A stretch of 64,000 nucleotides of DNA, taken from Thermoplasmata archaeon (GTDB lineage: Archaea > Thermoplasmatota > Thermoplasmata > Lutacidiplasmatales > UBA184). The translations under genes and the position numbers were made by a program. The DNA lies in NCBI GenBank assembly GCA_027315165.1, contig DAHUYN010000006.1, positions 1-64,000 of the forward strand, written 5' to 3'. The number at the start of each line of letters is the position of its first letter. Position 1 is the stretch's first letter. The notes under the pieces were generated by a model that was not told the origin of the DNA, searched no databases, and was given only the letters and a program-made list of their open reading frames with translations. Shown here one piece after another: positions 1 to 64,000 of this stretch.

Positions 1-1
1 C

Positions 2-715
2 GCCGCGAGCGCCGAGGGCGGGGCCGAGGCACCCCGCGACTTCGTCCGCTACCTCTTCTGGCACCTGCGGCCCGAGTGGCGCCGGAGGGGTCTCGAGGAT
101 CGGCGGGCCGAGCTTGCCGAATGGACCCGGGTCCTCGACGCCCCCGGCGCGGACCTCTCGCTGCGCACCTACTCTCTCGTCGGGACCAAGGCGGGCGTCC
201 ACGGGCTCTTGTGGATGGTCAGCCCGAGGCTCGAGGCCCTCCAGGAGTTCGAGGGCCGTCTGCTCGGCACCACTCTCGCGGGGTTCGTCGACTTCCCCTA
301 CAGCTACCTCGGGATGACCCAGCGCTCGCAGTACCTCGCGGGGCACGCGCACGCGGGCCAGGAGGGATCGCGGGCGCTCCCGTCGAACCGGAGGTACCTC
401 TTCGTCTACCCGTTCATCAAGAAGCGCGAGTGGTACGGCCTCGCCTTCGAGGAGCGGCGGCGGATCATGGGGGAGCACTTCCGGATCGGCCACCGGTTCC
501 CCGCGGTGGACATCCACACCGGCTACTCGTTCGGCCTTGACGACCCCGAGTTCATCCTCGCGTTCGAGGGCGACTCGCCCGCGGAGTTCCTCGACCTCAT
601 CCAGGCGCTCCGCCCCTCGGAGGCGAGCCGGTATACCGCCGTCGAGACCCCGATCTTCACGTGCATCGCCGCCCCGGCGCGGCGCATGGTCGAGCTCGCC
701 GCCGGCCTACCGTGA
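2..715 (+). CDS. hemQ: Coproheme decarboxylase HemQ/ChdC (chlorite-dismutase family), 5' truncated by window edge
   Basis: The open frame runs in from the window edge, so the N-terminus is missing and about 237 residues are visible. The family converts coproheme III to heme b by two oxidative decarboxylations and is the last step of the coproporphyrin-dependent heme route. The stretch YPFIKKREWY matches the segment that holds the catalytic tyrosine in Firmicutes HemQ, and MGEHFRIG carries the likely proximal heme-ligand histidine; the ending on ASRYTAVETP also follows the family. The gene is the first visible member of an operon; its TGA lies inside the GTGA that starts hemL. The ORF track starts at an internal ATG (209), but similarity extends upstream. 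A generic Cld-family protein is the alternative, yet the hemL-hemE-hemH context strongly favours HemQ. Confidence 0.85.
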   Translation, partial: AASAEGGAEAPRDFVRYLFWHLRPEWRRRGLEDRRAELAEWTRVLDAPGADLSLRTYSLVGTKAGVHGLLWMVSPRLEALQEFEGRLLGTTLAGFVDFPYSYLGMTQRSQYLAGHAHAGQEGSRALPSNRRYLFVYPFIKKREWYGLAFEERRRIMGEHFRIGHRFPAVDIHTGYSFGLDDPEFILAFEGDSPAEFLDLIQALRPSEASRYTAVETPIFTCIAAPARRMVELAAGLP

Positions 716-2010
716 GCGCGAGGACACCCGGCCCGCGCTCTCGCGCCGAGTACCGGCGCGCGCAACGCAGCCTCGTCGGCGGCGTCGACAGCCCCGTCCG
801 CGCGTTCACGGCGGTCGGTGGCACCCCCGTCGTCTTCGCGCGCGGTCGTGGACCCTACCTGTGGGACGTCGATGGGCGTCGGTACCTCGACCTCGTCGGC
901 TCGTGGGGGGCGGCCCTCCTCGGCCACGCCGCGCCGGCCGTGGTCCGCGCCGCGAACCGCGCCGCCCGCCACGGCCTCTCCTTCGGGGCCCCCTCTCCCT
1001 ACGAGACCGACCTCGCCGAGCGGATCCGACACGCCGTTCCCGGCGTCGAGAGGCTCCGGTTCGTCAACTCGGGGACCGAGGCCGTGATGTCGGCGGTCCG
1101 GGTCGCGCGCGGGTTCACCGGACGGGCCAAGGTCCTCAAGTTCGACGGCGGCTACCACGGGCACTCCGACGGCCTCCTCGCCCGAGCCGGCTCCGGCGTC
1201 GCCACGCAGTCGCTCGCCGACTCGGCGGGCGTGCCCGCCTCGATCGTCGCCGAGACGCTCGTCGCCCCGTACAACGACCTCGAGGCGGTGCGTCGCACCT
1301 TCGAGGCCCATCCGGAGTCGGTCGCGGCCGTCGTCGTCGAGCCGATCGCGGCGAACATGAACCTCGTCCTCCCGGCACCGGGGTTCCTCGAGGGGCTGAG
1401 CCGCCTGTGCCGCGCCCATGGCGCCCTACTGATCGCGGACGAGGTCATCACGGGGTTCCGCCTGCGCCGCGGGGCGATCTACACGAAGCTCGGGGCCCGC
1501 GCGGACCTCGTCACGTTCGGGAAGGTCATCGGCGGGGGGCTTCCGATCGGCGCCTACGGCGGGCGCGCCGAGGTGATGGAGGTCCTCGCCCCCCTCGGCC
1601 CGGTCTACCAGGCGGGCACGCTCTCGGGGAACCCGGTCGTCATGGCCGCAGGGATCGCCACCCTCGACGCCCTCGGCCCCGAGGTCTATCGGAGGCTGGA
1701 ACGCAACGCGGACGCCCTCGTGGGCCGATGGGCCCGAGCGGCGCGAGACCTCGGGGTCGAGAGGTTCCAGCTGAGCCGGGTGGGGTCGATGATCGGCGTG
1801 TTCTTCGGCCCCTCGCCGCCTCGCTCCTACACCGAGGCCGGGCAGGTCGAGCGGCCCCGATACCGACGGTTCTTCCATGCGATGCTCGAGGCCGGCGTCT
1901 ACCTGCCGCCGTCGCCGCTCGAGACGACGTTCCTCTCCGCGGCGATGGCCCCTCGGGACCTCGACGAGGCCGTCGAGGCCGGGGCACGCGCGCTGCGGAC
2001 GGTGGGGTGA
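712..2010 (+). CDS. hemL: Glutamate-1-semialdehyde 2,1-aminomutase
   Basis: A PLP enzyme of 432 residues that moves the amino group of glutamate-1-semialdehyde to give 5-aminolevulinate, the committed tetrapyrrole precursor. Visible family marks are GGVDSPVRAF near the N-terminus, GGYHGHSDG, the DEVITGFR segment with the PLP-binding aspartate, and TFGKVIGGG carrying the Schiff-base lysine. Length is normal. I chose the GTG at 712, which overlaps the hemQ stop as GTGA and leaves only a short leader before the conserved SLVGGVDSP; the ORF track's start at 661 would sit within hemQ. Its own stop overlaps the hemE start by 4 bp, implying translational coupling. Confidence 0.95.
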   Translation: MSARTPGPRSRAEYRRAQRSLVGGVDSPVRAFTAVGGTPVVFARGRGPYLWDVDGRRYLDLVGSWGAALLGHAAPAVVRAANRAARHGLSFGAPSPYETDLAERIRHAVPGVERLRFVNSGTEAVMSAVRVARGFTGRAKVLKFDGGYHGHSDGLLARAGSGVATQSLADSAGVPASIVAETLVAPYNDLEAVRRTFEAHPESVAAVVVEPIAANMNLVLPAPGFLEGLSRLCRAHGALLIADEVITGFRLRRGAIYTKLGARADLVTFGKVIGGGLPIGAYGGRAEVMEVLAPLGPVYQAGTLSGNPVVMAAGIATLDALGPEVYRRLERNADALVGRWARAARDLGVERFQLSRVGSMIGVFFGPSPPRSYTEAGQVERPRYRRFFHAMLEAGVYLPPSPLETTFLSAAMAPRDLDEAVEAGARALRTVG

Positions 2011-3059
2011 GGGGGCTGGAGCGCCGGGATCGCCTCGTGCGAGCGCTGCGAGGAGAGGACGTCGACGCCGTGCCGGTCTGGCTGATGCGACAGGCCGGCC
2101 GACACCTCCCGGGCTACCGGGCGCTCAGAGCCCAGCACGGCATCCTCGAGATCGCTCGCACGCCCGAACTCGCCGCCGAGGTGACCCTCGAGCCCCTCGA
2201 GCGCTTCGACCTTGACGCCGCCGTCGTCTTCGCCGACATCACGCTCCCCTTCTTCGGCCTCGGCGTGGACTTCCAGATCGACCCGGGCGTCGGACCGGTC
2301 GTCGCCAGGCCCATCCGCAGCGCCGACGGCGTCGAGGCGCTGCGGCCGTTCGAGGCCCGGCGCGACGCGGGCTTCGTCGGAGAGGCGATACGACGGTTCC
2401 GTGACCGGCGGCCGGACCGGCCGATCCTCGGCTTTGCCGGGGCGCCGTTCACGCTCGCGAGCTACCTCATCGAGGGGGCCCCCTCGAAGGAGCATCTCCA
2501 GACCCGGCGGCTCGTGCAGGGGGAGCCCGCCCTCGTCGGACGTCTCCTCGACCGGCTCACCGAGATGACGATCGACTACCTTCGGATGCAGGCGAACGCG
2601 GGGGCCGCCGCGCTCCAGCTGTTCGACACCTGGGCCGGCCAGCTCACGCCGCGCAGCTATGCGTCGCTCGTCCTCCCGCGCGTGAGCGCGATCTTCGACG
2701 CGTTGCGACCCCTCCACGTGCCGACGATCTACTTCTCCACCGGCTCGGCCCACCTCACCCGACTCCTCGGTCGGACGGGGGCCGACGCGCTCGGCGTCGA
2801 CTGGCGCGCGCCGCTCGGAGCGGTCCGGGAGGTCGCGGGTCCCGACCTCGCGCTCCAGGGCAACCTGGACCCGGCGGTGCTCGTGACGGAGCCCGAGACC
2901 GTGCGCCGCGAGGCGCGAGCGGTGCTCGACGAGCTTCCGGAGGGCAGGGGACACGTTTTCAACCTGGGACACGGGGTACCCCCGGACGCCCGTCCGGAGT
3001 GTGTGGAAGCGTTGGTCGACTTCGTTCACGAGTACTCCGCCGCCAGGAGCCGACGATGA
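2007..3059 (+). CDS. hemE: Uroporphyrinogen decarboxylase
   Basis: Decarboxylates the four acetate side chains of uroporphyrinogen III to give coproporphyrinogen III in the cytosol. The signature PVWLMRQAGRHLPGYR is near residue 20, FADITLPFFGLGVDF follows, and GNLDP and FNLGHGVPP near the end are family hallmarks; 350 residues is the usual length. The GTG at 2007 overlaps the hemL TGA (GTGA), and the gene's own stop shares ATGA with hemH. Presence of HemE separates this organism from those using the siroheme (Ahb) route, which bypasses coproporphyrinogen. The ORF track entry starting at 537 is an artefactual extension in a GC-rich open frame. Confidence 0.95.
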   Translation: MRGLERRDRLVRALRGEDVDAVPVWLMRQAGRHLPGYRALRAQHGILEIARTPELAAEVTLEPLERFDLDAAVVFADITLPFFGLGVDFQIDPGVGPVVARPIRSADGVEALRPFEARRDAGFVGEAIRRFRDRRPDRPILGFAGAPFTLASYLIEGAPSKEHLQTRRLVQGEPALVGRLLDRLTEMTIDYLRMQANAGAAALQLFDTWAGQLTPRSYASLVLPRVSAIFDALRPLHVPTIYFSTGSAHLTRLLGRTGADALGVDWRAPLGAVREVAGPDLALQGNLDPAVLVTEPETVRREARAVLDELPEGRGHVFNLGHGVPPDARPECVEALVDFVHEYSAARSRR

Positions 3060-3973
3060 CCGAGGAAACGAACGTCGAGGGAACGGGCGTCCTCCTCATG
3101 GGCTACGGAAGCCCGGCGGGACCGGAGGACCTTCCCGGCTACCTCACCGACGTGCTCGCGGGCCGGCCGCCGTCGCCGGAGATGGTGCGCGAGTACGAAC
3201 GACGGTACGGCCTCATCGGCTGGTCGCCGCAGCTTCGGATCCTCACCTCGATGCGGTCGAAGCTCGAGCGACGCCTCCGGGGGACCGCGGCCCCCTTCCC
3301 CGTCTTCCTCGGCACCAAGCACTGGACGCCCCACATCGGTGAGGCGATCCCCGAGGCGGCGTCGCAAGGGATCCGGCGCCTGATCGCGATCCCCCTCTCT
3401 CCCTACGCCTCGCCGTGGATCCTCGAGCCCTACCGAAAGGCGATCGAACGGGGACGTCGCGAGGCTCGCGGCGAGGTCCTCGTCGACCTCCGGGCCGGCT
3501 GGCACGCCAACCCCCACTGGATCCGCTACTGGACCGAGACGATCCACAAGAGCCTGCGCGAGGGCGCCGCCAAGCAGATGCCTCTCCTCTCGGCCCACAG
3601 CCTGCCCGAGCGGCACCGCGCCGCCGGGGACCCGTACCCGGAGATCCTCTCGACCACGGCGGCGGCGATCGCCCGGGAGGCGCGCCTGGAGCCCTGGGAC
3701 TTCACCTACCAGAGCGCCGGCAACACGACGGAGCCCTGGCTCGGACCGGACATCACCGAGAAGATGCGGGAGTGGCGCCGCAAAGGCTGGTCGGAGCAGC
3801 TCGTCGCCCCGATCGGCTTCGTCTTCGAGCACCTCGAGGTCCTCTACGACCTCGACGTCGTCATTCGAGCCTTCGCGGAGTCCCACGGGATCGGCTATCA
3901 CCGCACGCCGATGCCGAACGACGACGACCGGCTCATCGAGGCCCTCGCGTCGATCGTCCTCGAGGGGTCGTGA
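3056..3973 (+). CDS. hemH: Ferrochelatase, probably coproporphyrin ferrochelatase (HemH/CpfC)
   Basis: Inserts Fe2+ into the porphyrin; with hemQ in the same operon the substrate is most likely coproporphyrin III rather than protoporphyrin IX. The metal-handling histidine lies in LSAHSLPER (about residue 180) and the partner glutamate in NTTEPWLGPD (about residue 220), both standard. The N-terminal VLLMGYGSP is the usual first strand. There is no [2Fe-2S]-type cysteine tail and no membrane segment, as in monomeric bacterial enzymes. At 305 residues it is of normal length. The start is the ATG shared with the hemE stop (ATGA). The downstream acetyltransferase begins with GTGA overlapping the hemH stop. 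Confidence 0.93.
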   Translation: MTEETNVEGTGVLLMGYGSPAGPEDLPGYLTDVLAGRPPSPEMVREYERRYGLIGWSPQLRILTSMRSKLERRLRGTAAPFPVFLGTKHWTPHIGEAIPEAASQGIRRLIAIPLSPYASPWILEPYRKAIERGRREARGEVLVDLRAGWHANPHWIRYWTETIHKSLREGAAKQMPLLSAHSLPERHRAAGDPYPEILSTTAAAIAREARLEPWDFTYQSAGNTTEPWLGPDITEKMREWRRKGWSEQLVAPIGFVFEHLEVLYDLDVVIRAFAESHGIGYHRTPMPNDDDRLIEALASIVLEGS

Positions 3974-4695
3974 CGGCTCGGTCCCCCGCTCGGCGACGGC
4001 CCGAGGCACCTCTCGCCCGGCCGTCCCGGCGGCCGCGACCCTCGGCGTCGGGGCCCGTCGGTCGCTCCCCGCCCCCACCCGCTCGGCGCGGGCCCGAGCC
4101 CCGGCCCCCGACGTCGCTGATCGCGCGACCGCTGTCGACCGAGACCTGGCCGGCCTTCGCGCGACTCGTCGAAAAGCACGGCGGGATCTTCGGCGGCTGC
4201 TGGTGCATCTCCTTCCACCTCGAGCCGGGCGAGAACCAACAGTGGGCCGGTCGGTATCGGGAGCTCAAGGAGGCTCGCGTTCGCGACGGGCGCGCGCACG
4301 CCGCCCTGGTCTTCGACGGTCCGGACGCCGTCGGGTGGTGCCAGTATGGCCCGACGGCGGAGCTCCCGAACATCCGGAGCCGGAAGGAGTACGACAAGGG
4401 ACGGGACCGTCTCCCCGACTGGCGGATCACCTGCTTCTTCATCGACCGCGAGCGCCGCGGCCGGGGGATCGCCGCTCTCGCCCTCGACGAGGCTCTCCGG
4501 CTGATCGCGCGGTCCGGTGGTGGGAGTGTCGAAGCCTACCCGGAGGACTACACGGACGAGCGGACCTCGAGCTCCTTCCTCTGCAGCGGGACGCTCGGGA
4601 TGTTCGAGAAGGCGGGCTTCGAGAAGACCCGCCGGATCGCGATGCGTCGCTGGGTCGTCGTCCGGAAGGTGGCGAGCGAGCCTCCGGCCGCCTGA
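3970..4695 (+). CDS. GNAT-family N-acetyltransferase
   Basis: The fold and motifs are of the GCN5-related acetyltransferases, which transfer acetyl from acetyl-CoA to an amine. The acetyl-CoA-binding loop is seen as RERRGRGIA near residue 160 and the closing helix as GMFEKAGFEKTRR. The first ~45 residues are Arg/Pro-rich and probably disordered; no ATG/GTG exists between them and the domain, so the GTG overlapping the hemH stop is the only plausible start. A CWC at about residue 77 is unusual. The 4-bp overlap makes it the last visible gene of the heme operon, but nothing in the sequence ties it to heme; the substrate is unknown. Confidence 0.75.
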   Translation: MTARSPARRRPEAPLARPSRRPRPSASGPVGRSPPPPARRGPEPRPPTSLIARPLSTETWPAFARLVEKHGGIFGGCWCISFHLEPGENQQWAGRYRELKEARVRDGRAHAALVFDGPDAVGWCQYGPTAELPNIRSRKEYDKGRDRLPDWRITCFFIDRERRGRGIAALALDEALRLIARSGGGSVEAYPEDYTDERTSSSFLCSGTLGMFEKAGFEKTRRIAMRRWVVVRKVASEPPAA

Positions 4696-4914
4696 GCGGC
4701 CCGGTCGGGACGCCTCGGGACCGAGCGGGGCCGGAGAGCGCCCGCCGGCGAGGCGCTGAGCCGGGCGTCCGATGCGCGGCGGCTCCGGACGTGGTTCGAG
4801 GGCTCGGAGCCGATCCACTCTCCCGATCGCGTCTATGCCCGGGAGCCGGCCCGACAGCGCCGGGGCCCTCCCGAGCAAGTCGGTCTCGGCCCCGACGTTC
4901 GTGCGCCCGGTCGA

Positions 4915-4922
4915 CCCTAAAG
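4915..4922 (+). promoter_or_regulatory. TATA-like element of the APH-family gene
   Basis: The sequence CCCTAAAG lies about 33 nt before the ATG at 4951 in otherwise GC-rich DNA. The same CTTTAG/CTAAAG core recurs upstream of other genes in this window. Confidence 0.4.
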
Positions 4923-4950
4923 CCCACCGAGGCTCGTCCCCCGACAGCTC

Positions 4951-5937
4951 ATGAGCGCCGGCCCGAGACGGACCTCGGCTCGCACCCCCCGACCGCCCAT
5001 CCCGCCCGCTCGCGGACCCCGACTGGGCTGGAGCGACGTCCCGGAACCGGTGCGACTCGGGATCGAAGCCCGCCTCGGGGCGAGGATCACGGGCGCCAGG
5101 ACCCGACGCATCGGATTCTCGCGCGCGTTCGCCGGGGTCGTGACGGATGCCTCGGGGGCGAGGACCTTCCTCAAGACCGTCGGCCCGTCCCCGAACCCGT
5201 CCGCCCCCGAAGTCCATCGCCAGGAGATCCGTCACCTGTCGCGGCTACCGCGAGGGCTCCCCGTGCCGAGGCTGCTCTGGAGCCAGGAGACGGGCGGATG
5301 GGTCACGATGGCCCTCGAGCCGATCTCCGGGCACTCGCCCCGGCTGCCCTGGCGCTCGCGCGACCTCGAGCGGGTCTTCGCGGCGTGGAAACGGCTCTCC
5401 GAACGGTTGACCCCGGCCCCTTCGGGCTTCCCATCGCTCGCGGACGACGCGCCGTTCGGATGGAGATCCTTGCAGGAGAGCACCCGGCTTCCCGCGAGCG
5501 AGCGGGTCGGAAGGCTCACCCCTTGGGTGCGAGCCCACCTCGAAGAGCTTGTCGAGATCGAGGCCGAGTGGCCTCGGGCCACGGTCGGGAGCACTCTCCT
5601 CCACGGCGACCTGAGGGCCGACAACCTCCTGCTCACGAAGGACGAGGTGTTCTTCGTCGATTGGCCCAAAGCGTGTGTGGGCGCCTCCTGGGTCGATCCT
5701 CTCGGGATGTTGCCGAGCGTCGCCATGCAGGGTGGACCCCCTCCCTGGAAGCTCTGGGGGAAGGTTCCGGGAACAGAGAACGTGCCCGTTCACGGCACCC
5801 GAGCGATGCTCGCCGCGATCGCGGGGTACTTCGTCGAGCGTTCCCTCAGGGCCGCCACGCCGGACCGCCGGACCCTGCGAGAGTTCCAGAGAGCGCAGGG
5901 AGCATGGGCGGTCACGTGGCTTCGTAGACTGATGTAG
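4951..5937 (+). CDS. Aminoglycoside phosphotransferase (APH)/choline-kinase-like protein
   Basis: A 328-residue small-molecule kinase-like protein. The catalytic loop reads HGDLRADNLL (about residue 215) and is followed by VFFVDW, the equivalent of the metal-binding DFG, as in APH, choline and homoserine kinases. An N-terminal lobe is present with a probable ATP-binding lysine in RTFLKTVGP. The first ~25 residues are Pro/Arg-rich. It stands alone, between the heme operon and tRNA-Thr. The family phosphorylates hydroxyl groups of many small molecules; nothing here identifies the substrate, and drug resistance should not be assumed. Confidence 0.75.
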   Translation: MSAGPRRTSARTPRPPIPPARGPRLGWSDVPEPVRLGIEARLGARITGARTRRIGFSRAFAGVVTDASGARTFLKTVGPSPNPSAPEVHRQEIRHLSRLPRGLPVPRLLWSQETGGWVTMALEPISGHSPRLPWRSRDLERVFAAWKRLSERLTPAPSGFPSLADDAPFGWRSLQESTRLPASERVGRLTPWVRAHLEELVEIEAEWPRATVGSTLLHGDLRADNLLLTKDEVFFVDWPKACVGASWVDPLGMLPSVAMQGGPPPWKLWGKVPGTENVPVHGTRAMLAAIAGYFVERSLRAATPDRRTLREFQRAQGAWAVTWLRRLM

Positions 5938-6075
5938 AAGGAGACCGGGACCCGGTCCATCGACCCCTCACGAAGGATCGAACCTGGGGCACGGGGGTCA
6001 CCATCGGCCCGTCGGGTCGACGTCGGCGGGCTTCACGACCCCGGGAGCCGCGCAAGCCGCCGGGCCGGGAGAAGC

Positions 6076-6148
6076 AGCCACTGGAGGGATTCGAACCCCC
6101 GACCTGCTGATTACGAATCAGCCGCTCTGCCGGCTGAGCTACAGTGGC
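6076..6148 (-). tRNA. tRNA-Thr (anticodon CGU)
   Basis: Reading the minus strand, GCCACTG pairs with CAGTGGC as a perfect 7-bp acceptor stem. The anticodon arm GCTGA-TTCGTAA-TCAGC places CGT at positions 34-36, and the T-arm loop is TTCGAAT. The discriminator is U, as expected for archaeal tRNA-Thr, and CCA is not encoded. No intron is seen. Confidence 0.95.
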
Positions 6149-6173
6149 GACCGGGAGGGCCGAGACCCGGTTC

Positions 6174-6183
6174 TTCATAACTT
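6174..6183 (-). promoter_or_regulatory. TATA-like element for tRNA-Thr
   Basis: On the minus strand AAGTTATGAA is centred about 30 nt before the first base of the tRNA, the spacing expected for an archaeal TATA box. Confidence 0.5.
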
Positions 6184-6608
6184 TGGGCTATCCCCCGACC
6201 GCGTCGGCGAGCGCCTCGCGCTCTCGAACCGGCCGGGAGCGGCTCGACCGGAGGGCCCAGCGACATCGACGGAGAGTGCGGCCCTTGCGTCCTGTCTAAG
6301 CCCGAAGGGTCGCCCACGTCGGACCGACGCGACGTCGAGCCGACGAGCGGTGTGACGGCGTCGGACGGGTTCCGCTTCGAGGCGGCTCCGGCGAGGGTGG
6401 GGGACGCCCGCCGTAGGCCGCGAACGCCTGCGAACGCGCTTCGCGGTCCTGCCGCCCGGTTCGCCTGGTCCGACGGGGGGACTCTGTTTCCCACGCGGAC
6501 GCTCGAGAGGAGCACGGTCGGCGTAGGGGCCCGGTCCTGGGGCCGAGCGACCCGGCACGCCCCCGCGAGAATGGGTTCGCCGGCCTCAGAGCCCGAACCG
6601 GGCTCGGC
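6184..6608. other. Stretch without a recognisable gene
   Basis: About 425 bp between the tRNA-Thr promoter and the DoxX-like gene. The ORFs here (for example 6352-6744 plus and 6296-6709 minus) are Arg/Pro/Ser-rich, have no family resemblance and overlap each other on all frames. I see no repeat or RNA fold that stands out. Confidence 0.5.
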
Positions 6609-7178
6609 TCACGCGGCCGGGGGGCCTCGAGCTCCCGAGGAGGGCACGGCCGGCTCCGGGGTCCCTCGGAACTCGGCGAGTGCGGCCCACCCGGGCCACC
6701 GGCGCTCAATGAGGTGGTCGAGGCTCCAGCGGCTCGAGCCGTAGGCCGAGTTGATCACGATGAGCATGAGGAACACCATCGCGTAGACGACGCCCCCACC
6801 CGGGTCGGTCGACCCCGCCCCGTACGGTCCGCCGAACCCCTCGGGGACGGCCCAGATGAACAGGCTCAGGACCGCTCCGCCGATGTAGGCGATCTTGCGC
6901 ATGAAGCCGAAGACGAGGCCCAGGCCGAGGGCCAGCTCGAGGATCCCGACGAGATCGACCCAGAACGCCGGGTTCGCCGAGGCCTGGTTCGCCCAGAAGG
7001 TGAACCAGCCTTGAAGCCAGTCCGGCTGACCGCTGCCCGAGATCATACCGGGAAACTGGTCGACGAACCCGGGCACGAACTTGAAGGCCCCATCGATCAG
7101 CCAGAGCCCGCCGAACACGATCCGGAACAGGGACTTCAGGCTCGCCGCGTTGCGTCCCCACCAACTTACGGATTCCAT
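6609..7178 (-). CDS. DoxX-like integral membrane protein
   Basis: A 189-residue protein with four hydrophobic segments (about residues 14-32, 72-92, 95-110 and 128-146) in the DoxX/DoxD-like arrangement. FRIVFGGLWLIDGAFKF at the N-terminus and the GILELALGLGLVFGF helix are typical of the superfamily. Members are associated with thiosulfate:quinone oxidoreductase and other redox functions, but many are uncharacterised. The C-terminal ~25 residues are Pro/Ala/Gly-rich. The start ATG at 7178 is preceded at about 50 nt by a CTTAACG TATA-like element. It has no operon partner, so a specific role cannot be assigned. Confidence 0.75.
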   Translation of the reverse strand: MESVSWWGRNAASLKSLFRIVFGGLWLIDGAFKFVPGFVDQFPGMISGSGQPDWLQGWFTFWANQASANPAFWVDLVGILELALGLGLVFGFMRKIAYIGGAVLSLFIWAVPEGFGGPYGAGSTDPGGGVVYAMVFLMLIVINSAYGSSRWSLDHLIERRWPGWAALAEFRGTPEPAVPSSGARGPPAA

Positions 7179-7428
7179 GCGACCTCGACCCCGGCCGTGC
7201 GGCCGTGGGGTCGTGGCCTCCGCACGTTAAGCCCTGTCGGTCAACCCCTCTTCACCCACCGAGGTCGCGGCGCTCGCTCTCGACGGGGACCGGGGGGCCC
7301 GGAACGATACGCGCGCGCCGCACGACGCCGATAGGCGCACACGCGCACGGAGCCCGCGGGCTCGCCCGCCCCGGCCGCTCTCCGGGCGGTCCCCGGAAGG
7401 AAACGGTGCCGCCCCGCGGGCGGCGGGC

Positions 7429-8655
7429 TCACAGGGTGTCGAGCGCGTCCCGAAGGTCCTTGAGGAGGTCATCGCTCTCCTCGATGCCGAGCGAGAGCCG
7501 GACGAACCCGGGGGCGATCCCGCGGGCGGCGAGCTCGGCCTCCGACAGATGGACATGCGACGTCTCCGACGGGATCGAGGCGAGGCTCTCGACGCCCCCG
7601 AGACTCGGCGCGACGTGCACGAGCCGGAGGGCCTTGAGGAACCTCCGGGCGGCGGGGCGGCCTCCCTCGAGGACGAGGCCGACCATCCCGCTCCGCCCCT
7701 GCATCTGCGTCGAGGCGAGCGACGCCTCGGCCGGCGAGAAGCTCCCCGGATAGTGGACCGAGCGGACCTTCGGGTGCGACCGGAGGGCCTCGGAGACGGC
7801 CGCGCCGTTGGCGTTGTGTCGAGCCATGCGGACCGACAGGGTCCGTAGCCCGCGCAACAGGAGGAACGCGGCGAGCGGGTCGAGGGTCGCGCCCAGGATC
7901 CAACGGGTCCGGTCGATCCGCTCGAGGAGCTTGTGCGGCCCCGCGACGACGCCGGCCACGAGGTCCGAGTGGCCGCCCAGATACTTCGTGGCGCTGTGGA
8001 CGACAAGGTCGGCGCCGAGGGCCAGCGGGCGCTGGTTCACGGGCGTCGCGAGCGTGCTGTCGACGACCGAGAGGGCGCCGACGCGGTCCGCCGCCCGCGC
8101 CCACCGCGCGAGGTCGTGGACGCGGAGCGTCGGGTTCGTCGGCGACTCGAGCAGGACGAGACGGGTCGAGGGACCGAGAACGCTCTCGGGCTCCTGCGCC
8201 GGCCCGTCGGAGACCCAGCGGACCCGGACGCCGAAGCGGGGCAGGAGCTCCGACAGGAGGTCGAGCGTACCTCCATAAAGCGTCTCGAGCGCGACGACCT
8301 CGTCGCCGGCCTCGACGTTCGCGAGGACGGTCGCGGCGATCGCCGCCATGCCGGAGGCGAAGACTCGCGCCCCTTGCGCCCCCTCGAGCCGCCGCACGAC
8401 CTCCTGGACGGCCTGGTGCGTCGGGTTCTCATATCGCGTGTAGAGGAAGACCTGGCCGTCCCCGCGGGCCTCGGAGTTCTCCTCCGGAGAATGGAACGTC
8501 GAGGTCTGATAGATCGGGGCCACGACGGCCCCTGCGTTGCGCTCGGGGCGCCGGTCGGCGTGGACCGCGAGCGTCCCGGGGCCCAGCCACTCGGGAAGGG
8601 GGTCGAACCGACCGTCGACCGAGCGCGGTCGGGGCCGCACGGGCTCGCCGCTCAC
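7429..8655 (-). CDS. Cystathionine gamma-synthase/gamma-lyase family PLP enzyme
   Basis: A 408-residue PLP enzyme of Cys/Met metabolism, forming or cleaving the C-S bond of cystathionine or a related thioether. AVVAPIYQTSTF, YTRYENPT, FASGMAAI and VVHSATKYLGGHSD (PLP lysine) appear in order, and VAPSLGGVESLASIP near the C-terminus is diagnostic. The start is a GTG overlapping the nadM TGA by 4 bp, so the two genes are coupled. Family members (MetB, MetC, MetY, CGL) are not separable from sequence alone; lack of neighbouring met genes leaves the direction of the reaction open. Confidence 0.85.
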   Translation of the reverse strand: MSGEPVRPRPRSVDGRFDPLPEWLGPGTLAVHADRRPERNAGAVVAPIYQTSTFHSPEENSEARGDGQVFLYTRYENPTHQAVQEVVRRLEGAQGARVFASGMAAIAATVLANVEAGDEVVALETLYGGTLDLLSELLPRFGVRVRWVSDGPAQEPESVLGPSTRLVLLESPTNPTLRVHDLARWARAADRVGALSVVDSTLATPVNQRPLALGADLVVHSATKYLGGHSDLVAGVVAGPHKLLERIDRTRWILGATLDPLAAFLLLRGLRTLSVRMARHNANGAAVSEALRSHPKVRSVHYPGSFSPAEASLASTQMQGRSGMVGLVLEGGRPAARRFLKALRLVHVAPSLGGVESLASIPSETSHVHLSEAELAARGIAPGFVRLSLGIEESDDLLKDLRDALDTL

Positions 8656-9191
8656 GCGCCCGCCGCCCCCTCGGGGGCCGCGTCTCCCTCGCCGAGCAGG
8701 CGCAGCCGCTGCGCGAGCCCGAGCTCCTCGAGGAAGCGGACCCCGGCGGGGGGCACGAGCTCGTGCCAGGCCCCGCCGCTCTCGAGGAGGGCCCGCACGT
8801 GCGTCCCCTCGAAGCGCTCGCGCTCGACGAGCTCGGGGGCCTCGACCTCGAAGCCGGCCCGCTCGAACAGGAGTCGCGTGAGGGGGTTGTTCGTGTAGAC
8901 ACGGCCGAAGGCGGGGACCATCGAGACGACGTACGCCGCCCACTGGGCGTGGCGTTGGATGTCGGGGAGCGGCACCGCGGAGACCTCGGAGAGGTGGGCC
9001 TCGGAGAGACACCGGTCGATGAGCTCGAGACGCTCTCCCGCGGTGAGCGGGTTCGCCCTCGTGAACGACTCCTGGGCGCTCCCGACGACGAGGATCAGCG
9101 GCTCCCGGGGACGCGCGGCCCGGATCTTCCGGACGACCTCGAGGTGGCCTCGATGGAACGGCTGGAACCGCCCGACGAGGAGGCCGCGCAT
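8652..9191 (-). CDS. nadM: Nicotinamide-nucleotide adenylyltransferase (archaeal NadM type)
   Basis: Condenses NMN (or NaMN) with ATP to give NAD(+) precursor dinucleotide. The protein opens with GLLVGRFQPFHRGH, which holds the nucleotidylyltransferase HxGH-type motif, and TRANPLTAGERLELI and the late substrate-binding region ERFEGTHVRALL match archaeal NadM. At 179 residues it is of normal length with an Ala/Gly tail. The gene follows the small cysteine protein by 15 bp and overlaps the PLP-enzyme start, making a lon-small protein-nadM-PLP enzyme string on the minus strand. Confidence 0.9.
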   Translation of the reverse strand: MRGLLVGRFQPFHRGHLEVVRKIRAARPREPLILVVGSAQESFTRANPLTAGERLELIDRCLSEAHLSEVSAVPLPDIQRHAQWAAYVVSMVPAFGRVYTNNPLTRLLFERAGFEVEAPELVERERFEGTHVRALLESGGAWHELVPPAGVRFLEELGLAQRLRLLGEGDAAPEGAAGA

Positions 9192-9206
9192 CCCGCCGGC
9201 CTCCCC

Positions 9207-9443
9207 CTACTCGGGCGACAGGTCCTCGACGTCGTCGAGGAACTCGTCGATGTGCGGGCAACGGGCGGTGAGGTAGTAACGGCAGTGGCTGCACCGCGTG
9301 TCGTCGAGCGGCGGGCGGAGCGCGCTGTTGAACGCGTAGCAGGGGCGGCCGATGAACTGGTCCTCGCCCTCGTCCCCCTCGACGAACGCCGGCTCCTTCG
9401 GCGGCGGGGGCCCGTGCAGGGGAAAGCGGACCGAGCCTCTCAC
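9207..9443 (-). CDS. Small conserved-looking cysteine protein, possible metal binding
   Basis: A 78-residue hypothetical protein that begins with GTG overlapping the lon TGA by 4 bp. The C-terminal half carries [16 protein letters not shown]: a CxxC plus a further Cys and His, plus one earlier Cys, enough for one zinc site. The N-terminal half is Pro-rich and acidic. The tight coupling to lon and to nadM makes it a real gene despite its size. I do not recognise the family. Confidence 0.6.
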
Positions 9444-11401
9444 GATCCCGTGGGGCGTCCGGTCGGTGACTTGATCGGGGTCGGCCCGCCGACATCGAAG
9501 CGGCTCGTGGCGCCGACCATCGCGGCCAGCCTCTCGAGGAGCGTCTCCTTCTGCGTGCCCTGTCCGACGAGCGCGTACTTGAGCACGTCACGCAGCGTGC
9601 GCACGGGGATCACCTCGACGACCCCCTTGTAGCGGGACTCGAGGACGAGGTCCGCGACATTGTCCTCGGGGATGAGCACGCGCTTGAGCCCGGAGTCGGC
9701 CGCCGCCTCGACCTTGGCCGTGACGCCCCCGACGGGCAGCACCTGGCCGCGGACCGAGAGCGAGCCCGTCATCGCGACGGACTGGTCGACCGGGACGCCC
9801 TCGAGGGCGCTGATCACCGCCGTCGCGATCGAGACGGACGCACTGTCCCCCTCGACGCCCTCGGAGGTGCCGACGAACTGGATGTGGATGTCGTAGCGGG
9901 AGATATCGGCGCCGGTGTACTTCTTGATGAGCGCGCTGACGTTCTGGACCGCCTCACGGGCGATCTCCCCGAGCTTCCCGGTCGCGACCACGACGCCGCC
10001 GTCCCGCGTCTGGGCGGGGGTCACCTCGGCGACGATCGGAAGGACGATCCCGGAGAACTCGCTCATCCCCGACTGGGCGTTGATCGCCGCGAGACCGTTG
10101 ACGATCCCGACGGCGGCCCCCTCGGTCGCGAACATCCGGTACTCCTTGCGGTGCTCGATGTACCGGTCCGCGATCTGCTGCTCGAGCGAGCGGCTCGAGC
10201 GCTTCGCGCGCACGACATGGCCCGCGGTGACGAACCGGGCCTGCTCGGAATTGGCGATGTCCCCCGCGACGCGGACGAGGCCGCCCAGCTCGCGGAGACG
10301 CAGGGTGAGGTAGCCGCTGCGGCCCGACCGCCGCTGGGCCTCTCGAACGACCTCGGAGACCGCCGCCATGTCGAAGTGGGGGATCTTCTTGTCCTTCACC
10401 ACTTCCTGGGCCACGAACCGGACGATCTTCATCCGGTTCTCCGGCGTGTCCGGCATCATCGTCTTGACGTAGACCTCGTAGCCGTAGCCACGGATCCGCG
10501 AGCGGAGCGCGGGGTGCATCGTCTGGACCGAGTCGATGTTCCCCGCGGCGACGAGGACGAAGTCGGCGGGGACCGGCTCGGTCTTCACCATCGCGCCGGC
10601 GGACCGCTCGGACTGGCCGACGATCGGGAACTTGCGCTCCTGCAGCGCCGTGAGGAGCGAGTGCTGGCTTTCGATCTTGAGGAGGTTGATCTCGTCGACG
10701 AACAGGACCCCCCCGTTCGCCTTGTGGATCGCCCCGACCTCGACGCGCTCGTGGGGCGGGGTCTCGAGCCCGCCCGACTGGAACGGGTCGTGCTTCACGT
10801 CGCCGAGAAGGGCCCCCGCGTGGGCCCCCGTGGCGTCGATGAACGGGGGGCGCTCGTCCGGCGCGTGCGTGACCAAGAGCTTGGCGACCGTGGTCGATCC
10901 GTCGGAACGTCCCGTCGACAGGCGGGCCAAGAAGAAGATCAGGACGACGATGAAGATGCCGACGAGGATCGCCGTCGGGTCGTGGCCGGGCGTCTCGAGG
11001 ACGATGTAGGCGACGAACGCGAGGACGAGCACCGCGGCGATGATCAGGAAGATCGTGCGCTGCTCCTTCTTCGTCGCCGCCTCGAGCTTCTGCGCGGCGA
11101 CGATCTCCTTGCCCTTCCCCGCCGGAACGACCCGGATCTTCGGCTCGTTCGGGTCCTCGTTGTTGGGGTAGGCCAAGATGTCCTGGAGCTGCTCCTTCGG
11201 CAGGAAGTCCGTCATCGCGCGGGCGAGCATGCTCTTGCCCGTCCCCGGCTCGCCGATGAGGATCATGTGGCGCTTCTGGGTCGCGGCCTTCTTCGCGACC
11301 TCGACGGCCTCGTCCTGCCCGATGACCTGCTCGAGCAGCCTGGGCGGAACCTCGACGTTCGCCGTCGACTCGTACGGAAGCGCGGCCCCCCAACTGTCCA
11401 G
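9440..11401 (-). CDS. lonB: Membrane-bound ATP-dependent protease LonB (archaeal type); start codon unclear
   Basis: An AAA+ serine protease that degrades cytoplasmic and membrane proteins at the inner face of the membrane. Walker A (GEPGTGKS), two adjacent transmembrane helices inserted in the AAA+ module, Walker B ([12 protein letters not shown]), and the Ser-Lys dyad (GDSASVS and VTAKVEAA) all occur in the standard archaeal order. The ORF-track ATG at 11266 lies three residues before Walker A and cannot be the start, because [19 protein letters not shown] is encoded upstream in frame. No ATG, GTG or TTG exists in frame before the TGA at 11503; the coordinate given uses a CTG at 11401 as the only near-cognate candidate. 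An assembly indel is the other explanation. Confidence 0.88.
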
Positions 11402-11512
11402 CTCGGGCGTGACCGACGCCCCCGCCGGCGGCTCCCGCGGCGTGTCGTCCGTACTTGCCTCTCGACGCGTGCGGGCGTTCGGCCCGTGGCGTCGAGTAAA
11501 TCAGAGGGGTCC

Positions 11513-11521
11513 ACCGTATAA
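11513..11521 (-). promoter_or_regulatory. TATA element upstream of lonB
   Basis: The minus strand reads ATTTATACGG, a strong match to an archaeal TATA box. Its predicted transcription start falls near 11493, upstream of any candidate lonB start. Confidence 0.55.
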
Positions 11522-11608
11522 ATCGTTTCAGTAGTTCTCGGGATACCCGCGCCGGTCCGGCGACGTCCGGACGAGCGATTCCGGCCCGGTTGCCCCCGTA
11601 CGCGGCCC

Positions 11609-11616
11609 GTTATCTA
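11609..11616 (+). promoter_or_regulatory. TATA-like element of folD
   Basis: GTTATCTA is centred about 35 nt before ATG 11648. The spacing favours this ATG over the GTG at 11630. Confidence 0.4.
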
Positions 11617-11647
11617 CCGCTCGCGGCTCGTGCGCGTCGAGACCGCG

Positions 11648-12538
11648 ATGACGACCTCCCTGCTCGGCTCGCCGGTGGCGGAGCGGATCCGCGAACGGGC
11701 CCGTGAGGCCATCGCCGCGGGACGGGGGGCGGGACGACCCCCCCCCTCGCTCGTGAGCGTCCACCGGGCCGCGGCGAGCCCCTTTTCCATCTATCTCAAG
11801 CAGCAACGGCGCGTCGCGGAGGGGATCGGCATCGACTTCCGGGAGCAGGCGCTCGACGCTCGAGACGGCGCCGAGGCGCTCAAGGGCACGCTGGCGCGGC
11901 TCGACGCCGACGCGGGGGTCCATGGCGTCCTCGTCGAGCATCCGCTCCCCGCCGAGTTCGACTTCCTCGGCGGCGTCGCCCGCCTCCGTCCGGAGAAGGA
12001 CGTCGACGGCGTCGGCCCGGAGAACCTCGGCCGCCTCCTCGCCCGCCGGCCCGTCCAGGTCCCGGCGGTCGCCGAGGCCGCGCTCGCGATCGCCGCGCAC
12101 TACGGCATCGCCACCGCCGGGCGGCCCGTCGCCGTCGTGGGGCGCTCGGAGACGGTGGGCCTCCCGCTCGCGCTCCTCCTTCTCGGCCGTGGCGGTCAGG
12201 GCGACGCGACCGTGACGGTCGTACACTCGAAGACGCCGGACCTCGCCCGGGCCCTCCGCGGCGCCGAGGTCGTCTTCTCCTGCGCGGGGCAGCCCGGCCT
12301 CCTCGACCGCCGGACGATCCCGCAGGGAGCCGCGGTCATCGACGTCGGCCTGAGCACCGTCGCGGACGCGAGCCGGCCGTCCGGCGTGCGGATCGCCGGC
12401 GACGCCGACGCGGCGGCCCTGGACGGCTGGGCCGTTGCGCTGACGCCGGTCCCGGGGGGCGTCGGCCCCGTCACCGTCGCCTGCCTGATGGCGAACCTCG
12501 TTCGGGGCTGGCAGCGCCTCACGGGGGGATCTCCCTGA
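11648..12538 (+). CDS. folD: FolD-family methylene-THF dehydrogenase, cyclohydrolase residues altered
   Basis: FolD oxidises 5,10-methylene-THF to methenyl-THF with NAD(P)+ and normally also hydrolyses methenyl-THF to 10-formyl-THF. The protein (296 aa) has the dinucleotide site VVGRSETVGLPLALLL, the KDVDG aspartate motif and the C-terminal TPVPGGVGPVTVACLM. The active-site region differs from the family: aligned to E. coli, the Tyr of YxxxK is kept but the catalytic lysine (K54) is Gln (IYLKQQRR), and the Gln of VQLPLP is Glu (VEHPLP). These are cyclohydrolase residues, so the enzyme may be dehydrogenase-only. I chose ATG 11648 from promoter spacing; the GTG at 11630 would add six residues. 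Confidence 0.85.
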   Translation: MTTSLLGSPVAERIRERAREAIAAGRGAGRPPPSLVSVHRAAASPFSIYLKQQRRVAEGIGIDFREQALDARDGAEALKGTLARLDADAGVHGVLVEHPLPAEFDFLGGVARLRPEKDVDGVGPENLGRLLARRPVQVPAVAEAALAIAAHYGIATAGRPVAVVGRSETVGLPLALLLLGRGGQGDATVTVVHSKTPDLARALRGAEVVFSCAGQPGLLDRRTIPQGAAVIDVGLSTVADASRPSGVRIAGDADAAALDGWAVALTPVPGGVGPVTVACLMANLVRGWQRLTGGSP

Positions 12539-12701
12539 GCGGCCGCCGGCTGACGGCGCTCGCCGTCGTCCCGTCCCTGTACTGCCGCGACTGCCCGATG
12601 TGGTACGGCGCGGAGAACGCCGGGTGGGGGCCCTGCTCGATCAAGCACCGCCGCGGGGACGAGCGCTACCTCACCTACGGCGGGCACGCGTGCGACGAGG
12701 A

Positions 12702-13814
12702 CTACTCGCCGCCGCCGAACGCCTCGGGGAAGGCCGCGGGGTTGAGCGGCGTCCGCTCGACCTCGAGGGCGTCGGCGGTCGGATACTCCTCGACCTCGAA
12801 GGCCGGGAGCCGGAGCCGGGCCGCGACCCGCCGGAGGCGCCGCGCGTCGAGCTCGACGCGCCGACGGCCCAAGTCGACGCGATAGTCGCCCTTCGCCGCG
12901 CCGGCGAGCCCGGCGACACGCCGTGCGGCCCGGGCGAGGTCGCGGTCGAGAGGGATCTCGACGATGCCGAGCACGACGGTCCCGTCCGGGGTCAGCTCGG
13001 CGAACGACGGGGCGGTGCGCTCGGCGCGCCGCTTGAGGCGCTGGCGGAGCTGGACCCCGTCCTTGAACCTCGACGAGCAGTAGTGGAGGGGCAGGCGGAA
13101 GCTCCCGTCCCGCACGAGCCGCTCGGCGACGGCCCGGCTCCCCCGGACCCCCCAGCCGTTGCGCGGGTCCTGCGTGTAGCCGCGTTCGTGGAGCTTCGTC
13201 TCGTTCGTCTCCGAGAACTCGAGCTCGTTGAGGTTGACGAAGTCGACGCCGATCCCCTCGAGGGCGTGGAGCAGTCGGCGAAGCTCGGCCTCCTTCTCGG
13301 GGAGGACCGGGATCTCGACGCCGCGGCGGATCCCCCAGGACGGTGCCGCCTCGAGCACCGCGCGGTAGGCGCCCCCGTCCCCCGAGAGCGGGCCCCACAG
13401 GTAGTGCGGGATGTGGAGACGGAACTCGTCGAGGCCGGCGCGCGCGAGCCGCTCGAGCTTCGCCGCGTTCGGCTCGTGCGTGTAGAGGTGGATGTTGTGC
13501 CCCGGTCCGAACTCGCGCTTGAGGAGCTCGACGTAGTGGACCGTCCGGTCGATCGGGCCGAGGGGGTCCCCACCCGTGATCCCCGTCCCTGAGGCGCCGA
13601 TCGCGCGCGCCTCCTCGAGGACATCGGCGTCGTCGAGGACCCGGCGCTCGTTCGCGTAGATGACGTCCTTCTGGTTCCGCCGCTCGGAGACCGGGCAGTA
13701 AAAGCAGCGGAACCGGCAGAGCCCGGTGACGAACAGCACGAGCTTGCGGCCTTCCTGGCACTGCGTGCAGGCCGCCGAGAGGGGACCCCGGTGGCTCGAC
13801 GCCATCGGGAGCAT
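12702..13814 (-). CDS. Radical SAM protein
   Basis: A 370-residue radical SAM enzyme. The cluster motif is CRFRCFYCP (CxxxCxxC, about residue 34), preceded by ACTQCQEGRK, and ITGGDPL is the GGE-like SAM-binding motif. The TIM-barrel part continues through NIHLYTHEPN and FVNLNELEFSE. A basic ~100-residue C-terminal region follows. I chose ATG 13814 because the longer ORF (to 13946) would run through the tRNA-like element and the divergent psmA leader. It resembles uncharacterised archaeal radical SAM proteins of the PflA-like kind; no substrate or partner is visible in the neighbourhood. Confidence 0.8.
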   Translation of the reverse strand: MLPMASSHRGPLSAACTQCQEGRKLVLFVTGLCRFRCFYCPVSERRNQKDVIYANERRVLDDADVLEEARAIGASGTGITGGDPLGPIDRTVHYVELLKREFGPGHNIHLYTHEPNAAKLERLARAGLDEFRLHIPHYLWGPLSGDGGAYRAVLEAAPSWGIRRGVEIPVLPEKEAELRRLLHALEGIGVDFVNLNELEFSETNETKLHERGYTQDPRNGWGVRGSRAVAERLVRDGSFRLPLHYCSSRFKDGVQLRQRLKRRAERTAPSFAELTPDGTVVLGIVEIPLDRDLARAARRVAGLAGAAKGDYRVDLGRRRVELDARRLRRVAARLRLPAFEVEEYPTADALEVERTPLNPAAFPEAFGGGE

Positions 13815-13880
13815 CGTGAGACCTCGCGCGGGCACGGGCGAAGGACGCAGGCCGCCTCCTAAAGCCTTGGCGGCCGCGCC

Positions 13881-13952
13881 GCCGGGTGGTGGGATGCCAC
13901 CTAGTGGACCCAGCGTCACCCGGGGGCGTAGGTTCAAATCCCCCACCCGTCT
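13881..13952 (+). other. tRNA-like or structured RNA element, not a canonical tRNA
   Basis: Between the divergent radical SAM gene and psmA the sequence GGTTCAAATCC looks like a T-loop, GCCGGGT/ACCCGTC (one mismatch) or CGGGTGG/CCACCCG could form an acceptor stem, and GGGGG/CCCCC flank the T-loop. A CCTAAAG TATA-like element sits at about 13858. However, the D-loop would be 15 nt and no normal anticodon arm fits in the remaining space. It may be a decayed tRNA, an intron-bearing or rearranged tRNA, or an unrelated folded leader. Confidence 0.25.
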
Positions 13953-13981
13953 GGGCGCCCGTAGATTCGGAGGGTTCCCCG

Positions 13982-14737
13982 ATGGAGATGCAGCCGGGCC
14001 AGATGGCCTACGACCGTGCGAGCACCGTGTTCTCCCCCGACGGACGCCTCTTCCAGGTCGAGTACGCGCTCCAGGCGATCCAGATGGGAGGGACGGCCGT
14101 CGCCGTCACCTACACCGGCGGGATCGTCTTCGTCGCCTACCGCAACCTGCCCGTGAGCTCGCTCGCCGAGGCGACCTCGATCGAGAAGAGCTTCGCCATC
14201 GACACGGGCCTCGGCTGCGTCACCGCGGGTCTCATCGCCGACTCGCGCGTCCTCGTCGAGTTCCTCCGCCTCGAGGCCCAGCGCCACCGGATCACCTTCG
14301 GCGAGATCGCGCCCTACTCGCTGTTGGGCCAGGCGCTCGGCACGCACCTCCAGCAGTTCACGCAGTTCGGCGGGACCCGCCCGTTCGCCGTCTCGCTGCT
14401 CCTCGGCGGCTTCTCGGACCGGCAGCCCGGGCTCATCGAGCTCGACCCGAGCGGGGCCACGATCGGCTGGAAGGCCTACGCGATCGGCCGCAACCGGCGC
14501 GCCGTCGCCGACTTCCTCGAGGAGAAGCTCGTGCCGGAGCGGACCGAGGAGTCCGCCTTCCGCCTCGCCGTGCAGGCCGTCGCCGAGGGCTCGCCGACGC
14601 CGTTCCCGCCCGAGGCCCTGGATGTCTCCATCCTCGAGCCGGACGCCGACCTCCGGCACCTCGCCCCTGCCGAGGTCGCCAAGCGCGTGAGCGGCCTGCC
14701 GTTCATCGGCCCGCTCGAGCGCGGTCGCTCGAAGTAG
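13982..14737 (+). CDS. psmA: Proteasome alpha subunit
   Basis: Forms the outer heptameric rings of the archaeal 20S proteasome and gates substrate entry. YDRASTVFSPDGRLFQVEYALQAI at the N-terminus is the alpha-type signature, with the gate residues before it; 251 residues is normal. No propeptide is present, as expected for alpha subunits. I chose ATG 13982, which has a good Shine-Dalgarno (GGAGG, 9 nt upstream); the longer ORF start at 13886 lies in the tRNA-like element. The 3' end overlaps the convergent uvrC gene by 35 bp. Beta subunit and PAN are not in the window. Confidence 0.95.
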   Translation: MEMQPGQMAYDRASTVFSPDGRLFQVEYALQAIQMGGTAVAVTYTGGIVFVAYRNLPVSSLAEATSIEKSFAIDTGLGCVTAGLIADSRVLVEFLRLEAQRHRITFGEIAPYSLLGQALGTHLQQFTQFGGTRPFAVSLLLGGFSDRQPGLIELDPSGATIGWKAYAIGRNRRAVADFLEEKLVPERTEESAFRLAVQAVAEGSPTPFPPEALDVSILEPDADLRHLAPAEVAKRVSGLPFIGPLERGRSK

Positions 14738-16444
14738 GCTCGATCGCGACCGCGGCCTCGACCTCCTCGCGGAGGCGGATTCGACGCCGCGTTCGGTGGT
14801 ACGTCACCGCGAAGCGGTGGGCTTCGTCGCGGACGGCCCGCAGGAGCAGCATCGGCGGCGCGTTCGGGTTCGGCCGCTTCGGCTCCGCCGCCTCGGGGAG
14901 GTACAGCTCCTCGAGGCGCTTGGCGAGCCCGACGACCGGGAACTCCGGGGCGCCGGGGAGCTCCGAGAGCGCTTCGACGGCCGCCGCGACCTGCCCGCGG
15001 CCGCCGTCGATGAGCAGCAGATCGGGGAGCACCTCCGCCTCGGCGAGCCGTCGGTAGAAGCGCCGCCGCACGACCTCCGCGATCATCGCGAAGTCGTTCG
15101 TCCCCGTGACGCCGCGGATCCGGAAGCGCCGGTACTCCGATTTCGCGGGGCGGCCGCCCGTGAAGACGACGAGCGAGCCGACGGCCTCGTAGCCCTGGAA
15201 CAGCGAGATGTCGATGCCCTCGATCCGGTTCGGGATCGTCGGGAGCTCGAGCAGGCTCTGCAGCGCGAGCAGGACCTCGCGCGGGACCGGGGACGGCGAG
15301 ACCTGGTCGACGTGCGCTCGAGCGAGACGCTCGGCGAGACGGGCCCAGGAGGCGGAGCGCCCCGTCGGCCGGAACTGGACCCGGACGCCGCGCTCCCCCT
15401 CGAGCCAATCGACGGTCTCCTCGATCCCTTGCGGCCGCGGCCCGGCGATGTAGAGCGTCGCCGGCAGCTCGAGGCGGTCGGCGTAGTACTGGACGAGGAA
15501 CTGGCGCAGGAGCTCGCCCGCATCGGGCAGGTCCGTCGCCGGGAAGGCCAGCAGGTGCGGCTCGGTCCCGCGGACCTCGCCGTCCTCGACCTTGAGGAGC
15601 CCCACCGCGACGCGCAGCGTCCCCGGGTCCTGCGGGAGCGCGAGCGCCACCACGTCCGAGCGCCCGGTGCCCGGCCCGACGACGTGCTGGCGCTCCTGGA
15701 GCGCCTCGAGGCCCCGCACGGCGTCCCGCAGGAGCGCGGCGCGCTCGAACTCGAGGCGTCCCGCCGCGGCCTGCATCTCGGACTCGAGCCCCGGCCGCAC
15801 GGTGGCGCCGTGCCCTCGTAGGACCTCGAGGGCCCGGTCGGCCTGGGCCCGGTAGGCCTCGCGAGTCACCCGGCCCGTGCACGGGGCACTGCAGACCTGG
15901 AGGTGGTAGTAGAGGCACTCCTTCTTCGGGAGCCGGACGCACCGGCGGAGCTGGAAGGTGTCGGTGAGGAGCTTGGCGACGCTCCGGGCCTCGCGCGCGG
16001 AGGTGTAGGGGCCGAACAGCTGCTGCGCGCGGCCGCGACGGGGTCGGCGGACGAGGAGGAGCCTCGGGTACTCCTCCGAGGTCGTCACCGAGAGGTACGG
16101 GTAGCTCCGGTCGTCCTTGAGGAGCGTGTTGTAGGGCGGCTGGTACTGCTTGATCAGGCTCGACTCGAGCAAGAGCGCCTCCCGCTCGGAGACCGTCGGC
16201 ACGAACTCGACCGAGGAGCTCTCGGCGAGGATCGTCCCGTCCTTCTCGACGCGTGCGTGCAGATGGTCGAGGACCCGGCGCCTCAGGCTTCGCGCCTTGC
16301 CGACGTAGACGACGTCGCCGCGGGCGGAGCGGAACAGGTAGACGCCCGGCGCATCCGGCCCGCGCGCGAACCCGCCGCCGGTGCGCGAGACGAGCTCGCT
16401 CGCCGGCACGAACGCCGGAAGCGACGGCGGGGGGTCGCGGCCTC

Positions 16445-16448
<4 letters not shown>
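14703..16448 (-). CDS. uvrC: Excinuclease ABC subunit C lacking the C-terminal HhH domain
   Basis: UvrC makes the two incisions around DNA damage after UvrA/UvrB recognition. The GIY-YIG domain is N-terminal (PGVYLFRSARGDVVYVGKA, about residues 30-50), the Cys-bearing QVCSAPCTGRV and the UvrB-binding coiled coil (ESEMQAAAGRLEFERAALLRD in part) follow, and the RNase H-like nuclease domain has IEGIDISLFQG and LLIDGGRGQ. It ends soon after VRDEAHRFAVTYHR, where bacterial UvrC continues into the tandem helix-hairpin-helix domain; that domain is absent. The ATG overlaps the uvrA TGA (ATGA), so uvrA-uvrC are coupled. The ORF of 1252 codons in the track is an artefact joining this to the antisense-open uvrA region. 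Confidence 0.93.
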
Positions 16449-19294
<2,846 letters not shown>

Positions 19295-19309
19295 GAGGCT
19301 CCTCCGACG

Positions 19310-20041
19310 CTACGACGACCGGGGGAGCTGCGCGCGGACCGTCTCCTCGAGCCGCGCGAGCACGTGGGCCTGGACCCGCTCGCCGATCGCCGCCGACGCC
19401 GGGCGCGTGTCCCCGACGACGCTCTCCGGCCAGGTGGTCGCGTCCGGCGCTCCCGGGACGAACGGGGAGCCGCGGTCCGGCACGACGGGGCGCTCCGCCC
19501 CGACGAGCGTCGGCGCCAGGTGGAGGACGCGGGAGGTCTCGAGAAGCCCGCCGTGACCGTCCGTCGGCGGGGCGAGCTCGCCTCGGAGCTCGTAGACGAA
19601 GTCGTAGTCGGAGAGGACGAGAAGACGGACGCCCTTGTGCTCGCGACGCACACGGTCCGCCGCCTCGCGCAACGCCGCCATGTGGCCGCGTTCGGCGTGG
19701 CCGGAGAGGACCAGGATCCGTCGGAACCCCATCCGGGCGAACTCGGAGAGGACGCCGACGACGTGCTCTTCGAGCTGGGCGATCGAGAGCGAGACGGTCC
19801 CGGGGAACCCGCTCGCGGTCGGGCACGAGCCGTAGGCGACCGCCGGGGCGACGAGCGCCCCGACGCGCGGGGCGATCGCGAGCGCCGTCCCCTCGGCCTG
19901 GATCTGGTCCGCGGCGAGCGGAAGGTGGGGCCCGTGCGCTTCGAGCGCGCCGACCGGCAGCACGAGAAGCGGGTCGGCGCGGAGCGCCCGCTCGAGCGAG
20001 CGAGAGTCCATCTCCGAGAGGCGTGACGACGCCGCGGTCAC
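19310..20041 (-). CDS. Creatininase-family amidohydrolase
   Basis: A 243-residue metal-dependent amidohydrolase-fold protein. VLPVGALEAHGPHLPLAADQIQAE carries the metal-binding Glu, His and Asp of the creatininase family, and LSGHAERGH plus GGLLETSRVL continue it. Members include creatininase, the archaeal riboflavin/F420-pathway enzyme ArfB (FAPy deformylase) and MftE-type peptidases. ArfB is the attractive candidate in an archaeon, since it is needed for flavin and F420 synthesis, but the neighbourhood gives no support. A TTAAATA element 25 nt upstream points to a leaderless mRNA starting at GTG 20041. Confidence 0.8.
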   Translation of the reverse strand: MTAASSRLSEMDSRSLERALRADPLLVLPVGALEAHGPHLPLAADQIQAEGTALAIAPRVGALVAPAVAYGSCPTASGFPGTVSLSIAQLEEHVVGVLSEFARMGFRRILVLSGHAERGHMAALREAADRVRREHKGVRLLVLSDYDFVYELRGELAPPTDGHGGLLETSRVLHLAPTLVGAERPVVPDRGSPFVPGAPDATTWPESVVGDTRPASAAIGERVQAHVLARLEETVRAQLPRSS

Positions 20042-20061
20042 GCCCCAACGACCGGTGCGCG

Positions 20062-20070
20062 GTATTTAAC
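20062..20070 (-). promoter_or_regulatory. TATA element of the creatininase-family gene
   Basis: Minus-strand GTTAAATACC is centred about 25 nt before GTG 20041, which would make the transcript leaderless. Confidence 0.5.
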
Positions 20071-20152
20071 GCGGGGCGGGAGGGCGTGAAACGGAGCGGC
20101 CGCCCAAGGGCCCTATAGACCGGCCCGCTCTCCGCGTCGGCTTCGCGAGACC

Positions 20153-22654
20153 CTACGGCGGCGCGGCCTCGGAGGGACGCGTCGCCTCGGCCGGCTCCGA
20201 GGACGGCGGCGCCGCTCGCTTTCGCGGCCTCGCCGCGCGCGCGCGGGGGCCGGTCGCACCGGCCCGCGCGGGGCGCGGGCTCGGAGCCGCCGGCGCGGTC
20301 GCCGCCTTCTTCGTCGCCGGCTTTCTCGCGCGCGTCGGCTTCGCGGCGCCCTCGGCCTTCGTCGCCGCGGACTTCCCGCTCGTCCTCGACGGACAGGCGG
20401 GGTTGATGCACAGCGTCCACGGGGGGCGGCCGGCCTCGATCGCGGTGACGACCGGCGCCCGGCAGACGGGGCAGGGGGGCTGGTCCTTCTCGAGCTTCCC
20501 CCGCTGGGGCAGCGGGTAGGTGACGCGGCAATTGGGGTAGCCCGTGCACCCGACGAACCGGTTGCCCCGGAACGAGTAGCGGATCTCGAGCGGCGAGCCG
20601 CAGCTCGGGCAGTCACCGATGCGGAACGCCTTGTGGTGCTCGGCGCACTCGGGGTTGATGCAGTAGAGGTCCGGCCGCTGCCCGCGGAAGACGATCTTCA
20701 CGCGCGGCACCTTGCACGTGCCACAGAGGAACTCGGGGGCGGGCTCGATGAAGCCCGCCGCGGGGAGCGGGTAGCTCGCGGAACAGGTCGCGGGGTTGTT
20801 GACGCACTGGACCCAGCGGGTCCCGCGGGGACTTCGAGAGAGCGAGAGGGCGCCGCCGCACTTCGCGCACGGACCGACGAAATGCTGGGCGTCGAGCGCC
20901 CCCTGGAGCGTCTTTCGGACCCCCTCCGCGTTCGCCGCGAGCAGGTCGTAGGCCTCGCGGAGCATCGCGCGCGACTCGTCGAGGACCTCGGAGCGGGCCT
21001 TCTTCGACTCGGCGACGAGCCCCATGTCCTCCTCGAGACGGTGGGTCATCTCCGGGCGCGTGATCACGGGGGCGTGCGCCTTGAGCGCCTCGGTGACCGC
21101 GATGCCGGTCCCGGTCGGCTCGAGGTTGCGCTGCGTCACGTAGTGGCGGTCGAAGAGCTTCTGGAGGACGTCGTGCCGCGTGCTCTTGGTACCGAGGCCC
21201 AAGCGCTCCATCTCCTGGATGAGGGTGCCCTGCGAGTAGCGCCGCGGCGGCTTGGTCTGGTCCTCGGGCATCCGGACCTCGGTGAGGCGCACCGTCTCGC
21301 CCTTCGCGAGGACCGGGAAGGCGACCTCCTCGGGGTGCGAGTAGGGGTAGACGCGATACCAGCCGGGCTCGATGAGGAGCTGGCCCTTCCCGTCGAACGG
21401 CTCGCCGTTCACCGAGACCTTCGCCTGGCGCGAGCGCCCGGTCGAGTCGGGTGCGACCGTCGCGAGGAAGCGTCGCACGACGAGCTCGTAGACCTTGGCG
21501 TGGTCCGGCTTGAGCTTCTTCGGGTCGACGTACCCGGTCGGGTAGATCGGCGGGTGGTCCGTCGTCTCCGAGCGGCCCCGGGTCGCCCGGAACGTCGGCT
21601 GCTGGAGGACGTACTCCACCGCCTCGGCGAACGGGCCCTCGCGGAACTTCTCGACGAGCGTGCGGAGCCCGAGGCCCCTCGGGTAGACCGTGTTGTCCGT
21701 TCTCGGGTAGCTGATCAATCCCTGCGTGTAGAGGTCCTCGGCGATCCGCATCACGAGGGCGGCGCCGAGCCCCAAGCGCGTCGCCTCGGCGACGAACAGG
21801 GTCGTGCTGAACGGGATGGGCGGACGGCGGCGTGTCTCCTCCTCGACGAACGAGAGGACCGTGCCCTCGCGCGCCTCTCGGACCTTCGCGAACACGACGT
21901 CGGCCTCGGCCCGAACGTTGTAGGAGCCGTGCTCGTGCTTGAGGACGAACGGCCCGTCCTTGTGCTCGCCGGCCGCTTCGATCGTCCAGAACGGCGTCGG
22001 CTCGAACTCCTTGATCGCCTGGTCGCGCTCGACCAGGAGCGCGAGCGTCGGCGTCTGCACGCGGCCGACGGAGAGGAAGCCCCGGCCGCGCTGCTGTGCG
22101 GTGAGGGAGAGGTACCGCGTCAGGAGCGCGCCCCAGACGAGGTCGATCTCCTGGCGGGCCGCCGCAGCCTCGGCGAGGGCGTGGTCGACCTCCTGGAGGT
22201 CGGCGAAGCTCCGCTCGATCTCGTCCCGCGTGAGCGCGCTGTACCGGGCCCGCTTGACCTCGAGCCCTGGGTGGACCTTCTGGAGGAGCTCGAGACACTC
22301 GAGCCCGATCAGCTCTCCCTCGCGGTCGAAGTCGGTCGCGATGACGACGCGGTCGAAGCCGCGCACGATCCCCTCGAGGGTGCCGACGATCCCGCCCTCG
22401 GTGACGCGCTTGAGCGGGACCGTCTCGAGCAGCTTGGGGAGCGTCGCGAGGTTCCACTCGGCGAGCTCCGTCGGATAGTCGAGCTCGACGATGTGCCCGC
22501 GAAGGCCCACCACCGCCCAGGGGCCGTCGGGACGGTCGAACTCGAAGACGTTCGTCCCGCTCTGGCGGCTCCGCTTCATCCGGCCGTCGGAGAGGACGAC
22601 CGCGATGCGAAGCGCCGTGTTGAACTTCTCCGCTACGACGAGCGTGCGCGTCAC
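20153..22654 (-). CDS. topA: DNA topoisomerase I (type IA)
   Basis: Relaxes negatively supercoiled DNA by a single-strand passage mechanism. The toprim domain has EKFNTALRIA and TDFDREGELIGLE; the active-site tyrosine lies in LISYPRTDNTVYP (about residue 330). The C-terminal part has several CxxC zinc-ribbon units (CAKCGGAL, CGTCKVPR, CPSCGSPL, CPVCRAPV), followed by a ~100-residue Ala/Lys/Arg/Pro-rich tail. I moved the start from the ORF-track 22747 to GTG 22654: a TTTATC element lies about 31 nt before it and would be inside the longer version. At 833 residues it is long for the family because of the basic tail. Confidence 0.95.
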   Translation of the reverse strand: MTRTLVVAEKFNTALRIAVVLSDGRMKRSRQSGTNVFEFDRPDGPWAVVGLRGHIVELDYPTELAEWNLATLPKLLETVPLKRVTEGGIVGTLEGIVRGFDRVVIATDFDREGELIGLECLELLQKVHPGLEVKRARYSALTRDEIERSFADLQEVDHALAEAAAARQEIDLVWGALLTRYLSLTAQQRGRGFLSVGRVQTPTLALLVERDQAIKEFEPTPFWTIEAAGEHKDGPFVLKHEHGSYNVRAEADVVFAKVREAREGTVLSFVEEETRRRPPIPFSTTLFVAEATRLGLGAALVMRIAEDLYTQGLISYPRTDNTVYPRGLGLRTLVEKFREGPFAEAVEYVLQQPTFRATRGRSETTDHPPIYPTGYVDPKKLKPDHAKVYELVVRRFLATVAPDSTGRSRQAKVSVNGEPFDGKGQLLIEPGWYRVYPYSHPEEVAFPVLAKGETVRLTEVRMPEDQTKPPRRYSQGTLIQEMERLGLGTKSTRHDVLQKLFDRHYVTQRNLEPTGTGIAVTEALKAHAPVITRPEMTHRLEEDMGLVAESKKARSEVLDESRAMLREAYDLLAANAEGVRKTLQGALDAQHFVGPCAKCGGALSLSRSPRGTRWVQCVNNPATCSASYPLPAAGFIEPAPEFLCGTCKVPRVKIVFRGQRPDLYCINPECAEHHKAFRIGDCPSCGSPLEIRYSFRGNRFVGCTGYPNCRVTYPLPQRGKLEKDQPPCPVCRAPVVTAIEAGRPPWTLCINPACPSRTSGKSAATKAEGAAKPTRARKPATKKAATAPAAPSPRPARAGATGPRARAARPRKRAAPPSSEPAEATRPSEAAPP

Positions 22655-22681
22655 GGACGGCGTTGCAAGGCGGGCGCCGCT

Positions 22682-22689
22682 AGATAAAC
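22682..22689 (-). promoter_or_regulatory. TATA-like element of topA
   Basis: Minus-strand AGTTTATCTA is centred about 31 nt before GTG 22654 and fixes that start. Confidence 0.5.
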
Positions 22690-22788
22690 TCGCGGGGCCG
22701 CCGGCGGTCCGTGGAGCTCCGAACGTGAGCGCGCGCGCGTTCTCCACGCCCGCGCGCGGGGGCGCGCGCGGGGCCGCGCACGCCAGCC

Positions 22789-22797
22789 CCTTTATAC
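22789..22797 (+). promoter_or_regulatory. TATA element for tRNA-Phe
   Basis: CCTTTATAC is centred about 28 nt before the first base of the tRNA gene. Confidence 0.6.
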
Positions 22798-22821
22798 CGG
22801 GAACGGGTCGGCCCGCCCGGT

Positions 22822-22895
22822 GCCGCGGTAACTCAGTTTGGGAGAGTGCAAGACTGAAGATCTTGAAGCCGCCGGTTCAAGCCCGGCCCGCGGCA
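22822..22895 (+). tRNA. tRNA-Phe (anticodon GAA)
   Basis: GCCGCGG pairs with CCGCGGC as the acceptor stem, the anticodon arm CAAGA-CTGAAGA-TCTTG gives GAA, and the T-arm GCCGG-TTCAAGC-CCGGC is perfect. Discriminator A. The D-arm reads ACTC-AGTTTGGGA-GAGT. No intron and no encoded CCA. Confidence 0.95.
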
Positions 22896-22971
22896 CTCCT
22901 CCCCTTCTCTCGCTCCGCCCCGAGGTCGGCGTCGCGCGTCCTCCGCGCGTCGGCCGGGGGCCCCGTTCCGC

Positions 22972-24948
22972 CTACCTGAGCTCGCTGCGGAACCTCGCGA
23001 TCGCCTCGCGGACCTCGTCGACGGTCGCCCCGTCCTCGAGGGTGGTGAGGTCGCCGACGTCGTCGCGGCCGTCAGCGACGGCCTTGACGACGCGCCGCAT
23101 GATCTTGCCCGAGCGGGTCTTCGGCAGCCGACCGACGAAGTGGACCTCCTCGGGCCGGGCGATCTTCCCGATGAGCGCGCTCACGTGCGCCGCGATCGGG
23201 CCCGCGAGGGCGGGATCCGGCTCGACGCCGCGTCGGAGGACGACGAAGGCGACCGGGACCTCCCCCTTCACCTCGTCCGTGCGGCCGCAGACCGCGGCCT
23301 CCGCGACGCCCGGGTAGGAGAGGATCGCGTCCTCGATCTCGATCGTGCCGAGCCGGTGGCCCGCGACCTTGAGGACCTCATCGGCGCGGCCGAGGAACCA
23401 GAAGTAACCGTCCGCGTCGCGGACCGCGTAGTCACCCGCGTAGTAGGCACCCGGGAACCGGCCGAAGTAGCTCGAGACGTATCGCGCCTCGTCCTCGTGG
23501 AGGCCCAAGAGCATCCCGGGCCACGGCCGGTAGATCACGGCGTAGCCTTTCTCGCCCGGGGCGGCCGGACGCCCCTTTTCGTCGACGACGTCGGCGTCGA
23601 CGCCGGGGAGCGGGTAGGTCGCCGAGCCGGGCTTCATCGGCACGAGGCCGAGACCGGGGGCCGGCGAGATCATGATCCCGCCCGTCTCCGTCTGCCACCA
23701 CGTGTCGACGATCGGGCAGCGCTCCTTCCCGACGACGCGGTAGTACCACTCCCAGACCGACGGGTTGATCGCCTCGCCGACGCTGCCGAGGATGCGGAGC
23801 GAGCTCAGGTCGTGGGCGAGGACCGGCTCGTCGCCGTGGGTCCGTAGGCTCCGGAGCGCCGTCGGGCTCGTGTAGAGCAGGTTCACGCCATAGTGCTCGA
23901 CCATCGACCAGACGCGGTCCGGGGCCGGATGATCGAGCGCGCCCTCGTAGAGCACGCTCGTGAGCCCGAGGCCGAGCGGGCCGAAGACGATGTAGGAGTG
24001 TCCGGTGACCCAGCCGACGTCGGCGGCACACCAGTAGACGTCCTCCGCGCGCGCGTCGAACACCCAGCGCATCGTCGCGAGCGTGTGCACGAGGTAGCCG
24101 CCCGTGCCGTGCACGATCGCCTTCGGGTGGCCCGTCGTGCCGGAGGAGTACAGCAGGAACAGGGGGTGGTCCGAGGGGAGCGGGACCGGCGGCTGCCGTC
24201 GGGGCCCCTCCGAAAGCAGCGTCTCCCACGGGACGTCGCGGCCCGGGACGGAGCCGACGGCGGCGCCGGTCCGGCGGACCACGACGGAGGTCGTCACGGA
24301 CGGCGCCTGCTCGAGGGCCTCGTCGGCGATCGCCTTGAGCGGGACGACGGCGCCGCGCCGATAGCCGCCGTCGGCCGTGACGAGGAGGCGCGCGCCGAGG
24401 CGCCGGATCCGCTCCGCGAGCGCCGACGCCGAGAAGCCGCTGAAGACGGTCGTGAACGGGATCCCGAGCCGCGCGAGCGCGAGCATCGTCACCGGCAGCT
24501 CCGGCACCATCGGGAGGTAGATCGCGGCGTAGTCGCGCTTGGAGAACCCCCGCGCGTGGAGCGCACCGGCGAGCCGCTCGACCTCTCGTGTCAGCTCGGC
24601 GTAGGAGAGGGTCCGTCGCGAGCCGTCCTCGCCCTCCCAGTAGAGGGCGACCTTGTTCCGCGTCGGCCCGTCCAGGTGTCGGTCGAGGCAGTTCTCCGAG
24701 AGGTTCAGCTCGCCGTCGGGGAACCAGCGGGCGTGCGGGAACTCCCCCTCGAGGGTCCTCGTGAACGGCCGGTGCCAGCGGACCAGCTCGCGCGCGAGCG
24801 GACCCCAGAAGGCCCCGACGTCGCGCACCGACTGGCGGTGAAAGCTCCGGTACCGCTCGGTCGGCCAGTAGCGGGCCTCGAACGGGAGGTGCTCGAGCCC
24901 GCCGCCGGGGGGGCGCTCGGGGTCGGGAGGGCGCGGGGGACTCGCCAC
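22972..24948 (-). CDS. acs: Acetyl-CoA synthetase (AMP-forming), Acs type
   Basis: Activates acetate (or a related short acid) through an acyl-adenylate to the CoA thioester. LLYSSGTTGHPKAIVHGTGG is the AMP-binding motif, TWWQTETGG and YYAGDYAVRDADGYFWFLGR follow, and the C-terminal PKTRSGKIMRR holds the lysine that is regulated by acetylation in homologues. At 658 residues it is full length; the start is a GTG. It is the last gene of an operon with a thiolase-like gene and a DUF35 gene (20 bp to the latter), suggesting acyl-CoA chemistry in which Acs supplies the CoA ester. Propionate or another short acid cannot be excluded. Confidence 0.93.
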   Translation of the reverse strand: MASPPRPPDPERPPGGGLEHLPFEARYWPTERYRSFHRQSVRDVGAFWGPLARELVRWHRPFTRTLEGEFPHARWFPDGELNLSENCLDRHLDGPTRNKVALYWEGEDGSRRTLSYAELTREVERLAGALHARGFSKRDYAAIYLPMVPELPVTMLALARLGIPFTTVFSGFSASALAERIRRLGARLLVTADGGYRRGAVVPLKAIADEALEQAPSVTTSVVVRRTGAAVGSVPGRDVPWETLLSEGPRRQPPVPLPSDHPLFLLYSSGTTGHPKAIVHGTGGYLVHTLATMRWVFDARAEDVYWCAADVGWVTGHSYIVFGPLGLGLTSVLYEGALDHPAPDRVWSMVEHYGVNLLYTSPTALRSLRTHGDEPVLAHDLSSLRILGSVGEAINPSVWEWYYRVVGKERCPIVDTWWQTETGGIMISPAPGLGLVPMKPGSATYPLPGVDADVVDEKGRPAAPGEKGYAVIYRPWPGMLLGLHEDEARYVSSYFGRFPGAYYAGDYAVRDADGYFWFLGRADEVLKVAGHRLGTIEIEDAILSYPGVAEAAVCGRTDEVKGEVPVAFVVLRRGVEPDPALAGPIAAHVSALIGKIARPEEVHFVGRLPKTRSGKIMRRVVKAVADGRDDVGDLTTLEDGATVDEVREAIARFRSELR

Positions 24949-24967
24949 CCTTCCCCTCTCCGGCCCC

Positions 24968-25540
24968 CTACCTGGAGCGCCCCGCCGGCTTTGGTCCCGG
25001 GGCCTTCGGGGCCGCCTTCGGAACGAACCAGACGTCGGTGATCGAGTACTTCGGGGTCGGCTCGAAGCGGGCCTCGACCGGCAGGCCGATGTAGAGGTCG
25101 GACTGCTTCGCCTCCTTCAGGCGCGCGAGCAGCAGGCTGCCGACGCCGTCGAACTCGACGAGCGCGAGGTTGTACGGGGTCTCCTTGAGGAACGCCTCGC
25201 TGCCGAAGTAGCAGGTCGTCCACGAATGGAGACGACCGGTCGTCGGAAGGTCGAGCCACTCCGTCGGCGCCGTGCACGCCATGCAGTGGCTGCGGGGCGT
25301 CGCGTAGACGAAGCCGCAGCGCGAGTTCGTGCACCGAGAGCCTCGAAGGCGTCCCTCCGCGAGCCCCAGGAAGAACGGCGTGTCCTCCGCGTAGCTGTGG
25401 ATGTACTGGATCGCGTACGGCGACCGGACGATCAGGCTCTCGACGCCCTGCGCGTCGCGGAACAGCGCCACGCCGCTCTTGTCGAGCTCGACCTGGACGT
25501 CGCGGAACTTCGACAGCGTCTTCGGGGCCTTGGCGGGCAT
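24968..25540 (-). CDS. DUF35 Zn-ribbon/OB-fold acyl-CoA-binding protein
   Basis: A 190-residue protein with a zinc ribbon (RCTNSRCGF...HCMACTAP, four Cys) followed by an OB-fold beginning LHSWTTCYFG and containing NLALVEFDGVGSLLLARL. DUF35 proteins bridge thiolase-fold enzymes: in the archaeal acetoacetyl-CoA thiolase/HMG-CoA synthase complex they hold the CoA channel, and in steroid degradation they pair with the aldolase Ltp2. An N-terminal ~60-residue segment precedes the ribbon. The gene starts 1 bp after the thiolase-like stop, so the two products almost certainly form a complex. Confidence 0.88.
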   Translation of the reverse strand: MPAKAPKTLSKFRDVQVELDKSGVALFRDAQGVESLIVRSPYAIQYIHSYAEDTPFFLGLAEGRLRGSRCTNSRCGFVYATPRSHCMACTAPTEWLDLPTTGRLHSWTTCYFGSEAFLKETPYNLALVEFDGVGSLLLARLKEAKQSDLYIGLPVEARFEPTPKYSITDVWFVPKAAPKAPGPKPAGRSR

Positions 25541-25541
25541 G

Positions 25542-26951
25542 TCAGTACCCCCGCTCGAGGATCGAGACGGTCACCGCAGAGCCGGTCCCCGCGTGCGAGT
25601 GGATCGCGCCGCGCTTGGCGTTGGGGATCTGGAGGGTCGCGTCGCCGAAGTGCTTGCCGATCGTGCCCTGCAACTGCCAGAAGGCGAAGACGCCCTGCAT
25701 CAACCCCGTGGCACCGACCGGGTGACCGCAGGCGATGAGGCCGCCCGAGGGGTTCACGGGGATCTCGCCGGCCTTCGGGACCGGGAAGCCGTAGTCGAAC
25801 CCCTTGAGGAACGGCGCACCGGACTCGACGAACCCGTAGCCCTCGCCGTACCGGCAGAGCGCGAGGTCCTCGTAGGTCTGGATCTCGCTCGACGCGTAGG
25901 CGTCGTGGAGCTCGACGAAGTCGAGCTCGCGCTTGGGGTCGGTGATCCCGGCCATCCGATACGCCTCGAGACCGGCCGCGCGGCCGGCCCGGAACGAGTG
26001 GACGCCAGGGTACTCGAGCTTCGTGTAGTCCTCCGCACGCTCGTTCGGCGCGAGCGGGACCTTTCCGAACGGTCGGTCGGCGAGCCGCATCGTGTCCGTC
26101 CCGGTCCCGACGCCCGTGACCTCGATGGGCCGGTCCGTGAACTCCTTGGCGCGCTCCGCGCTGCAGAGGACGGCGACGGCCGCGCCGTCGCTCATCGTGC
26201 AGATCTGCTCGCGCGTGAGCGGGTAGGAGATCATCTCGGAGTTGAGCACGTCCGCGACCGTGAGCCGCTTCGGGTACTGCGCATAGGGGTTGTGGAGCGC
26301 GTTGAGGTGGTTCTTGACCGAGACCAGGCTCATGATCCGGCTCCCCTCGACGGTCGCGAGGCGCTGCGCCTCCCGCTCGTCGGGGATGTGCGCGAACCGG
26401 GTCTTCCGCAGGTACTCGTAGATGTGCCGCTGGACCATCAGCGCGTAGTAGCCCGTGTAGAACCCGCCGAGCGGGAAGTCGAAGTTGGTGTCGCTCGCGA
26501 GGGCGATGAACTCGTTGCCCTTCCAGGTCGCGACCCGGCTCATCGTCTCGTAGCCGGCGGCGAGGCAGACGTCCATCCGGCCGCTCGCCACCGCCTCGAA
26601 CGCCGCCTGGAAGCACTCGCCGCCCGTCGCGCCGCCCCACTCGATGCGGACCGAGCCCTTCGGGTTGAGCCCGAGGTAGTCCTGCACCATGCTCGCGGCC
26701 TTGAGCTGTCTCGAGAAGTGGTCCGAGAAGTAGGAGATCCGGCTCCCGTCGATGCGGTCGACCGAAAGGTTCTCGACGTCCTTGACGGCGTAGTCGTAGG
26801 CGCGGCGGACCATCAGTCGGAAGTCCATCGCGGGATGCGCCTTCGCGAACTTCGTCACGCCGCCGGTGACCATGTAGACGCGGCGACTCGGCTTGCGCCG
26901 AGGGGCGGCGGTCGCGGGGGAGGCGCTCGTAGGCTTCGCTCGGTCGGTCAC
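25542..26951 (-). CDS. Thiolase-fold protein without catalytic cysteines (SCP2-thiolase/Ltp2-like)
   Basis: A 469-residue thiolase-superfamily protein. Conserved parts include VYMVTGGVTKFAK, SDGAAVAVL, VELHDAYASSE and LIACGHPVGATG (catalytic His). At the place of the nucleophilic Cys (VENACASG in thiolases) it reads IEWGGATGG, and the C-terminal Cys motif is HSHAGTG; both cysteines are gone. This pattern is seen in Ltp2-type retro-aldolases that work with a DUF35 partner, so carbon-carbon lyase chemistry or a scaffold role is more likely than thiolysis. It starts (GTG) with a ~25-residue Ala/Pro/Arg leader and heads the operon with DUF35 and Acs. Confidence 0.82.
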   Translation of the reverse strand: MTDRAKPTSASPATAAPRRKPSRRVYMVTGGVTKFAKAHPAMDFRLMVRRAYDYAVKDVENLSVDRIDGSRISYFSDHFSRQLKAASMVQDYLGLNPKGSVRIEWGGATGGECFQAAFEAVASGRMDVCLAAGYETMSRVATWKGNEFIALASDTNFDFPLGGFYTGYYALMVQRHIYEYLRKTRFAHIPDEREAQRLATVEGSRIMSLVSVKNHLNALHNPYAQYPKRLTVADVLNSEMISYPLTREQICTMSDGAAVAVLCSAERAKEFTDRPIEVTGVGTGTDTMRLADRPFGKVPLAPNERAEDYTKLEYPGVHSFRAGRAAGLEAYRMAGITDPKRELDFVELHDAYASSEIQTYEDLALCRYGEGYGFVESGAPFLKGFDYGFPVPKAGEIPVNPSGGLIACGHPVGATGLMQGVFAFWQLQGTIGKHFGDATLQIPNAKRGAIHSHAGTGSAVTVSILERGY

Positions 26952-26983
26952 GACTTCTCCTCGCGCGGGCCAGTCGCGCTCCG

Positions 26984-26993
26984 TTCATAATCC
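26984..26993 (-). promoter_or_regulatory. TATA-like element of the thiolase-DUF35-acs operon
   Basis: Minus-strand GATTATGAAC is centred about 37 nt before GTG 26951. Confidence 0.4.
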
Positions 26994-27053
26994 TGAGCCC
27001 CGCGTCGCCCGGCCGGCGGAACCGTCTTGGCCGCGTAGTGGCCTCTCGAAGCC

Positions 27054-27998
27054 GTGACCGCGACCCCGACGAAGCGCGACCTGCTCTCGATCGCCGACCT
27101 CGAGCCCGACCTGCCCGAGCTCCTTCTCCGGGCCCGGGAGATGAAGGCGGCCCGGCGCACGGGGGTCCTCGCGCACCGCCTGGCCGGGCTCAACCTCGGC
27201 ATGATCTTCGAGAAGCCGTCGACGCGCACGCGCACCTCCTTCGAGGTCGCGATGAACGACCTCGGCGGGCACGCGATCTACCTCTCCCCGAAGGAGATGC
27301 AGCTCGGCCGCGGCGAGACGATCGCCGACACGGCCCGGGTCCTCTCGCGGTTCGTCGACGGGATCGTCTACCGGGCCTACCGTCACGAGGACCTCGCCGA
27401 GCTCGCCCGATGGGCGACCGTCCCGGTGATCAACGCGCTCGACGACCTCGAACACCCCTGCCAGATCGTCGCCGACCTCACGACGCTGCACGAGCGCTGG
27501 AACGGCGACTTCGCCGGCCGGCGGCTCGCCTACATCGGCGACGGCAACAACGTCCACCACTCCCTCCTCCTCGGGTGCGCGCTCGTCGGGGTCGACCTCG
27601 CGAGCGCGACCCCGAAGGCCTACCGGCCGCGGCCCGAGATCGTCGCGCGCGCGGAGGTGTTCGCGCGTCGCTCCGGCGCGAAGCTCACGTTCACCGACGT
27701 GCCTCGAGAGGCGGCCCACGAGGCGGACGCGCTCTACACCGACGTCTGGATCTCGATGGGCGACGAGGCCGAGAAGGAGCCGCGCGAGGCCGCCTTTAGG
27801 GGCTACCAGATCAACGCGGCGCTCCTGGCCGAGGCCCGCCCGGACGCCTTCGTCCTCCACGACCTGCCCGCGCATCGGGGGCAGGAGATCACCGACGAGG
27901 TGCTCGACGGCCCCCGCGCCGCCGTCTGGGACCAGGCCGAGAACCGACTCCACGCGCAGAAGGCGATCCTCGAGCGCCTCCTTCGAGGCCCGGGCTGA
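27054..27998 (+). CDS. argF: Ornithine carbamoyltransferase
   Basis: Transfers carbamoyl from carbamoyl phosphate to ornithine, giving citrulline for arginine synthesis. The carbamoyl-phosphate site EKPSTRTRTSFE (about residue 53) and HPCQIVADLTT (about residue 138) are intact, and the ornithine-side SMG loop (VWISMGDEAEKE) identifies OTC rather than aspartate transcarbamylase. The usual HCLP motif reads HDLPAHRGQEIT here, an Asp at the position of the ornithine-binding-loop Cys. Length (314 aa) is normal; the GTG at 27054 is the start. A small membrane-protein gene follows 19 bp downstream on the same strand. Confidence 0.93.
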   Translation: MTATPTKRDLLSIADLEPDLPELLLRAREMKAARRTGVLAHRLAGLNLGMIFEKPSTRTRTSFEVAMNDLGGHAIYLSPKEMQLGRGETIADTARVLSRFVDGIVYRAYRHEDLAELARWATVPVINALDDLEHPCQIVADLTTLHERWNGDFAGRRLAYIGDGNNVHHSLLLGCALVGVDLASATPKAYRPRPEIVARAEVFARRSGAKLTFTDVPREAAHEADALYTDVWISMGDEAEKEPREAAFRGYQINAALLAEARPDAFVLHDLPAHRGQEITDEVLDGPRAAVWDQAENRLHAQKAILERLLRGPG

Positions 27999-28017
27999 GG
28001 TCGGTCCCGCGTCGCCG

Positions 28018-28383
28018 ATGTACTCGCATCGCGACCACCGGGCCTACCACGACGCCTACCGCCTGCTCGGGCTCGCGGTCGCGCTCACGGTCGCGCTCGT
28101 CGCTCTCGCGGCCCTCCTCGCCGCGGCGTGGGCCGGCCTCGCCTGCCTGCTCGGCCTCGCCCTCGTCGGCACGGGTAGCCTCGTCGCCTCGCGCCGTCTC
28201 GTCGAGGGGTACGTCCGGGACCTTCGGGCCGTCCACGCCGGTAATCCGGTGCCGGGGAGCCTTCGGGTCGAGGTCGAGAGCTCGGTCGAGGTCGACCGCG
28301 AGCGGCGGCGTCGCGCCGGCTCGCCGAACGTGCGCCGGCGTGGGGTCGGTTCGGTCTCGCCTCCCCGGACCGGCGGGCCCTGA
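28018..28383 (+). CDS. Small membrane protein, unknown function
   Basis: A 121-residue protein starting MYSHRDHRAYHDAYRLLG, with two closely spaced hydrophobic helices (about residues 16-36 and 38-58) and a basic, Arg/Pro-rich cytoplasmic-type tail. No family recognised. It follows argF closely and is probably co-transcribed, but no functional link is evident. Confidence 0.55.
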   Translation: MYSHRDHRAYHDAYRLLGLAVALTVALVALAALLAAAWAGLACLLGLALVGTGSLVASRRLVEGYVRDLRAVHAGNPVPGSLRVEVESSVEVDRERRRRAGSPNVRRRGVGSVSPPRTGGP

Positions 28384-28389
28384 GCGGCG

Positions 28390-28836
28390 CTAGCGGGTCG
28401 CCTCGGGCTCGGCCCGGAGCCGGATCTTGAGGAGGTGCTCGATCTTGCGCACGGTCGCATCGGGGGGGTGGAAGCTGCCGCTCTCGAGCTTGAGGACGAG
28501 GGATTTCTTCTCGTTGAGCTTCTTGCCGAAGTCCTCGGGCGTCCACCCGAGCTTCTCTCGAGCCTGGCGGATGCGATGGCCCCAGTCGGCGGCGAGCTCC
28601 ATCTCGGGCATCTCCTTGTAGAGGTCCCGCTCCTCGAGGCTCCGCCCTCGAGGGGCCGCGCGCCCCGGCGAGGGGATCGCGCCCGTGACGGGCCCCGCGC
28701 GATAGGGCGCAGGGGCCGGCGGCGCTTCGAGGACGACCCCGAACCGGCTGCACGGGGCGCAGAGCCGCAGCACCGAGCCCTCGACGCGCACGCGGATCAG
28801 CGACTCGGACTCCTTGCCACACATCTCACAGATCAT
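28390..28836 (-). CDS. MBF1-like multiprotein bridging factor (Zn ribbon + HTH)
   Basis: A 148-residue protein with an N-terminal zinc ribbon (CEMCGKE...LCAPC) and a C-terminal Cro/C1-type helix-turn-helix (WGHRIRQAREKLGWTPEDFGKKLNEKKSLVLKLE, read in part), joined by a Pro/Ala linker. This is the layout of archaeal MBF1, which bridges or co-regulates basal transcription. The ATG overlaps the thioesterase stop by 4 bp (ATGA), so it is translated from the same mRNA. It is slightly shorter than many archaeal MBF1 proteins. Confidence 0.88.
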   Translation of the reverse strand: MICEMCGKESESLIRVRVEGSVLRLCAPCSRFGVVLEAPPAPAPYRAGPVTGAIPSPGRAAPRGRSLEERDLYKEMPEMELAADWGHRIRQAREKLGWTPEDFGKKLNEKKSLVLKLESGSFHPPDATVRKIEHLLKIRLRAEPEATR

Positions 28837-29360
28837 GGGATCGACCCTCCTGGTGTCTCCGGCCGGGGCGTCTCGGTCGCGCGCGTGGACCGGCGGGCCT
28901 CCATGCGCGCCTCGCCTTCCTGGAACCGACGGCGCTCGTCGTCGTTGGTGAGGTCGAGGGGGCGGACCGGCGTCGGTCGGCCATCGGGGCCGACGGCGAC
29001 CATCGTCACGTAGGCGCTTCCGACGCGCCGCGTCGGGCCGCCCGCGAGGTCCTCAGCGGTGACCTCGACGAGGATCTCCATCGAGGAGTGCCCGACGTAC
29101 GTGATGCGGCTGTCGAACGTCACCACCTGGCCAAGGCGGACCGGGGCCAAGAAGTCGACGCGGTCGAAGGAGGCGGTGACGCAGTTGAGCCCCGAGTGGC
29201 GCATCGCCGTGACGTAGGCGACGCGGTCGATCTCCGAGAGGATGACGCCGCCGAAGACGTTCCCCATGAAGTTCGCGTCGGTCGGGACCGTCAGCCGCAC
29301 GACGCTCGCGCGAGAGCTCGCGACGGTGCGCATCGTGCGACTGTTCACGGAGGGCCTCAC
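28833..29360 (-). CDS. Acyl-CoA thioesterase (hotdog fold)
   Basis: A hotdog-fold hydrolase of acyl-CoA thioesters in the YciA/BFIT subfamily. DANFMGNVFGGVILSEIDRVAYV holds the catalytic Asn/Asp region, and FDRVDFLAPVRLGQVVTF is the conserved central helix-strand. The 175-residue length gives a single hotdog domain plus a ~35-residue basic tail. A CTTTAGCC element at 29414-29421 may drive it. It is coupled to the MBF1-like gene by a 4-bp overlap. Substrate chain length cannot be read from sequence. Confidence 0.85.
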   Translation of the reverse strand: MRPSVNSRTMRTVASSRASVVRLTVPTDANFMGNVFGGVILSEIDRVAYVTAMRHSGLNCVTASFDRVDFLAPVRLGQVVTFDSRITYVGHSSMEILVEVTAEDLAGGPTRRVGSAYVTMVAVGPDGRPTPVRPLDLTNDDERRRFQEGEARMEARRSTRATETPRPETPGGSIP

Positions 29361-29413
29361 GATCCCGTACGGCCGGAGACCGGTCCGGGGAACGACCTCC
29401 TCACGGCCGCCGG

Positions 29414-29421
29414 GCTAAAGG
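29414..29421 (-). promoter_or_regulatory. TATA-like element of the thioesterase-MBF1 pair
   Basis: Minus-strand CTTTAGCC overlaps the stop codon of the upstream methyltransferase and lies about 57 nt before GTG 29360. Confidence 0.3.
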
Positions 29422-30020
29422 GGTTTCTGGAGCAGGCTCCGGCCCGGCCTCGTCGTCGCGACGGACACGAGACCGGCCCGCGCCCACCGTCGCTCGTCGT
29501 CGACCCCCCGCCCCCGCGGGACGCCGAAGAGAAGGTAGCCGCCCTTGCGGAGGACGCGCACCGTCTCGGCGACGACCGCCGGCACGAACGCGTCGTCGAC
29601 GCAGCAGAGGACCCCCACCGACAGGACGACGTCGAAGCTCTCGGAGCGGAACGGCAGGTCGGCGTTGTCGCCGCGCACCCGGTCGGCGACGAACGGCCGG
29701 CCGGCGAGTCGGGAGAGCCTCGCGCCGCTCCCCCACATCCCGACCTGCGGCTCGAGGAGGGTCCACGAGAGCGGGCGCACCCGATGGCGCCGCGCGAGGA
29801 GCGCCGCATCGTAGCCCGGTCCCGAGCCGAGGCTCACGAGGCGCGAGCCGGCCCCGAGTCGTCCGTCGAGCAGCTCGAGCAGCGAGCGGAGCCGAGAGCC
29901 TCGGTAGCGCGTCCCGAGGAGCCACGCCCATCGAACGCGGCCGGGCAGCGGGAGAGGCCATCGGACCGCTCGCGTCGGGGCTCCGCCGGCGGCCCCCGCG
30001 GGAGAGCGTCCCCCCGTCAT
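29415..30020 (-). CDS. Class I SAM-dependent methyltransferase
   Basis: A ~201-residue Rossmann-fold methyltransferase. LVSLGSGPGYDAALLAR is motif I, GDNADLPFRSESFDVVLSVGVL combines motifs II/III of the UbiE/Menaquinone-type group, and LRKGGYLLFGVPRG is the motif after the post-I strands. The N-terminus is Pro/Gly/Arg-rich. I chose the ATG at 30020; the longer ORF to 30089 runs towards the EF-1A promoter. The methyl acceptor is unknown. Confidence 0.75.
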   Translation of the reverse strand: MTGGRSPAGAAGGAPTRAVRWPLPLPGRVRWAWLLGTRYRGSRLRSLLELLDGRLGAGSRLVSLGSGPGYDAALLARRHRVRPLSWTLLEPQVGMWGSGARLSRLAGRPFVADRVRGDNADLPFRSESFDVVLSVGVLCCVDDAFVPAVVAETVRVLRKGGYLLFGVPRGRGVDDERRWARAGLVSVATTRPGRSLLQKPL

Positions 30021-30091
30021 CGACGCAGGCCCCGCCCTCGCACGACCGACGGGCCACCGCGACGCGTCATGGGGCTCTTGCCGCAACAACG

Positions 30092-30100
30092 CCTATATAG
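30092..30100 (+). promoter_or_regulatory. TATA box of the EF-1A operon
   Basis: CCTATATAG is the best TATA match in the window, centred about 38 nt before ATG 30134, in keeping with a strongly expressed translation gene. Confidence 0.65.
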
Positions 30101-30133
30101 GGGCACCTTTTGGGCGCGCCCGGAGCCCACCCA

Positions 30134-31414
30134 ATGGCACAGAAGCCCCACCTCAACATCGTCTTCATCGGACACGTTGACCATGGGAAGTCGACCACCG
30201 TCGGCCGACTCCTGCTCGACACCGGCTACATTCGCCAGGAGGAGATCGACAAGTACCGGGCCGAGGCCGAGTCGAAGGGGAAGGCGACCTTCGAGTTCGC
30301 CTGGGTCATGGACGACCTCAAGGAAGAGAGGGAGCGCGGTGTCACGATCGACATCGCCCACCGCCGCTTTGACACGCAGAAGTACTACTTCACCATCATC
30401 GACGCGCCCGGCCACCGTGACTTCGTCAAGAACATGATCACGGGGACGAGCCAGGCCGACGGCGCCGTGCTCGTCTGCTCGGCGGCGGAGGGGATCCAGG
30501 ACCAGACGCGGGAGCACGTCTACCTCTCGAAGACCCTCGGTGTGAGCCAGCTCATCTGCGCCATCAACAAGATGGACCGGCAGGAAGTCGCCTACAAGGA
30601 GTCGAAGTTCACCGAGATCAAGGACGAGTTGACCAAGCTCCTCAAGAGCGTCGGCTACAAGGTCGACACGCAGGTCGTCTTCGTCCCGATCTCCGCGTTC
30701 AAGGACGACAACATCAACAAGGCCTCTCCCAACATGCCCTGGTTCAAGGGCCCCACGCTCCTCCAGGCGCTCGACAACATGGTCGTGCCGTCGAAGCCGA
30801 CCGACAAGCCGCTTCGGCTGCCCGTCCAGGACGTCTACACGATCACGGGCATCGGAACCGTGCCGGTGGGCCGCGTCGAGACCGGGAAGCTCAAGGTCGG
30901 CGACAAGATCATCTTCATGCCCGGCGGCAAGACGGGCGAGGTGAAGTCGATCGAGATGCACCACGAGGCCGTCCAGGAGGCCCAGCCGGGTGACAACGTC
31001 GGCTTCAACGTCCGCGGGATCGACAAGAACGATATCCGCCGCGGAGAGGTCGCCGGACCCGCCTCGAACCCCCCGACCGTCGTCGAGAGCTTCACCGCGA
31101 AGATCCAGGTGCTGAACCACCCGTCGGTCATCACCGCGGGGTACACGCCCGTCTTCCACCTCCACACGGCGCAGGTCGCCTGCGAGTTCACCGAGCTGCA
31201 GAAGCGGCTCGACCCGCGCACCGGCCAGGTCGCGGAGGAGAACCCCCAGACGCTGAAGACCGGGGATGCGGCGATCGTCAAGATCACGCCGAAGCGGCCG
31301 CTCGTCATCGAGCGGTACAAAGACTTCCCCCAGCTCGGCCGCTTCGCGGTGCGCGACATGGGCCAGACGGTCGCGGCGGGCGTCGTCGACGACGTCAAGA
31401 AGAAGACCGACTGA
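30134..31414 (+). CDS. tuf: Translation elongation factor EF-1A (EF-Tu family)
   Basis: A GTPase delivering aminoacyl-tRNA to the ribosomal A site. G1 is GHVDHGKST (residue 13 on), G2 RGVTID, G3 DAPGHRD, G4 NKMD and G5 around [11 protein letters not shown]. The 426 residues include the domain II and III parts ([33 protein letters not shown]). The ATG at 30134 begins [14 protein letters not shown]; the ORF-track TTG start upstream adds nothing conserved. S10 follows 28 bp downstream, the classic archaeal EF-1A-S10 pair. Confidence 0.98.
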
Positions 31415-31442
31415 ACGGTCGGTACCTCGAGGGAGCTAGCCG

Positions 31443-31757
31443 ATGCCGCACCCACGCGCCCGCATCTCCCTCAGCGGGACCGACCCCAAGAAGGTCGACA
31501 CCGTCTGCCGCCAGATCCGGGACATCTCGCAGAGGACGGGCGTCGGCATCGCCGGTCCGATCCCCCTCCCGACCAAGCGGCTCAAGGTCCCCGTGCGCAA
31601 GGGCCCCGATGGCGGCGGGTCGAGCACGATCGACCACTGGGAGATGCGCATCCACAAGCGGCTCATCGACATCGATGCGGACGAGCGGGCCCTGCGCCAG
31701 GTGATGCGCATCCAGGTCCCGGACGGCGTCAACATCGAGATCGTCCTCAAGACCTGA
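31443..31757 (+). CDS. rpsJ: Ribosomal protein S10 (uS10)
   Basis: A 104-residue archaeal S10. [20 protein letters not shown] opens the fold and [20 protein letters not shown] is the ribosome-contacting loop; RIHKRLIDI and [13 protein letters not shown] close it. A GGGAG sequence precedes ATG 31443. Co-transcribed with EF-1A and followed 7 bp on by the archaetidylserine decarboxylase gene. Confidence 0.97.
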
Positions 31758-31764
31758 CGGCGCC

Positions 31765-32397
31765 GTGTTCGCGCCCGGCTCGCGCGGGCTCCTCGGCGCC
31801 CTCCTCGGGGTCGTCGTGGTCGGGCTCGTCGCAACGACGTTCGCTCCTCCCGGTCCGTCGCAGTTCACCGCGCTCGCGACGACGATCCTTCTGACGGGGC
31901 TCGCGCTGTTCCTCGCGGCGTTCTTCCGGGACCCCGAGCGCGCGCCCGGGCCCGGGATCGTCTCGGCCGCCGACGGGCGGGTCACCGCGGTCGCGAAGGA
32001 CGGGGACCGCTGGCAGATCGTCGTCTTCATGAACGTCACGAACGTCCACGTCAACCGCTTCCCGATCGACGGGCGTGTCGAGGAGATCCAGGACGCAGGG
32101 AGCGGGTACAAGGCGGCGTTCCTCGCCGACGCGGCCCACAACGTGCGGCGGCACTACACGCTCGGGACGTCGGTGGGCCCCGTCGAGGTCGTCCAGCTCA
32201 CGGGCGTGGTGGCCCGGCGGATCGTCTCCTTCGTCGGCGTCGGGCACGCCGGTGCGAAAGGGGAGCGGCTCGGGATGATCGTCCTCGGCTCGCGCGTCGA
32301 CGTCTTCCTTCCCCGAGAGACGACGCACCCGACGGTGCACGTCGGGGACCGGGTGCGGGCCGGCGTCACCGAGATCGCGGCCGAGGGGCCCGCGTGA
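31765..32397 (+). CDS. asd: Archaetidylserine decarboxylase (Psd family)
   Basis: Decarboxylates archaetidylserine to archaetidylethanolamine at the membrane. The protein (210 aa) has two N-terminal hydrophobic stretches, then the Psd pattern FRDPERAPGPGIVSAADGRV, FMNVTNVHVNRFPIDG and the C-terminal LGS self-cleavage triplet (MIVLGSRVDVFLP), where the serine would become the pyruvoyl group. The short form is typical of archaea. GTG start; its stop overlaps the synthase start by 4 bp, and the two act in successive steps. Confidence 0.9.
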   Translation: MFAPGSRGLLGALLGVVVVGLVATTFAPPGPSQFTALATTILLTGLALFLAAFFRDPERAPGPGIVSAADGRVTAVAKDGDRWQIVVFMNVTNVHVNRFPIDGRVEEIQDAGSGYKAAFLADAAHNVRRHYTLGTSVGPVEVVQLTGVVARRIVSFVGVGHAGAKGERLGMIVLGSRVDVFLPRETTHPTVHVGDRVRAGVTEIAAEGPA

Positions 32398-33167
32398 CGC
32401 CCGGTCGTCGCTGGCCCGCGAACCTCGCCACGCTCGCCAACGGGCTCGTCGGGGTCGGCGCGATCCTCTACACGCTCGCGGGCAACAAGCCGTGGGCCGT
32501 GCTGCTCATCGTCTCCGGCGTCGCGTTCGACGGGCTCGACGGCCACCTCGCGCGTCGGAGCGGTCTCGGCCCGAGCCGGTTCGGCCGTGTCGCCGATTCG
32601 GTCTCCGACGCGATCACCTTCGGGCTCGCCCCCGCGGCGCTCCTCTGGGTGCACACCGACGACCCGCCGGCCTGGGCGCCGTACCTCCTCGAGGCGCACC
32701 TCGTGGCGCTCGCGGTGGCGGGGCTCGCCGTCGCGCGGCTCGTCTACTTCACGCTCCGCGGCTACCAGCGCTCGGACTTCGTCGGCGTCCCGACGCCGAC
32801 GAACGCGCTCGCGGTCTCGCTCGTCGTCCTCTTCCTCGATGCGCCGGCGTTCCTGGGGACGCGGCCCGAGCTCGCGCTCTCCCTCGACCTCCTGCTCGCG
32901 CTCACGATGGTCCTCCCGCTCCCGTTCCCGAAGATCCGTCGGGGGCACCCGCTGCGCGCGGCGATGGCGGCGACCTCGATCGCGCTCGTCGTCGCGGTCC
33001 TTCCCCTGCAGTTCCACCTGGCCCGCACGAGTCTCCCCGTGCTCGTCGGCGAGGCGGCGGCGGCCGTCGCGGCGATCGGGCTGGCAAGCTATTACCTCGT
33101 GGGACCGTTCACGGTGCCGAGGTCGGCGGCTCCGGCCGCCCCGAAGGACGATGCCCGCGAACGCTGA
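32394..33167 (+). CDS. CDP-archaeol serine transferase (archaetidylserine synthase)
   Basis: A CDP-alcohol phosphatidyltransferase that exchanges CMP for serine on CDP-archaeol. The signature DGLDGHLARRSGLGPSRFG-RVADSVSD has all the conserved Asp/Gly/Ala/Arg positions (residues 45-72). Six to eight hydrophobic helices span the 257 residues. It starts on a GTG overlapping the decarboxylase stop by 4 bp, so both polar-lipid steps are coupled. Serine specificity is inferred from the pair. Confidence 0.88.
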   Translation: MTPGRRWPANLATLANGLVGVGAILYTLAGNKPWAVLLIVSGVAFDGLDGHLARRSGLGPSRFGRVADSVSDAITFGLAPAALLWVHTDDPPAWAPYLLEAHLVALAVAGLAVARLVYFTLRGYQRSDFVGVPTPTNALAVSLVVLFLDAPAFLGTRPELALSLDLLLALTMVLPLPFPKIRRGHPLRAAMAATSIALVVAVLPLQFHLARTSLPVLVGEAAAAVAAIGLASYYLVGPFTVPRSAAPAAPKDDARER

Positions 33168-33582
33168 GGCCCCCGGGTTCCACCGTGCCGCCCTGACCGC
33201 GCGCGAGGCGCTCCTCTTCGAGGCCGGCGTCAAGCTCGGCGGCGTCTTCCACCAGTACCTCGGGATGCCCGTCTCGACGACGACCGCGCAGGGGCTCGCG
33301 AGGACGATCGAGAGCGCGGTGCGGCTGCAGCCGTTCGTCACCGACGTGCACGTCGCGATCGACCCGAGCCAGGGCGCCGAGGCCGGCACCGGCCGGTTCG
33401 CCTACCGCTACCTCTCGCCGGAGATGCTCGTCGTCGAGGTGACTCTCCAGGACGGTCCCACGACGGTCGTGGCGAGGCTCGAGCACCGCGCCGACCTCGC
33501 CTACCCGCTGATGTCGGTGCTCACCGTCGGCGCGGTCGACCCCGAGCGGGCCGGCGCGCCCCCCGCGCGTCCGCGAGACTAA
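33151..33582 (+). CDS. mptD: Dihydroneopterin aldolase, archaeal MptD type (DUF372)
   Basis: Cleaves dihydroneopterin to 6-hydroxymethyl-dihydropterin, a precursor of folate and methanopterin. LTAREALLFEAGVKLGGVFHQYLGMPVS follows the archaeal DUF372 pattern closely, and the acidic residue in LLFEAG is likely part of the active site. Length 143 residues including a Pro/Arg tail. ATG 33151 overlaps the preceding gene by 17 bp. The 3' end overlaps the convergent GtrA fusion gene by 4 bp. The gene suggests pterin synthesis, consistent with folD elsewhere in the window. Confidence 0.82.
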   Translation: MPANAEAPGFHRAALTAREALLFEAGVKLGGVFHQYLGMPVSTTTAQGLARTIESAVRLQPFVTDVHVAIDPSQGAEAGTGRFAYRYLSPEMLVVEVTLQDGPTTVVARLEHRADLAYPLMSVLTVGAVDPERAGAPPARPRD

Positions 33583-35102
33583 CGCGGCATCGGCTCGCGC
33601 TCGGGCGCCTCCGACGGCCAGGTCCGTGACGGCTCGGTCGCGACGGTCCTCGGCGGAGGGGTGCGGCCGAGCGACGCCGGCTCGGTGAAGTTCCAGCGGA
33701 AGTTCGCGTAAAAGCCGATGGCGCTCGCCGCCGCGACCCCGAGGAACTGTGCCAGGAGCGGCGCGGTGCCGCCCTCGAGCAGGCGCGCGAGCAGGACGAG
33801 GTTCGCGAGGAGGGCCAGGACCTGGAACACCGCGTAGAGCGTGAGGTGGACCGGGAGGGGGCGCCCCGTGCGGTCGGAGAAGGTCCAGCGGTAGTTCCAG
33901 GCGAAGTTCCAGAGCATCGCGACGACGAACGCCGCCCCCGAGGCGAGGAGCAGCTCGCGGGCGCCCGAGCCGAGACCCCTCGACACGACCGTGAAGACGA
34001 CGAGATTGACGACGATCCCCGAGGCTCCGACGAGCGCGTAGCGCACGAACCGCTCCGCGGTCCGTCCCAGCTTCGAGGCGCGCACCGGGGCCAGGAGGCG
34101 CCGACGGAGACGGTCCAACGTCGCCGCGACCGTGGCGGGGAACGCGGCGAGCGCCCAGAGGACGTAGAGCGAGTAGTTCCAGTTCCACCCGGTGGCGTCG
34201 TGGTTGCTGTAGGGCGCGCAGCCCGTCGGGACACTGTAGAGAAGGGCGTTGCAGACCGTCGCCACCGGGCTCCACAGGAGGAACGGGAGGAGGAAGGCGA
34301 CGGTCACGGCGGCCGCGAGGGCGGCGCGACGCAGGTCCTTCTCGAGGAGGTAGTAGCCGACGACGAGGACGTTCGCGAACTGCTTCACGCCGAGCGAGAG
34401 GTACTCCGCCCATCGCTGCCGACGGCCCCCGACGCCGACGAACGCGAGCGTGAGGAGGAGCACGACGAGGAGGTCGTTGTAGCCGCTCGCCGCGAGCAGG
34501 ACCACGTACGGCTGCGCGAGCCGCAGCCCGGCGCGCGGGTCCTGCGAGAAGAGCGAGAGGACGCCGAGCCACGCCGCGAGCGAGAGCCACCGGTAGTCGA
34601 GGCCCGGGACGTAGAGGAACTGCAGGAGCGGGAGGTAGACGTAGAACGAGCGGGAGGCGTAGAGGCTCCCGTACTGGGTGTAGTCGAAGACGAGCGGCGT
34701 CGCGTAGGGGTTGTGGCCGGCGAGGAGGAGGCCGAGGTAGCGGGGGGTCGTGTACGGCTCGTCGGTGAGACCGTTCTGAAAGCCGGTGAGGATCGAGACG
34801 ACCCCGAGCCCGAGGCTAAAGAGGGTGAGCCACGTGACCGTCCGCCTCGTCGTCGGCGCTCCGAGGGCGGCGACGAGCCTCGGGAAGGCGACGGCGAAGA
34901 CGAGGAGGCCCAAGCTCGCGGCCGTCTCGACGAGGCCCGAGAGGCCGACCAGCCAGGGGAGGGCGAGGAGCAGGATTGGCGCCCCCGTGCCGACCGCGAG
35001 CGCCGCGAGGAGGCCGAGCGTCGGGCGGTGCCGCTCCGCCAAGGTCCCGGGCCCCACCACGAGCGCTGCCCCGACCGCCCGCCGAGGGCGGCGACAGGGC
35101 AC
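33579..35102 (-). CDS. Polytopic membrane protein with C-terminal GtrA domain
   Basis: A 507-residue membrane protein. The N-terminal ~340 residues have about nine hydrophobic helices and conserved-looking loops (GHNPYATPLVFDYTQYGSLY, read in part, and LKQFANVLVVGYYLLEKD) reminiscent of GT-C glycosyltransferases. From FVRYALVGASGIVVNLVVF (about 358) a four-helix GtrA domain with WNFAWNYRWTFSDR and the echo FYANFRWNF follows. GtrA proteins help move lipid-linked sugars or regulate lipid-linked glycosylation. The fusion suggests transfer and flipping in one chain, possibly for N-glycan or S-layer sugars; the DPM-like gene at 41 kb would fit. The exact N-terminus is uncertain. Confidence 0.7.
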   Translation of the reverse strand: MPCRRPRRAVGAALVVGPGTLAERHRPTLGLLAALAVGTGAPILLLALPWLVGLSGLVETAASLGLLVFAVAFPRLVAALGAPTTRRTVTWLTLFSLGLGVVSILTGFQNGLTDEPYTTPRYLGLLLAGHNPYATPLVFDYTQYGSLYASRSFYVYLPLLQFLYVPGLDYRWLSLAAWLGVLSLFSQDPRAGLRLAQPYVVLLAASGYNDLLVVLLLTLAFVGVGGRRQRWAEYLSLGVKQFANVLVVGYYLLEKDLRRAALAAAVTVAFLLPFLLWSPVATVCNALLYSVPTGCAPYSNHDATGWNWNYSLYVLWALAAFPATVAATLDRLRRRLLAPVRASKLGRTAERFVRYALVGASGIVVNLVVFTVVSRGLGSGARELLLASGAAFVVAMLWNFAWNYRWTFSDRTGRPLPVHLTLYAVFQVLALLANLVLLARLLEGGTAPLLAQFLGVAAASAIGFYANFRWNFTEPASLGRTPPPRTVATEPSRTWPSEAPEREPMPR

Positions 35103-35150
35103 TGGCGCGACGGAAGATAATTCCCGTGACCCGCTCGCGCCCGAGCGCGC

Positions 35151-36278
35151 CTAGGCGCGCTCCGCGGGCTCCGTGTAGTGCAGGTCCGTCGGCCCGATGT
35201 AGTGCGCCATCGGACGGATCAGGCGGAGGTCCTGGTACTCCTCGAGGACGTGGGCCGTCCAGCCGACGACGCGGCTCACCGCGAAGGTCGGCGTGAACAG
35301 GTCCTCGGGGATCCCGATCAGCGTGTAGACCGACCCCGAGTAGAGGTCGACGTTGGGGTAGAGCCCCTTCTCGCGGTGCACGACCCCCTCGAGCGCGCGG
35401 AGCGTCTCGTAGTAGCGGAGGTCGTGGTGCGCCTCCCCGACCTGGCGCGACCACTCTCGGAGGATCGTCGCGCGCGGGTCCTCGACCTTGTAGACGCGGT
35501 GGCCGAAGCCCATGATCCGCTCGTGCTTGGCCAGGCGGTCCTTGACGACCTCCTCGGCGCGCTCCGGCGCGCGGATGTCGTCGAGCAGGTCCATCACGCG
35601 CGCGTTCGCGCCTCCGTGGAGCGGGCCCTTGAGCGTCCCGATCGCGCTCGTCACGGCCGAGTAGAGGTCGCTGAGCGTCGACGCCGTGACGCGGGCGGCG
35701 AACGTCGACGCGTTGAGCTCGTGGTCGGCGTGGAGGATGAGCGCGACGTCGAGCGCCTTGACGTCGAGCGGGCTCGGGGCGCGGTCGTCGAGCGCGGCGA
35801 GGAAGTAGGCCGCGTGCGAGAGGTCGGGCCGGCTCGGGAGCGGCGGGAGCCCCCGACGACGGCGGTGGTAGTAGCCGAGCACCGACGGAAGGATCGCCGT
35901 CAGACGGAGCGCGCCCCCGATCGAGCTCGCCCCGGGCTTGGTCTCCTCCGGCTCGAAGATCGCGAGCGCCGAGACCGCGGTCCGCAGGACGTCCATCGGC
36001 GAGCTGTCCTTCGGGATCCGGTCGAGGATCTCCCGGAGCCCCGGTGGGATCTCTCGGAGCGCCGCGAGGCGCTGCGTCAGCTGCTCGAGCTGGGCCGGCG
36101 TCGGGAGCCGGCCGTACCAGAGGAGGTAGGCGACCTCCTCGAACGTCGAGCGGGCCGCCAGCTCGCGGATGTCGTAGCCCTGGTAGAGGAGGCGCCCTCC
36201 CTTGCCGTCGATGAAGCAGATCCTCGATTCAAGCGCGACCACGTCCTCGAGACCGCGCTGAACATCCTCGCTCGCCAT
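35151..36278 (-). CDS. gltA: Citrate synthase
   Basis: Condenses acetyl-CoA with oxaloacetate, entering the TCA cycle. A 375-residue archaeal/Gram-positive-type enzyme. LILHADHELNASTFAAR and GPLHGGANARVM carry two catalytic histidines, and GFGHRVYKVEDPRA the third region with the Arg; the catalytic Asp lies beyond in VDLYSGSVY. I moved the start to ATG 36278, which has AGGAGG ten nt upstream and starts the conserved domain; the ORF-track extension to 36719 overlaps the MFS gene. A TTAACT element lies about 42 nt upstream. 2-Methylcitrate synthase is an alternative that cannot be excluded. Confidence 0.95.
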   Translation of the reverse strand: MASEDVQRGLEDVVALESRICFIDGKGGRLLYQGYDIRELAARSTFEEVAYLLWYGRLPTPAQLEQLTQRLAALREIPPGLREILDRIPKDSSPMDVLRTAVSALAIFEPEETKPGASSIGGALRLTAILPSVLGYYHRRRRGLPPLPSRPDLSHAAYFLAALDDRAPSPLDVKALDVALILHADHELNASTFAARVTASTLSDLYSAVTSAIGTLKGPLHGGANARVMDLLDDIRAPERAEEVVKDRLAKHERIMGFGHRVYKVEDPRATILREWSRQVGEAHHDLRYYETLRALEGVVHREKGLYPNVDLYSGSVYTLIGIPEDLFTPTFAVSRVVGWTAHVLEEYQDLRLIRPMAHYIGPTDLHYTEPAERA

Positions 36279-36318
36279 CGGAGTCCTCCTGAGAGCGCTC
36301 TCGCGAGCCGAAGGAGAG

Positions 36319-37713
36319 TTAATCCGTTTCGGCCCGAGGGCCCGTCGCGGCAGGGGGGGCATCGGGGGGGGCGCCGGCGGGGGGCCGGGCGTAGCGACGG
36401 CGCGCGTAGGCGACCTGGGCGGCGGTCCAGAGGGGGATCGAGACGAGGAGCGCGCCGGCGGAGACGAGGAAGACGAGCCGGTAGCTCCCGAGGAGCGAGA
36501 GGACGCCGCTGAGAACGGCCCCGCCGACCGCCGCCACGCCCCCGAGCGCGCTGTTGACCCCGAGGAGGCTCCCCGCGTCGCGCCCGCGCAGGGCCCGGAA
36601 CAGGATGATCGAGCTCCCCGTCGAGTAGAACGCGATCGCCCCGCCGAGGACCCCGAAGGCGAGCGCGTTCGCGCTGTAGCTCGCTCCCGTGGCCAACGGC
36701 ACGAACGTGAACCCGGCAACGGCGAGGTAGCCGAGCGACCGGATGTAGGTCGAGCGGTGGACCACGCGGTCCGCCCCGAGGCGGCTCGTGAGGTTGCCGC
36801 TCGAGGGGAACGAGGCGCTTTGCGCGAGGTTGTTGGCGAAGTTGACCAGGAAGATCGACGAGGCCGCGAGGCCGAGCGAGTAGAGGTAGGGCGTGTAGGA
36901 GATGTTGAACAGGTTCGAGGAGAGGTTGAACAGGAACCCCGCCGCGAAGATGAGCGGGATCTCGTGCCGCATCTCCTCGCGGACCCAGCGGCGGAACCGA
37001 GCGAGGGAGACTCGGGAGAGCTGCGGCCTCTTCGGGAAGAACGGGAAGGAGAACGGGGAGATCGAGGAGTGCCGGAGGCGGGAGGCCAGGCTCTCCGCGT
37101 GCCGGGCCACGCTCTCCGTCGTGAGGCGCCTCGGCGACTCCCGGATCCCGAACCAGACGGCCGTGACCGAGAGGAAGGCGAGCGCCGCGAGGACGAGGAG
37201 GAGCGGTTCGAGCGGTTTCCCTCCGAGGAGCCAGAAGTAGCCGACGAGCAGGCCTCCCATCGCCCCGAAGATGCTCATCTCCTGGAACGAGGCGAAGGCG
37301 TTCGGGCGCTCCTCCTCGTCGAACTGCTCGAGGATCAGGAGGTTCGACGCGCTCGCGCCGGCCGGTGCGACGAGCCCGACGACGACGTAGAGGAGATAGA
37401 CGAGCGGGAGGGTGGGTGAGAAGGCGATGATGACGTAGAGGACCGCGAAGGCGGCGTAGTTGAACAGGAGGAACTTGCGGCGGCTCGGGTAGCGGTCCGA
37501 GAGGTGGCCCCAGAGCATCGAGGCGAAGATGACCGCCCCGTTGAACAGCGACGCCGCGACGGCGACGTCGACCCACGCGCCGTGCAGGGTCGTCAGGATG
37601 AGGAGCGGGAACGCGACCCCGAACCCGGAGGTCGCGGCGTTGATCGGCACGAAGGCGAGGAGCCAGGGCCGGGCGAGGAGCCGGCTCGGCCACGTGCGCA
37701 CGGAGCGTTCCAT
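36319..37713 (-). CDS. Major facilitator superfamily transporter
   Basis: A ~464-residue protein with twelve predicted membrane helices. The MFS motif A is visible as MLWGHLSDRYPSRRKFLLF between helices 2 and 3, and the central loop (residues ~190-240) is long and basic. No substrate signature is evident; the general shape fits drug or small-solute exporters. I chose ATG 37713 because a CTTTAGCC element lies about 33 nt upstream of it and would be inside the longer ORF. The C-terminal ~25 residues are Pro/Ala-rich. Confidence 0.8.
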   Translation of the reverse strand: MERSVRTWPSRLLARPWLLAFVPINAATSGFGVAFPLLILTTLHGAWVDVAVAASLFNGAVIFASMLWGHLSDRYPSRRKFLLFNYAAFAVLYVIIAFSPTLPLVYLLYVVVGLVAPAGASASNLLILEQFDEEERPNAFASFQEMSIFGAMGGLLVGYFWLLGGKPLEPLLLVLAALAFLSVTAVWFGIRESPRRLTTESVARHAESLASRLRHSSISPFSFPFFPKRPQLSRVSLARFRRWVREEMRHEIPLIFAAGFLFNLSSNLFNISYTPYLYSLGLAASSIFLVNFANNLAQSASFPSSGNLTSRLGADRVVHRSTYIRSLGYLAVAGFTFVPLATGASYSANALAFGVLGGAIAFYSTGSSIILFRALRGRDAGSLLGVNSALGGVAAVGGAVLSGVLSLLGSYRLVFLVSAGALLVSIPLWTAAQVAYARRRYARPPAGAPPDAPPAATGPRAETD

Positions 37714-37790
37714 CGAGCTCTCGAGGCCGAGCGGCGGCTCGGCTAAAGGCGATTCTGCCCGACAGGAAGCGCCGCCGGTTTCGGACAACT

Positions 37791-37798
37791 CTTATTAA
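37791..37798 (+). promoter_or_regulatory. TATA-like element of the Lrp/RAM gene
   Basis: CTTATTAA is centred about 45 nt before GTG 37840. Confidence 0.4.
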
Positions 37799-37839
37799 GA
37801 GGGGCCTCTGTCGAGGGCTCGTTCGCGAGGCACACCCCC

Positions 37840-38073
37840 GTGGCGATTGGATTCGTACTCATCAGCACCGCCCCCGCCAAGGAGCACGAGGTCTACACCG
37901 AGCTGCTCCGCGTCAAGGGGATCGTCGAGCTCCACCCGCTCTTCGGCGAGTACGACCTCATCGCGAAGGTCGAGGCGGAGGACTTCAACGCGCTCGGCCA
38001 ACTCGTCGTCGACAAGATCCGCTCGGTCGCGGGCGTCATCGACACGAAGACCCTCACGGGCATCAAGTTCTGA
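37840..38073 (+). CDS. Stand-alone Lrp/AsnC ligand-binding (RAM) domain protein
   Basis: A 77-residue protein that is just the alpha/beta ligand-binding domain of Lrp/AsnC regulators, without a DNA-binding domain. GIVELHPLFGEYDLIAKVEAED and VAGVIDTKTLTGIKF are the typical beta-strand pair of the oligomerisation/effector site. Such stand-alone RAM proteins bind amino acids and may modulate full-length Lrp proteins by mixed oligomers. The start is a GTG. A three-helix membrane protein follows 17 bp downstream. Confidence 0.85.
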   Translation: MAIGFVLISTAPAKEHEVYTELLRVKGIVELHPLFGEYDLIAKVEAEDFNALGQLVVDKIRSVAGVIDTKTLTGIKF

Positions 38074-38090
38074 AGGAGTAGAGGAAACCG

Positions 38091-38426
38091 ATGTTGGACC
38101 TGATCTCGGCGACGGCGCTCACGACCTCCGCCTCCCACTGGCAGAACTTCGTCACGATCCTCCTCCTCGTCTTCGGGCTGTTCTTGGTCCTCGCGGGCGT
38201 CTTCACCGCCTACTTCGGCAGCGGGAAGAGCCGGATGATCGGGGTCCTTCTCCTCGTCGTCGGCATCGTCGCGGGGATCGGCACCGCGCTGTTGTACCAC
38301 TACAGCCTCGGTGACGGGGGCAGCATCTTCGCGCTCCTCTGGGAGTCGTTCCTCGTCGTCCTCGCGGCCGTCGTCGGCGCCCTCGTCGCGGTCGGGATCT
38401 TCCTGGTCGCGATCATGAAGTCGTAG
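38091..38426 (+). CDS. Small membrane protein with three hydrophobic helices
   Basis: A 111-residue hypothetical with helices at about residues 19-43, 48-70 and 82-108 and almost no soluble part. No family recognised. Starts ATG with GGAG upstream, in a likely operon with the RAM-domain gene and ahead of the SAM hydrolase gene. Confidence 0.6.
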   Translation: MLDLISATALTTSASHWQNFVTILLLVFGLFLVLAGVFTAYFGSGKSRMIGVLLLVVGIVAGIGTALLYHYSLGDGGSIFALLWESFLVVLAAVVGALVAVGIFLVAIMKS

Positions 38427-38461
38427 GGCGGTCGAGGGGGCACGAGCGCCCCGACCCGACG

Positions 38462-39325
38462 ATGGCGGCGCCCCGCGTGGTCACGCTGACGACCGACATC
38501 GGCAGCGCCTACGCCGCCCAGCTGAAGGCGGTCCTGCTCGAGCGCCTCCCCCCAGGCCACCTCGTCGACATCGCCCACGACCTCGCGGCGCACCGGATCG
38601 AGGAGGCCGCGTTCCTTCTCGCCCACATCGGCCCGGCGTTCCCCGCCGGCACCGTGCACCTCGCCGTCGTCGACCCCGGGGTCGGAAGCGCTCGGGCCCC
38701 GGTGGCGCTCGCCTGCCGCGACGGAAGCCTCCTGGTCGGCCCCGACAACGGGGTCCTCGCGCCCCTCGCCCGACGCCTCGGGGGGGCGAGGGCGGTGCGG
38801 CTCGACCCGGCCCGCCTGGGTCGTCGGGGCCGGGTCAGCGCAACGTTCGAGGGGCGGGACCTGTTCGCGCCCGCGGCCGCCCTGCTCGCGACCGGCGTGC
38901 CCCTCGAGCGCCTCGGGCCGCCCTGGCGCTACCGTCGGCTCGCGCTCCCGAGGCCCCGACGGTCGGCGTCGAGGTTGGTCGGCTCGATCCTGCACGTCGA
39001 CCACTTCGCCAACGCGATCACGAACCTTCCGACCGAGTGGTCCCCGCGGGTCGGCCGCGACGTCGAGGTGCGTCTCGGCCCCGTCCTGTGCCGGCTGGCC
39101 CGGCGTCGCACCTACGCCGAGCTGGCCCCGGGCGAGGCCGGCCTCCTCGGCTCGAGCTTCGGCACCCTCGAGGTCGCGGTGCGGGAGGGACGGGCCGCGG
39201 AGCTTCTCGGGCTGCGGGTCGGGCTCGAGGTCGAGGTCCTCCGGCGTCCCCGCTCCCCGCGCACCGCTCGCGTCTCCCCCTCGCGCGCGCGCCGGGCCTC
39301 TCGCCGCCGAGAATACGGTAAATAG
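38462..39325 (+). CDS. SAM hydroxide adenosyltransferase (DUF62, SAM hydrolase)
   Basis: Splits S-adenosylmethionine to adenosine and methionine, with water as nucleophile, in archaea and bacteria. The family motifs are all present: VTLTTDIG, DIAHDLAAHRI, VVDPGVGS, VGPDNGVLAPL, FEGRDLFAPAAA, HVDHFANAITNL and SFGTLEVAV. Related fluorinases/chlorinases use halide instead; they have a special loop that I do not see. The C-terminal ~30 residues are Arg/Ser-rich and extend over the dnaJ promoter region. Length 287. Confidence 0.9.
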   Translation: MAAPRVVTLTTDIGSAYAAQLKAVLLERLPPGHLVDIAHDLAAHRIEEAAFLLAHIGPAFPAGTVHLAVVDPGVGSARAPVALACRDGSLLVGPDNGVLAPLARRLGGARAVRLDPARLGRRGRVSATFEGRDLFAPAAALLATGVPLERLGPPWRYRRLALPRPRRSASRLVGSILHVDHFANAITNLPTEWSPRVGRDVEVRLGPVLCRLARRRTYAELAPGEAGLLGSSFGTLEVAVREGRAAELLGLRVGLEVEVLRRPRSPRTARVSPSRARRASRRREYGK

Positions 39326-39380
39326 CGAGGGCCGTACCTTCCCGACGGGCCCCCGCGAGGAGGCCGGGGCGGGTCGGACG

Positions 39381-40514
39381 GTGGCAAAGCGCGACTACTA
39401 CGAGGTGCTCGGCGTCCCGCGCACCGCCACGACCGACGAGGTGAAGTCCGCGTACCGGCGCCTCGCCCGCCAGTACCACCCCGACGTGCACAAGGGGGAC
39501 CGCGCCGTCGCCGAGGAGCGGTTCAAGGAGGTTTCCGAGGCCTACGAGGTCCTCGCCGACGACGAGAAGCGGCATCGGTACGATGCGAGCGGGTTCTCGG
39601 GGGTCGAGACCGACTTCGGACCCGGCGGGTTCAACTGGCAGAACTTCACCCACGTCGGCGACCTCGAGGACCTGTTCGGCGGCTCGTCGTTCTTCCAGCA
39701 GCTCTTCGAGCAGGGGCTCTTCGGCATGCCCGGCGGGCGGCGCCGGAGCGCTCGCGGCAGCGACCTCGAGGTCGCGGTCCGGCTCCCGCTCTCCGCGGCC
39801 GTCGAGGGGGCCGAGCCGACGCTCGAGGTGCCGTTCGCGGGCCGCTGCGACAGCTGCCGGGGCACGGGGGCGAAGGACGGCACCGCGCTCGAGGTCTGTC
39901 CCGAGTGCGAGGGCCGAGGACAGGTCCGTCGGAGCCAGGCGCGCGGCGTGAGCCAGCTGATCACGATCAGCGAGTGTCCGATGTGCCACGGGCGGGGCCG
40001 TCGCATCAAGGTCCCCTGCCCGACGTGCGACGGCACGGGGACGACGCGGCGCACGCGTCGCATCCAGGTCACGATCCCCCCCGGCGTCGACGAGGGGCAG
40101 GTCCTTCGAGTCCCCGGCCAGGGCATGCCCGGCCCCGGGGGCGCCCCCTCGGGTGACCTCTTCGTCCAGGTCGTCTTCGAGCCGTCCCAGAACCTCCGAC
40201 GCGAGGGGCCGGACGCCTACGGGGATGTGACGATCCCGCTCGCGGACGCGGTCCTCGGCTCGGAGGTCCGCGTGCCGACGATCCTCGGAGAGGCGCTCCT
40301 CAAGGTCCCGCCGGGGACGCAACCCGAGAGCCAGTTCCGCCTTCGCGGGGAGGGGTTCCCGAGGCTTCGGGCCCGGGACCGGGGGGACCTCATCTACACG
40401 GTGCACGTCGAGATCCCTCGCAACCTCAGCAGCAGCCAGCGGGAGGCGCTGCGCGAGGTCCTCGGGGCCGCCCGCGCCCCGAGCCGCAAGGGCGGGCTCT
40501 TCGGCCGCCACTAG
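39381..40514 (+). CDS. dnaJ: Chaperone DnaJ (type I Hsp40)
   Basis: A co-chaperone stimulating DnaK ATPase. J domain (DYYEVLGV... HPD motif in YHPDVHKGD, residues 1-70), a short Gly/Phe region with DLEDLFGGSSFF, a full zinc domain (four CxxCxGxG-type repeats: CDSCRGTG, CPECEGRG, CPMCHGRG, CPTCDGTG) and two substrate-binding beta domains. The 377-residue protein is complete. DnaK systems are patchy in archaea and usually acquired; dnaK and grpE are not in this window. The start is a GTG. A TAAATAG element around 39318 may drive it. Confidence 0.96.
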   Translation: MAKRDYYEVLGVPRTATTDEVKSAYRRLARQYHPDVHKGDRAVAEERFKEVSEAYEVLADDEKRHRYDASGFSGVETDFGPGGFNWQNFTHVGDLEDLFGGSSFFQQLFEQGLFGMPGGRRRSARGSDLEVAVRLPLSAAVEGAEPTLEVPFAGRCDSCRGTGAKDGTALEVCPECEGRGQVRRSQARGVSQLITISECPMCHGRGRRIKVPCPTCDGTGTTRRTRRIQVTIPPGVDEGQVLRVPGQGMPGPGGAPSGDLFVQVVFEPSQNLRREGPDAYGDVTIPLADAVLGSEVRVPTILGEALLKVPPGTQPESQFRLRGEGFPRLRARDRGDLIYTVHVEIPRNLSSSQREALREVLGAARAPSRKGGLFGRH

Positions 40515-40521
40515 GTCGACG

Positions 40522-41166
40522 ATGCCCGACGACGAGGAGACGGCGGTCCCGGATCACTACTTCACGGAGCGGCCGCGAAGCGCGACAGCGCCGACGCAGC
40601 GTCGCTTCCTCTACCGCGGCGAGATCCTCCACTTCGAGGTCGACCGCGGCGTGTTCTCCTCGCACGGCCTCGACCCGGGGACCGCGCTGCTGATCGAGGC
40701 GCTCGCCCCGGGCCCGGCGCAGCGGGTCCTCGACCTCGGCTGCGGCTGGGGCGCGGTCGGCATCGCCGCCGCGCGGGCGGCGCCCCGAGGGCACGTCGTC
40801 CTCACCGACGTCAACCGCCGGGCGGTGCACCTCGCCCGGAAGAACCTCCGGCGCAACCGCATCCAGAACGCCGAGGTCCGCACCGGCCCGCTGTTCGACC
40901 CCGTCCCCGACGAGCGGTTCGACTGGATCGCGACGAACCCCCCCTACCATGTGGGCCGCGAGACGATCCTCCGGCTCCTCGAGGAGGCGCCCCGACACCT
41001 CGAACCGGAGGGTACGCTGCTCGTGGTCGGCAAGGGAAGCCACGGCATCCTCTACTACCAGGCGTGGCTCTCGGAGCACTTCCCCGGAACGGTCGAGGTC
41101 CTCGGCCGCGGGAGCGGCTACCGCGTCGTCGCGGCCCGCCTCGCCCCGAAGAGCCGGAAGGCGTAG
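40522..41166 (+). CDS. RsmC/RlmG-like class I methyltransferase
   Basis: A 214-residue methyltransferase of the MTS (methyltransferase small) group. GVFSSHGLDPGTALLIE is the MTS-specific segment, VLDLGCGWGAVGIAAA motif I and DWIATNPPYHVGR the NPPY motif of N-methyltransferases, which points to an exocyclic amine in RNA, as in the rRNA guanine-N2 enzymes RsmC/RlmG. It follows dnaJ by 7 bp. The 3' end overlaps the convergent glycosyltransferase by 49 bp. Confidence 0.85.
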   Translation: MPDDEETAVPDHYFTERPRSATAPTQRRFLYRGEILHFEVDRGVFSSHGLDPGTALLIEALAPGPAQRVLDLGCGWGAVGIAAARAAPRGHVVLTDVNRRAVHLARKNLRRNRIQNAEVRTGPLFDPVPDERFDWIATNPPYHVGRETILRLLEEAPRHLEPEGTLLVVGKGSHGILYYQAWLSEHFPGTVEVLGRGSGYRVVAARLAPKSRKA

Positions 41167-41840
41167 AGCCGGCCCAGGTGGCGCAGGTACTGTCGGAGCT
41201 GGTCTCCGCCGAGCTTGCTCTCGCCCGCGAGACGCGGCGCGAACGCGTAGGGGACCTCGAGCACGGGTCGGGGCCGGCAGCGGACGAGGACCTCGAGGGC
41301 GATCTTGTAGCCGGTCGGCGCCAGTGTCGCACGCGAGAGGATGCGTCGGTCGAAGGCGAAGAAGCCGCTCATCGGGTCGGAGACCGGCGTGAGCGGGCGG
41401 GCCAGCGCCTGCGCGCCCCGCGAGATCACGCGCCGAACCCCCGTGAGCCCCTCGGAGCGCGCGCCGGGAAGGTGGCGGCTCGCGAGGACGAACTCGGCGC
41501 GCCCGTCGCGGATCGGCGACACCAGCGCCGGGAGGAGCTCGGGCGGATGGCTGCCGTCGGCGTCCATCACGGCGACGACCTCCGAGCCGGCGTGCCCGAT
41601 CCCCTCGAGGACCGCCGAGGCGAGACCGAGCCGGGCGGCCCGCTCGAGGAGGACGAACGTGCCGCGCCTCGCGAGCTCCGCGACGAGCGCCGCGGTCCCG
41701 TCCGGGGAGTTGTCGTCGACGACGACGATCTCGCCACCAAAGCCGCCGACGGCCGCGCGCAGCCTCGGCTCGAGGATCTCGAGGGACCGTCGCTCGTTGT
41801 ACGTGGGGAGGACCACGGAGAACGAGGGCGGACCCGACAC
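41118..41840 (-). CDS. Dolichol-phosphate mannosyltransferase-like GT2 glycosyltransferase
   Basis: A 240-residue GT-A glycosyltransferase that probably makes a polyprenyl-phosphate hexose donor. FSVVLPTYNERRSLEILEP, IVVVDDNSPDGT, VVAVMDADGSHPPE (DxD) and GFFAFDRRILS are the DPM1 motifs. There is no C-terminal membrane domain, as in DPM1-type enzymes that rely on separate anchors. The GTG start is about 26 nt from a CTAATGG (minus CCATTAG) element, giving a leaderless mRNA. It may supply the glycosylation machinery suggested by the GtrA fusion. Confidence 0.85.
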   Translation of the reverse strand: MSGPPSFSVVLPTYNERRSLEILEPRLRAAVGGFGGEIVVVDDNSPDGTAALVAELARRGTFVLLERAARLGLASAVLEGIGHAGSEVVAVMDADGSHPPELLPALVSPIRDGRAEFVLASRHLPGARSEGLTGVRRVISRGAQALARPLTPVSDPMSGFFAFDRRILSRATLAPTGYKIALEVLVRCRPRPVLEVPYAFAPRLAGESKLGGDQLRQYLRHLGRLYAFRLFGARRAATTR

Positions 41841-41861
41841 GACGGGTCCACGCCGTGACCG

Positions 41862-41868
41862 CTAATGG
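41862..41868 (-). promoter_or_regulatory. TATA-like element of the GT2 gene
   Basis: Minus-strand CCATTAG is centred about 25 nt from GTG 41840. Confidence 0.4.
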
Positions 41869-41904
41869 GGTTGAGGGGCTCTGAGGGGGGCGGGCGACCG
41901 AAGC

Positions 41905-41912
41905 GCTTATGA
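41905..41912 (+). promoter_or_regulatory. TATA element of the S13-S4-S11-Rpo3 operon
   Basis: GCTTATGA predicts a transcription start near 41935, which is downstream of the ORF-track GTG at 41916 and so supports the S13 start at 42006. Confidence 0.45.
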
Positions 41913-42005
41913 ACAGTGGCCATCTCGGCGCCGCCACTCCCGCCATGGAGAGGGCCGGCGCTCGCCGCTGCGCCCCCGGTCCGCGGGAGACAGCACGCCA
42001 GGAGT

Positions 42006-42782
42006 GTGAGTACCGCGCCCAAGAACCCCAAGGCCGCCGAGGAGACGCCTGCCCCGGCGCCCGAGCCGAAGGCTGACGCCGGCGAGGCGACCGCCCCGAA
42101 GAAGGAGCGGTCCGGCAAGGAGGGGAAGGAGGGCAAGGGAAAGGGCAAGGCCGGAAAGGCCGCGACTCCCGGCGCGCCGACGAAGAAGGCGCGCGTGGCG
42201 CCGGACAACCCCAACTTCCGCTACATCGTCCGCCTGGGCGGCTCGGACCTGGACGGCCTCCGACCGACGGCCCTGGCCCTCACCGGCGTGCGGGGCGTCG
42301 GACTGCGCATCGCCGAGGTCGTCTGCCGCCTCTCGGCGATCGACTCGCGCGAGATGATCGGCAACCTCCCCGAGGCGACCGTCACGACGATCGAGTCGGT
42401 CATCGGCGCCCTCCCCGAGAAGCTCCCGCCCTGGATGCTGAACCATCCCCAGGACTACGCGACCGGCGAGGCGCACCACCTCATCTCGGGGGACCTCGAG
42501 ACGGCGCGGCGCGACGACGTCAATCAGATGAAGATGATCCGATCCTACCGCGGCGTCCGTCACGAGCGCGGCCAGAAGGTCCGCGGTCAGCGGACCCGCT
42601 CGAACGGCCGCACGGGCATGGCTGCGGGCGTTCTCAAGAAGGCGGCGAAGGAGGCCGCGGCCGCGAAGGGCAAGGAGACGACGACCGCCGCCGCAGCTCC
42701 GGCCGCCGCCCCTGCCGCCGCGCCCGCCGCTGAGAAGAAGCCCGCCGCCGAGAAGAAGCCCGCGGCGGAGAAGAAGGCATAG
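42006..42782 (+). CDS. rpsM: Ribosomal protein S13 (uS13) with N- and C-terminal low-complexity tails
   Basis: The S13 core runs from NPNFRYIVRL to the basic SYRGVRHERGQKVRGQRTRSNGR (about residues 66-205), with the helix-turn GVRGVGLRIAEVV in the usual place. It is flanked by a ~65-residue Lys/Ala/Glu/Pro-rich N-terminal extension and a ~50-residue C-terminal tail built of Ala/Pro runs and PAAEKK repeats. I chose GTG 42006 (GGAG just upstream); the alternative GTG at 41916 is ahead of the predicted transcription start. The core is about 150 residues as normal, so the tails nearly double the protein. Confidence 0.93.
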   Translation: MSTAPKNPKAAEETPAPAPEPKADAGEATAPKKERSGKEGKEGKGKGKAGKAATPGAPTKKARVAPDNPNFRYIVRLGGSDLDGLRPTALALTGVRGVGLRIAEVVCRLSAIDSREMIGNLPEATVTTIESVIGALPEKLPPWMLNHPQDYATGEAHHLISGDLETARRDDVNQMKMIRSYRGVRHERGQKVRGQRTRSNGRTGMAAGVLKKAAKEAAAAKGKETTTAAAAPAAAPAAAPAAEKKPAAEKKPAAEKKA

Positions 42783-42787
42783 CGACC

Positions 42788-43375
42788 ATGGGCGATCCCA
42801 AGTTCCTCCGACGGACCTACGACACGCCGAAGCACCCGTGGGAGGCCGGCCGGATGGACGAGGAGCGCAAGCTGCTCGCCAAGTACGGCCTCAAGAACAA
42901 GCGGGAGCTGTGGAAGGCCCAGTCGGTCCTCCGCGGGTTCCGCGGACAGGCCCGAGAGCTCGCGGCCCGCCTGCGGGCCGGTGAGGAGCAGGCGCGACGG
43001 GAGACCGACGGCCTCTTGGGGCGCCTCACGCGCCTCGGTGTCCTTCGGGTCGGCACGCCCACGATCGACGATGTCCTGTCGCTCCGCACCGAGGACGTCC
43101 TGCACCGCCGCCTCGAGTGGATCGTCTTCTCCAAGGGCCTCGCGCCCACTGCGAAGGGCGCGCGGCAGCTCATCGTCCACGGCCACCTCTCGATCGGGGA
43201 CCACAAGGTGACGCGGCCGGGCTATCTCGTGACCGCCGCCGAGGAGGCGCAGATCGCCTACGCGCCGTCCAGCGGCCTCAACGACGACGGCCACCCGGTG
43301 CGCGTCGCGATCCGGGAGCGCCAGCAGGGCCCCTCGGAGCCCGTCGCGGCCGCCGCCGGACCGGGGGTCGTGTAA
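42788..43375 (+). CDS. rpsD: Ribosomal protein S4 (uS4)
   Basis: A 195-residue small-subunit protein. MGDPKFLRRTYDTPKHPWE is the archaeal start, and the S4 RNA-binding domain is seen as RRLEWIVFSKGLAPTAKGARQLIVHGHLSIG. Follows S13 by 5 bp; its TAA directly abuts the S11 ATG. Confidence 0.97.
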   Translation: MGDPKFLRRTYDTPKHPWEAGRMDEERKLLAKYGLKNKRELWKAQSVLRGFRGQARELAARLRAGEEQARRETDGLLGRLTRLGVLRVGTPTIDDVLSLRTEDVLHRRLEWIVFSKGLAPTAKGARQLIVHGHLSIGDHKVTRPGYLVTAAEEAQIAYAPSSGLNDDGHPVRVAIRERQQGPSEPVAAAAGPGVV

Positions 43376-43759
43376 ATGCCGAAGATCGGGATCGCGCACA
43401 TCTTTGCGAGCTACAACAACATCCACATCACCGTCACCGACATCACGGGAGCCGAGACGCTCACGAAGGCGACCGGCGGGATGGTCGTCAAGGCGGCCCG
43501 CGACGAGTCGAGCCCCTACGCCGCGATGAAGGCCGCCGACCAGATCGCCGCGGTCCTCAAGGAGAAGGGCTACGACACCCTCCACGTGCGCGTTCGCGCC
43601 CCCGGCGGCAGCCGGTCGCGCTCGCCCGGCCCCGGCGCCCAGGCGGCGATCCGGGCCCTCGCACGCGCCGGCATGCGCATCAACCGCATCGAAGACGTCA
43701 CGCCGATCCCCCACGACGGAACGAAGGCAAAGGGTGGCCGACGCGGCCGCCGGGTCTAG
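43376..43759 (+). CDS. rpsK: Ribosomal protein S11 (uS11)
   Basis: A 127-residue platform protein. [23 protein letters not shown] and the C-terminal [18 protein letters not shown] plus [16 protein letters not shown] are standard archaeal S11. ATG immediately follows the S4 stop. Confidence 0.98.
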
Positions 43760-43764
43760 GCGCG

Positions 43765-44610
43765 ATGGAAGTCCTGATCCAGGAGCTCAAGCCGCGCGCC
43801 GCGCGGCTCGAGCTGACGGGGCTCTCGGCGCCGCAGGTCAATGCGATCCGCCGCACGCTCCTGGCGGACCTTCCCAAGCTCGCCATCGAGGACGTCGAGT
43901 TCCACCTCGGCCCGATCCGCGACGAGGCGACCGGGAAGGACTACGACTCCTCGACGAGCATGTTCGATGAGGCCGTGGCCCTCCGGCTGGGGCTGCTGCC
44001 GATCCCGACCGACCTCGGGCAGTTCCGCAAGCGCTCGGAGTGCACCTGCGAGGGCGCAGGATGCCCCCACTGCCAGGTGATGTACTCCGTCGACAAGAAG
44101 GGCCCCTGCACCGTCTACGCGCGCGACCTCACGCCGCTCGGCGACGCGTCCCTCGCGATCGTCGAGCCCGAGATCCCGATCGTCCGCCTCGGCGCCCGGC
44201 AGGCGCTGTTGGCCTACGCGACGGCGGTCGTCGGCACGTCGCGCGAGCACGCGAAGTGGCAGGCCGCGCATGCGGTCGGCCAGTCGCCGCGCCCGCACGT
44301 GCGCATCCAGAAGCACGCGGGCTGCACCGATGCGTGCCTCAAGCGCGTCTCGGGGGTCTGCCCCGTCAACATCCTCGAGTTCGGGAGCGGCAAGCTCTCG
44401 GTCACCGACGAGACGAAATGCATCCTCTGCGGCGCCTGCGAGAAGGCGTGCGAGCACGGCTCGGTCAAGGTCGAGCCGGACGAGAGCGACTTCTTCCTGC
44501 GCTTCGACACCGACGGCTCCCTCTCCGCGCGCGAGGCGCTCCGCTTTGCGCTCAAGGACCTCAAGCGGCGCTTCGAGGACCTTCGCGAGGCGGTCCAGGC
44601 GATCCCCTAG
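43765..44610 (+). CDS. rpo3: RNA polymerase subunit Rpo3 (RpoD) with Fe-S ferredoxin domain
   Basis: The alpha-like assembly subunit of archaeal RNA polymerase (pairs with Rpo11). NAIRRTLLADLPKLAIEDVEF starts the dimerisation domain. The inserted ferredoxin-like domain has GCTDACLKRVSGVCP and CILCGACEKACEHG, enough cysteines for one to two [4Fe-4S] clusters as reported for this subunit in several archaea. 281 residues. It ends the S13-S4-S11-Rpo3 cluster; the convergent Pelota gene overlaps by 4 bp, and the L18e-L13-S9 genes that often follow are not here. Confidence 0.96.
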   Translation: MEVLIQELKPRAARLELTGLSAPQVNAIRRTLLADLPKLAIEDVEFHLGPIRDEATGKDYDSSTSMFDEAVALRLGLLPIPTDLGQFRKRSECTCEGAGCPHCQVMYSVDKKGPCTVYARDLTPLGDASLAIVEPEIPIVRLGARQALLAYATAVVGTSREHAKWQAAHAVGQSPRPHVRIQKHAGCTDACLKRVSGVCPVNILEFGSGKLSVTDETKCILCGACEKACEHGSVKVEPDESDFFLRFDTDGSLSAREALRFALKDLKRRFEDLREAVQAIP

Positions 44611-45683
44611 ATCCGGCTCGCGCGACCCTTCGAGGGGCTCCAGTCGTAGCGCAGGAGGGCCCCAGCGCCGCCCAGGGCCGAGAGACGCCGACCGCCCGGG
44701 CCTTCGCCCCGTACGATGAAGATGCGCGCGCGGGCGCCGCGCGCCGCCTCGAGGAGGCGGGCCGCCGCCGGGTCGCGAAGCCGCTCCTCGAGGAGGAGGA
44801 CCGTCTCCGCCGCCCCTCCTTCGACCGCCTCCGTCACCTCGGCGACGCCGACGGCGGCGCGCCGGCCGCCGCCGAGGCTCGTGACGAGCCTCTCGACGAG
44901 GTCGGCCTCCTCGGCGGCCACGGTCCCGCGGAGCGCCTCGGAGGCCCGGCCCGACCGGAGCAGCTCGTCGACGCCCTGCCGGCCGGCCTCCGCCGTCGCG
45001 AAGACCTTCAGCTTCGTCCGCGCCTCCGGGAGCGACTCGGTGAGCCGTCGCGCGAGCTCTTCTTTGAGGAACCCCGGCCCGGCGAGCAGGACGACCGTCG
45101 CTGCGGGGAACTCCTTCGAGAGGAGCGTCACGAGCTCCGCGACGTAGGTCCCGCGGTCCTTCTCGGCCGCACCGGCGCCGAACCGCTTGCCCGAGAGGGT
45201 CCGGTTGAGGTCGGCGACCGGCTCCACCGCGCGTCCATGAAGCCGGACGAGGGTCGATTCGCCCCAGTCGACGGCGGCGAGGACCACGCGAGGCTCCCCC
45301 TCGGAGCGGAGCCCCTCCTCGAGGATCGCCCGCTCCCCGGCCGAGAGCCCCTCCTTCTGGATCGTCAGCTCCTCGCCCTCGAGGAGGTCGAGCGTGTGGT
45401 GGCGGCCCTGGTCGAACGGCCCCTCGACGATCGGGCCCGTGACGCGGACGTGCTGGCTGAACCCGTGGAACTCGACCTGGTCGGCCCGGACGACGAGCCA
45501 GACGCGCCGGCGCTCGCGGTGGGCCGCCGCCGCGTCGGCGGGCGCCTCGGGGTCTCGGCGCGTTGTCGAGGCGCCGACCCGCTCGCCGGGCCGAATCAAC
45601 TGGACGACCCGCCACAGGTCGCTCGGGGTCTCGAGCCGGAGCCGCAAGAGCCCCGACGCCGGGTCCTGGTGGACGAGTCGCAC
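44607..45683 (-). CDS. pelA: Pelota homologue (Dom34/aPelota)
   Basis: Recognises stalled ribosomes with aABCE1/EF-1A to release them, and has eRF1-like domains. The N-terminal Sm-like domain (LVHQDPASGLLRLRLETPSDLW) and the central eRF1_2 and C-terminal eRF1_3 domains (LAGPGFLKEELARRL; VGVAEVTEAVEGGAAETVLLLEERL, in part) are visible; there is no GGQ motif, separating it from aRF1. GTG start; 358 residues. A CTATGTA element lies about 35 nt upstream. Confidence 0.92.
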   Translation of the reverse strand: MRLVHQDPASGLLRLRLETPSDLWRVVQLIRPGERVGASTTRRDPEAPADAAAAHRERRRVWLVVRADQVEFHGFSQHVRVTGPIVEGPFDQGRHHTLDLLEGEELTIQKEGLSAGERAILEEGLRSEGEPRVVLAAVDWGESTLVRLHGRAVEPVADLNRTLSGKRFGAGAAEKDRGTYVAELVTLLSKEFPAATVVLLAGPGFLKEELARRLTESLPEARTKLKVFATAEAGRQGVDELLRSGRASEALRGTVAAEEADLVERLVTSLGGGRRAAVGVAEVTEAVEGGAAETVLLLEERLRDPAAARLLEAARGARARIFIVRGEGPGGRRLSALGGAGALLRYDWSPSKGRASRI

Positions 45684-45817
45684 CGGGGCTCCCTCGGGGC
45701 CGGAGGCCGGGCCTCGTACATAGCGACTCGGTCGGCCGCGGCCACGACGCGCGGCCCGCGAAGCCCCGGAACGATAGCCTTATTGCGCCCTCCCCCGGTC
45801 CGCGCCGAGGGGCTCGC

Positions 45818-47170
45818 GTGGGCCGCTGGTCGACCTTGCTCAAGGAGCGCCGGTTCGCGGCGCTCCTGACGGCGGGCAGCGCCTCGCTCGCCGCTCCGAC
45901 GGCCTCTCTCATCGTGATCAGCTGGGCCCTCGCCGGGGCCTACCCGAACGTCCTCAACGGGCAGGCGTACTCCGCGCTCGCCCTCGCCCTCCTGGGCCTC
46001 TCCTCGACGATCCCGACGCTCGTGGCCGCCGTCTTCTCCGGGACGCTCGCCGACCGGACCGACCGGCGCTCGCTGATGCGCTCGGTGAACCTCCTCGCCC
46101 TCGCCGCCACCGTCGCGATCGCCGGGGTCCTTGCGCTCTCGCCGCAGGGACGCATCCTGGTGCCGGGAGGGAACGGGTTCTTCCTCCCCACGTGGGTGCT
46201 GCTCATCTACCCGCTCTGGGCCGTCGAGACGACGGCGATCACGCTGTTCCGGCCCGCCTTCAACGCCGCGCTCCCGCAGGTCGTTCGTCGGGACGAGCTC
46301 GGGACCGCCAACGGCCTCGTCTACGCGACGGCGCTCCTCCTCTCGGTCGGAGCGGGCCTCGGCGCGAGCGCTCTCGTCCGGCCCCTGCCGCCCGGGCTCG
46401 CGCTCGCCGTTCCCGCCGTCCTCTTGGTGGCGACGCAGGTCGGGATCGCGGCGCTCTCGGGGGACCTCTCGCCCAAGCCGAAGGAGGGCCGGGGCAGCTT
46501 CCTCTCCGACGCCCTCGAGGGCTACCGGTACCTCTGGTCGCGTCGCGACCTGCTCGAGCTGACGCTCTCCGCGCTCGCAATCAACTTCTTCTCGGCGGTC
46601 GCCTTCGTCGAGCTCGGGCTCTATGCGAGGTTCGCGCTCGACGTCTCAGACCCGATCCTGCTAGGCGCCCTGATCTCCGCCGGCAGCCTCGGGGCCGCCG
46701 TCGGCAGCGTGAGCATCAATCGCTTCCGCTTCGAGCGACGCGCAGGGGCGGTCCTCGCCGCCCTCGTCGTCGGCCAGGCGGCGACGGTGATCGCGCTGGG
46801 GCTGTTCCGCACCGCCTGGGTCGCGGTGCCGGACATGTTCCTCTTCGGGCTCTTCCCGGGCATGTACATGACGGTCTTCATGGCGACCGTGCAGGCGACC
46901 GTCCCGAACGAGACGCTCGGCCGCGTCCTCGCCGCGGACGAGGTCGGCAGCTACGGCCTCGTCCCCGTCGGTCAGTGGGCGGGTGGCCTCCTCACCGTCG
47001 CCGTCTCGCTCCCCTCGACCTACGAGCTCGCGGGCTTCGGGACCCTCATCGTCGGCGGGCTCATGGCGCTCGCGAGAGACCTTCGACGGCTCTCGTTCCA
47101 CCCCGGCCCGTCCGAGGAGGCGACGGCGACAGCGCCCCCGACGGCGGCCGTCGAGCCTCCCCTCGCCTGA
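45818..47170 (+). CDS. Major facilitator superfamily transporter (enterobactin-exporter-like)
   Basis: A 450-residue protein with about twelve hydrophobic helices. The MFS motif is VFSGTLADRTDRRSLMRSVN after helix 2, and FRPAFNAALPQVVRRDELGTANGL is typical of the EntS/MFS_3-like group. Substrate unknown. The GTG at 45818 is about 35 nt from a CCTTATTG element. The C-terminus is Pro/Ala-rich. Confidence 0.82.
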   Translation: MGRWSTLLKERRFAALLTAGSASLAAPTASLIVISWALAGAYPNVLNGQAYSALALALLGLSSTIPTLVAAVFSGTLADRTDRRSLMRSVNLLALAATVAIAGVLALSPQGRILVPGGNGFFLPTWVLLIYPLWAVETTAITLFRPAFNAALPQVVRRDELGTANGLVYATALLLSVGAGLGASALVRPLPPGLALAVPAVLLVATQVGIAALSGDLSPKPKEGRGSFLSDALEGYRYLWSRRDLLELTLSALAINFFSAVAFVELGLYARFALDVSDPILLGALISAGSLGAAVGSVSINRFRFERRAGAVLAALVVGQAATVIALGLFRTAWVAVPDMFLFGLFPGMYMTVFMATVQATVPNETLGRVLAADEVGSYGLVPVGQWAGGLLTVAVSLPSTYELAGFGTLIVGGLMALARDLRRLSFHPGPSEEATATAPPTAAVEPPLA

Positions 47171-47230
47171 CGCGGGGGCGTTGAGACGGAGCGAAAAGCG
47201 TAATAGGCAGGACCCGCGAGTCGAGCCGCA

Positions 47231-47911
47231 ATGGCCCAATCGGAGGCTGGCGTCCCCGCCTCCCCGGGGGAAACGACGGGACGGGCCGCCGGCGGCCTCG
47301 ACGAGCGGCAGTACCGGCTCCTCCTGCGCATCCACGAGAACGGGATGCGCGCGATGCTCGGCGTGACCCACCACCCCGACTGGCGGACCAAACCGCACGT
47401 CACGAGCTACTTCGACTGCGTCATCGGCGCGCGCGTCGCGCGCATGGCCTACGACCGCTACCCGGACGCCCCCGAGCCCGTTCGACAGTTCCTCCGGCTC
47501 CACCACCTGCACGAGATCTGCCATTGCACGATGGAGCGCAACCCGGTCCCGGCCCACATCGCGGACCGGATCTCCGAGTTCATCCTTCGGATCCTCAAGG
47601 AGCACGGGCTGGTCTCCTACCTCGCCGTCGCCCAGCTCACGGCCGAGCGCTCGGCGTTCGGCCTCGCCCTGTTCGGCCAGTTCGCCGACGACCCCCACAC
47701 GACCACGAAGGGCGCCATCGACGAGTTCTACCACACGACGACCCCGCTCCTTCTCCTCGCCTACCTCGCGCCGACCGAGGCCGAGCTCGAGCAGGCGCTC
47801 CGCGACCAGGAGGAGTTCCTCAAGCTCGTCAAGGTCGACCCGAAGGGGCTCTACGCCCCCACCGTCGAGAAGTACTGCACCGAGGCCGGGCGCGACGCCC
47901 ACAACGTCTGA
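47231..47911 (+). CDS. Unknown His-rich alpha-helical protein
   Basis: A 226-residue protein without a recognised family. An N-terminal ~25-residue leader is followed by an all-helical part with several His/Glu/Cys clusters: MLGVTHHPDWRTKPHVTSYFD, LRLHHLHEICHC and IDEFYHTTTP. Spacing of these would suit a metal site, although no standard motif such as HD or ferritin is seen. A CGTAATAGG element lies about 26 nt before ATG 47231, indicating a leaderless mRNA. No operon partner. Confidence 0.6.
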   Translation: MAQSEAGVPASPGETTGRAAGGLDERQYRLLLRIHENGMRAMLGVTHHPDWRTKPHVTSYFDCVIGARVARMAYDRYPDAPEPVRQFLRLHHLHEICHCTMERNPVPAHIADRISEFILRILKEHGLVSYLAVAQLTAERSAFGLALFGQFADDPHTTTKGAIDEFYHTTTPLLLLAYLAPTEAELEQALRDQEEFLKLVKVDPKGLYAPTVEKYCTEAGRDAHNV

Positions 47912-47991
47912 GGCGCCGCCCGTCGGCGTCACGGCGGGGGCGGCGCGGGATCCCGCCGTGCCTCCAACGCACGCCCGGTCCCGCCCTCCCG

Positions 47992-48705
47992 TCAGCGCGG
48001 AGGTGTCGGGGACACGGGAGGGGCGGCCGTCGCGGCTCCTCCGACGGGTCCCCTCCCACCCGCCGCGTCCCCTCGGAGCACCCGACGGTGGGCGTCGAGG
48101 AAGGCCACGAAGAGGAGCAGGTAGGTCACGAAGAGGAGGCTCAGCTGTCCCACGAACGGGTCGAGGACGGCGTGTTCCGTGAGCGCGCGGTGGCTCAGCG
48201 AGGAGAGAAGCGACGGGAGGAAGCTCCGTGCGGTGTCGCCGAGCAGGAGCGCGGCGACGGCCGCCCAGACGAGCGCGAGGACGACCAGGAGCTTGCCGAC
48301 GGTCCCGGTGAGGTGGCCGGCGGCCAGCCCGTAGGTGAGGTAGAGGAACCAGAGGAGACCGGCGACCGCCGCGCCGAAGACCCAACCGGCGGTCGGCTCC
48401 GGGACCGAGGCCGGCAGGAGGTAGGCGAGACCGACCGAGATCGCGGCGACGACGCTCAGCACGACGGTCACGCCGAAGGAGAGATGGGCGTGCCGGACGC
48501 GACCCTTGTGGAGCTCGTTCCACTCGTGTCGGCCGAGCCAGAGACTGACGAGCCCGACAACGGTGAACGCGGGCGCGAAGTAGACGAGAAGGCCGCCGCC
48601 CGGCAGGACCGCCGCCCGCGTCACGAACGTGTAGAGATCGCCGAGCCCCTCGACGAGGAAGCCCACGGAGAAGACCGTCAGCGCGAGACGAAGCGTCGCC
48701 GTCAC
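47992..48705 (-). CDS. Membrane protein, unknown function
   Basis: A 237-residue protein with six hydrophobic segments (about residues 5-25, 38-58, 74-96, 105-125, 137-157 and 178-200) and a Pro/Gly/Ala-rich C-terminus. LGRHEWNELHKGRVRHAHLSFG between helices 2 and 3 is the only polar conserved-looking loop. No family recognised. Confidence 0.6.
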   Translation of the reverse strand: MTATLRLALTVFSVGFLVEGLGDLYTFVTRAAVLPGGGLLVYFAPAFTVVGLVSLWLGRHEWNELHKGRVRHAHLSFGVTVVLSVVAAISVGLAYLLPASVPEPTAGWVFGAAVAGLLWFLYLTYGLAAGHLTGTVGKLLVVLALVWAAVAALLLGDTARSFLPSLLSSLSHRALTEHAVLDPFVGQLSLLFVTYLLLFVAFLDAHRRVLRGDAAGGRGPVGGAATAAPPVSPTPPR

Positions 48706-48873
48706 GCGGGTGAGAGGAGCGGAACCCGCCCAAGAAGCCTCGCTCGGAGGAGGCCGGCAGCGCCGGTGGGCCCGACGCCCTGCGGACCGCCCCGAGCCGC
48801 CCCTCGCGACTCCCCGAGCATGGAACCGACGGGCGGGGCGTAGCGCGCTAGGCGCCGTCGCGAGCGGAAGCTG

Positions 48874-48960
48874 TGGGACTCATTTGACAGGAATCCACGC
48901 CCTGGGACTGATTGCCCGAGTCTGGGACCAATTCGGACGAGGGACCTAGAATAAGTCCCA
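48874..48960. repeat. Three direct repeats TGGGACYNATT and one inverted copy
   Basis: TGGGACTCATT (48874), TGGGACTGATT (48903) and TGGGACCAATT (48923) lie in order, 29 and 20 bp apart, and AGTCCCA at 48954-48960 is an inverted partial copy. They occupy the 330-bp gene-free space upstream of the RHH-ftsZ pair and look like sites for a DNA-binding protein. The ORFs of the track here (48702-49046 minus, 48710-48949 plus) have no protein character. Confidence 0.55.
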
Positions 48961-48977
48961 CAACCGCGAGCGGAGAT

Positions 48978-48988
48978 ATCTTTAAATT
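48978..48988 (+). promoter_or_regulatory. TATA box of the RHH-ftsZ operon
   Basis: ATCTTTAAATT is an excellent TATA match, predicting a transcription start near 49010 and a leader of about 26 nt. Confidence 0.6.
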
Positions 48989-49001
48989 GAAGGCCGACAT
49001 G

Positions 49002-49031
49002 TGTCTGACAAAGACCCTTACGTTGTCTGAC
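49002..49031 (+). promoter_or_regulatory. Putative operator: two TGTCTGAC direct repeats
   Basis: TGTCTGAC occurs at 49002-49009 and 49024-49031, exactly 22 bp (two helical turns) apart, spanning the predicted transcription start and ending 4 nt before the RHH start codon. This is the expected geometry for autorepression by the RHH protein encoded just downstream; no experiment supports it. Confidence 0.5.
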
Positions 49032-49035
49032 GACC

Positions 49036-49395
49036 ATGGGAGACACCTCCGAGCGCGTGACCGTTCGAATCCCCCAGGACCTGATGGAGAAGCTGAAGCT
49101 GATCCAACAGGCGAAGGGGACGCAGACGGTCTCCGATACGATCCGCGAGGCCCTCGAGCGCTACATCGAGGTCAACCTTCCTCCGCCGAACATCCGCAAG
49201 GTGGTCGTCGACCTCTCGCGGCAGGACAATCACCAGCTCGAGGAATTCGTCCGCGAGGGGAACTCCGTCTCCGTCGACGACGCGGTCCGCTCGGCGGTCC
49301 GCGAGTACATTCGCTCGAGGCTCGAGGCGGTCCCGGCGGCGACGCGCCCCCGACGTGAGGGGGAGCCGATCGCCGAGGGGCCGGGTTCCCGGTAG
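49036..49395 (+). CDS. Tandem ribbon-helix-helix (CopG-like) transcriptional regulator
   Basis: A 119-residue protein with two RHH units. The first is ERVTVRIPQDLMEKLKLI plus TVSDTIREALERYIE; the second begins RKVVVDLSRQDNHQLEEF and continues to SVDDAVRSAVREYIRSRLE. A short polar tail follows. RHH proteins bind DNA as dimers through the N-terminal strand, so a tandem chain could bind as a pseudo-dimer. The gene sits 13 bp before an ftsZ-family gene, as the haloarchaeal RHH regulator CdrS does with ftsZ2. ATG start with a TATA box and putative operators upstream. Confidence 0.85.
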   Translation: MGDTSERVTVRIPQDLMEKLKLIQQAKGTQTVSDTIREALERYIEVNLPPPNIRKVVVDLSRQDNHQLEEFVREGNSVSVDDAVRSAVREYIRSRLEAVPAATRPRREGEPIAEGPGSR

Positions 49396-49408
49396 CCGGT
49401 CAGGGGCG

Positions 49409-50434
49409 ATGGACGACGGGCTTGCGGCCTGGGCGTCGTTCCGGCCGAAGGACGGCTTCGCCGTCGTCGGACTCGGCGGCGCCGGGACCGACGCGGTCCA
49501 CGACATGGTCGAGCTCGGCATCCCCGGGGTCCGAGCCCTCGCGATCAACACGGATGCCAAGCACCTCCTGAGCCGTCCGATCGAGGAGCGGATCCTCGTC
49601 GGCCAGAGACAGCTCCGGGGCCGCGGGAGCGCGGGGGACCGGGCGGCGGTCCTCGACGCCGCGAGCGACGCCCGCGAGGAGCTGGTCCGCCGACTCCGGC
49701 GCTACGAGATCGTCTTCCTCCTCGCCGGGCTCGGTGGCGGGACGGGCAGCGCCCTGCTCCCCTACCTCGTGCGGGCGCTCCGCGAGACCGACGCGCTCCC
49801 GGTCCCGATCGCCTTCCTTCCATTCCGGGTCGAGCTCGAGACGAACCCGGAGCGCCGCGAGAACGTCCTCGCGACGCTCGACGAGCTCGAGCAGCTGGGG
49901 GGCCTCCTGCTCGCGGTCTCGAACGAGAAGCTGCGACGGTTCGAATCCCTCCCGCTCCACCGGGTCTTCCACGTTCGGAGCACCTACCTCCACAACCTCG
50001 TCACGAGCCTCGTCGACATGGTCGAGAACCCGAGCCAGATGAACGTCGACCTGGCGAGCCTCAAGGAGCACCTCCGGGGCTCCGGCGTCTCGACGCTCCT
50101 CTCGAGCCAATCTCACTTCGCCGAGCCGGAGCGGCTCGTGCGACAGGCGATCGAGGAGAGCCTCCTCGACTTCTCCCTCGAGGGCCCGCCAACGGCGCTC
50201 GTGCACCTGGACGGAGGGTCGAACTTCACGCTCAAGTCGTTCGACCGCGTGATCCACGCCCTGCGCGGCCACTTGGGAGAGCCGAGGAAGCTCATCTTCG
50301 GCACCCGACTCCACCCCGAGCGGCGCGACATCGTGCGGCTCACCGCGGTCGTCGGCGGGCTCGGACCCCGCTCCGTCCGCGAGGAGATCACGCGGGGTCG
50401 GGTCCCGAACGATCCGCTGGCCGACCTGCCGTAG
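49409..50434 (+). CDS. FtsZ-family GTPase with altered T7 loop
   Basis: A tubulin/FtsZ-superfamily GTPase of 341 residues. FAVVGLGGAGTDAVHDMV and AINTDAKHL form the N-terminal nucleotide region, and LAGLGGGTGSALLP is the tubulin signature. In the T7 loop, where FtsZ normally has NVDFAD, the protein reads NVDLAS: the first Asp is kept and the second is Ser. Polymerisation could be retained with reduced or altered GTP hydrolysis. No C-terminal linker or conserved tail peptide is present. The C-terminal end overlaps the convergent trmY gene by 47 bp. FtsZ2 or a divergent FtsZ-like protein; CetZ is less likely. Confidence 0.88.
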   Translation: MDDGLAAWASFRPKDGFAVVGLGGAGTDAVHDMVELGIPGVRALAINTDAKHLLSRPIEERILVGQRQLRGRGSAGDRAAVLDAASDAREELVRRLRRYEIVFLLAGLGGGTGSALLPYLVRALRETDALPVPIAFLPFRVELETNPERRENVLATLDELEQLGGLLLAVSNEKLRRFESLPLHRVFHVRSTYLHNLVTSLVDMVENPSQMNVDLASLKEHLRGSGVSTLLSSQSHFAEPERLVRQAIEESLLDFSLEGPPTALVHLDGGSNFTLKSFDRVIHALRGHLGEPRKLIFGTRLHPERRDIVRLTAVVGGLGPRSVREEITRGRVPNDPLADLP

Positions 50435-51047
50435 GGGTGGCCGAGCGCGCCCCCTCGCGCCGGTCGAACGCGTTGTGGAGGACGTCGATGCACTGCGACG
50501 CCCGGAGCGAGCGAGGGCCGAGGCTCACGCGAGGCACCCCGGAGCGCTCGAGCTGGACCTGCTCGGCGGGCGTCGGGTCCTCCGGGTCGCTCAGGACGGC
50601 GGCGAACTCTGTGGCCTGAGGTCGGAACGACTCGACGGGAGCGCCCGTCTCCGTCAGCCAGAGAGCCCCGTCGAAGGACAGGAACGCCTCGAGCTCGGCC
50701 GCCGGGTCGGCCGGGCCGACGAGCAGACCGGGCGACGACTCGACCTCCTGCGTAAGCGGGATCGCCCGCACGAGGGCGTTCTTGAGGAGCGCCGCCGTCG
50801 ACCGCTCGTCCGGGTTGAGGTGGCGCAGGCGGGCCCCCACGAGCCTCACCCGGCGCGGCCCCGGCGGCGACAGGCTCGAGAAGAGCACCGTGAGCTCGGT
50901 GTCGCGCCTCAGGTCGTTCGAGAGCGTGAACGCGGTCGAGACGGCGCGCGCGACCTCGTCGACCCGTCCGCCCCCTCCCGCGAGGTCGTTGAGAGTGAAC
51001 TGACCGCCGGTCGGCACACGGTGCGCGAGGAGGAGGAACCGACGCAT
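50388..51047 (-). CDS. trmY: tRNA (pseudouridine-54 N1)-methyltransferase TrmY (DUF358)
   Basis: A SPOUT-class enzyme that methylates pseudouridine 54 in the T-loop of archaeal tRNAs. FLLLAHRVPTGGQFTLNDLAGGGGRVDEVAR matches the family start, and LRHLNPDERSTAALLKNAL the centre. 219 residues, with a Pro/Gly-rich tail that overlaps the ftsZ-like gene on the other strand. ATG start at 51047. Confidence 0.93.
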   Translation of the reverse strand: MRRFLLLAHRVPTGGQFTLNDLAGGGGRVDEVARAVSTAFTLSNDLRRDTELTVLFSSLSPPGPRRVRLVGARLRHLNPDERSTAALLKNALVRAIPLTQEVESSPGLLVGPADPAAELEAFLSFDGALWLTETGAPVESFRPQATEFAAVLSDPEDPTPAEQVQLERSGVPRVSLGPRSLRASQCIDVLHNAFDRREGARSATPTAGRPADRSGPDPA

Positions 51048-51100
51048 GCCGCGAGGCGGGAGCCCCGCGGGGAGATACCGTTGGCCCCGAAGCGCTCGAG

Positions 51101-51772
51101 TTATACGTCAGGCGTGACGCGGGCGCGGCCGCGGGGAGCGGCCGGGGCCGGCGGGGTCGGCGCGGCCGGAGGGGAGCGGCGGCGCTCGAGCCAGATCTCG
51201 TCTCCGAGCTCGTGGTAGACGGCGTGGGCCGCGAGCCCCGTGCCGGTCTCGCCGTGGGGGAGATGGAAGGCGCCCGATCGGGCAGCGTTCGTCGAGTAGA
51301 CGACGTCCTTTTCGCCCGCCTCGGCCATCGCCTGGGTCTCCTCTCGGGCCAGGTCGAAGATCCGGTCCTTCCGGAACATCCAGTAGTGGATCCGCCACTC
51401 GCGACCGTCGTAGAGGGTCGTCTCGTCGCGCTCGGTCTCGAGGATGCCCGTGTCCTCGAGCATGTAGAACGTGTCGCGGTCGTCCGGCTCGAGGACGTTG
51501 TCGATGATCCTCTCGTTGAAGCCGAAGAAGTTCAGCACGTGGGCGGCGATCGCCCGGGCATCCTCGGGCCGCATGCCGTCGTGCCCGACCGAACGACGGA
51601 TCGCCTTGGCGAGGGAGTCATGGTCGACCGGGCCCGCGATCTGGAGCACCGCATCCTCCGGGAGGCCGGCCCGAGTCGTCGTGATGTCCTCGGCGGTCCT
51701 CAGCGGGACCGGGTTCCGAAGCGTGTAGGGGCGCGAAGGCGGGGTCCCGCGAACGTTCCCGGACCGTTCCAT
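51101..51772 (-). CDS. Euryarchaeal conserved hypothetical (DUF6015-like)
   Basis: A 223-residue protein with a well-conserved-looking helical core: ARAIAAHVLNFFGFNERIIDNVLEPDDRDTFYMLEDTGIL and ETTLYDGREWRIHYWMF, both read in part, which recall a family known from Thermoplasmatota and methanogens and, as far as I recall, named DUF6015. The C-terminal ~35 residues are Pro/Arg-rich. I chose ATG 51772 since the TATA element at 51794-51803 is centred 26 nt upstream; the ORF-track start at 51793 lies in the promoter. No function is known. Confidence 0.7.
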   Translation of the reverse strand: MERSGNVRGTPPSRPYTLRNPVPLRTAEDITTTRAGLPEDAVLQIAGPVDHDSLAKAIRRSVGHDGMRPEDARAIAAHVLNFFGFNERIIDNVLEPDDRDTFYMLEDTGILETERDETTLYDGREWRIHYWMFRKDRIFDLAREETQAMAEAGEKDVVYSTNAARSGAFHLPHGETGTGLAAHAVYHELGDEIWLERRRSPPAAPTPPAPAAPRGRARVTPDV

Positions 51773-51793
51773 GATGAAAGAATCCCAGACCAC

Positions 51794-51803
51794 GGTATAA
51801 AGA
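51794..51803 (-). promoter_or_regulatory. TATA box of the DUF6015-like gene
   Basis: Minus-strand TCTTTATACC is centred 26 nt before ATG 51772, giving a leaderless transcript. Confidence 0.55.
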
Positions 51804-51895
51804 CCTTCTGGCGCCCGTCTGCGTCGCCGCTCCGGCCCTGCGATGTCGCGCGCCCCCGGGACGGCCGCCGGCGCCGCCCCCGGCTGCCGTTGGGA

Positions 51896-52471
51896 CTATC
51901 GGCGTCCCCTCGACATCGGGGCGAGCGCCTCGAGCCGGGGCCGCCAGTCCTCGGTCTCGATCCGGGCCTCGAGCGGGGCAAGCTGGTCGAACGCCGGTCC
52001 GAGCGGGAGCACGGAGCGGGCGAGGTAGACGTGGGCGAAGCCCCCGGGCGAGGGTCCCCCCCAGCCGCGAGGGCTCCGTTCGAGCGCACGGAACTCGTAG
52101 TACTCGGGGGCCGGCACGAACCAGATCAGCCCGTCGTCGGTCGCCTTGGCCCCGGCGGGAGGGCGGAGCTCGGTCCGGAGGCCGAGGTGGCGCACGACGG
52201 CGGCCGGCAGGTTGAAGAGGAGCCGCTCCGACACGCGCGCCGGGGCGATGAACCGGTTCCGCACGGTCTCGACGGGGACGATCTCCCGCGAGGCGTAGGA
52301 TCCGACGACCCGGACGATGCCGGGCCCCCGCGCGAGGAAGGAGAGCCCGCGGCTCGGCGACCGTAGCTCGCGGACCGCCTTCGGGTCGAACTGGATGAGG
52401 GTCGCGACCTCCGCGGGGAGCTGGGCGGCGAGCCAGGTCGGGTGCACGGCCCGGAGGACGACGTACTCCAT
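51896..52471 (-). CDS. Hypothetical protein
   Basis: A 191-residue soluble protein beginning MEYVVLRAVHPTWLAAQLP. Mixed alpha/beta composition, with LFNLPAAVVRHLGLRTELRPPAGAKATDDGLIWFVP resembling an AbrB-like strand arrangement at most loosely. No family recognised. A CAAATAGG element (minus, about 52502) centred 31 nt upstream supports ATG 52471. Confidence 0.6.
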   Translation of the reverse strand: MEYVVLRAVHPTWLAAQLPAEVATLIQFDPKAVRELRSPSRGLSFLARGPGIVRVVGSYASREIVPVETVRNRFIAPARVSERLLFNLPAAVVRHLGLRTELRPPAGAKATDDGLIWFVPAPEYYEFRALERSPRGWGGPSPGGFAHVYLARSVLPLGPAFDQLAPLEARIETEDWRPRLEALAPMSRGRR

Positions 52472-52494
52472 CGCGACGGCCGGACGACGCCGGA

Positions 52495-53205
52495 CTACCT
52501 ATTTGAACCCTCATCGGGCGGCCGGGCACCGTTCACGAGAGGGCGCGGGCGCAGGCGCCGGATCACCGGGACGATGGCGCGGAGCGACTCGGCCCGGAGC
52601 GACACGTCCGCGGCCCTTGTGACCGCCTCGTCAGAGGTGTTGAGGGCGATCCCGGCGCCGACCTGGGGGAACAGCGCGGCGTCGGCCCAGCCGTCCCCGA
52701 CGTGGACGACCTCCCTCGCGGCCAGGTCGAACCTCTCGAGCAGGCGCGCGAGCCCGCCCGCCTTGTCGGCGTGAGTCGGGCCGACCGCGAGAATCGTCCC
52801 GTCGCCGCCGACGACCGTGCCGCGGGTCCCCTCCGCCGCGTCGAACCCGAAGCGACGGGCGTACCAGGCGCAGACGTACTCGGGGTTGTGGGTGAGGAGG
52901 GCCGAGCGGACCCCGACCGCGCGGAGCGTCGCCAAGGCCTCGCCGATGTCGGCGAGCTTCGGTGTCGCCTCCAAGAGCCGCTCGACCTCGGCGACGGAGA
53001 GCCCGACGGCGAGCTCGAGGAGCTCGCGGAGGTGCTCGTCCTCCCCGACCTCGTGCGCGAGGAACCGGGCCTGGCTCTCGCGGAACGCCTCCTCGCGGTG
53101 CGTCGCCTTCGCGATGACCGACCAGCCGTGGACCCTCGTGAGGGTCCCGTCGAGGTCGAAGGTCGCGAGGCGGAAGCCGGGCGCGTCCGGAGGCTCAGCG
53201 CGCAC
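52495..53205 (-). CDS. HAD-superfamily phosphatase, SerB-like
   Basis: A 236-residue HAD phosphatase. Motif I is ATFDLDGTLTRV, motif II ALLTHN, motif III lysine in THADKAGGLARLL and motif IV VGDGWADAALF. The cap region between motifs I and II (about residues 30-95) is helical as in phosphoserine-phosphatase-like members. The substrate may be phosphoserine or another small phosphate. GTG start, overlapping by 11 bp the end of the small membrane-protein gene upstream. Confidence 0.82.
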   Translation of the reverse strand: MRAEPPDAPGFRLATFDLDGTLTRVHGWSVIAKATHREEAFRESQARFLAHEVGEDEHLRELLELAVGLSVAEVERLLEATPKLADIGEALATLRAVGVRSALLTHNPEYVCAWYARRFGFDAAEGTRGTVVGGDGTILAVGPTHADKAGGLARLLERFDLAAREVVHVGDGWADAALFPQVGAGIALNTSDEAVTRAADVSLRAESLRAIVPVIRRLRPRPLVNGARPPDEGSNR

Positions 53206-53473
53206 GGGCCCCCAGCCCCCGCGCCGAGCCGAGGACCACGCCCCCGACCCACAGGACGAACAGCGCCACGGCTGCGGTCGGCAGGGCCGCGAGCAGCGCG
53301 CCGGGCGAGGCGGGCAGGAGGAGGGTGGCGAAGAAGAGCCCCAGGAAGCTGAGGAGGAGCCCGACGACCACCCGCCCCTGCCGTCGACGACGCGGCGCGT
53401 CGGCGGCCGCGGGGTCGGTGGGGGACGGCGGGGTCGGGGCGTCGGGGCTCGGAGGGGCGGCCGTCCCGGCCAT
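53195..53473 (-). CDS. Small two-helix membrane protein
   Basis: A 92-residue protein: a Pro/Ala-rich ~30-residue N-terminus, a basic patch (PRRRRQGR) and two hydrophobic helices (about 35-54 and 61-82). A TTATCTC element is centred 27 nt before ATG 53473, so the mRNA is probably leaderless. Precedes and overlaps the HAD gene. Function unknown. Confidence 0.55.
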   Translation of the reverse strand: MAGTAAPPSPDAPTPPSPTDPAAADAPRRRRQGRVVVGLLLSFLGLFFATLLLPASPGALLAALPTAAVALFVLWVGGVVLGSARGLGARAR

Positions 53474-53518
53474 TTGCCGGGGGTAGGAAGCGGTGAGATA
53501 ACCCTGCCCTACGGTCCT

Positions 53519-54850
53519 CTACGACGTCCCGGGCGCCTCGGGACCCGCTCCGGTCCCGCCGTCGGCCTCGGGGATCGACGCCGGTTCGAGGGGGTGTCCG
53601 AAGCCGGCGGCCCGGACCGAGGCGGGGCCGCGAGCTCCCGAGAGACCCCCGTACCGGGCGGCCCCGAGGGGGGCGATGACCGTCGTGATGAGCCCGGCCG
53701 CGGCGACGACCGTGTAGAGCTGGGGCGTGAAGATGCCGTCCTGGAGGAGGATCACCGCCATCGCGAGCTCGACGGCGCCGCGGCTGGAGACGAGGAACCC
53801 GATCGCCTCCGCGGGCCGTTTGGCCCAGCCCAGGGCGCGCGACGTCCCGTAGCCGAGCAGGATCTTGCTCAGGATCGCGAACGCGACAAGCGCGACGAAC
53901 GCGAAGCCGGCCGCCGGGCTCGAGGCGATCCCCCAGAGGTTCATCCCGAGGCCGACGAACGCGAAGAAGAGGGGGACGAAGAACCCCCAGGTCATCGCGT
54001 CGAAGACGAGGCTCAGCGAGCGGTGCTCGGCGGGGCCCGCGCTCTCGGGCGTCACGAGGAGGCCCGCGTAGAACGCCCCGACGAGGAAGGTGAGCCCGAG
54101 GAACTGCGAGTACAACGCCGAGCCGAGCGCCATCACCATCAGCACCGCGAACCCGGCCTCCTTCGACTTCCACGTCCGGCGGAACGACCGCCGCAGCCCC
54201 TGCCACCGCCGGCTCGATCGCAGGAGGCGCAGGAACATGTGGACCGAGAGGATGCTCGCGAGGAACAGCGCGACCGAGAGCACCGACTCCGCGAGCGCCA
54301 ACCACCCGCCGCCTCCGACGACGCGCAGGAGCACGGCGAACGCCGTCACCGCCGCCAGCTCGTTGATCACCGCCGTGTTGAGGAGGAGCACGCCGAGCCG
54401 GCTCCGGCTGAGCCCGAACTGGTTCAGCATGATCCCCATCACGGGGAGGGCCGTGATGGACAGCGTCAGCGCGACGAACAGGCTCGTCGTGTAGGCGAGG
54501 GCGGGGTAGAGCAACGGCACCAGGAGGGCCCCGGCGAGGAACGGCCCGACGAAGACGACCAGGCCGAGCACCGCTGCCGGGGCGCCGGTCTCCCAGATCT
54601 GCTCGGGGCGGACCTCGAGGCCGGCGCTGACGAGGATGAAGAACGTCGCGAGGAACTGGATCCCCTGCAGCTCGGGGCTGGCCGAGGAGAGCCCGAGGTA
54701 CGGCCCGAGGAGCGTCGGACCGAGGACGATCCCGACGGCGAGCTGGCCGACGAGCGCGGCCTGACCGAGGCGGGCCGAGAGCTCGCCCAAGAGCACCGCG
54801 GCGGCGAGGAGCAGGAAGAGAGCGACCAGGAACGTCGTCTGATCCGCCAT
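53519..54850 (-). CDS. Cation:proton antiporter (CPA, Kef/NhaP-like)
   Basis: A 443-residue polytopic transporter with 12-13 hydrophobic helices. GELSARLGQAALVGQLAVGIVLGPTLLG and FILVSAGLEVRPEQIWETG are typical of CPA-superfamily members, and FVGLGMNLWG and FLVSSRGAVELAMAVILLQDGI carry the late helix with the conserved Arg/Glu. In the core helix, where CPA2 proteins have DD and CPA1 ND, the sequence is VINELAAV. Ion specificity is not certain. ATG 54850; a possible promoter about 145 nt upstream (TCATATCGG, ~54995) would leave a ~120-nt leader. Confidence 0.82.
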   Translation of the reverse strand: MADQTTFLVALFLLLAAAVLLGELSARLGQAALVGQLAVGIVLGPTLLGPYLGLSSASPELQGIQFLATFFILVSAGLEVRPEQIWETGAPAAVLGLVVFVGPFLAGALLVPLLYPALAYTTSLFVALTLSITALPVMGIMLNQFGLSRSRLGVLLLNTAVINELAAVTAFAVLLRVVGGGGWLALAESVLSVALFLASILSVHMFLRLLRSSRRWQGLRRSFRRTWKSKEAGFAVLMVMALGSALYSQFLGLTFLVGAFYAGLLVTPESAGPAEHRSLSLVFDAMTWGFFVPLFFAFVGLGMNLWGIASSPAAGFAFVALVAFAILSKILLGYGTSRALGWAKRPAEAIGFLVSSRGAVELAMAVILLQDGIFTPQLYTVVAAAGLITTVIAPLGAARYGGLSGARGPASVRAAGFGHPLEPASIPEADGGTGAGPEAPGTS

Positions 54851-55050
54851 CCGATCTCCATGCTCCGCGGCCTCCCAGAGGACGCGGCAGTCCCGGGGGA
54901 CCGGGGGGGCCCGACGGAGGGGGGCCGGCCCGATCGGGTCGGCCGCGGCCTGGCGGGTGCTCGGGGGTTCTGCTTCGAGCTTCCCCCCATCCGATATGAA
55001 CGTTTGTCTCGGCGAGAACCGCCGGCGGGCGGCGGGCGCCTCCGCGCCGC

Positions 55051-55059
55051 GCAAATAGC
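55051..55059 (+). promoter_or_regulatory. TATA-like element of the SWIM-domain gene
   Basis: GCAAATAGC is centred about 25 nt before GTG 55080, indicating a leaderless mRNA. Confidence 0.4.
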
Positions 55060-55079
55060 TCTGCGGCCTCGGGCGGGGC

Positions 55080-55511
55080 GTGCGCAAGCGGCTCGAGGAC
55101 GTCGAGGCGGCCGCGCAGCGCCGGAGCCGGGCGATCGAGAGCCCGCTGGACGTCCGCTGGCGGGGCGATGCGCGCTTCGTGCACCTCGTGGTCCGGAACC
55201 CGGCCCACCAGAGCCACTACGACGTCGTCTTCCCGGCGCACCCCACGCGAGAGCACGCCTTCTGCACGTGCGCCGACTTCGCCCGCCGTGGGCTCGGGAC
55301 CTGCAAGCACGTCGAGGCCGCCTGGCTCTGGCTCGAGGATCGGGCCGGCGACCGGTCCGAGCGGCCCGAACCGCCGTCGCAACGGGCCGTCTGGGACGAG
55401 GTCGACCGGCGGCAGCGGGCCCTCCCGCGCCTGCGGCTCCCCGCGCCGCTCGCTCTACGCTACCCGGGCGAGGCCTTGCTCACGCGACGGCCGAGCCCGG
55501 CCCGCCTCTAG
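55080..55511 (+). CDS. SWIM zinc-finger protein
   Basis: A 143-residue protein with a central SWIM domain: CTCADFARRGLGTCKH (CxC then CxH, about residues 62-77). A strand region (ARFVHLVVRNPAHQSHYDVVF) precedes it. The SWIM domain binds DNA or proteins; stand-alone SWIM proteins are found near helicases, but none is adjacent here. GTG start. Confidence 0.8.
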   Translation: MRKRLEDVEAAAQRRSRAIESPLDVRWRGDARFVHLVVRNPAHQSHYDVVFPAHPTREHAFCTCADFARRGLGTCKHVEAAWLWLEDRAGDRSERPEPPSQRAVWDEVDRRQRALPRLRLPAPLALRYPGEALLTRRPSPARL

Positions 55512-55588
55512 GACACGACCGCCCGCGGTCCGGACGACCGTCGGGCGGGAGAAAGGGTTCGGGAGCGGCTCAGGAGAGCTTCGCCCGT

Positions 55589-57298
<1,710 letters not shown>

Positions 57299-57366
57299 CT
57301 CTCGTTCCTCTTCGTTCCCGGCCCCCGCTTGCGCGGGAGCTTGAGGCAGCCCACGAGGGCGGCCCT

Positions 57367-57375
57367 ACATTAACC
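57367..57375 (-). promoter_or_regulatory. TATA-like element of tes
   Basis: Minus-strand GGTTAATGTAGG predicts transcription from about 57345, leaving a leader near 47 nt. Confidence 0.4.
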
Positions 57376-57502
57376 ATCTGTCGTCAGGGCCGCTACAAAG
57401 ACGGGCCCCCGTGACGGTCTTTCGCACGGAGCGGCGAGCGACAACTCTCTCCTTACGCGCCGCTCGGGCGAGCGAGCCGCCTCCCTTAAGCCTCGCCCGC
57501 CG

Positions 57503-58147
57503 ATGCGGGACGCGATGGCCCGACGCAGTTCCCGCAAGGCGGCACCCCGCGCCCGGCGACCCCGCGCCCGCCCCGCCCGCGCCCGGCGCGGCCGGTCGGC
57601 GCCCCTCCCCCGGGCCCCCCGGGCGACGGCCCCGCCCGCGAGCTCGTGGAAGGGACGCGACAGCTCGCCGGTGCTCGAGCGGTACCCGACGAAGGAGGCC
57701 AACGCCCCGGTCGGCGCCGCCACGCCCGCGCCATCGGTGGCGAGGGCCGCTCGCCCGACGGGACCCTCGGTCACGGCGGCCCCACCGCCGGCCGTCGCCG
57801 CGGCCGTGCCGGGACCGGGATCGGTGGCGACCCCGACCCCCCCGAGGGGGTTGATCACCCTCGACACGGCGTTCGACGTCGACGGCTTCTCCCAGTCGCT
57901 TGGCGAGACCTCTCTCCGGGTCGTCGTCCCGCGCGAGGACCTGGTCGAGGTCCTTCGGCGCGTCACCGACTTCATGGGGTTCGGGATCTACGTCTACGCG
58001 CTCCGGGTCTACCCCGAGCCCGCCGAGACGCTCCGTCGGTTCGTCGTCGAGCTGCAACGGGTCGACTACTCCGAGGAGCGCCGGGCGTGGCTTCCGTTCG
58101 AGGAGAAGGGTGTGAGCGACTCCCCGTTCGGCCCCTCGTCAACGTAG
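57503..58147 (+). CDS. Hypothetical protein with long disordered N-terminus
   Basis: A 214-residue protein. The first ~115 residues are Arg/Pro/Ala-rich and surely disordered; the C-terminal ~100 residues (from LITLDTAFDVDGF to the end) have normal composition, with FMGFGIYVYALRVYPEPAETLRRFVVELQRV suggesting an alpha/beta domain. A CCTTAAG element at 57485 predicts a start near 57512, so the ATG at 57515 (MARRSSRK) may be the real one. The minus-strand ORF here (57365-58057) is its shadow. No function. Confidence 0.55.
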   Translation: MRDAMARRSSRKAAPRARRPRARPARARRGRSAPLPRAPRATAPPASSWKGRDSSPVLERYPTKEANAPVGAATPAPSVARAARPTGPSVTAAPPPAVAAAVPGPGSVATPTPPRGLITLDTAFDVDGFSQSLGETSLRVVVPREDLVEVLRRVTDFMGFGIYVYALRVYPEPAETLRRFVVELQRVDYSEERRAWLPFEEKGVSDSPFGPSST

Positions 58148-58195
58148 GCGACGCCGCCGACGGCGACCTAATGAGCCCCGGGCCGCTCCCGGGCC

Positions 58196-58402
58196 ATGGC
58201 CGAGAGCTCCGTCGTCGAAGGGGAGGTGCGCGCCCTCCGCCAGGAGGTCGCCGACCTCCGGAACGAGCAGCGGGAACTGCTCCGGGCCGTCGAGGAGATG
58301 TCCCGGACCTTCCGGGCCTTGGCGACGCAGCTCGGGATCGCGGGCGAACCGTACCAGCGTCGGTCCGGCGACACGAACCGGGAGCTCCCGGGGTTCGGGT
58401 AA
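58196..58402 (+). CDS. Small coiled-coil protein
   Basis: A 68-residue protein whose residues 8-48 form a heptad coiled coil (GEVRALRQEVADLRNEQREL, in part). A CTAATGA element is centred 26 nt upstream of the ATG, giving a leaderless mRNA. It sits before the M61 peptidase gene; function unknown. Confidence 0.55.
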   Translation: MAESSVVEGEVRALRQEVADLRNEQRELLRAVEEMSRTFRALATQLGIAGEPYQRRSGDTNRELPGFG

Positions 58403-58463
58403 GCCGGCGCGGCGCCGAGGGGCGTAGCGGCACCGCTATCCGCGCGGTCCGTAGAGGGGCGCG

Positions 58464-60242
58464 ATGGCGATCACCTACACGGTCCGGCCGGAAGCCCCTG
58501 CCACGCACCGCGCGAGCATCCTCCTCGAGGTGACCGGCGTCTCAGGGCCGTCGTTCGACCTCGTCCTCCCGTCGTGGGTGCCGGGCTCCTACCACATCCT
58601 TGACTACGCCAAGAACCTCGACCACGTCGCGGCCCGCGACGCCGGGACGAAGGCGCCGCTCGCGGTCACGAGGATCGACAAGGCCCGCTGGCGCGTCGCC
58701 CACGGCGGGGCCGTCGGGGTCGAGGTGACCTACTCGGTCTACGGTCACGGGCTCGTCACCGAGGGGTTCGACGTCACGGAGGAGCATCTCTTCCTCAACG
58801 CGGCGCTCGGCCTGCCGTACGTCGACGGCCACACGCAGGAGCCGCACGAGGTCGTCCTCCTTCTCCCGCCCGAGTGGCGGGCCTACACCGAGCTCGCGCC
58901 GGTCGGGATGCATCCCCCGAGGTTCCGAGCGAGCGACTACGACGAGCTCGTCGACGCCCCGATCGACTGCGGTCGGCCCGAGGAGCTCGGCTTCCACGCC
59001 GCGGGGATCCCGCACCGGATCCTGCTCTGCGGACAGGGCGGCAACTACGAGGCCCACCGGCTCGAGGAGGACCTCCGCCGCATCGCCGAAGCGACGGCGC
59101 GGCTCTTCGGCGGCCTTCCGATGCCGCGCTACACGTTCTTCTACCACCTCACCGACGTGCCGGACGGGGGGCTCGAGCACGCGAGCTCTTGCTCGTGCGT
59201 CGTCACAAGGACGGCGTTCCAGCCGGCGTCGAGCTACCAGCGCTTCCTCTGGCTGTCGAGCCACGAGTACTTCCACGCGATCAACGTGAAGCGGATCCGC
59301 CCCGCCGCCCTCCTCCCGTTCGACTACACCCGGGAAGCCTACACGAAGCTGCTCTGGGCGATGGAGGGGACGACCGACTACTACGGCCTCCTCCTGCTCC
59401 CCCGGGCCGGCCTCCTCTCTCCGGGGAAGTTCCTCGAAAAGCTCTCGGGCGAGGTCGTGCGCTACCTCGGGATCCCGGGCCGGCGCGCGCGCAGCCTCGA
59501 GGAGGCGTCGTTCGTCTCCTGGATCGACCTCTACCAGGCGACCGAGGAGACGAGGAACCGATCCGTCTCCTACTACCTCAAGGGGCTCCTCGTCTCCTGG
59601 GCGCTCGACCTTGAGATCCGTCACCGAACGGAGAACCGGGCCTCCCTCGACACGGGCTGGCGCGTGCTCTGGCAGCGGTTCGGCCAGCCGGGCGTCGGGG
59701 TCGGCGAGGAGGAGCTCCTCAGGACGCTCTCGGAGGCGGTCTCCCTCGACCTCGCGCCGTTCTTCCGACGCTTTGTCTCGGGCACCGAGGAGCTCGACTT
59801 CGCCGCCTACGCCCGCTTCGCGGGCCTCGAGCTCGGGCCGAAGCCGAAGACGCTCGGTCCCGAGGACGACGCGGAACCCGGCTGGCTCGGGGTCGAGCAC
59901 GAGACGCGCGACGGGCGCCTCCGTGTCACCGCCGTGCTCGACGACGGCCCGGGGCGCCGGGCCGGGCTCTCGCCGGGGGACGAGATCGTCGCGATCGACC
60001 GGAACCGGATCGCCCCCGAGGACCTCGGCAAGGCGCTCCGCCGCGCCCCGGCCGGCACCGAGGTCGAGCTGACCGTCTTCCGTCGCGGCCGCCTCGCCTT
60101 CGTCCGCGCGACGACGGGGATCGCGCCGCCCGAGAAGCTGCGGCTCTCTCCGTCGGCGACGCCCACCCCCCTCGAGCGAGCGATCTACGAGTCCTGGCTC
60201 GAAGCGAAGTGGGAGCCCCCGAAGCCAGCCGAGCCCGAGTAG
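58464..60242 (+). CDS. M61-family aminopeptidase with PDZ domain
   Basis: A gluzincin of the glycyl-aminopeptidase family. The zinc site is SSHEYFHAINVKRIRP (HExxH, about residue 265) with the third ligand Glu in WAMEGTTDYY, preceded by GGLEHASS, the family's substrate loop. An N-terminal beta domain (residues 1-160) and a C-terminal PDZ domain (GLSPGDEIVAIDRNRI, about 495-575) complete the standard layout; 592 residues. No signal peptide, so it is probably cytosolic. A CTATCCG element 26 nt upstream makes the mRNA leaderless. Confidence 0.93.
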   Translation: MAITYTVRPEAPATHRASILLEVTGVSGPSFDLVLPSWVPGSYHILDYAKNLDHVAARDAGTKAPLAVTRIDKARWRVAHGGAVGVEVTYSVYGHGLVTEGFDVTEEHLFLNAALGLPYVDGHTQEPHEVVLLLPPEWRAYTELAPVGMHPPRFRASDYDELVDAPIDCGRPEELGFHAAGIPHRILLCGQGGNYEAHRLEEDLRRIAEATARLFGGLPMPRYTFFYHLTDVPDGGLEHASSCSCVVTRTAFQPASSYQRFLWLSSHEYFHAINVKRIRPAALLPFDYTREAYTKLLWAMEGTTDYYGLLLLPRAGLLSPGKFLEKLSGEVVRYLGIPGRRARSLEEASFVSWIDLYQATEETRNRSVSYYLKGLLVSWALDLEIRHRTENRASLDTGWRVLWQRFGQPGVGVGEEELLRTLSEAVSLDLAPFFRRFVSGTEELDFAAYARFAGLELGPKPKTLGPEDDAEPGWLGVEHETRDGRLRVTAVLDDGPGRRAGLSPGDEIVAIDRNRIAPEDLGKALRRAPAGTEVELTVFRRGRLAFVRATTGIAPPEKLRLSPSATPTPLERAIYESWLEAKWEPPKPAEPE

Positions 60243-60251
60243 CGCGCCGGC

Positions 60252-61532
60252 CTAGGGGCGCCGCGCGAGCACCTTGCGGCCGTAGCGCCACTCGCCGTCC
60301 ATCGGATAGAGCCGACGCAGGCGCGTCGTCACCGTCGCGCCGATCGGCGGGGCCTCGCCGGGAGCGTCGGCGACCGGAAGGGTGACGCGAACCCCCTCCG
60401 AGAGCTCGAGAAGGACGACCCCGTAGCCGCCGCTCTCGGAGACGAGCGGGTCGAACTCCGTCGGCTGCGCGCCCGGGGCCACGACGGTCGCGGCGACGAC
60501 CGTGCCGTCCCGCGGCAGCGCGACGCGCGTGAGGCCGTCGACCGCCCGGCAGCGGCGGCAGAGCCCGCGGGGCGGGAAGGTGACCGAGGCACACCGCGAG
60601 CACCGCTCCCCTTCGAAGCGCCAGCGTGCCGGAAGGTTCTCGAGATACCGAGGTCTCGGGACGTAGGCCCCCTCCGAGACCGCCGTCGCAAGGTCGGGCT
60701 CGGACCGCGCGTCCCTCAAGAGCGTCGGGGGCGCGACCGGCTCCCATGCGCCGTTCCAGGCGACCGGGCCGCCCAGCCGAACCCCGAGGAAGTGAGTCGC
60801 CTCGACCCCGACGGTCGCGAGGATCCCTTCGCCGCCCGGCCCGAGCCGCTCGACGAGACGGCGGAGTCCCAGCGCCGTCGGGACCGTCGGCGCCGCTCCG
60901 AGGCCGACCGGAGCGGCCGGACTCGTCTCGGCGCTCGCCTCTGGCTGTTGTCGGCGCCAGGCGGAGAGAAGAACGGGGGGCGCCTCTCTCGCGACCAGCT
61001 GCAGCGCGAGGGCGCTCGACGGACTCGCGAGGCCGGTCGAGGCCGTCGCCGCGCGGCACCAGGCCTCCGCGTCGGGGGGATGGTGGGCCGCGTGACGACG
61101 TCCGCCGTGCTCCAACACCGAGAGCCCCACGCCCTCGGCGATCTCGAAAGCGACCCCTCCGGCCCCGCTCTCCGGATGCGCGGTCGCCGGCGTCGAGGGG
61201 TCGACGACCGCGACGAGCGCGCGGCCGTCGGAGGGCGCCCGGCTCGCGAGCGCGAGGGCCGCCGCGAGCGCGCCGGGCCCCTCCCCGTGGTGCCGCACCG
61301 CGACGTGAGGAACGCCGAGAAGCTCGGGCAGCGCGGCCTCCGCCTCGGCGTTGTAGCGGCCGACGAGGTCGAGCGCGACGACCGGTCCGGCGGCGCCGCC
61401 GGGGCGGTCGACGAGCGCTTCGAGCAGCTCGGCGGCGATCGTGACAGGGTCCTCGTCCGGCCCCTCGACCTCGAGAGCGCCGGTGCGCCAGCGGCTCCGG
61501 TAGGCGGTCCCGGCCACGATCGCCCGCGCCAT
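60252..61532 (-). CDS. Degenerate HMG-CoA-synthase-like domain fused to DUF35
   Basis: A 426-residue fusion. The N-terminal ~280 residues follow archaeal HMG-CoA synthase (GPDEDPVTIAAELLEAL is its early signature), but the region of the catalytic cysteine (LEFACKAG in enzymes) reads VRHHGEGPG, so the nucleophile is gone. From ERCSRCASVTFPPRGLCRRC a DUF35 zinc ribbon and OB-fold with TVVAATVVAPGAQP and PLVSESGGYGVVLLEL follow. In archaea HMGCS, thiolase and DUF35 form a channelled complex. Here a dead synthase domain fused to the linker lies 1 bp downstream of a thiolase, suggesting a scaffold. A true HMGCS should be elsewhere. Confidence 0.75.
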   Translation of the reverse strand: MARAIVAGTAYRSRWRTGALEVEGPDEDPVTIAAELLEALVDRPGGAAGPVVALDLVGRYNAEAEAALPELLGVPHVAVRHHGEGPGALAAALALASRAPSDGRALVAVVDPSTPATAHPESGAGGVAFEIAEGVGLSVLEHGGRRHAAHHPPDAEAWCRAATASTGLASPSSALALQLVAREAPPVLLSAWRRQQPEASAETSPAAPVGLGAAPTVPTALGLRRLVERLGPGGEGILATVGVEATHFLGVRLGGPVAWNGAWEPVAPPTLLRDARSEPDLATAVSEGAYVPRPRYLENLPARWRFEGERCSRCASVTFPPRGLCRRCRAVDGLTRVALPRDGTVVAATVVAPGAQPTEFDPLVSESGGYGVVLLELSEGVRVTLPVADAPGEAPPIGATVTTRLRRLYPMDGEWRYGRKVLARRP

Positions 61533-61533
61533 C

Positions 61534-62700
61534 TCAGGCCACCGAGAAGATCGTCACGGTCGCGCTCGCCCCCGAGCCCCCGACGTTGTGCGTGAGCGCT
61601 CGCTCCGCGCCCCGCACCTGGCGGGCGCCCGCCGCCTGACGCAGTTGTTGAAAGACCTCGTAGGCCTGGCTCGCCCCGGTCGCGCCGATCGGATGGCCCT
61701 TGGCCTTGAGACCCCCGTCCGGGTTGACGGGGAAGGCGCCGCCGAGCCGGGTGGCGCCGGAGTGTGTGAGCGCCGCCGCTTCGCCCGGCGCGGCGAAGCC
61801 GAGGTCCTCGAGCGCGAGGAGCTCGGCGATCGTGAAGCAGTCGTGCACCTCGGCGAACGAGATCTGTCGCCGCTCGAGGCCGGAGCGCCGGAACGCCTCC
61901 TCGGCGGCCCAGCGCGTGGCCGCGAGGCTCGTCAGGGACGGCCGCTCCTGCACGGCGAGGTAGTCCGACCCGGCCCCGGTCGCCGCGACGTAGACGGGCG
62001 TGTCGGTGTAGGCCCGGGCCCGATCCTCGCCCGCCAGGACGAGCGCGACGGCGCCGTCGGAGACCGGGCAGCAGTCCAGGAGCCGCAGGGGGTCGGCGAC
62101 GCGCGGGGAGGCAAGGACCTGCTCGACGGTCACCGGCTTACGGAACTGCGCGTTCGGGTTCGCGACGGCGTGGGCGTGGTTCTTCACCGCGACCTCCGCG
62201 AGCGCCTCGCGGGAGGTCCCGTACTCGTGCTGATGTCGCGAGGCCAAGAGCGCATAGACGCCCGCGAACGTGAGGCCGGCGAGCCGCTCCCACTCCGTGT
62301 CCCCCGAGACGCCCAGCCAGTAGCGGCGGCGGGTCGGCGTCGGGTCCGTCATCTTCTCGAGGCCGACGACCAGCGCCACGTCGGTGGCGTCGCTCTCGAT
62401 TGCCCGGACGGCGTCCCGGAGCGCGAACCCCGCGGAGGCGCAGGCGTTCTCGACCCGGGTCACGGGCGCGGAGACGAGGCCGGCCTCCTCCGCGACGACC
62501 GCGGAGACGTTGCCGAGCTGCCAGCCCGAGAACCCCAGCGTCCCGACGTACGCCTCCCGCACGTCGCTCGGGGCGAGACCCTTGTCGACGCTCGCGAAGG
62601 CGCCCGAGATCGCGGTCCGGAGGAGCGCCCGCGGTCCCTCTGCGAGGGCGCCGAAGCGCGTGTGGCCTGCGCCGACGATCGCTGCCCGCCGCCGACCCAC
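61534..62700 (-). CDS. Thiolase (SCP2-thiolase/archaeal acetyl-CoA acetyltransferase type)
   Basis: A 388-residue thiolase with an intact nucleophile: VENACASAG (Cys about residue 88). The His lies in KGHPIGATGASQ, and the family ends with LTHNVGGSGASATVTIF, the usual Cys-less archaeal version of the C-terminal motif. It catalyses acetoacetyl-CoA formation or acyl-CoA thiolysis. I trimmed the start to GTG 62700; a CTTTTATG element lies about 45 nt upstream. With the downstream HMGCS/DUF35 fusion it forms a two-gene operon. Confidence 0.9.
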   Translation of the reverse strand: MGRRRAAIVGAGHTRFGALAEGPRALLRTAISGAFASVDKGLAPSDVREAYVGTLGFSGWQLGNVSAVVAEEAGLVSAPVTRVENACASAGFALRDAVRAIESDATDVALVVGLEKMTDPTPTRRRYWLGVSGDTEWERLAGLTFAGVYALLASRHQHEYGTSREALAEVAVKNHAHAVANPNAQFRKPVTVEQVLASPRVADPLRLLDCCPVSDGAVALVLAGEDRARAYTDTPVYVAATGAGSDYLAVQERPSLTSLAATRWAAEEAFRRSGLERRQISFAEVHDCFTIAELLALEDLGFAAPGEAAALTHSGATRLGGAFPVNPDGGLKAKGHPIGATGASQAYEVFQQLRQAAGARQVRGAERALTHNVGGSGASATVTIFSVA

Positions 62701-62741
62701 GCTGCGCCCCCGAAGCCGCTTTACGCGCTCACTCCTGCGTC

Positions 62742-62749
62742 CATAAAAG
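62742..62749. promoter_or_regulatory. Shared TATA-like element between the thiolase and ubiX
   Basis: CATAAAAG (plus) / CTTTTATG (minus) lies between the divergent genes. It would place a start near 62719 for the thiolase and near 62772 for ubiX. Confidence 0.4.
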
Positions 62750-62764
62750 GGCGAGGCTGGGAAG

Positions 62765-63340
62765 CTGTCCGACGAACCTCCGATCGTCCTCGGCATCACG
62801 GGTGCGAGCGGCGCGCCGATCGCGCGGGCCGCGCTCGAGGCGCTCCACGAGGCCCGCGTGCCCGTCGCGCTCGTCGTCTCGAAGGGGGCCGTTCCCGTGC
62901 TGTTGGAGGAGTGCGGCGTCGGCGTCGAGGCGCTCGCCCCGCTCGCCTCCGTCGTCTACGACGACGGCGACCTCGCGAGCCCGATCGCCTCCGGCTCGCG
63001 CCGCACCCGGGCCATGGCGATCGTCCCCTGCTCGACGAACACGCTCGCCAAGGTCGCGCTCGGCCTTTCGGACACGCTCCTCACGCGGGCCGCCCAGGTC
63101 CATCTCAAGGAGCACCGCCCCCTGGTCCTCGTGCCGCGGGAGACGCCGCTCTCCGTCGTGGCGCTCCGCCACCTGACGACGCTCGCCGAGCAGGGGGTCG
63201 TCATCCTCCCGGCCTCGGGCGCCTACTACACGCATCCCCAGAGCGTCGACGACATCACGCGGTTCCTGGCGGGCCGCCTCCTCGACCACCTCGCGGTGCC
63301 GCACCGGCTCTACCGAGGGTGGCGCGAGGGGGAGGCGTAG
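62765..63340 (+). CDS. ubiX: Flavin prenyltransferase UbiX; start codon unclear
   Basis: Attaches a dimethylallyl group to FMN to make prenylated FMN, the cofactor of UbiD-type decarboxylases. IVLGITGASGAPIARAALEAL is the N-terminal FMN site, PCSTNTLAKVALGLSDTLLTRAAQVHLKE and RPLVLVPRETPLS the prenyl-phosphate part, and PASGAYYTHPQSVDDITRF the end; all standard. The ORF-track start (62858) is 93 nt too late, since the FMN motif lies upstream in frame. After the TAA at 62744 there is no ATG, GTG or TTG before this motif; a CTG at 62765 is used here. UbiD is not in the window. Confidence 0.88.
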   Translation: MSDEPPIVLGITGASGAPIARAALEALHEARVPVALVVSKGAVPVLLEECGVGVEALAPLASVVYDDGDLASPIASGSRRTRAMAIVPCSTNTLAKVALGLSDTLLTRAAQVHLKEHRPLVLVPRETPLSVVALRHLTTLAEQGVVILPASGAYYTHPQSVDDITRFLAGRLLDHLAVPHRLYRGWREGEA

Positions 63341-63341
63341 G

Positions 63342-63887
63342 ATGGTCGCGAGACGCCTCGCCGAACTGTTCCCGCTGCCGTTCGTCGCCGTCGTCGTCCT
63401 CCTCGTCGTGCTCATCTTTCTCACTCCGAACCTGCTCGTCGGCGGCTCGCCGGCCGCCGGGAGCCTCGCGACGCAGGCCCAGCTCCGCATCGACCTGCCC
63501 CCCGGGTCGACGACGCTCCACTGCTACGTCGAGGGGCTCTCCCCCGTCCGCTACGCGGTGATCTCGGCCCGCGTGGCCACGAATGTCTCGTGGCAGCCCC
63601 TTCCCGTCGTCGCGAACCTGACCTGGAGCAACGCGAGCTACGACACCGAGGTCCTCGCCGCCGCGTTCACGGCGGCCGGCTTCCCGGTCGCGGTCAACGT
63701 GAGCGCGACCTACATCGACTCGACCGGGACGGCGGTGACCTACTGGGGCCTCTACGAGTTCGACCTGCAGGGGACCACGCTCTTCACGGTCCCGCTCGAC
63801 CCGTCCCTGCCGAGCGTCGGCGCGACGCCGGTGGCGTCGCTCCCGTTCGCCCTCCTCCTCGCGACGGTGCCGCCGGGAGGACCCTGA
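63342..63887 (+). CDS. Membrane-anchored extracytoplasmic protein, unknown function
   Basis: A 181-residue protein with an N-terminal hydrophobic anchor (FPLPFVAVVVLLVVLIFL, residues 10-30) followed by a beta-rich domain with many Asn/Ser/Thr positions (NLTWSNAS, NVSATY), i.e. potential N-glycosylation sequons. Probably exposed on the outer face. The stop is shared with the next gene's ATG (TGATG). No family recognised. Confidence 0.6.
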   Translation: MVARRLAELFPLPFVAVVVLLVVLIFLTPNLLVGGSPAAGSLATQAQLRIDLPPGSTTLHCYVEGLSPVRYAVISARVATNVSWQPLPVVANLTWSNASYDTEVLAAAFTAAGFPVAVNVSATYIDSTGTAVTYWGLYEFDLQGTTLFTVPLDPSLPSVGATPVASLPFALLLATVPPGGP

Positions 63888-64000
63888 TGCGCCGGGCGCC
63901 GACGTTCGTCTTCTGGACCGCCGTCATCCTCGTGCTCGTCGTCGTCGAGCTCGCCGAGATCACGAGGCTGTTCACGCTGCCGATCCAGTCCGCCTTCGGC
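63887..64000 (+). CDS. Membrane protein, 3' truncated by window edge
   Basis: Only the first 38 residues are seen: a basic start and one hydrophobic helix (FVFWTAVILVLVVVELAEI). Its ATG overlaps the preceding TGA. Probably a partner of the anchored protein before it. Confidence 0.5.
   Translation, partial: MRRAPTFVFWTAVILVLVVVELAEITRLFTLPIQSAFG

Follow-up and report, generated by a model that had tools for sequence, protein, structure and literature searches.

A thiolase-fold protein of Thermoplasmatota without catalytic cysteines, encoded beside a DUF35 protein, as a possible histidine-based carbon-carbon lyase

The gene at positions 25542-26951 of the window (the whole 64,000-nucleotide stretch of archaeal DNA that was analysed) encodes a thiolase-fold protein from which both catalytic cysteines are gone and which is paired with a DUF35 protein. 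Our tentative reading, to which we give a probability of about 45%, is that the pair is a cysteine-independent carbon-carbon lyase, most likely a retro-aldolase acting on 3-hydroxyacyl-CoA by means of a new, histidine-based active site. Because the cysteines are missing, neither an acyl-enzyme nor thiolysis would be possible by the known mechanism. Retro-aldol cleavage is favoured because the CoA site, two histidines capable of polarising or protonating and the DUF35 partner remain, and because the characterised relatives without a nucleophile cysteine carry out this reaction. The genes concerned are the following (positions in the window).

25542..26951, minus strand: thiolase-fold protein without catalytic cysteines, PRK06365-like, 469 residues (open reading frame, GTG start)
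24968..25540, minus strand: DUF35 protein with a zinc ribbon (four cysteines) and an OB fold, 190 residues (PF01796, 54.6 bits)
22972..24948, minus strand: acs, acetate--CoA ligase, 658 residues (TIGR02188, 835 bits, cut-off 725)

The best-matching model for the thiolase-like protein, over its full length, is PRK06365 (NCBIfam, NF004982), on which it scores 627 bits for a cut-off of 695. Two relatives likewise fall just under this cut-off (L139, 691 bits; L147, 672 bits), and homologs across Thermoplasmatota score between 343 and 691 bits. The PRK06365 family is already catalogued, but as a model without tested function, and no function in Thermoplasma was found in the literature searched. Pfam thiolase domains, including Thiolase_C_1, were also matched. 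An AlphaFold model built with 43 sequences reached a pLDDT of 88.7 and a pTM of 0.90, with lower certainty at residues 141-170 (58-68 per block). Its best PDB match was the archaeal thiolase 6esq (TM 0.78/0.93, the latter normalised by target), followed by ST0096 and a Pyrococcus thiolase, with good matches also to Sal and Ltp2. As modelled, the protein has a thiolase fold. Two insertions, at residues about 182-205 and 383-394, are common to its close relatives in families f1 and f9 and missing elsewhere.

The active site was aligned with that of the genome's own cysteine thiolase (VENACAS, HDCF, KGHPIGATG, THNVGG), which is encoded in the same window.

61534..62799, minus strand: ordinary acetoacetyl-CoA thiolase (ENACAS, HDCF), used for internal comparison
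60252..61532, minus strand: HMG-CoA synthase-like gene with a DUF35-like C-terminal part (open reading frame; PF01796 at 20.9 bits, below the cut-off)

The name HMG-CoA synthase-like comes from reading the sequence and from the position of the gene, which follows the thiolase gene by 1 nt, as if two parts of the three-part archaeal complex had been fused (60252-62799). The corresponding segments of the cysteine-less protein are these.

26619..26645, minus strand: IEWGGATGG, residues 103-111, once the nucleophile loop (aligned with the cysteine thiolase of this genome)
25896..25907, minus strand: HDAY, residues 349-352, equivalent of HDCF in SCP2 and archaeal thiolases and of YDHF in Ltp2 (alignments)
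25719..25727, minus strand: GHP, residues 409-411, including His410 at the position of Ltp2 Tyr344 (invariant, 43 of 43; alignment with 6ok1)
25587..25598, minus strand: SHAG, residues 452-455, including His453 (histidine in 38 of 43 rows)

Three motifs had been singled out in the original prediction, IEWGGATGG (residues 103-111), GHPVGATG (409-416) and HSHAGTG (451-457), and all of them are present as described. The accompanying claim that both active cysteines are lost stands as far as the loss is concerned: Gly107 occupies the column of the nucleophile cysteine of thiolases, and Ala351 of HDAY that of the second, acid-base cysteine of HDCF. It does not stand for the place of the second site, which had been put in HSHAGTG. 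This segment aligns with THNVGG of the genome's own thiolase and QHNIG of SCP2 thiolases, so that there was no cysteine to lose at this point. In thiolases of this branch the second catalytic cysteine lies in HDCF, as discussed for SCP2 thiolases in PMC12329534; it is nevertheless gone, since HDCF reads HDAY here.

A cysteine was found at neither catalytic position in any of the 43 aligned proteins (identity down to about 36%), and 18 further genomes gave the same reading at both positions, which excludes chance or a sequencing error. Gly106, Gly107, Tyr169 and His410 are invariant among the 43 proteins, while Asp350 and His453 are mostly retained in relatives with identity as low as about 40%. 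The main clade (38 of 43 rows) retains His78, Tyr165, Tyr168 and His453, none of which is found in a second cysteine-less group; His453 is a feature of the main clade alone and has no equivalent in cysteine thiolases. Judged by spacing, His78 may be the counterpart of PhlC His56 and Sal His59, which both lie near the active site. The alignment check suggested with the original prediction, for another cysteine in the active site, covered Cys113, Cys251, Cys366 and Cys408 by alignment column and brought out no conserved, clade-specific one: Cys113, Cys366 and Cys408 are not conserved among relatives, and Cys251 is shared with ordinary thiolases (CPVSDGA) and replaced by serine or alanine in some members. 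The loss of both cysteines, with no conserved substitute, counts in favour of a retro-aldolase.

The column of residue 349 holds histidine in 38 of the 43 proteins, tyrosine in three and phenylalanine in two. Tyrosine replaces His349 in a YDAY/YDSY sub-lineage (L139, L140, L141, L192, L193, L194, L197, L198, L199), where it resembles the catalytic tyrosine of Ltp2 and Sal. The variant goes together with GHA in place of GHP and is carried by six of the 18 further genomes. Two divergent members (L153:5314-6597 and L154:5320-6606) have FT or FA for HD, and thus no His349; they retain Gly107, His410 and the C-terminal histidine and possibly catalyse yet another reaction.

A gap of 1 nt separates the thiolase-like gene from the DUF35 gene that follows it. 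The product of the DUF35 gene also matches PF12172, just below the cut-off, and its closest solved DUF35 match in the PDB is chain E of 6esq, the DUF35 subunit of the archaeal thiolase complex. A DUF35 gene adjoins the thiolase-like gene in 40 of 40 diverse loci and, among close relatives, in 115 of 119 loci belonging to the order; the remaining four include three with little sequence downstream. The pairing with DUF35 that had been predicted is thus near-universal in the clade, and this adjacency is a second point in favour of a retro-aldolase.

The acs gene lies 19 nt after the DUF35 gene, and its presence in the operon had been taken as a functional clue. This part of the original prediction was not borne out: among the loci of the order with at least 2.6 kb beyond the pair, acs stands behind it in 6 of 63. 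The same direct count ruled out an impression from clustering, in which acs seemed to neighbour the pair everywhere in the order. An ACS-like gene is found just upstream in four loci of one other family.

The proposed link to acyl-CoA metabolism was supported. Among 251 genomes of the class, 122 have the thiolase-like gene and 154 an acyl-CoA dehydrogenase; the dehydrogenase is present in 122 of the 122 genomes with the gene, and the gene in 0 of the 97 genomes without dehydrogenase, these genomes being related and the 122 not independent events. Directly upstream and on the same strand, an acyl-CoA dehydrogenase is encoded in several families (two loci each of f9 and f15, as well as f21 and f46). 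Other neighbours are CoA-transferase (f38, f51), 3-hydroxyacyl-CoA dehydrogenase with thiolase (f26, f46), citrate synthase (f21) and, in some families, acyl-CoA ligase, while 14 of 35 main-clade loci have none of the searched-for genes within 6 kb. The co-occurrence and the acyl-CoA genes nearby in several families both speak for a retro-aldolase. Above cut-off, the genome itself has six matches to acyl-CoA dehydrogenase and seven to enoyl-CoA hydratase (PF00378); no MaoC was found in it, and no hydratase adjoins the thiolase-like gene here. The order has been credited with beta-oxidation and propionate use by a published analysis (PMC9287336).

The pair had been assigned to the Ltp2-ChsH2 type, an assignment that finds no support in that form. 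The Ltp2-ChsH2(DUF35) steroid side-chain aldolase (6ok1; PRK07855) likewise has a thiolase fold without cysteines, a glycine at the nucleophile position and a DUF35 partner. The residue roles of Ltp2 were taken from PMC12329534 and the 6ok1 sequence. When IpfD was aligned with 6ok1, Ltp2 Tyr294 fell in YDHF and Tyr344, by counting, in GEAYIHG; in the columns of these two tyrosines the window protein has His349 and His410, and therefore the Ltp2 catalytic pair is missing from it. Furthermore, it scores 64.2 bits on the Ltp2-type model PRK07855, for a cut-off of 469, and its gene, unlike that of Ltp2, has no steroid or MaoC context. By sequence, the window protein is not a member of the Ltp2 family. 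IpfD, encoded beside an OB-fold gene on the Rhizorhabdus plasmid pIBU218, is a PRK07855 member (583 bits, same cut-off), and in ibuprofen degradation the product of ipfDE is considered to free propionyl-CoA by a retro-aldolase step (PMC9195938). Other plasmid-borne proteins, bacterial and haloarchaeal, are also encoded beside OB-fold genes (L190:2489-3640, L191:2477-3643); they have the Gly-type loop, YDAF or YDSF and a retained HP motif, and the structure 4u4e (Sphaerobacter) has YDSF and HP as they do.

In the Sal-Shy(DUF35) bile acid aldolase (9myr), glycine likewise stands in place of the nucleophile cysteine and the partner is a DUF35 protein; the catalytic roles fall to Tyr302 and Cys304 (PMC12329534). 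These residues belong to YDCY, which reads HDAY in the window protein, so that the Sal-type pair is not found in it. The distance from His59 to Gly89 in Sal is similar to that from His78 to Gly107 here, a likeness of spacing only. Both Ltp2 and Sal act with MaoC/DUF35 hydratases (PMC12329534). The closest fold, that of the 6esq acetoacetyl-CoA thiolase/DUF35/HMG-CoA synthase complex, has both the nucleophile and the HDCF cysteine and forms a three-part complex; an ordinary version of it is encoded in the window itself (60252-62799). An archaeal thiolase-like protein with 27% identity to the window protein, ST0096 of Sulfolobus tokodaii (4yzo), likewise has no cysteine in its nucleophile loop (SGSGG). 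The Friedel-Crafts acylase PhlABC is also composed of thiolase-like and DUF35 subunits, but depends on Cys88.

Relatives at 76-87% identity are present in 88 of 101 genomes of the sampled family, and in 36 of the 36 of good quality. The window protein belongs to a Thermoplasmatota clade around PRK06365, in which every sequence examined lacks both cysteines and has His410. All sampled Thermoplasmatota Gly-type proteins formed one clade in the tree (100/99), with a main clade of 22 rows (98/94). The window protein grouped with archaeal and SCP2-type proteins, and IpfD and other plasmid-borne proteins without the nucleophile cysteine formed a separate group (100/100). The tree thus suggests that cysteine was lost independently of Ltp2, a hint that was not upheld by the AU test, in which a single clade of all Gly-type proteins, including the Ltp2-like lyases, was not rejected (p-AU 0.53).

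In a sister cysteine-less group (L164-L168; TTGGATGG, HDAF, HSIGG), DUF35 and acyl-CoA ligase genes lie nearby, and a MaoC hydratase gene directly adjoins the thiolase-like gene in four of five loci; these loci are a good candidate hydratase-aldolase operon. A second cysteine-less thiolase-like gene was found on another contig (C8) of the genome studied (L173:4770-6707). It has serine at the nucleophile position (AASATG) and HDAF, adjoins another DUF35 gene and sits on a long branch, so that its placement is unsure.

We infer the complex, the reaction, its substrate and direction and the role of each residue as follows. The thiolase-like and DUF35 proteins would make up a single enzyme, in which two DUF35 subunits probably flank a thiolase-fold dimer. 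In this enzyme a carbon-carbon bond of an acyl-CoA would be made or, more likely, broken without a covalent acyl-enzyme. Acyl-CoA dehydrogenase and enoyl-CoA hydratase would supply the 3-hydroxyacyl-CoA, and retro-aldol cleavage would yield an aldehyde or ketone and acetyl- or propionyl-CoA. His349 and His410 may take the roles of Ltp2 Tyr294 and Tyr344 (the first as base acting on the hydroxyl, the second as acid towards the enolate), and the oxyanion would be held by the Gly107 backbone and the SHAGTG loop. Such a retro-aldolase is favoured by the glycine at the nucleophile position, as in Sal and Ltp2. By analogy, it is also supported by the MaoC genes beside the sister group in four of five loci, which recall Ltp2 and Sal, and by the proven or proposed cysteine-less, DUF35-paired relatives (Ltp2, Sal, IpfDE), which are retro-aldolases. 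Against it stand the absence of both the Ltp2 tyrosine dyad and the Sal Tyr-Cys pair, the lack of an adjoining hydratase in this genome, the sporadic adjacency of acs, the complete loss of His349 in L153 and L154, and the fact that no member has a known activity.

The reaction might also run in the making direction: independently of cysteine, the enolate of an acyl-CoA would be condensed with an acyl donor, an aldehyde or a ketone in a reaction of the aldol or Claisen type. An aldol reaction can run either way, carbon-carbon bonds are formed by the DUF35-containing complexes of PhlABC and of archaeal HMG-CoA synthesis, and acs could supply acetyl-CoA in this window, ACS-like genes being found upstream in some other families. 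However, both complexes use cysteine, the acs linkage is sporadic and the finding that the gene never occurs without acyl-CoA dehydrogenase in the genomes of the class speaks for breakdown, so that we consider condensation unlikely.

Since cysteine-less thiolase folds can still stabilise an enolate, the protein could instead decarboxylate malonyl-CoA or a 3-oxoacid CoA ester, or act as a C-acyl hydrolase. The two histidines that polarise the thioester carbonyl are retained, and TbSLP, a cysteine-less relative from trypanosomes, decarboxylates malonyl-CoA, although very slowly (PMC12329534). This activity is quite improbable, as no carboxylase or malonyl-CoA gene is prominent in the neighbourhoods examined and Sal, also without the nucleophile cysteine, does not have it (PMC12329534). 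A non-catalytic, CoA-binding scaffold for DUF35 and other enzymes would agree with the loss of the cysteines and with the role of DUF35 proteins in joining thiolase-like subunits into larger complexes; it too has a low probability, because a mere scaffold would not need the invariant His410 and Gly107, nor Asp350 and His453, largely kept to about 40% identity. A small share is left for other reactions. A true thiolase with another residue as nucleophile is very improbable in spite of the closeness of the fold to 6esq, since the active site has no conserved cysteine and three other cysteine-bearing thiolases of the genome are available for this task.

The retro-aldolase reading can be narrowed to a version that we regard as a long shot, in which the pair would be a histidine-based archaeal retro-aldolase for tertiary (3-methyl-branched) 3-hydroxyacyl-CoAs, serving a carboxylase-free breakdown of branched-chain or isoprenoid acids. 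Tertiary 3-hydroxyacyl-CoAs cannot be oxidised to ketones. Ltp2, which cleaves the tertiary C17 alcohol of steroids, would be the model for such a cleavage.

DUF35-paired lyases without the nucleophile cysteine are already known. As far as we found, the active site of His-His(-His) type is new, and so are its distribution across Thermoplasmatota and the tie to acyl-CoA dehydrogenase. The gene is found throughout the soil archaea of the order and in much of the phylum, where it goes under the name of thiolase domain protein and can easily be miscounted as a thiolase in metabolic reconstructions, although unable to act as one by the known mechanism. The YDAY sub-lineage provides a natural comparison of histidine with tyrosine at one catalytic position. 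If the pair is indeed a carbon-carbon lyase, these archaea would possess a carbon-carbon cleaving step that is absent from pathway maps, and the thiolase fold would have one more cysteine-free solution, based on histidine.
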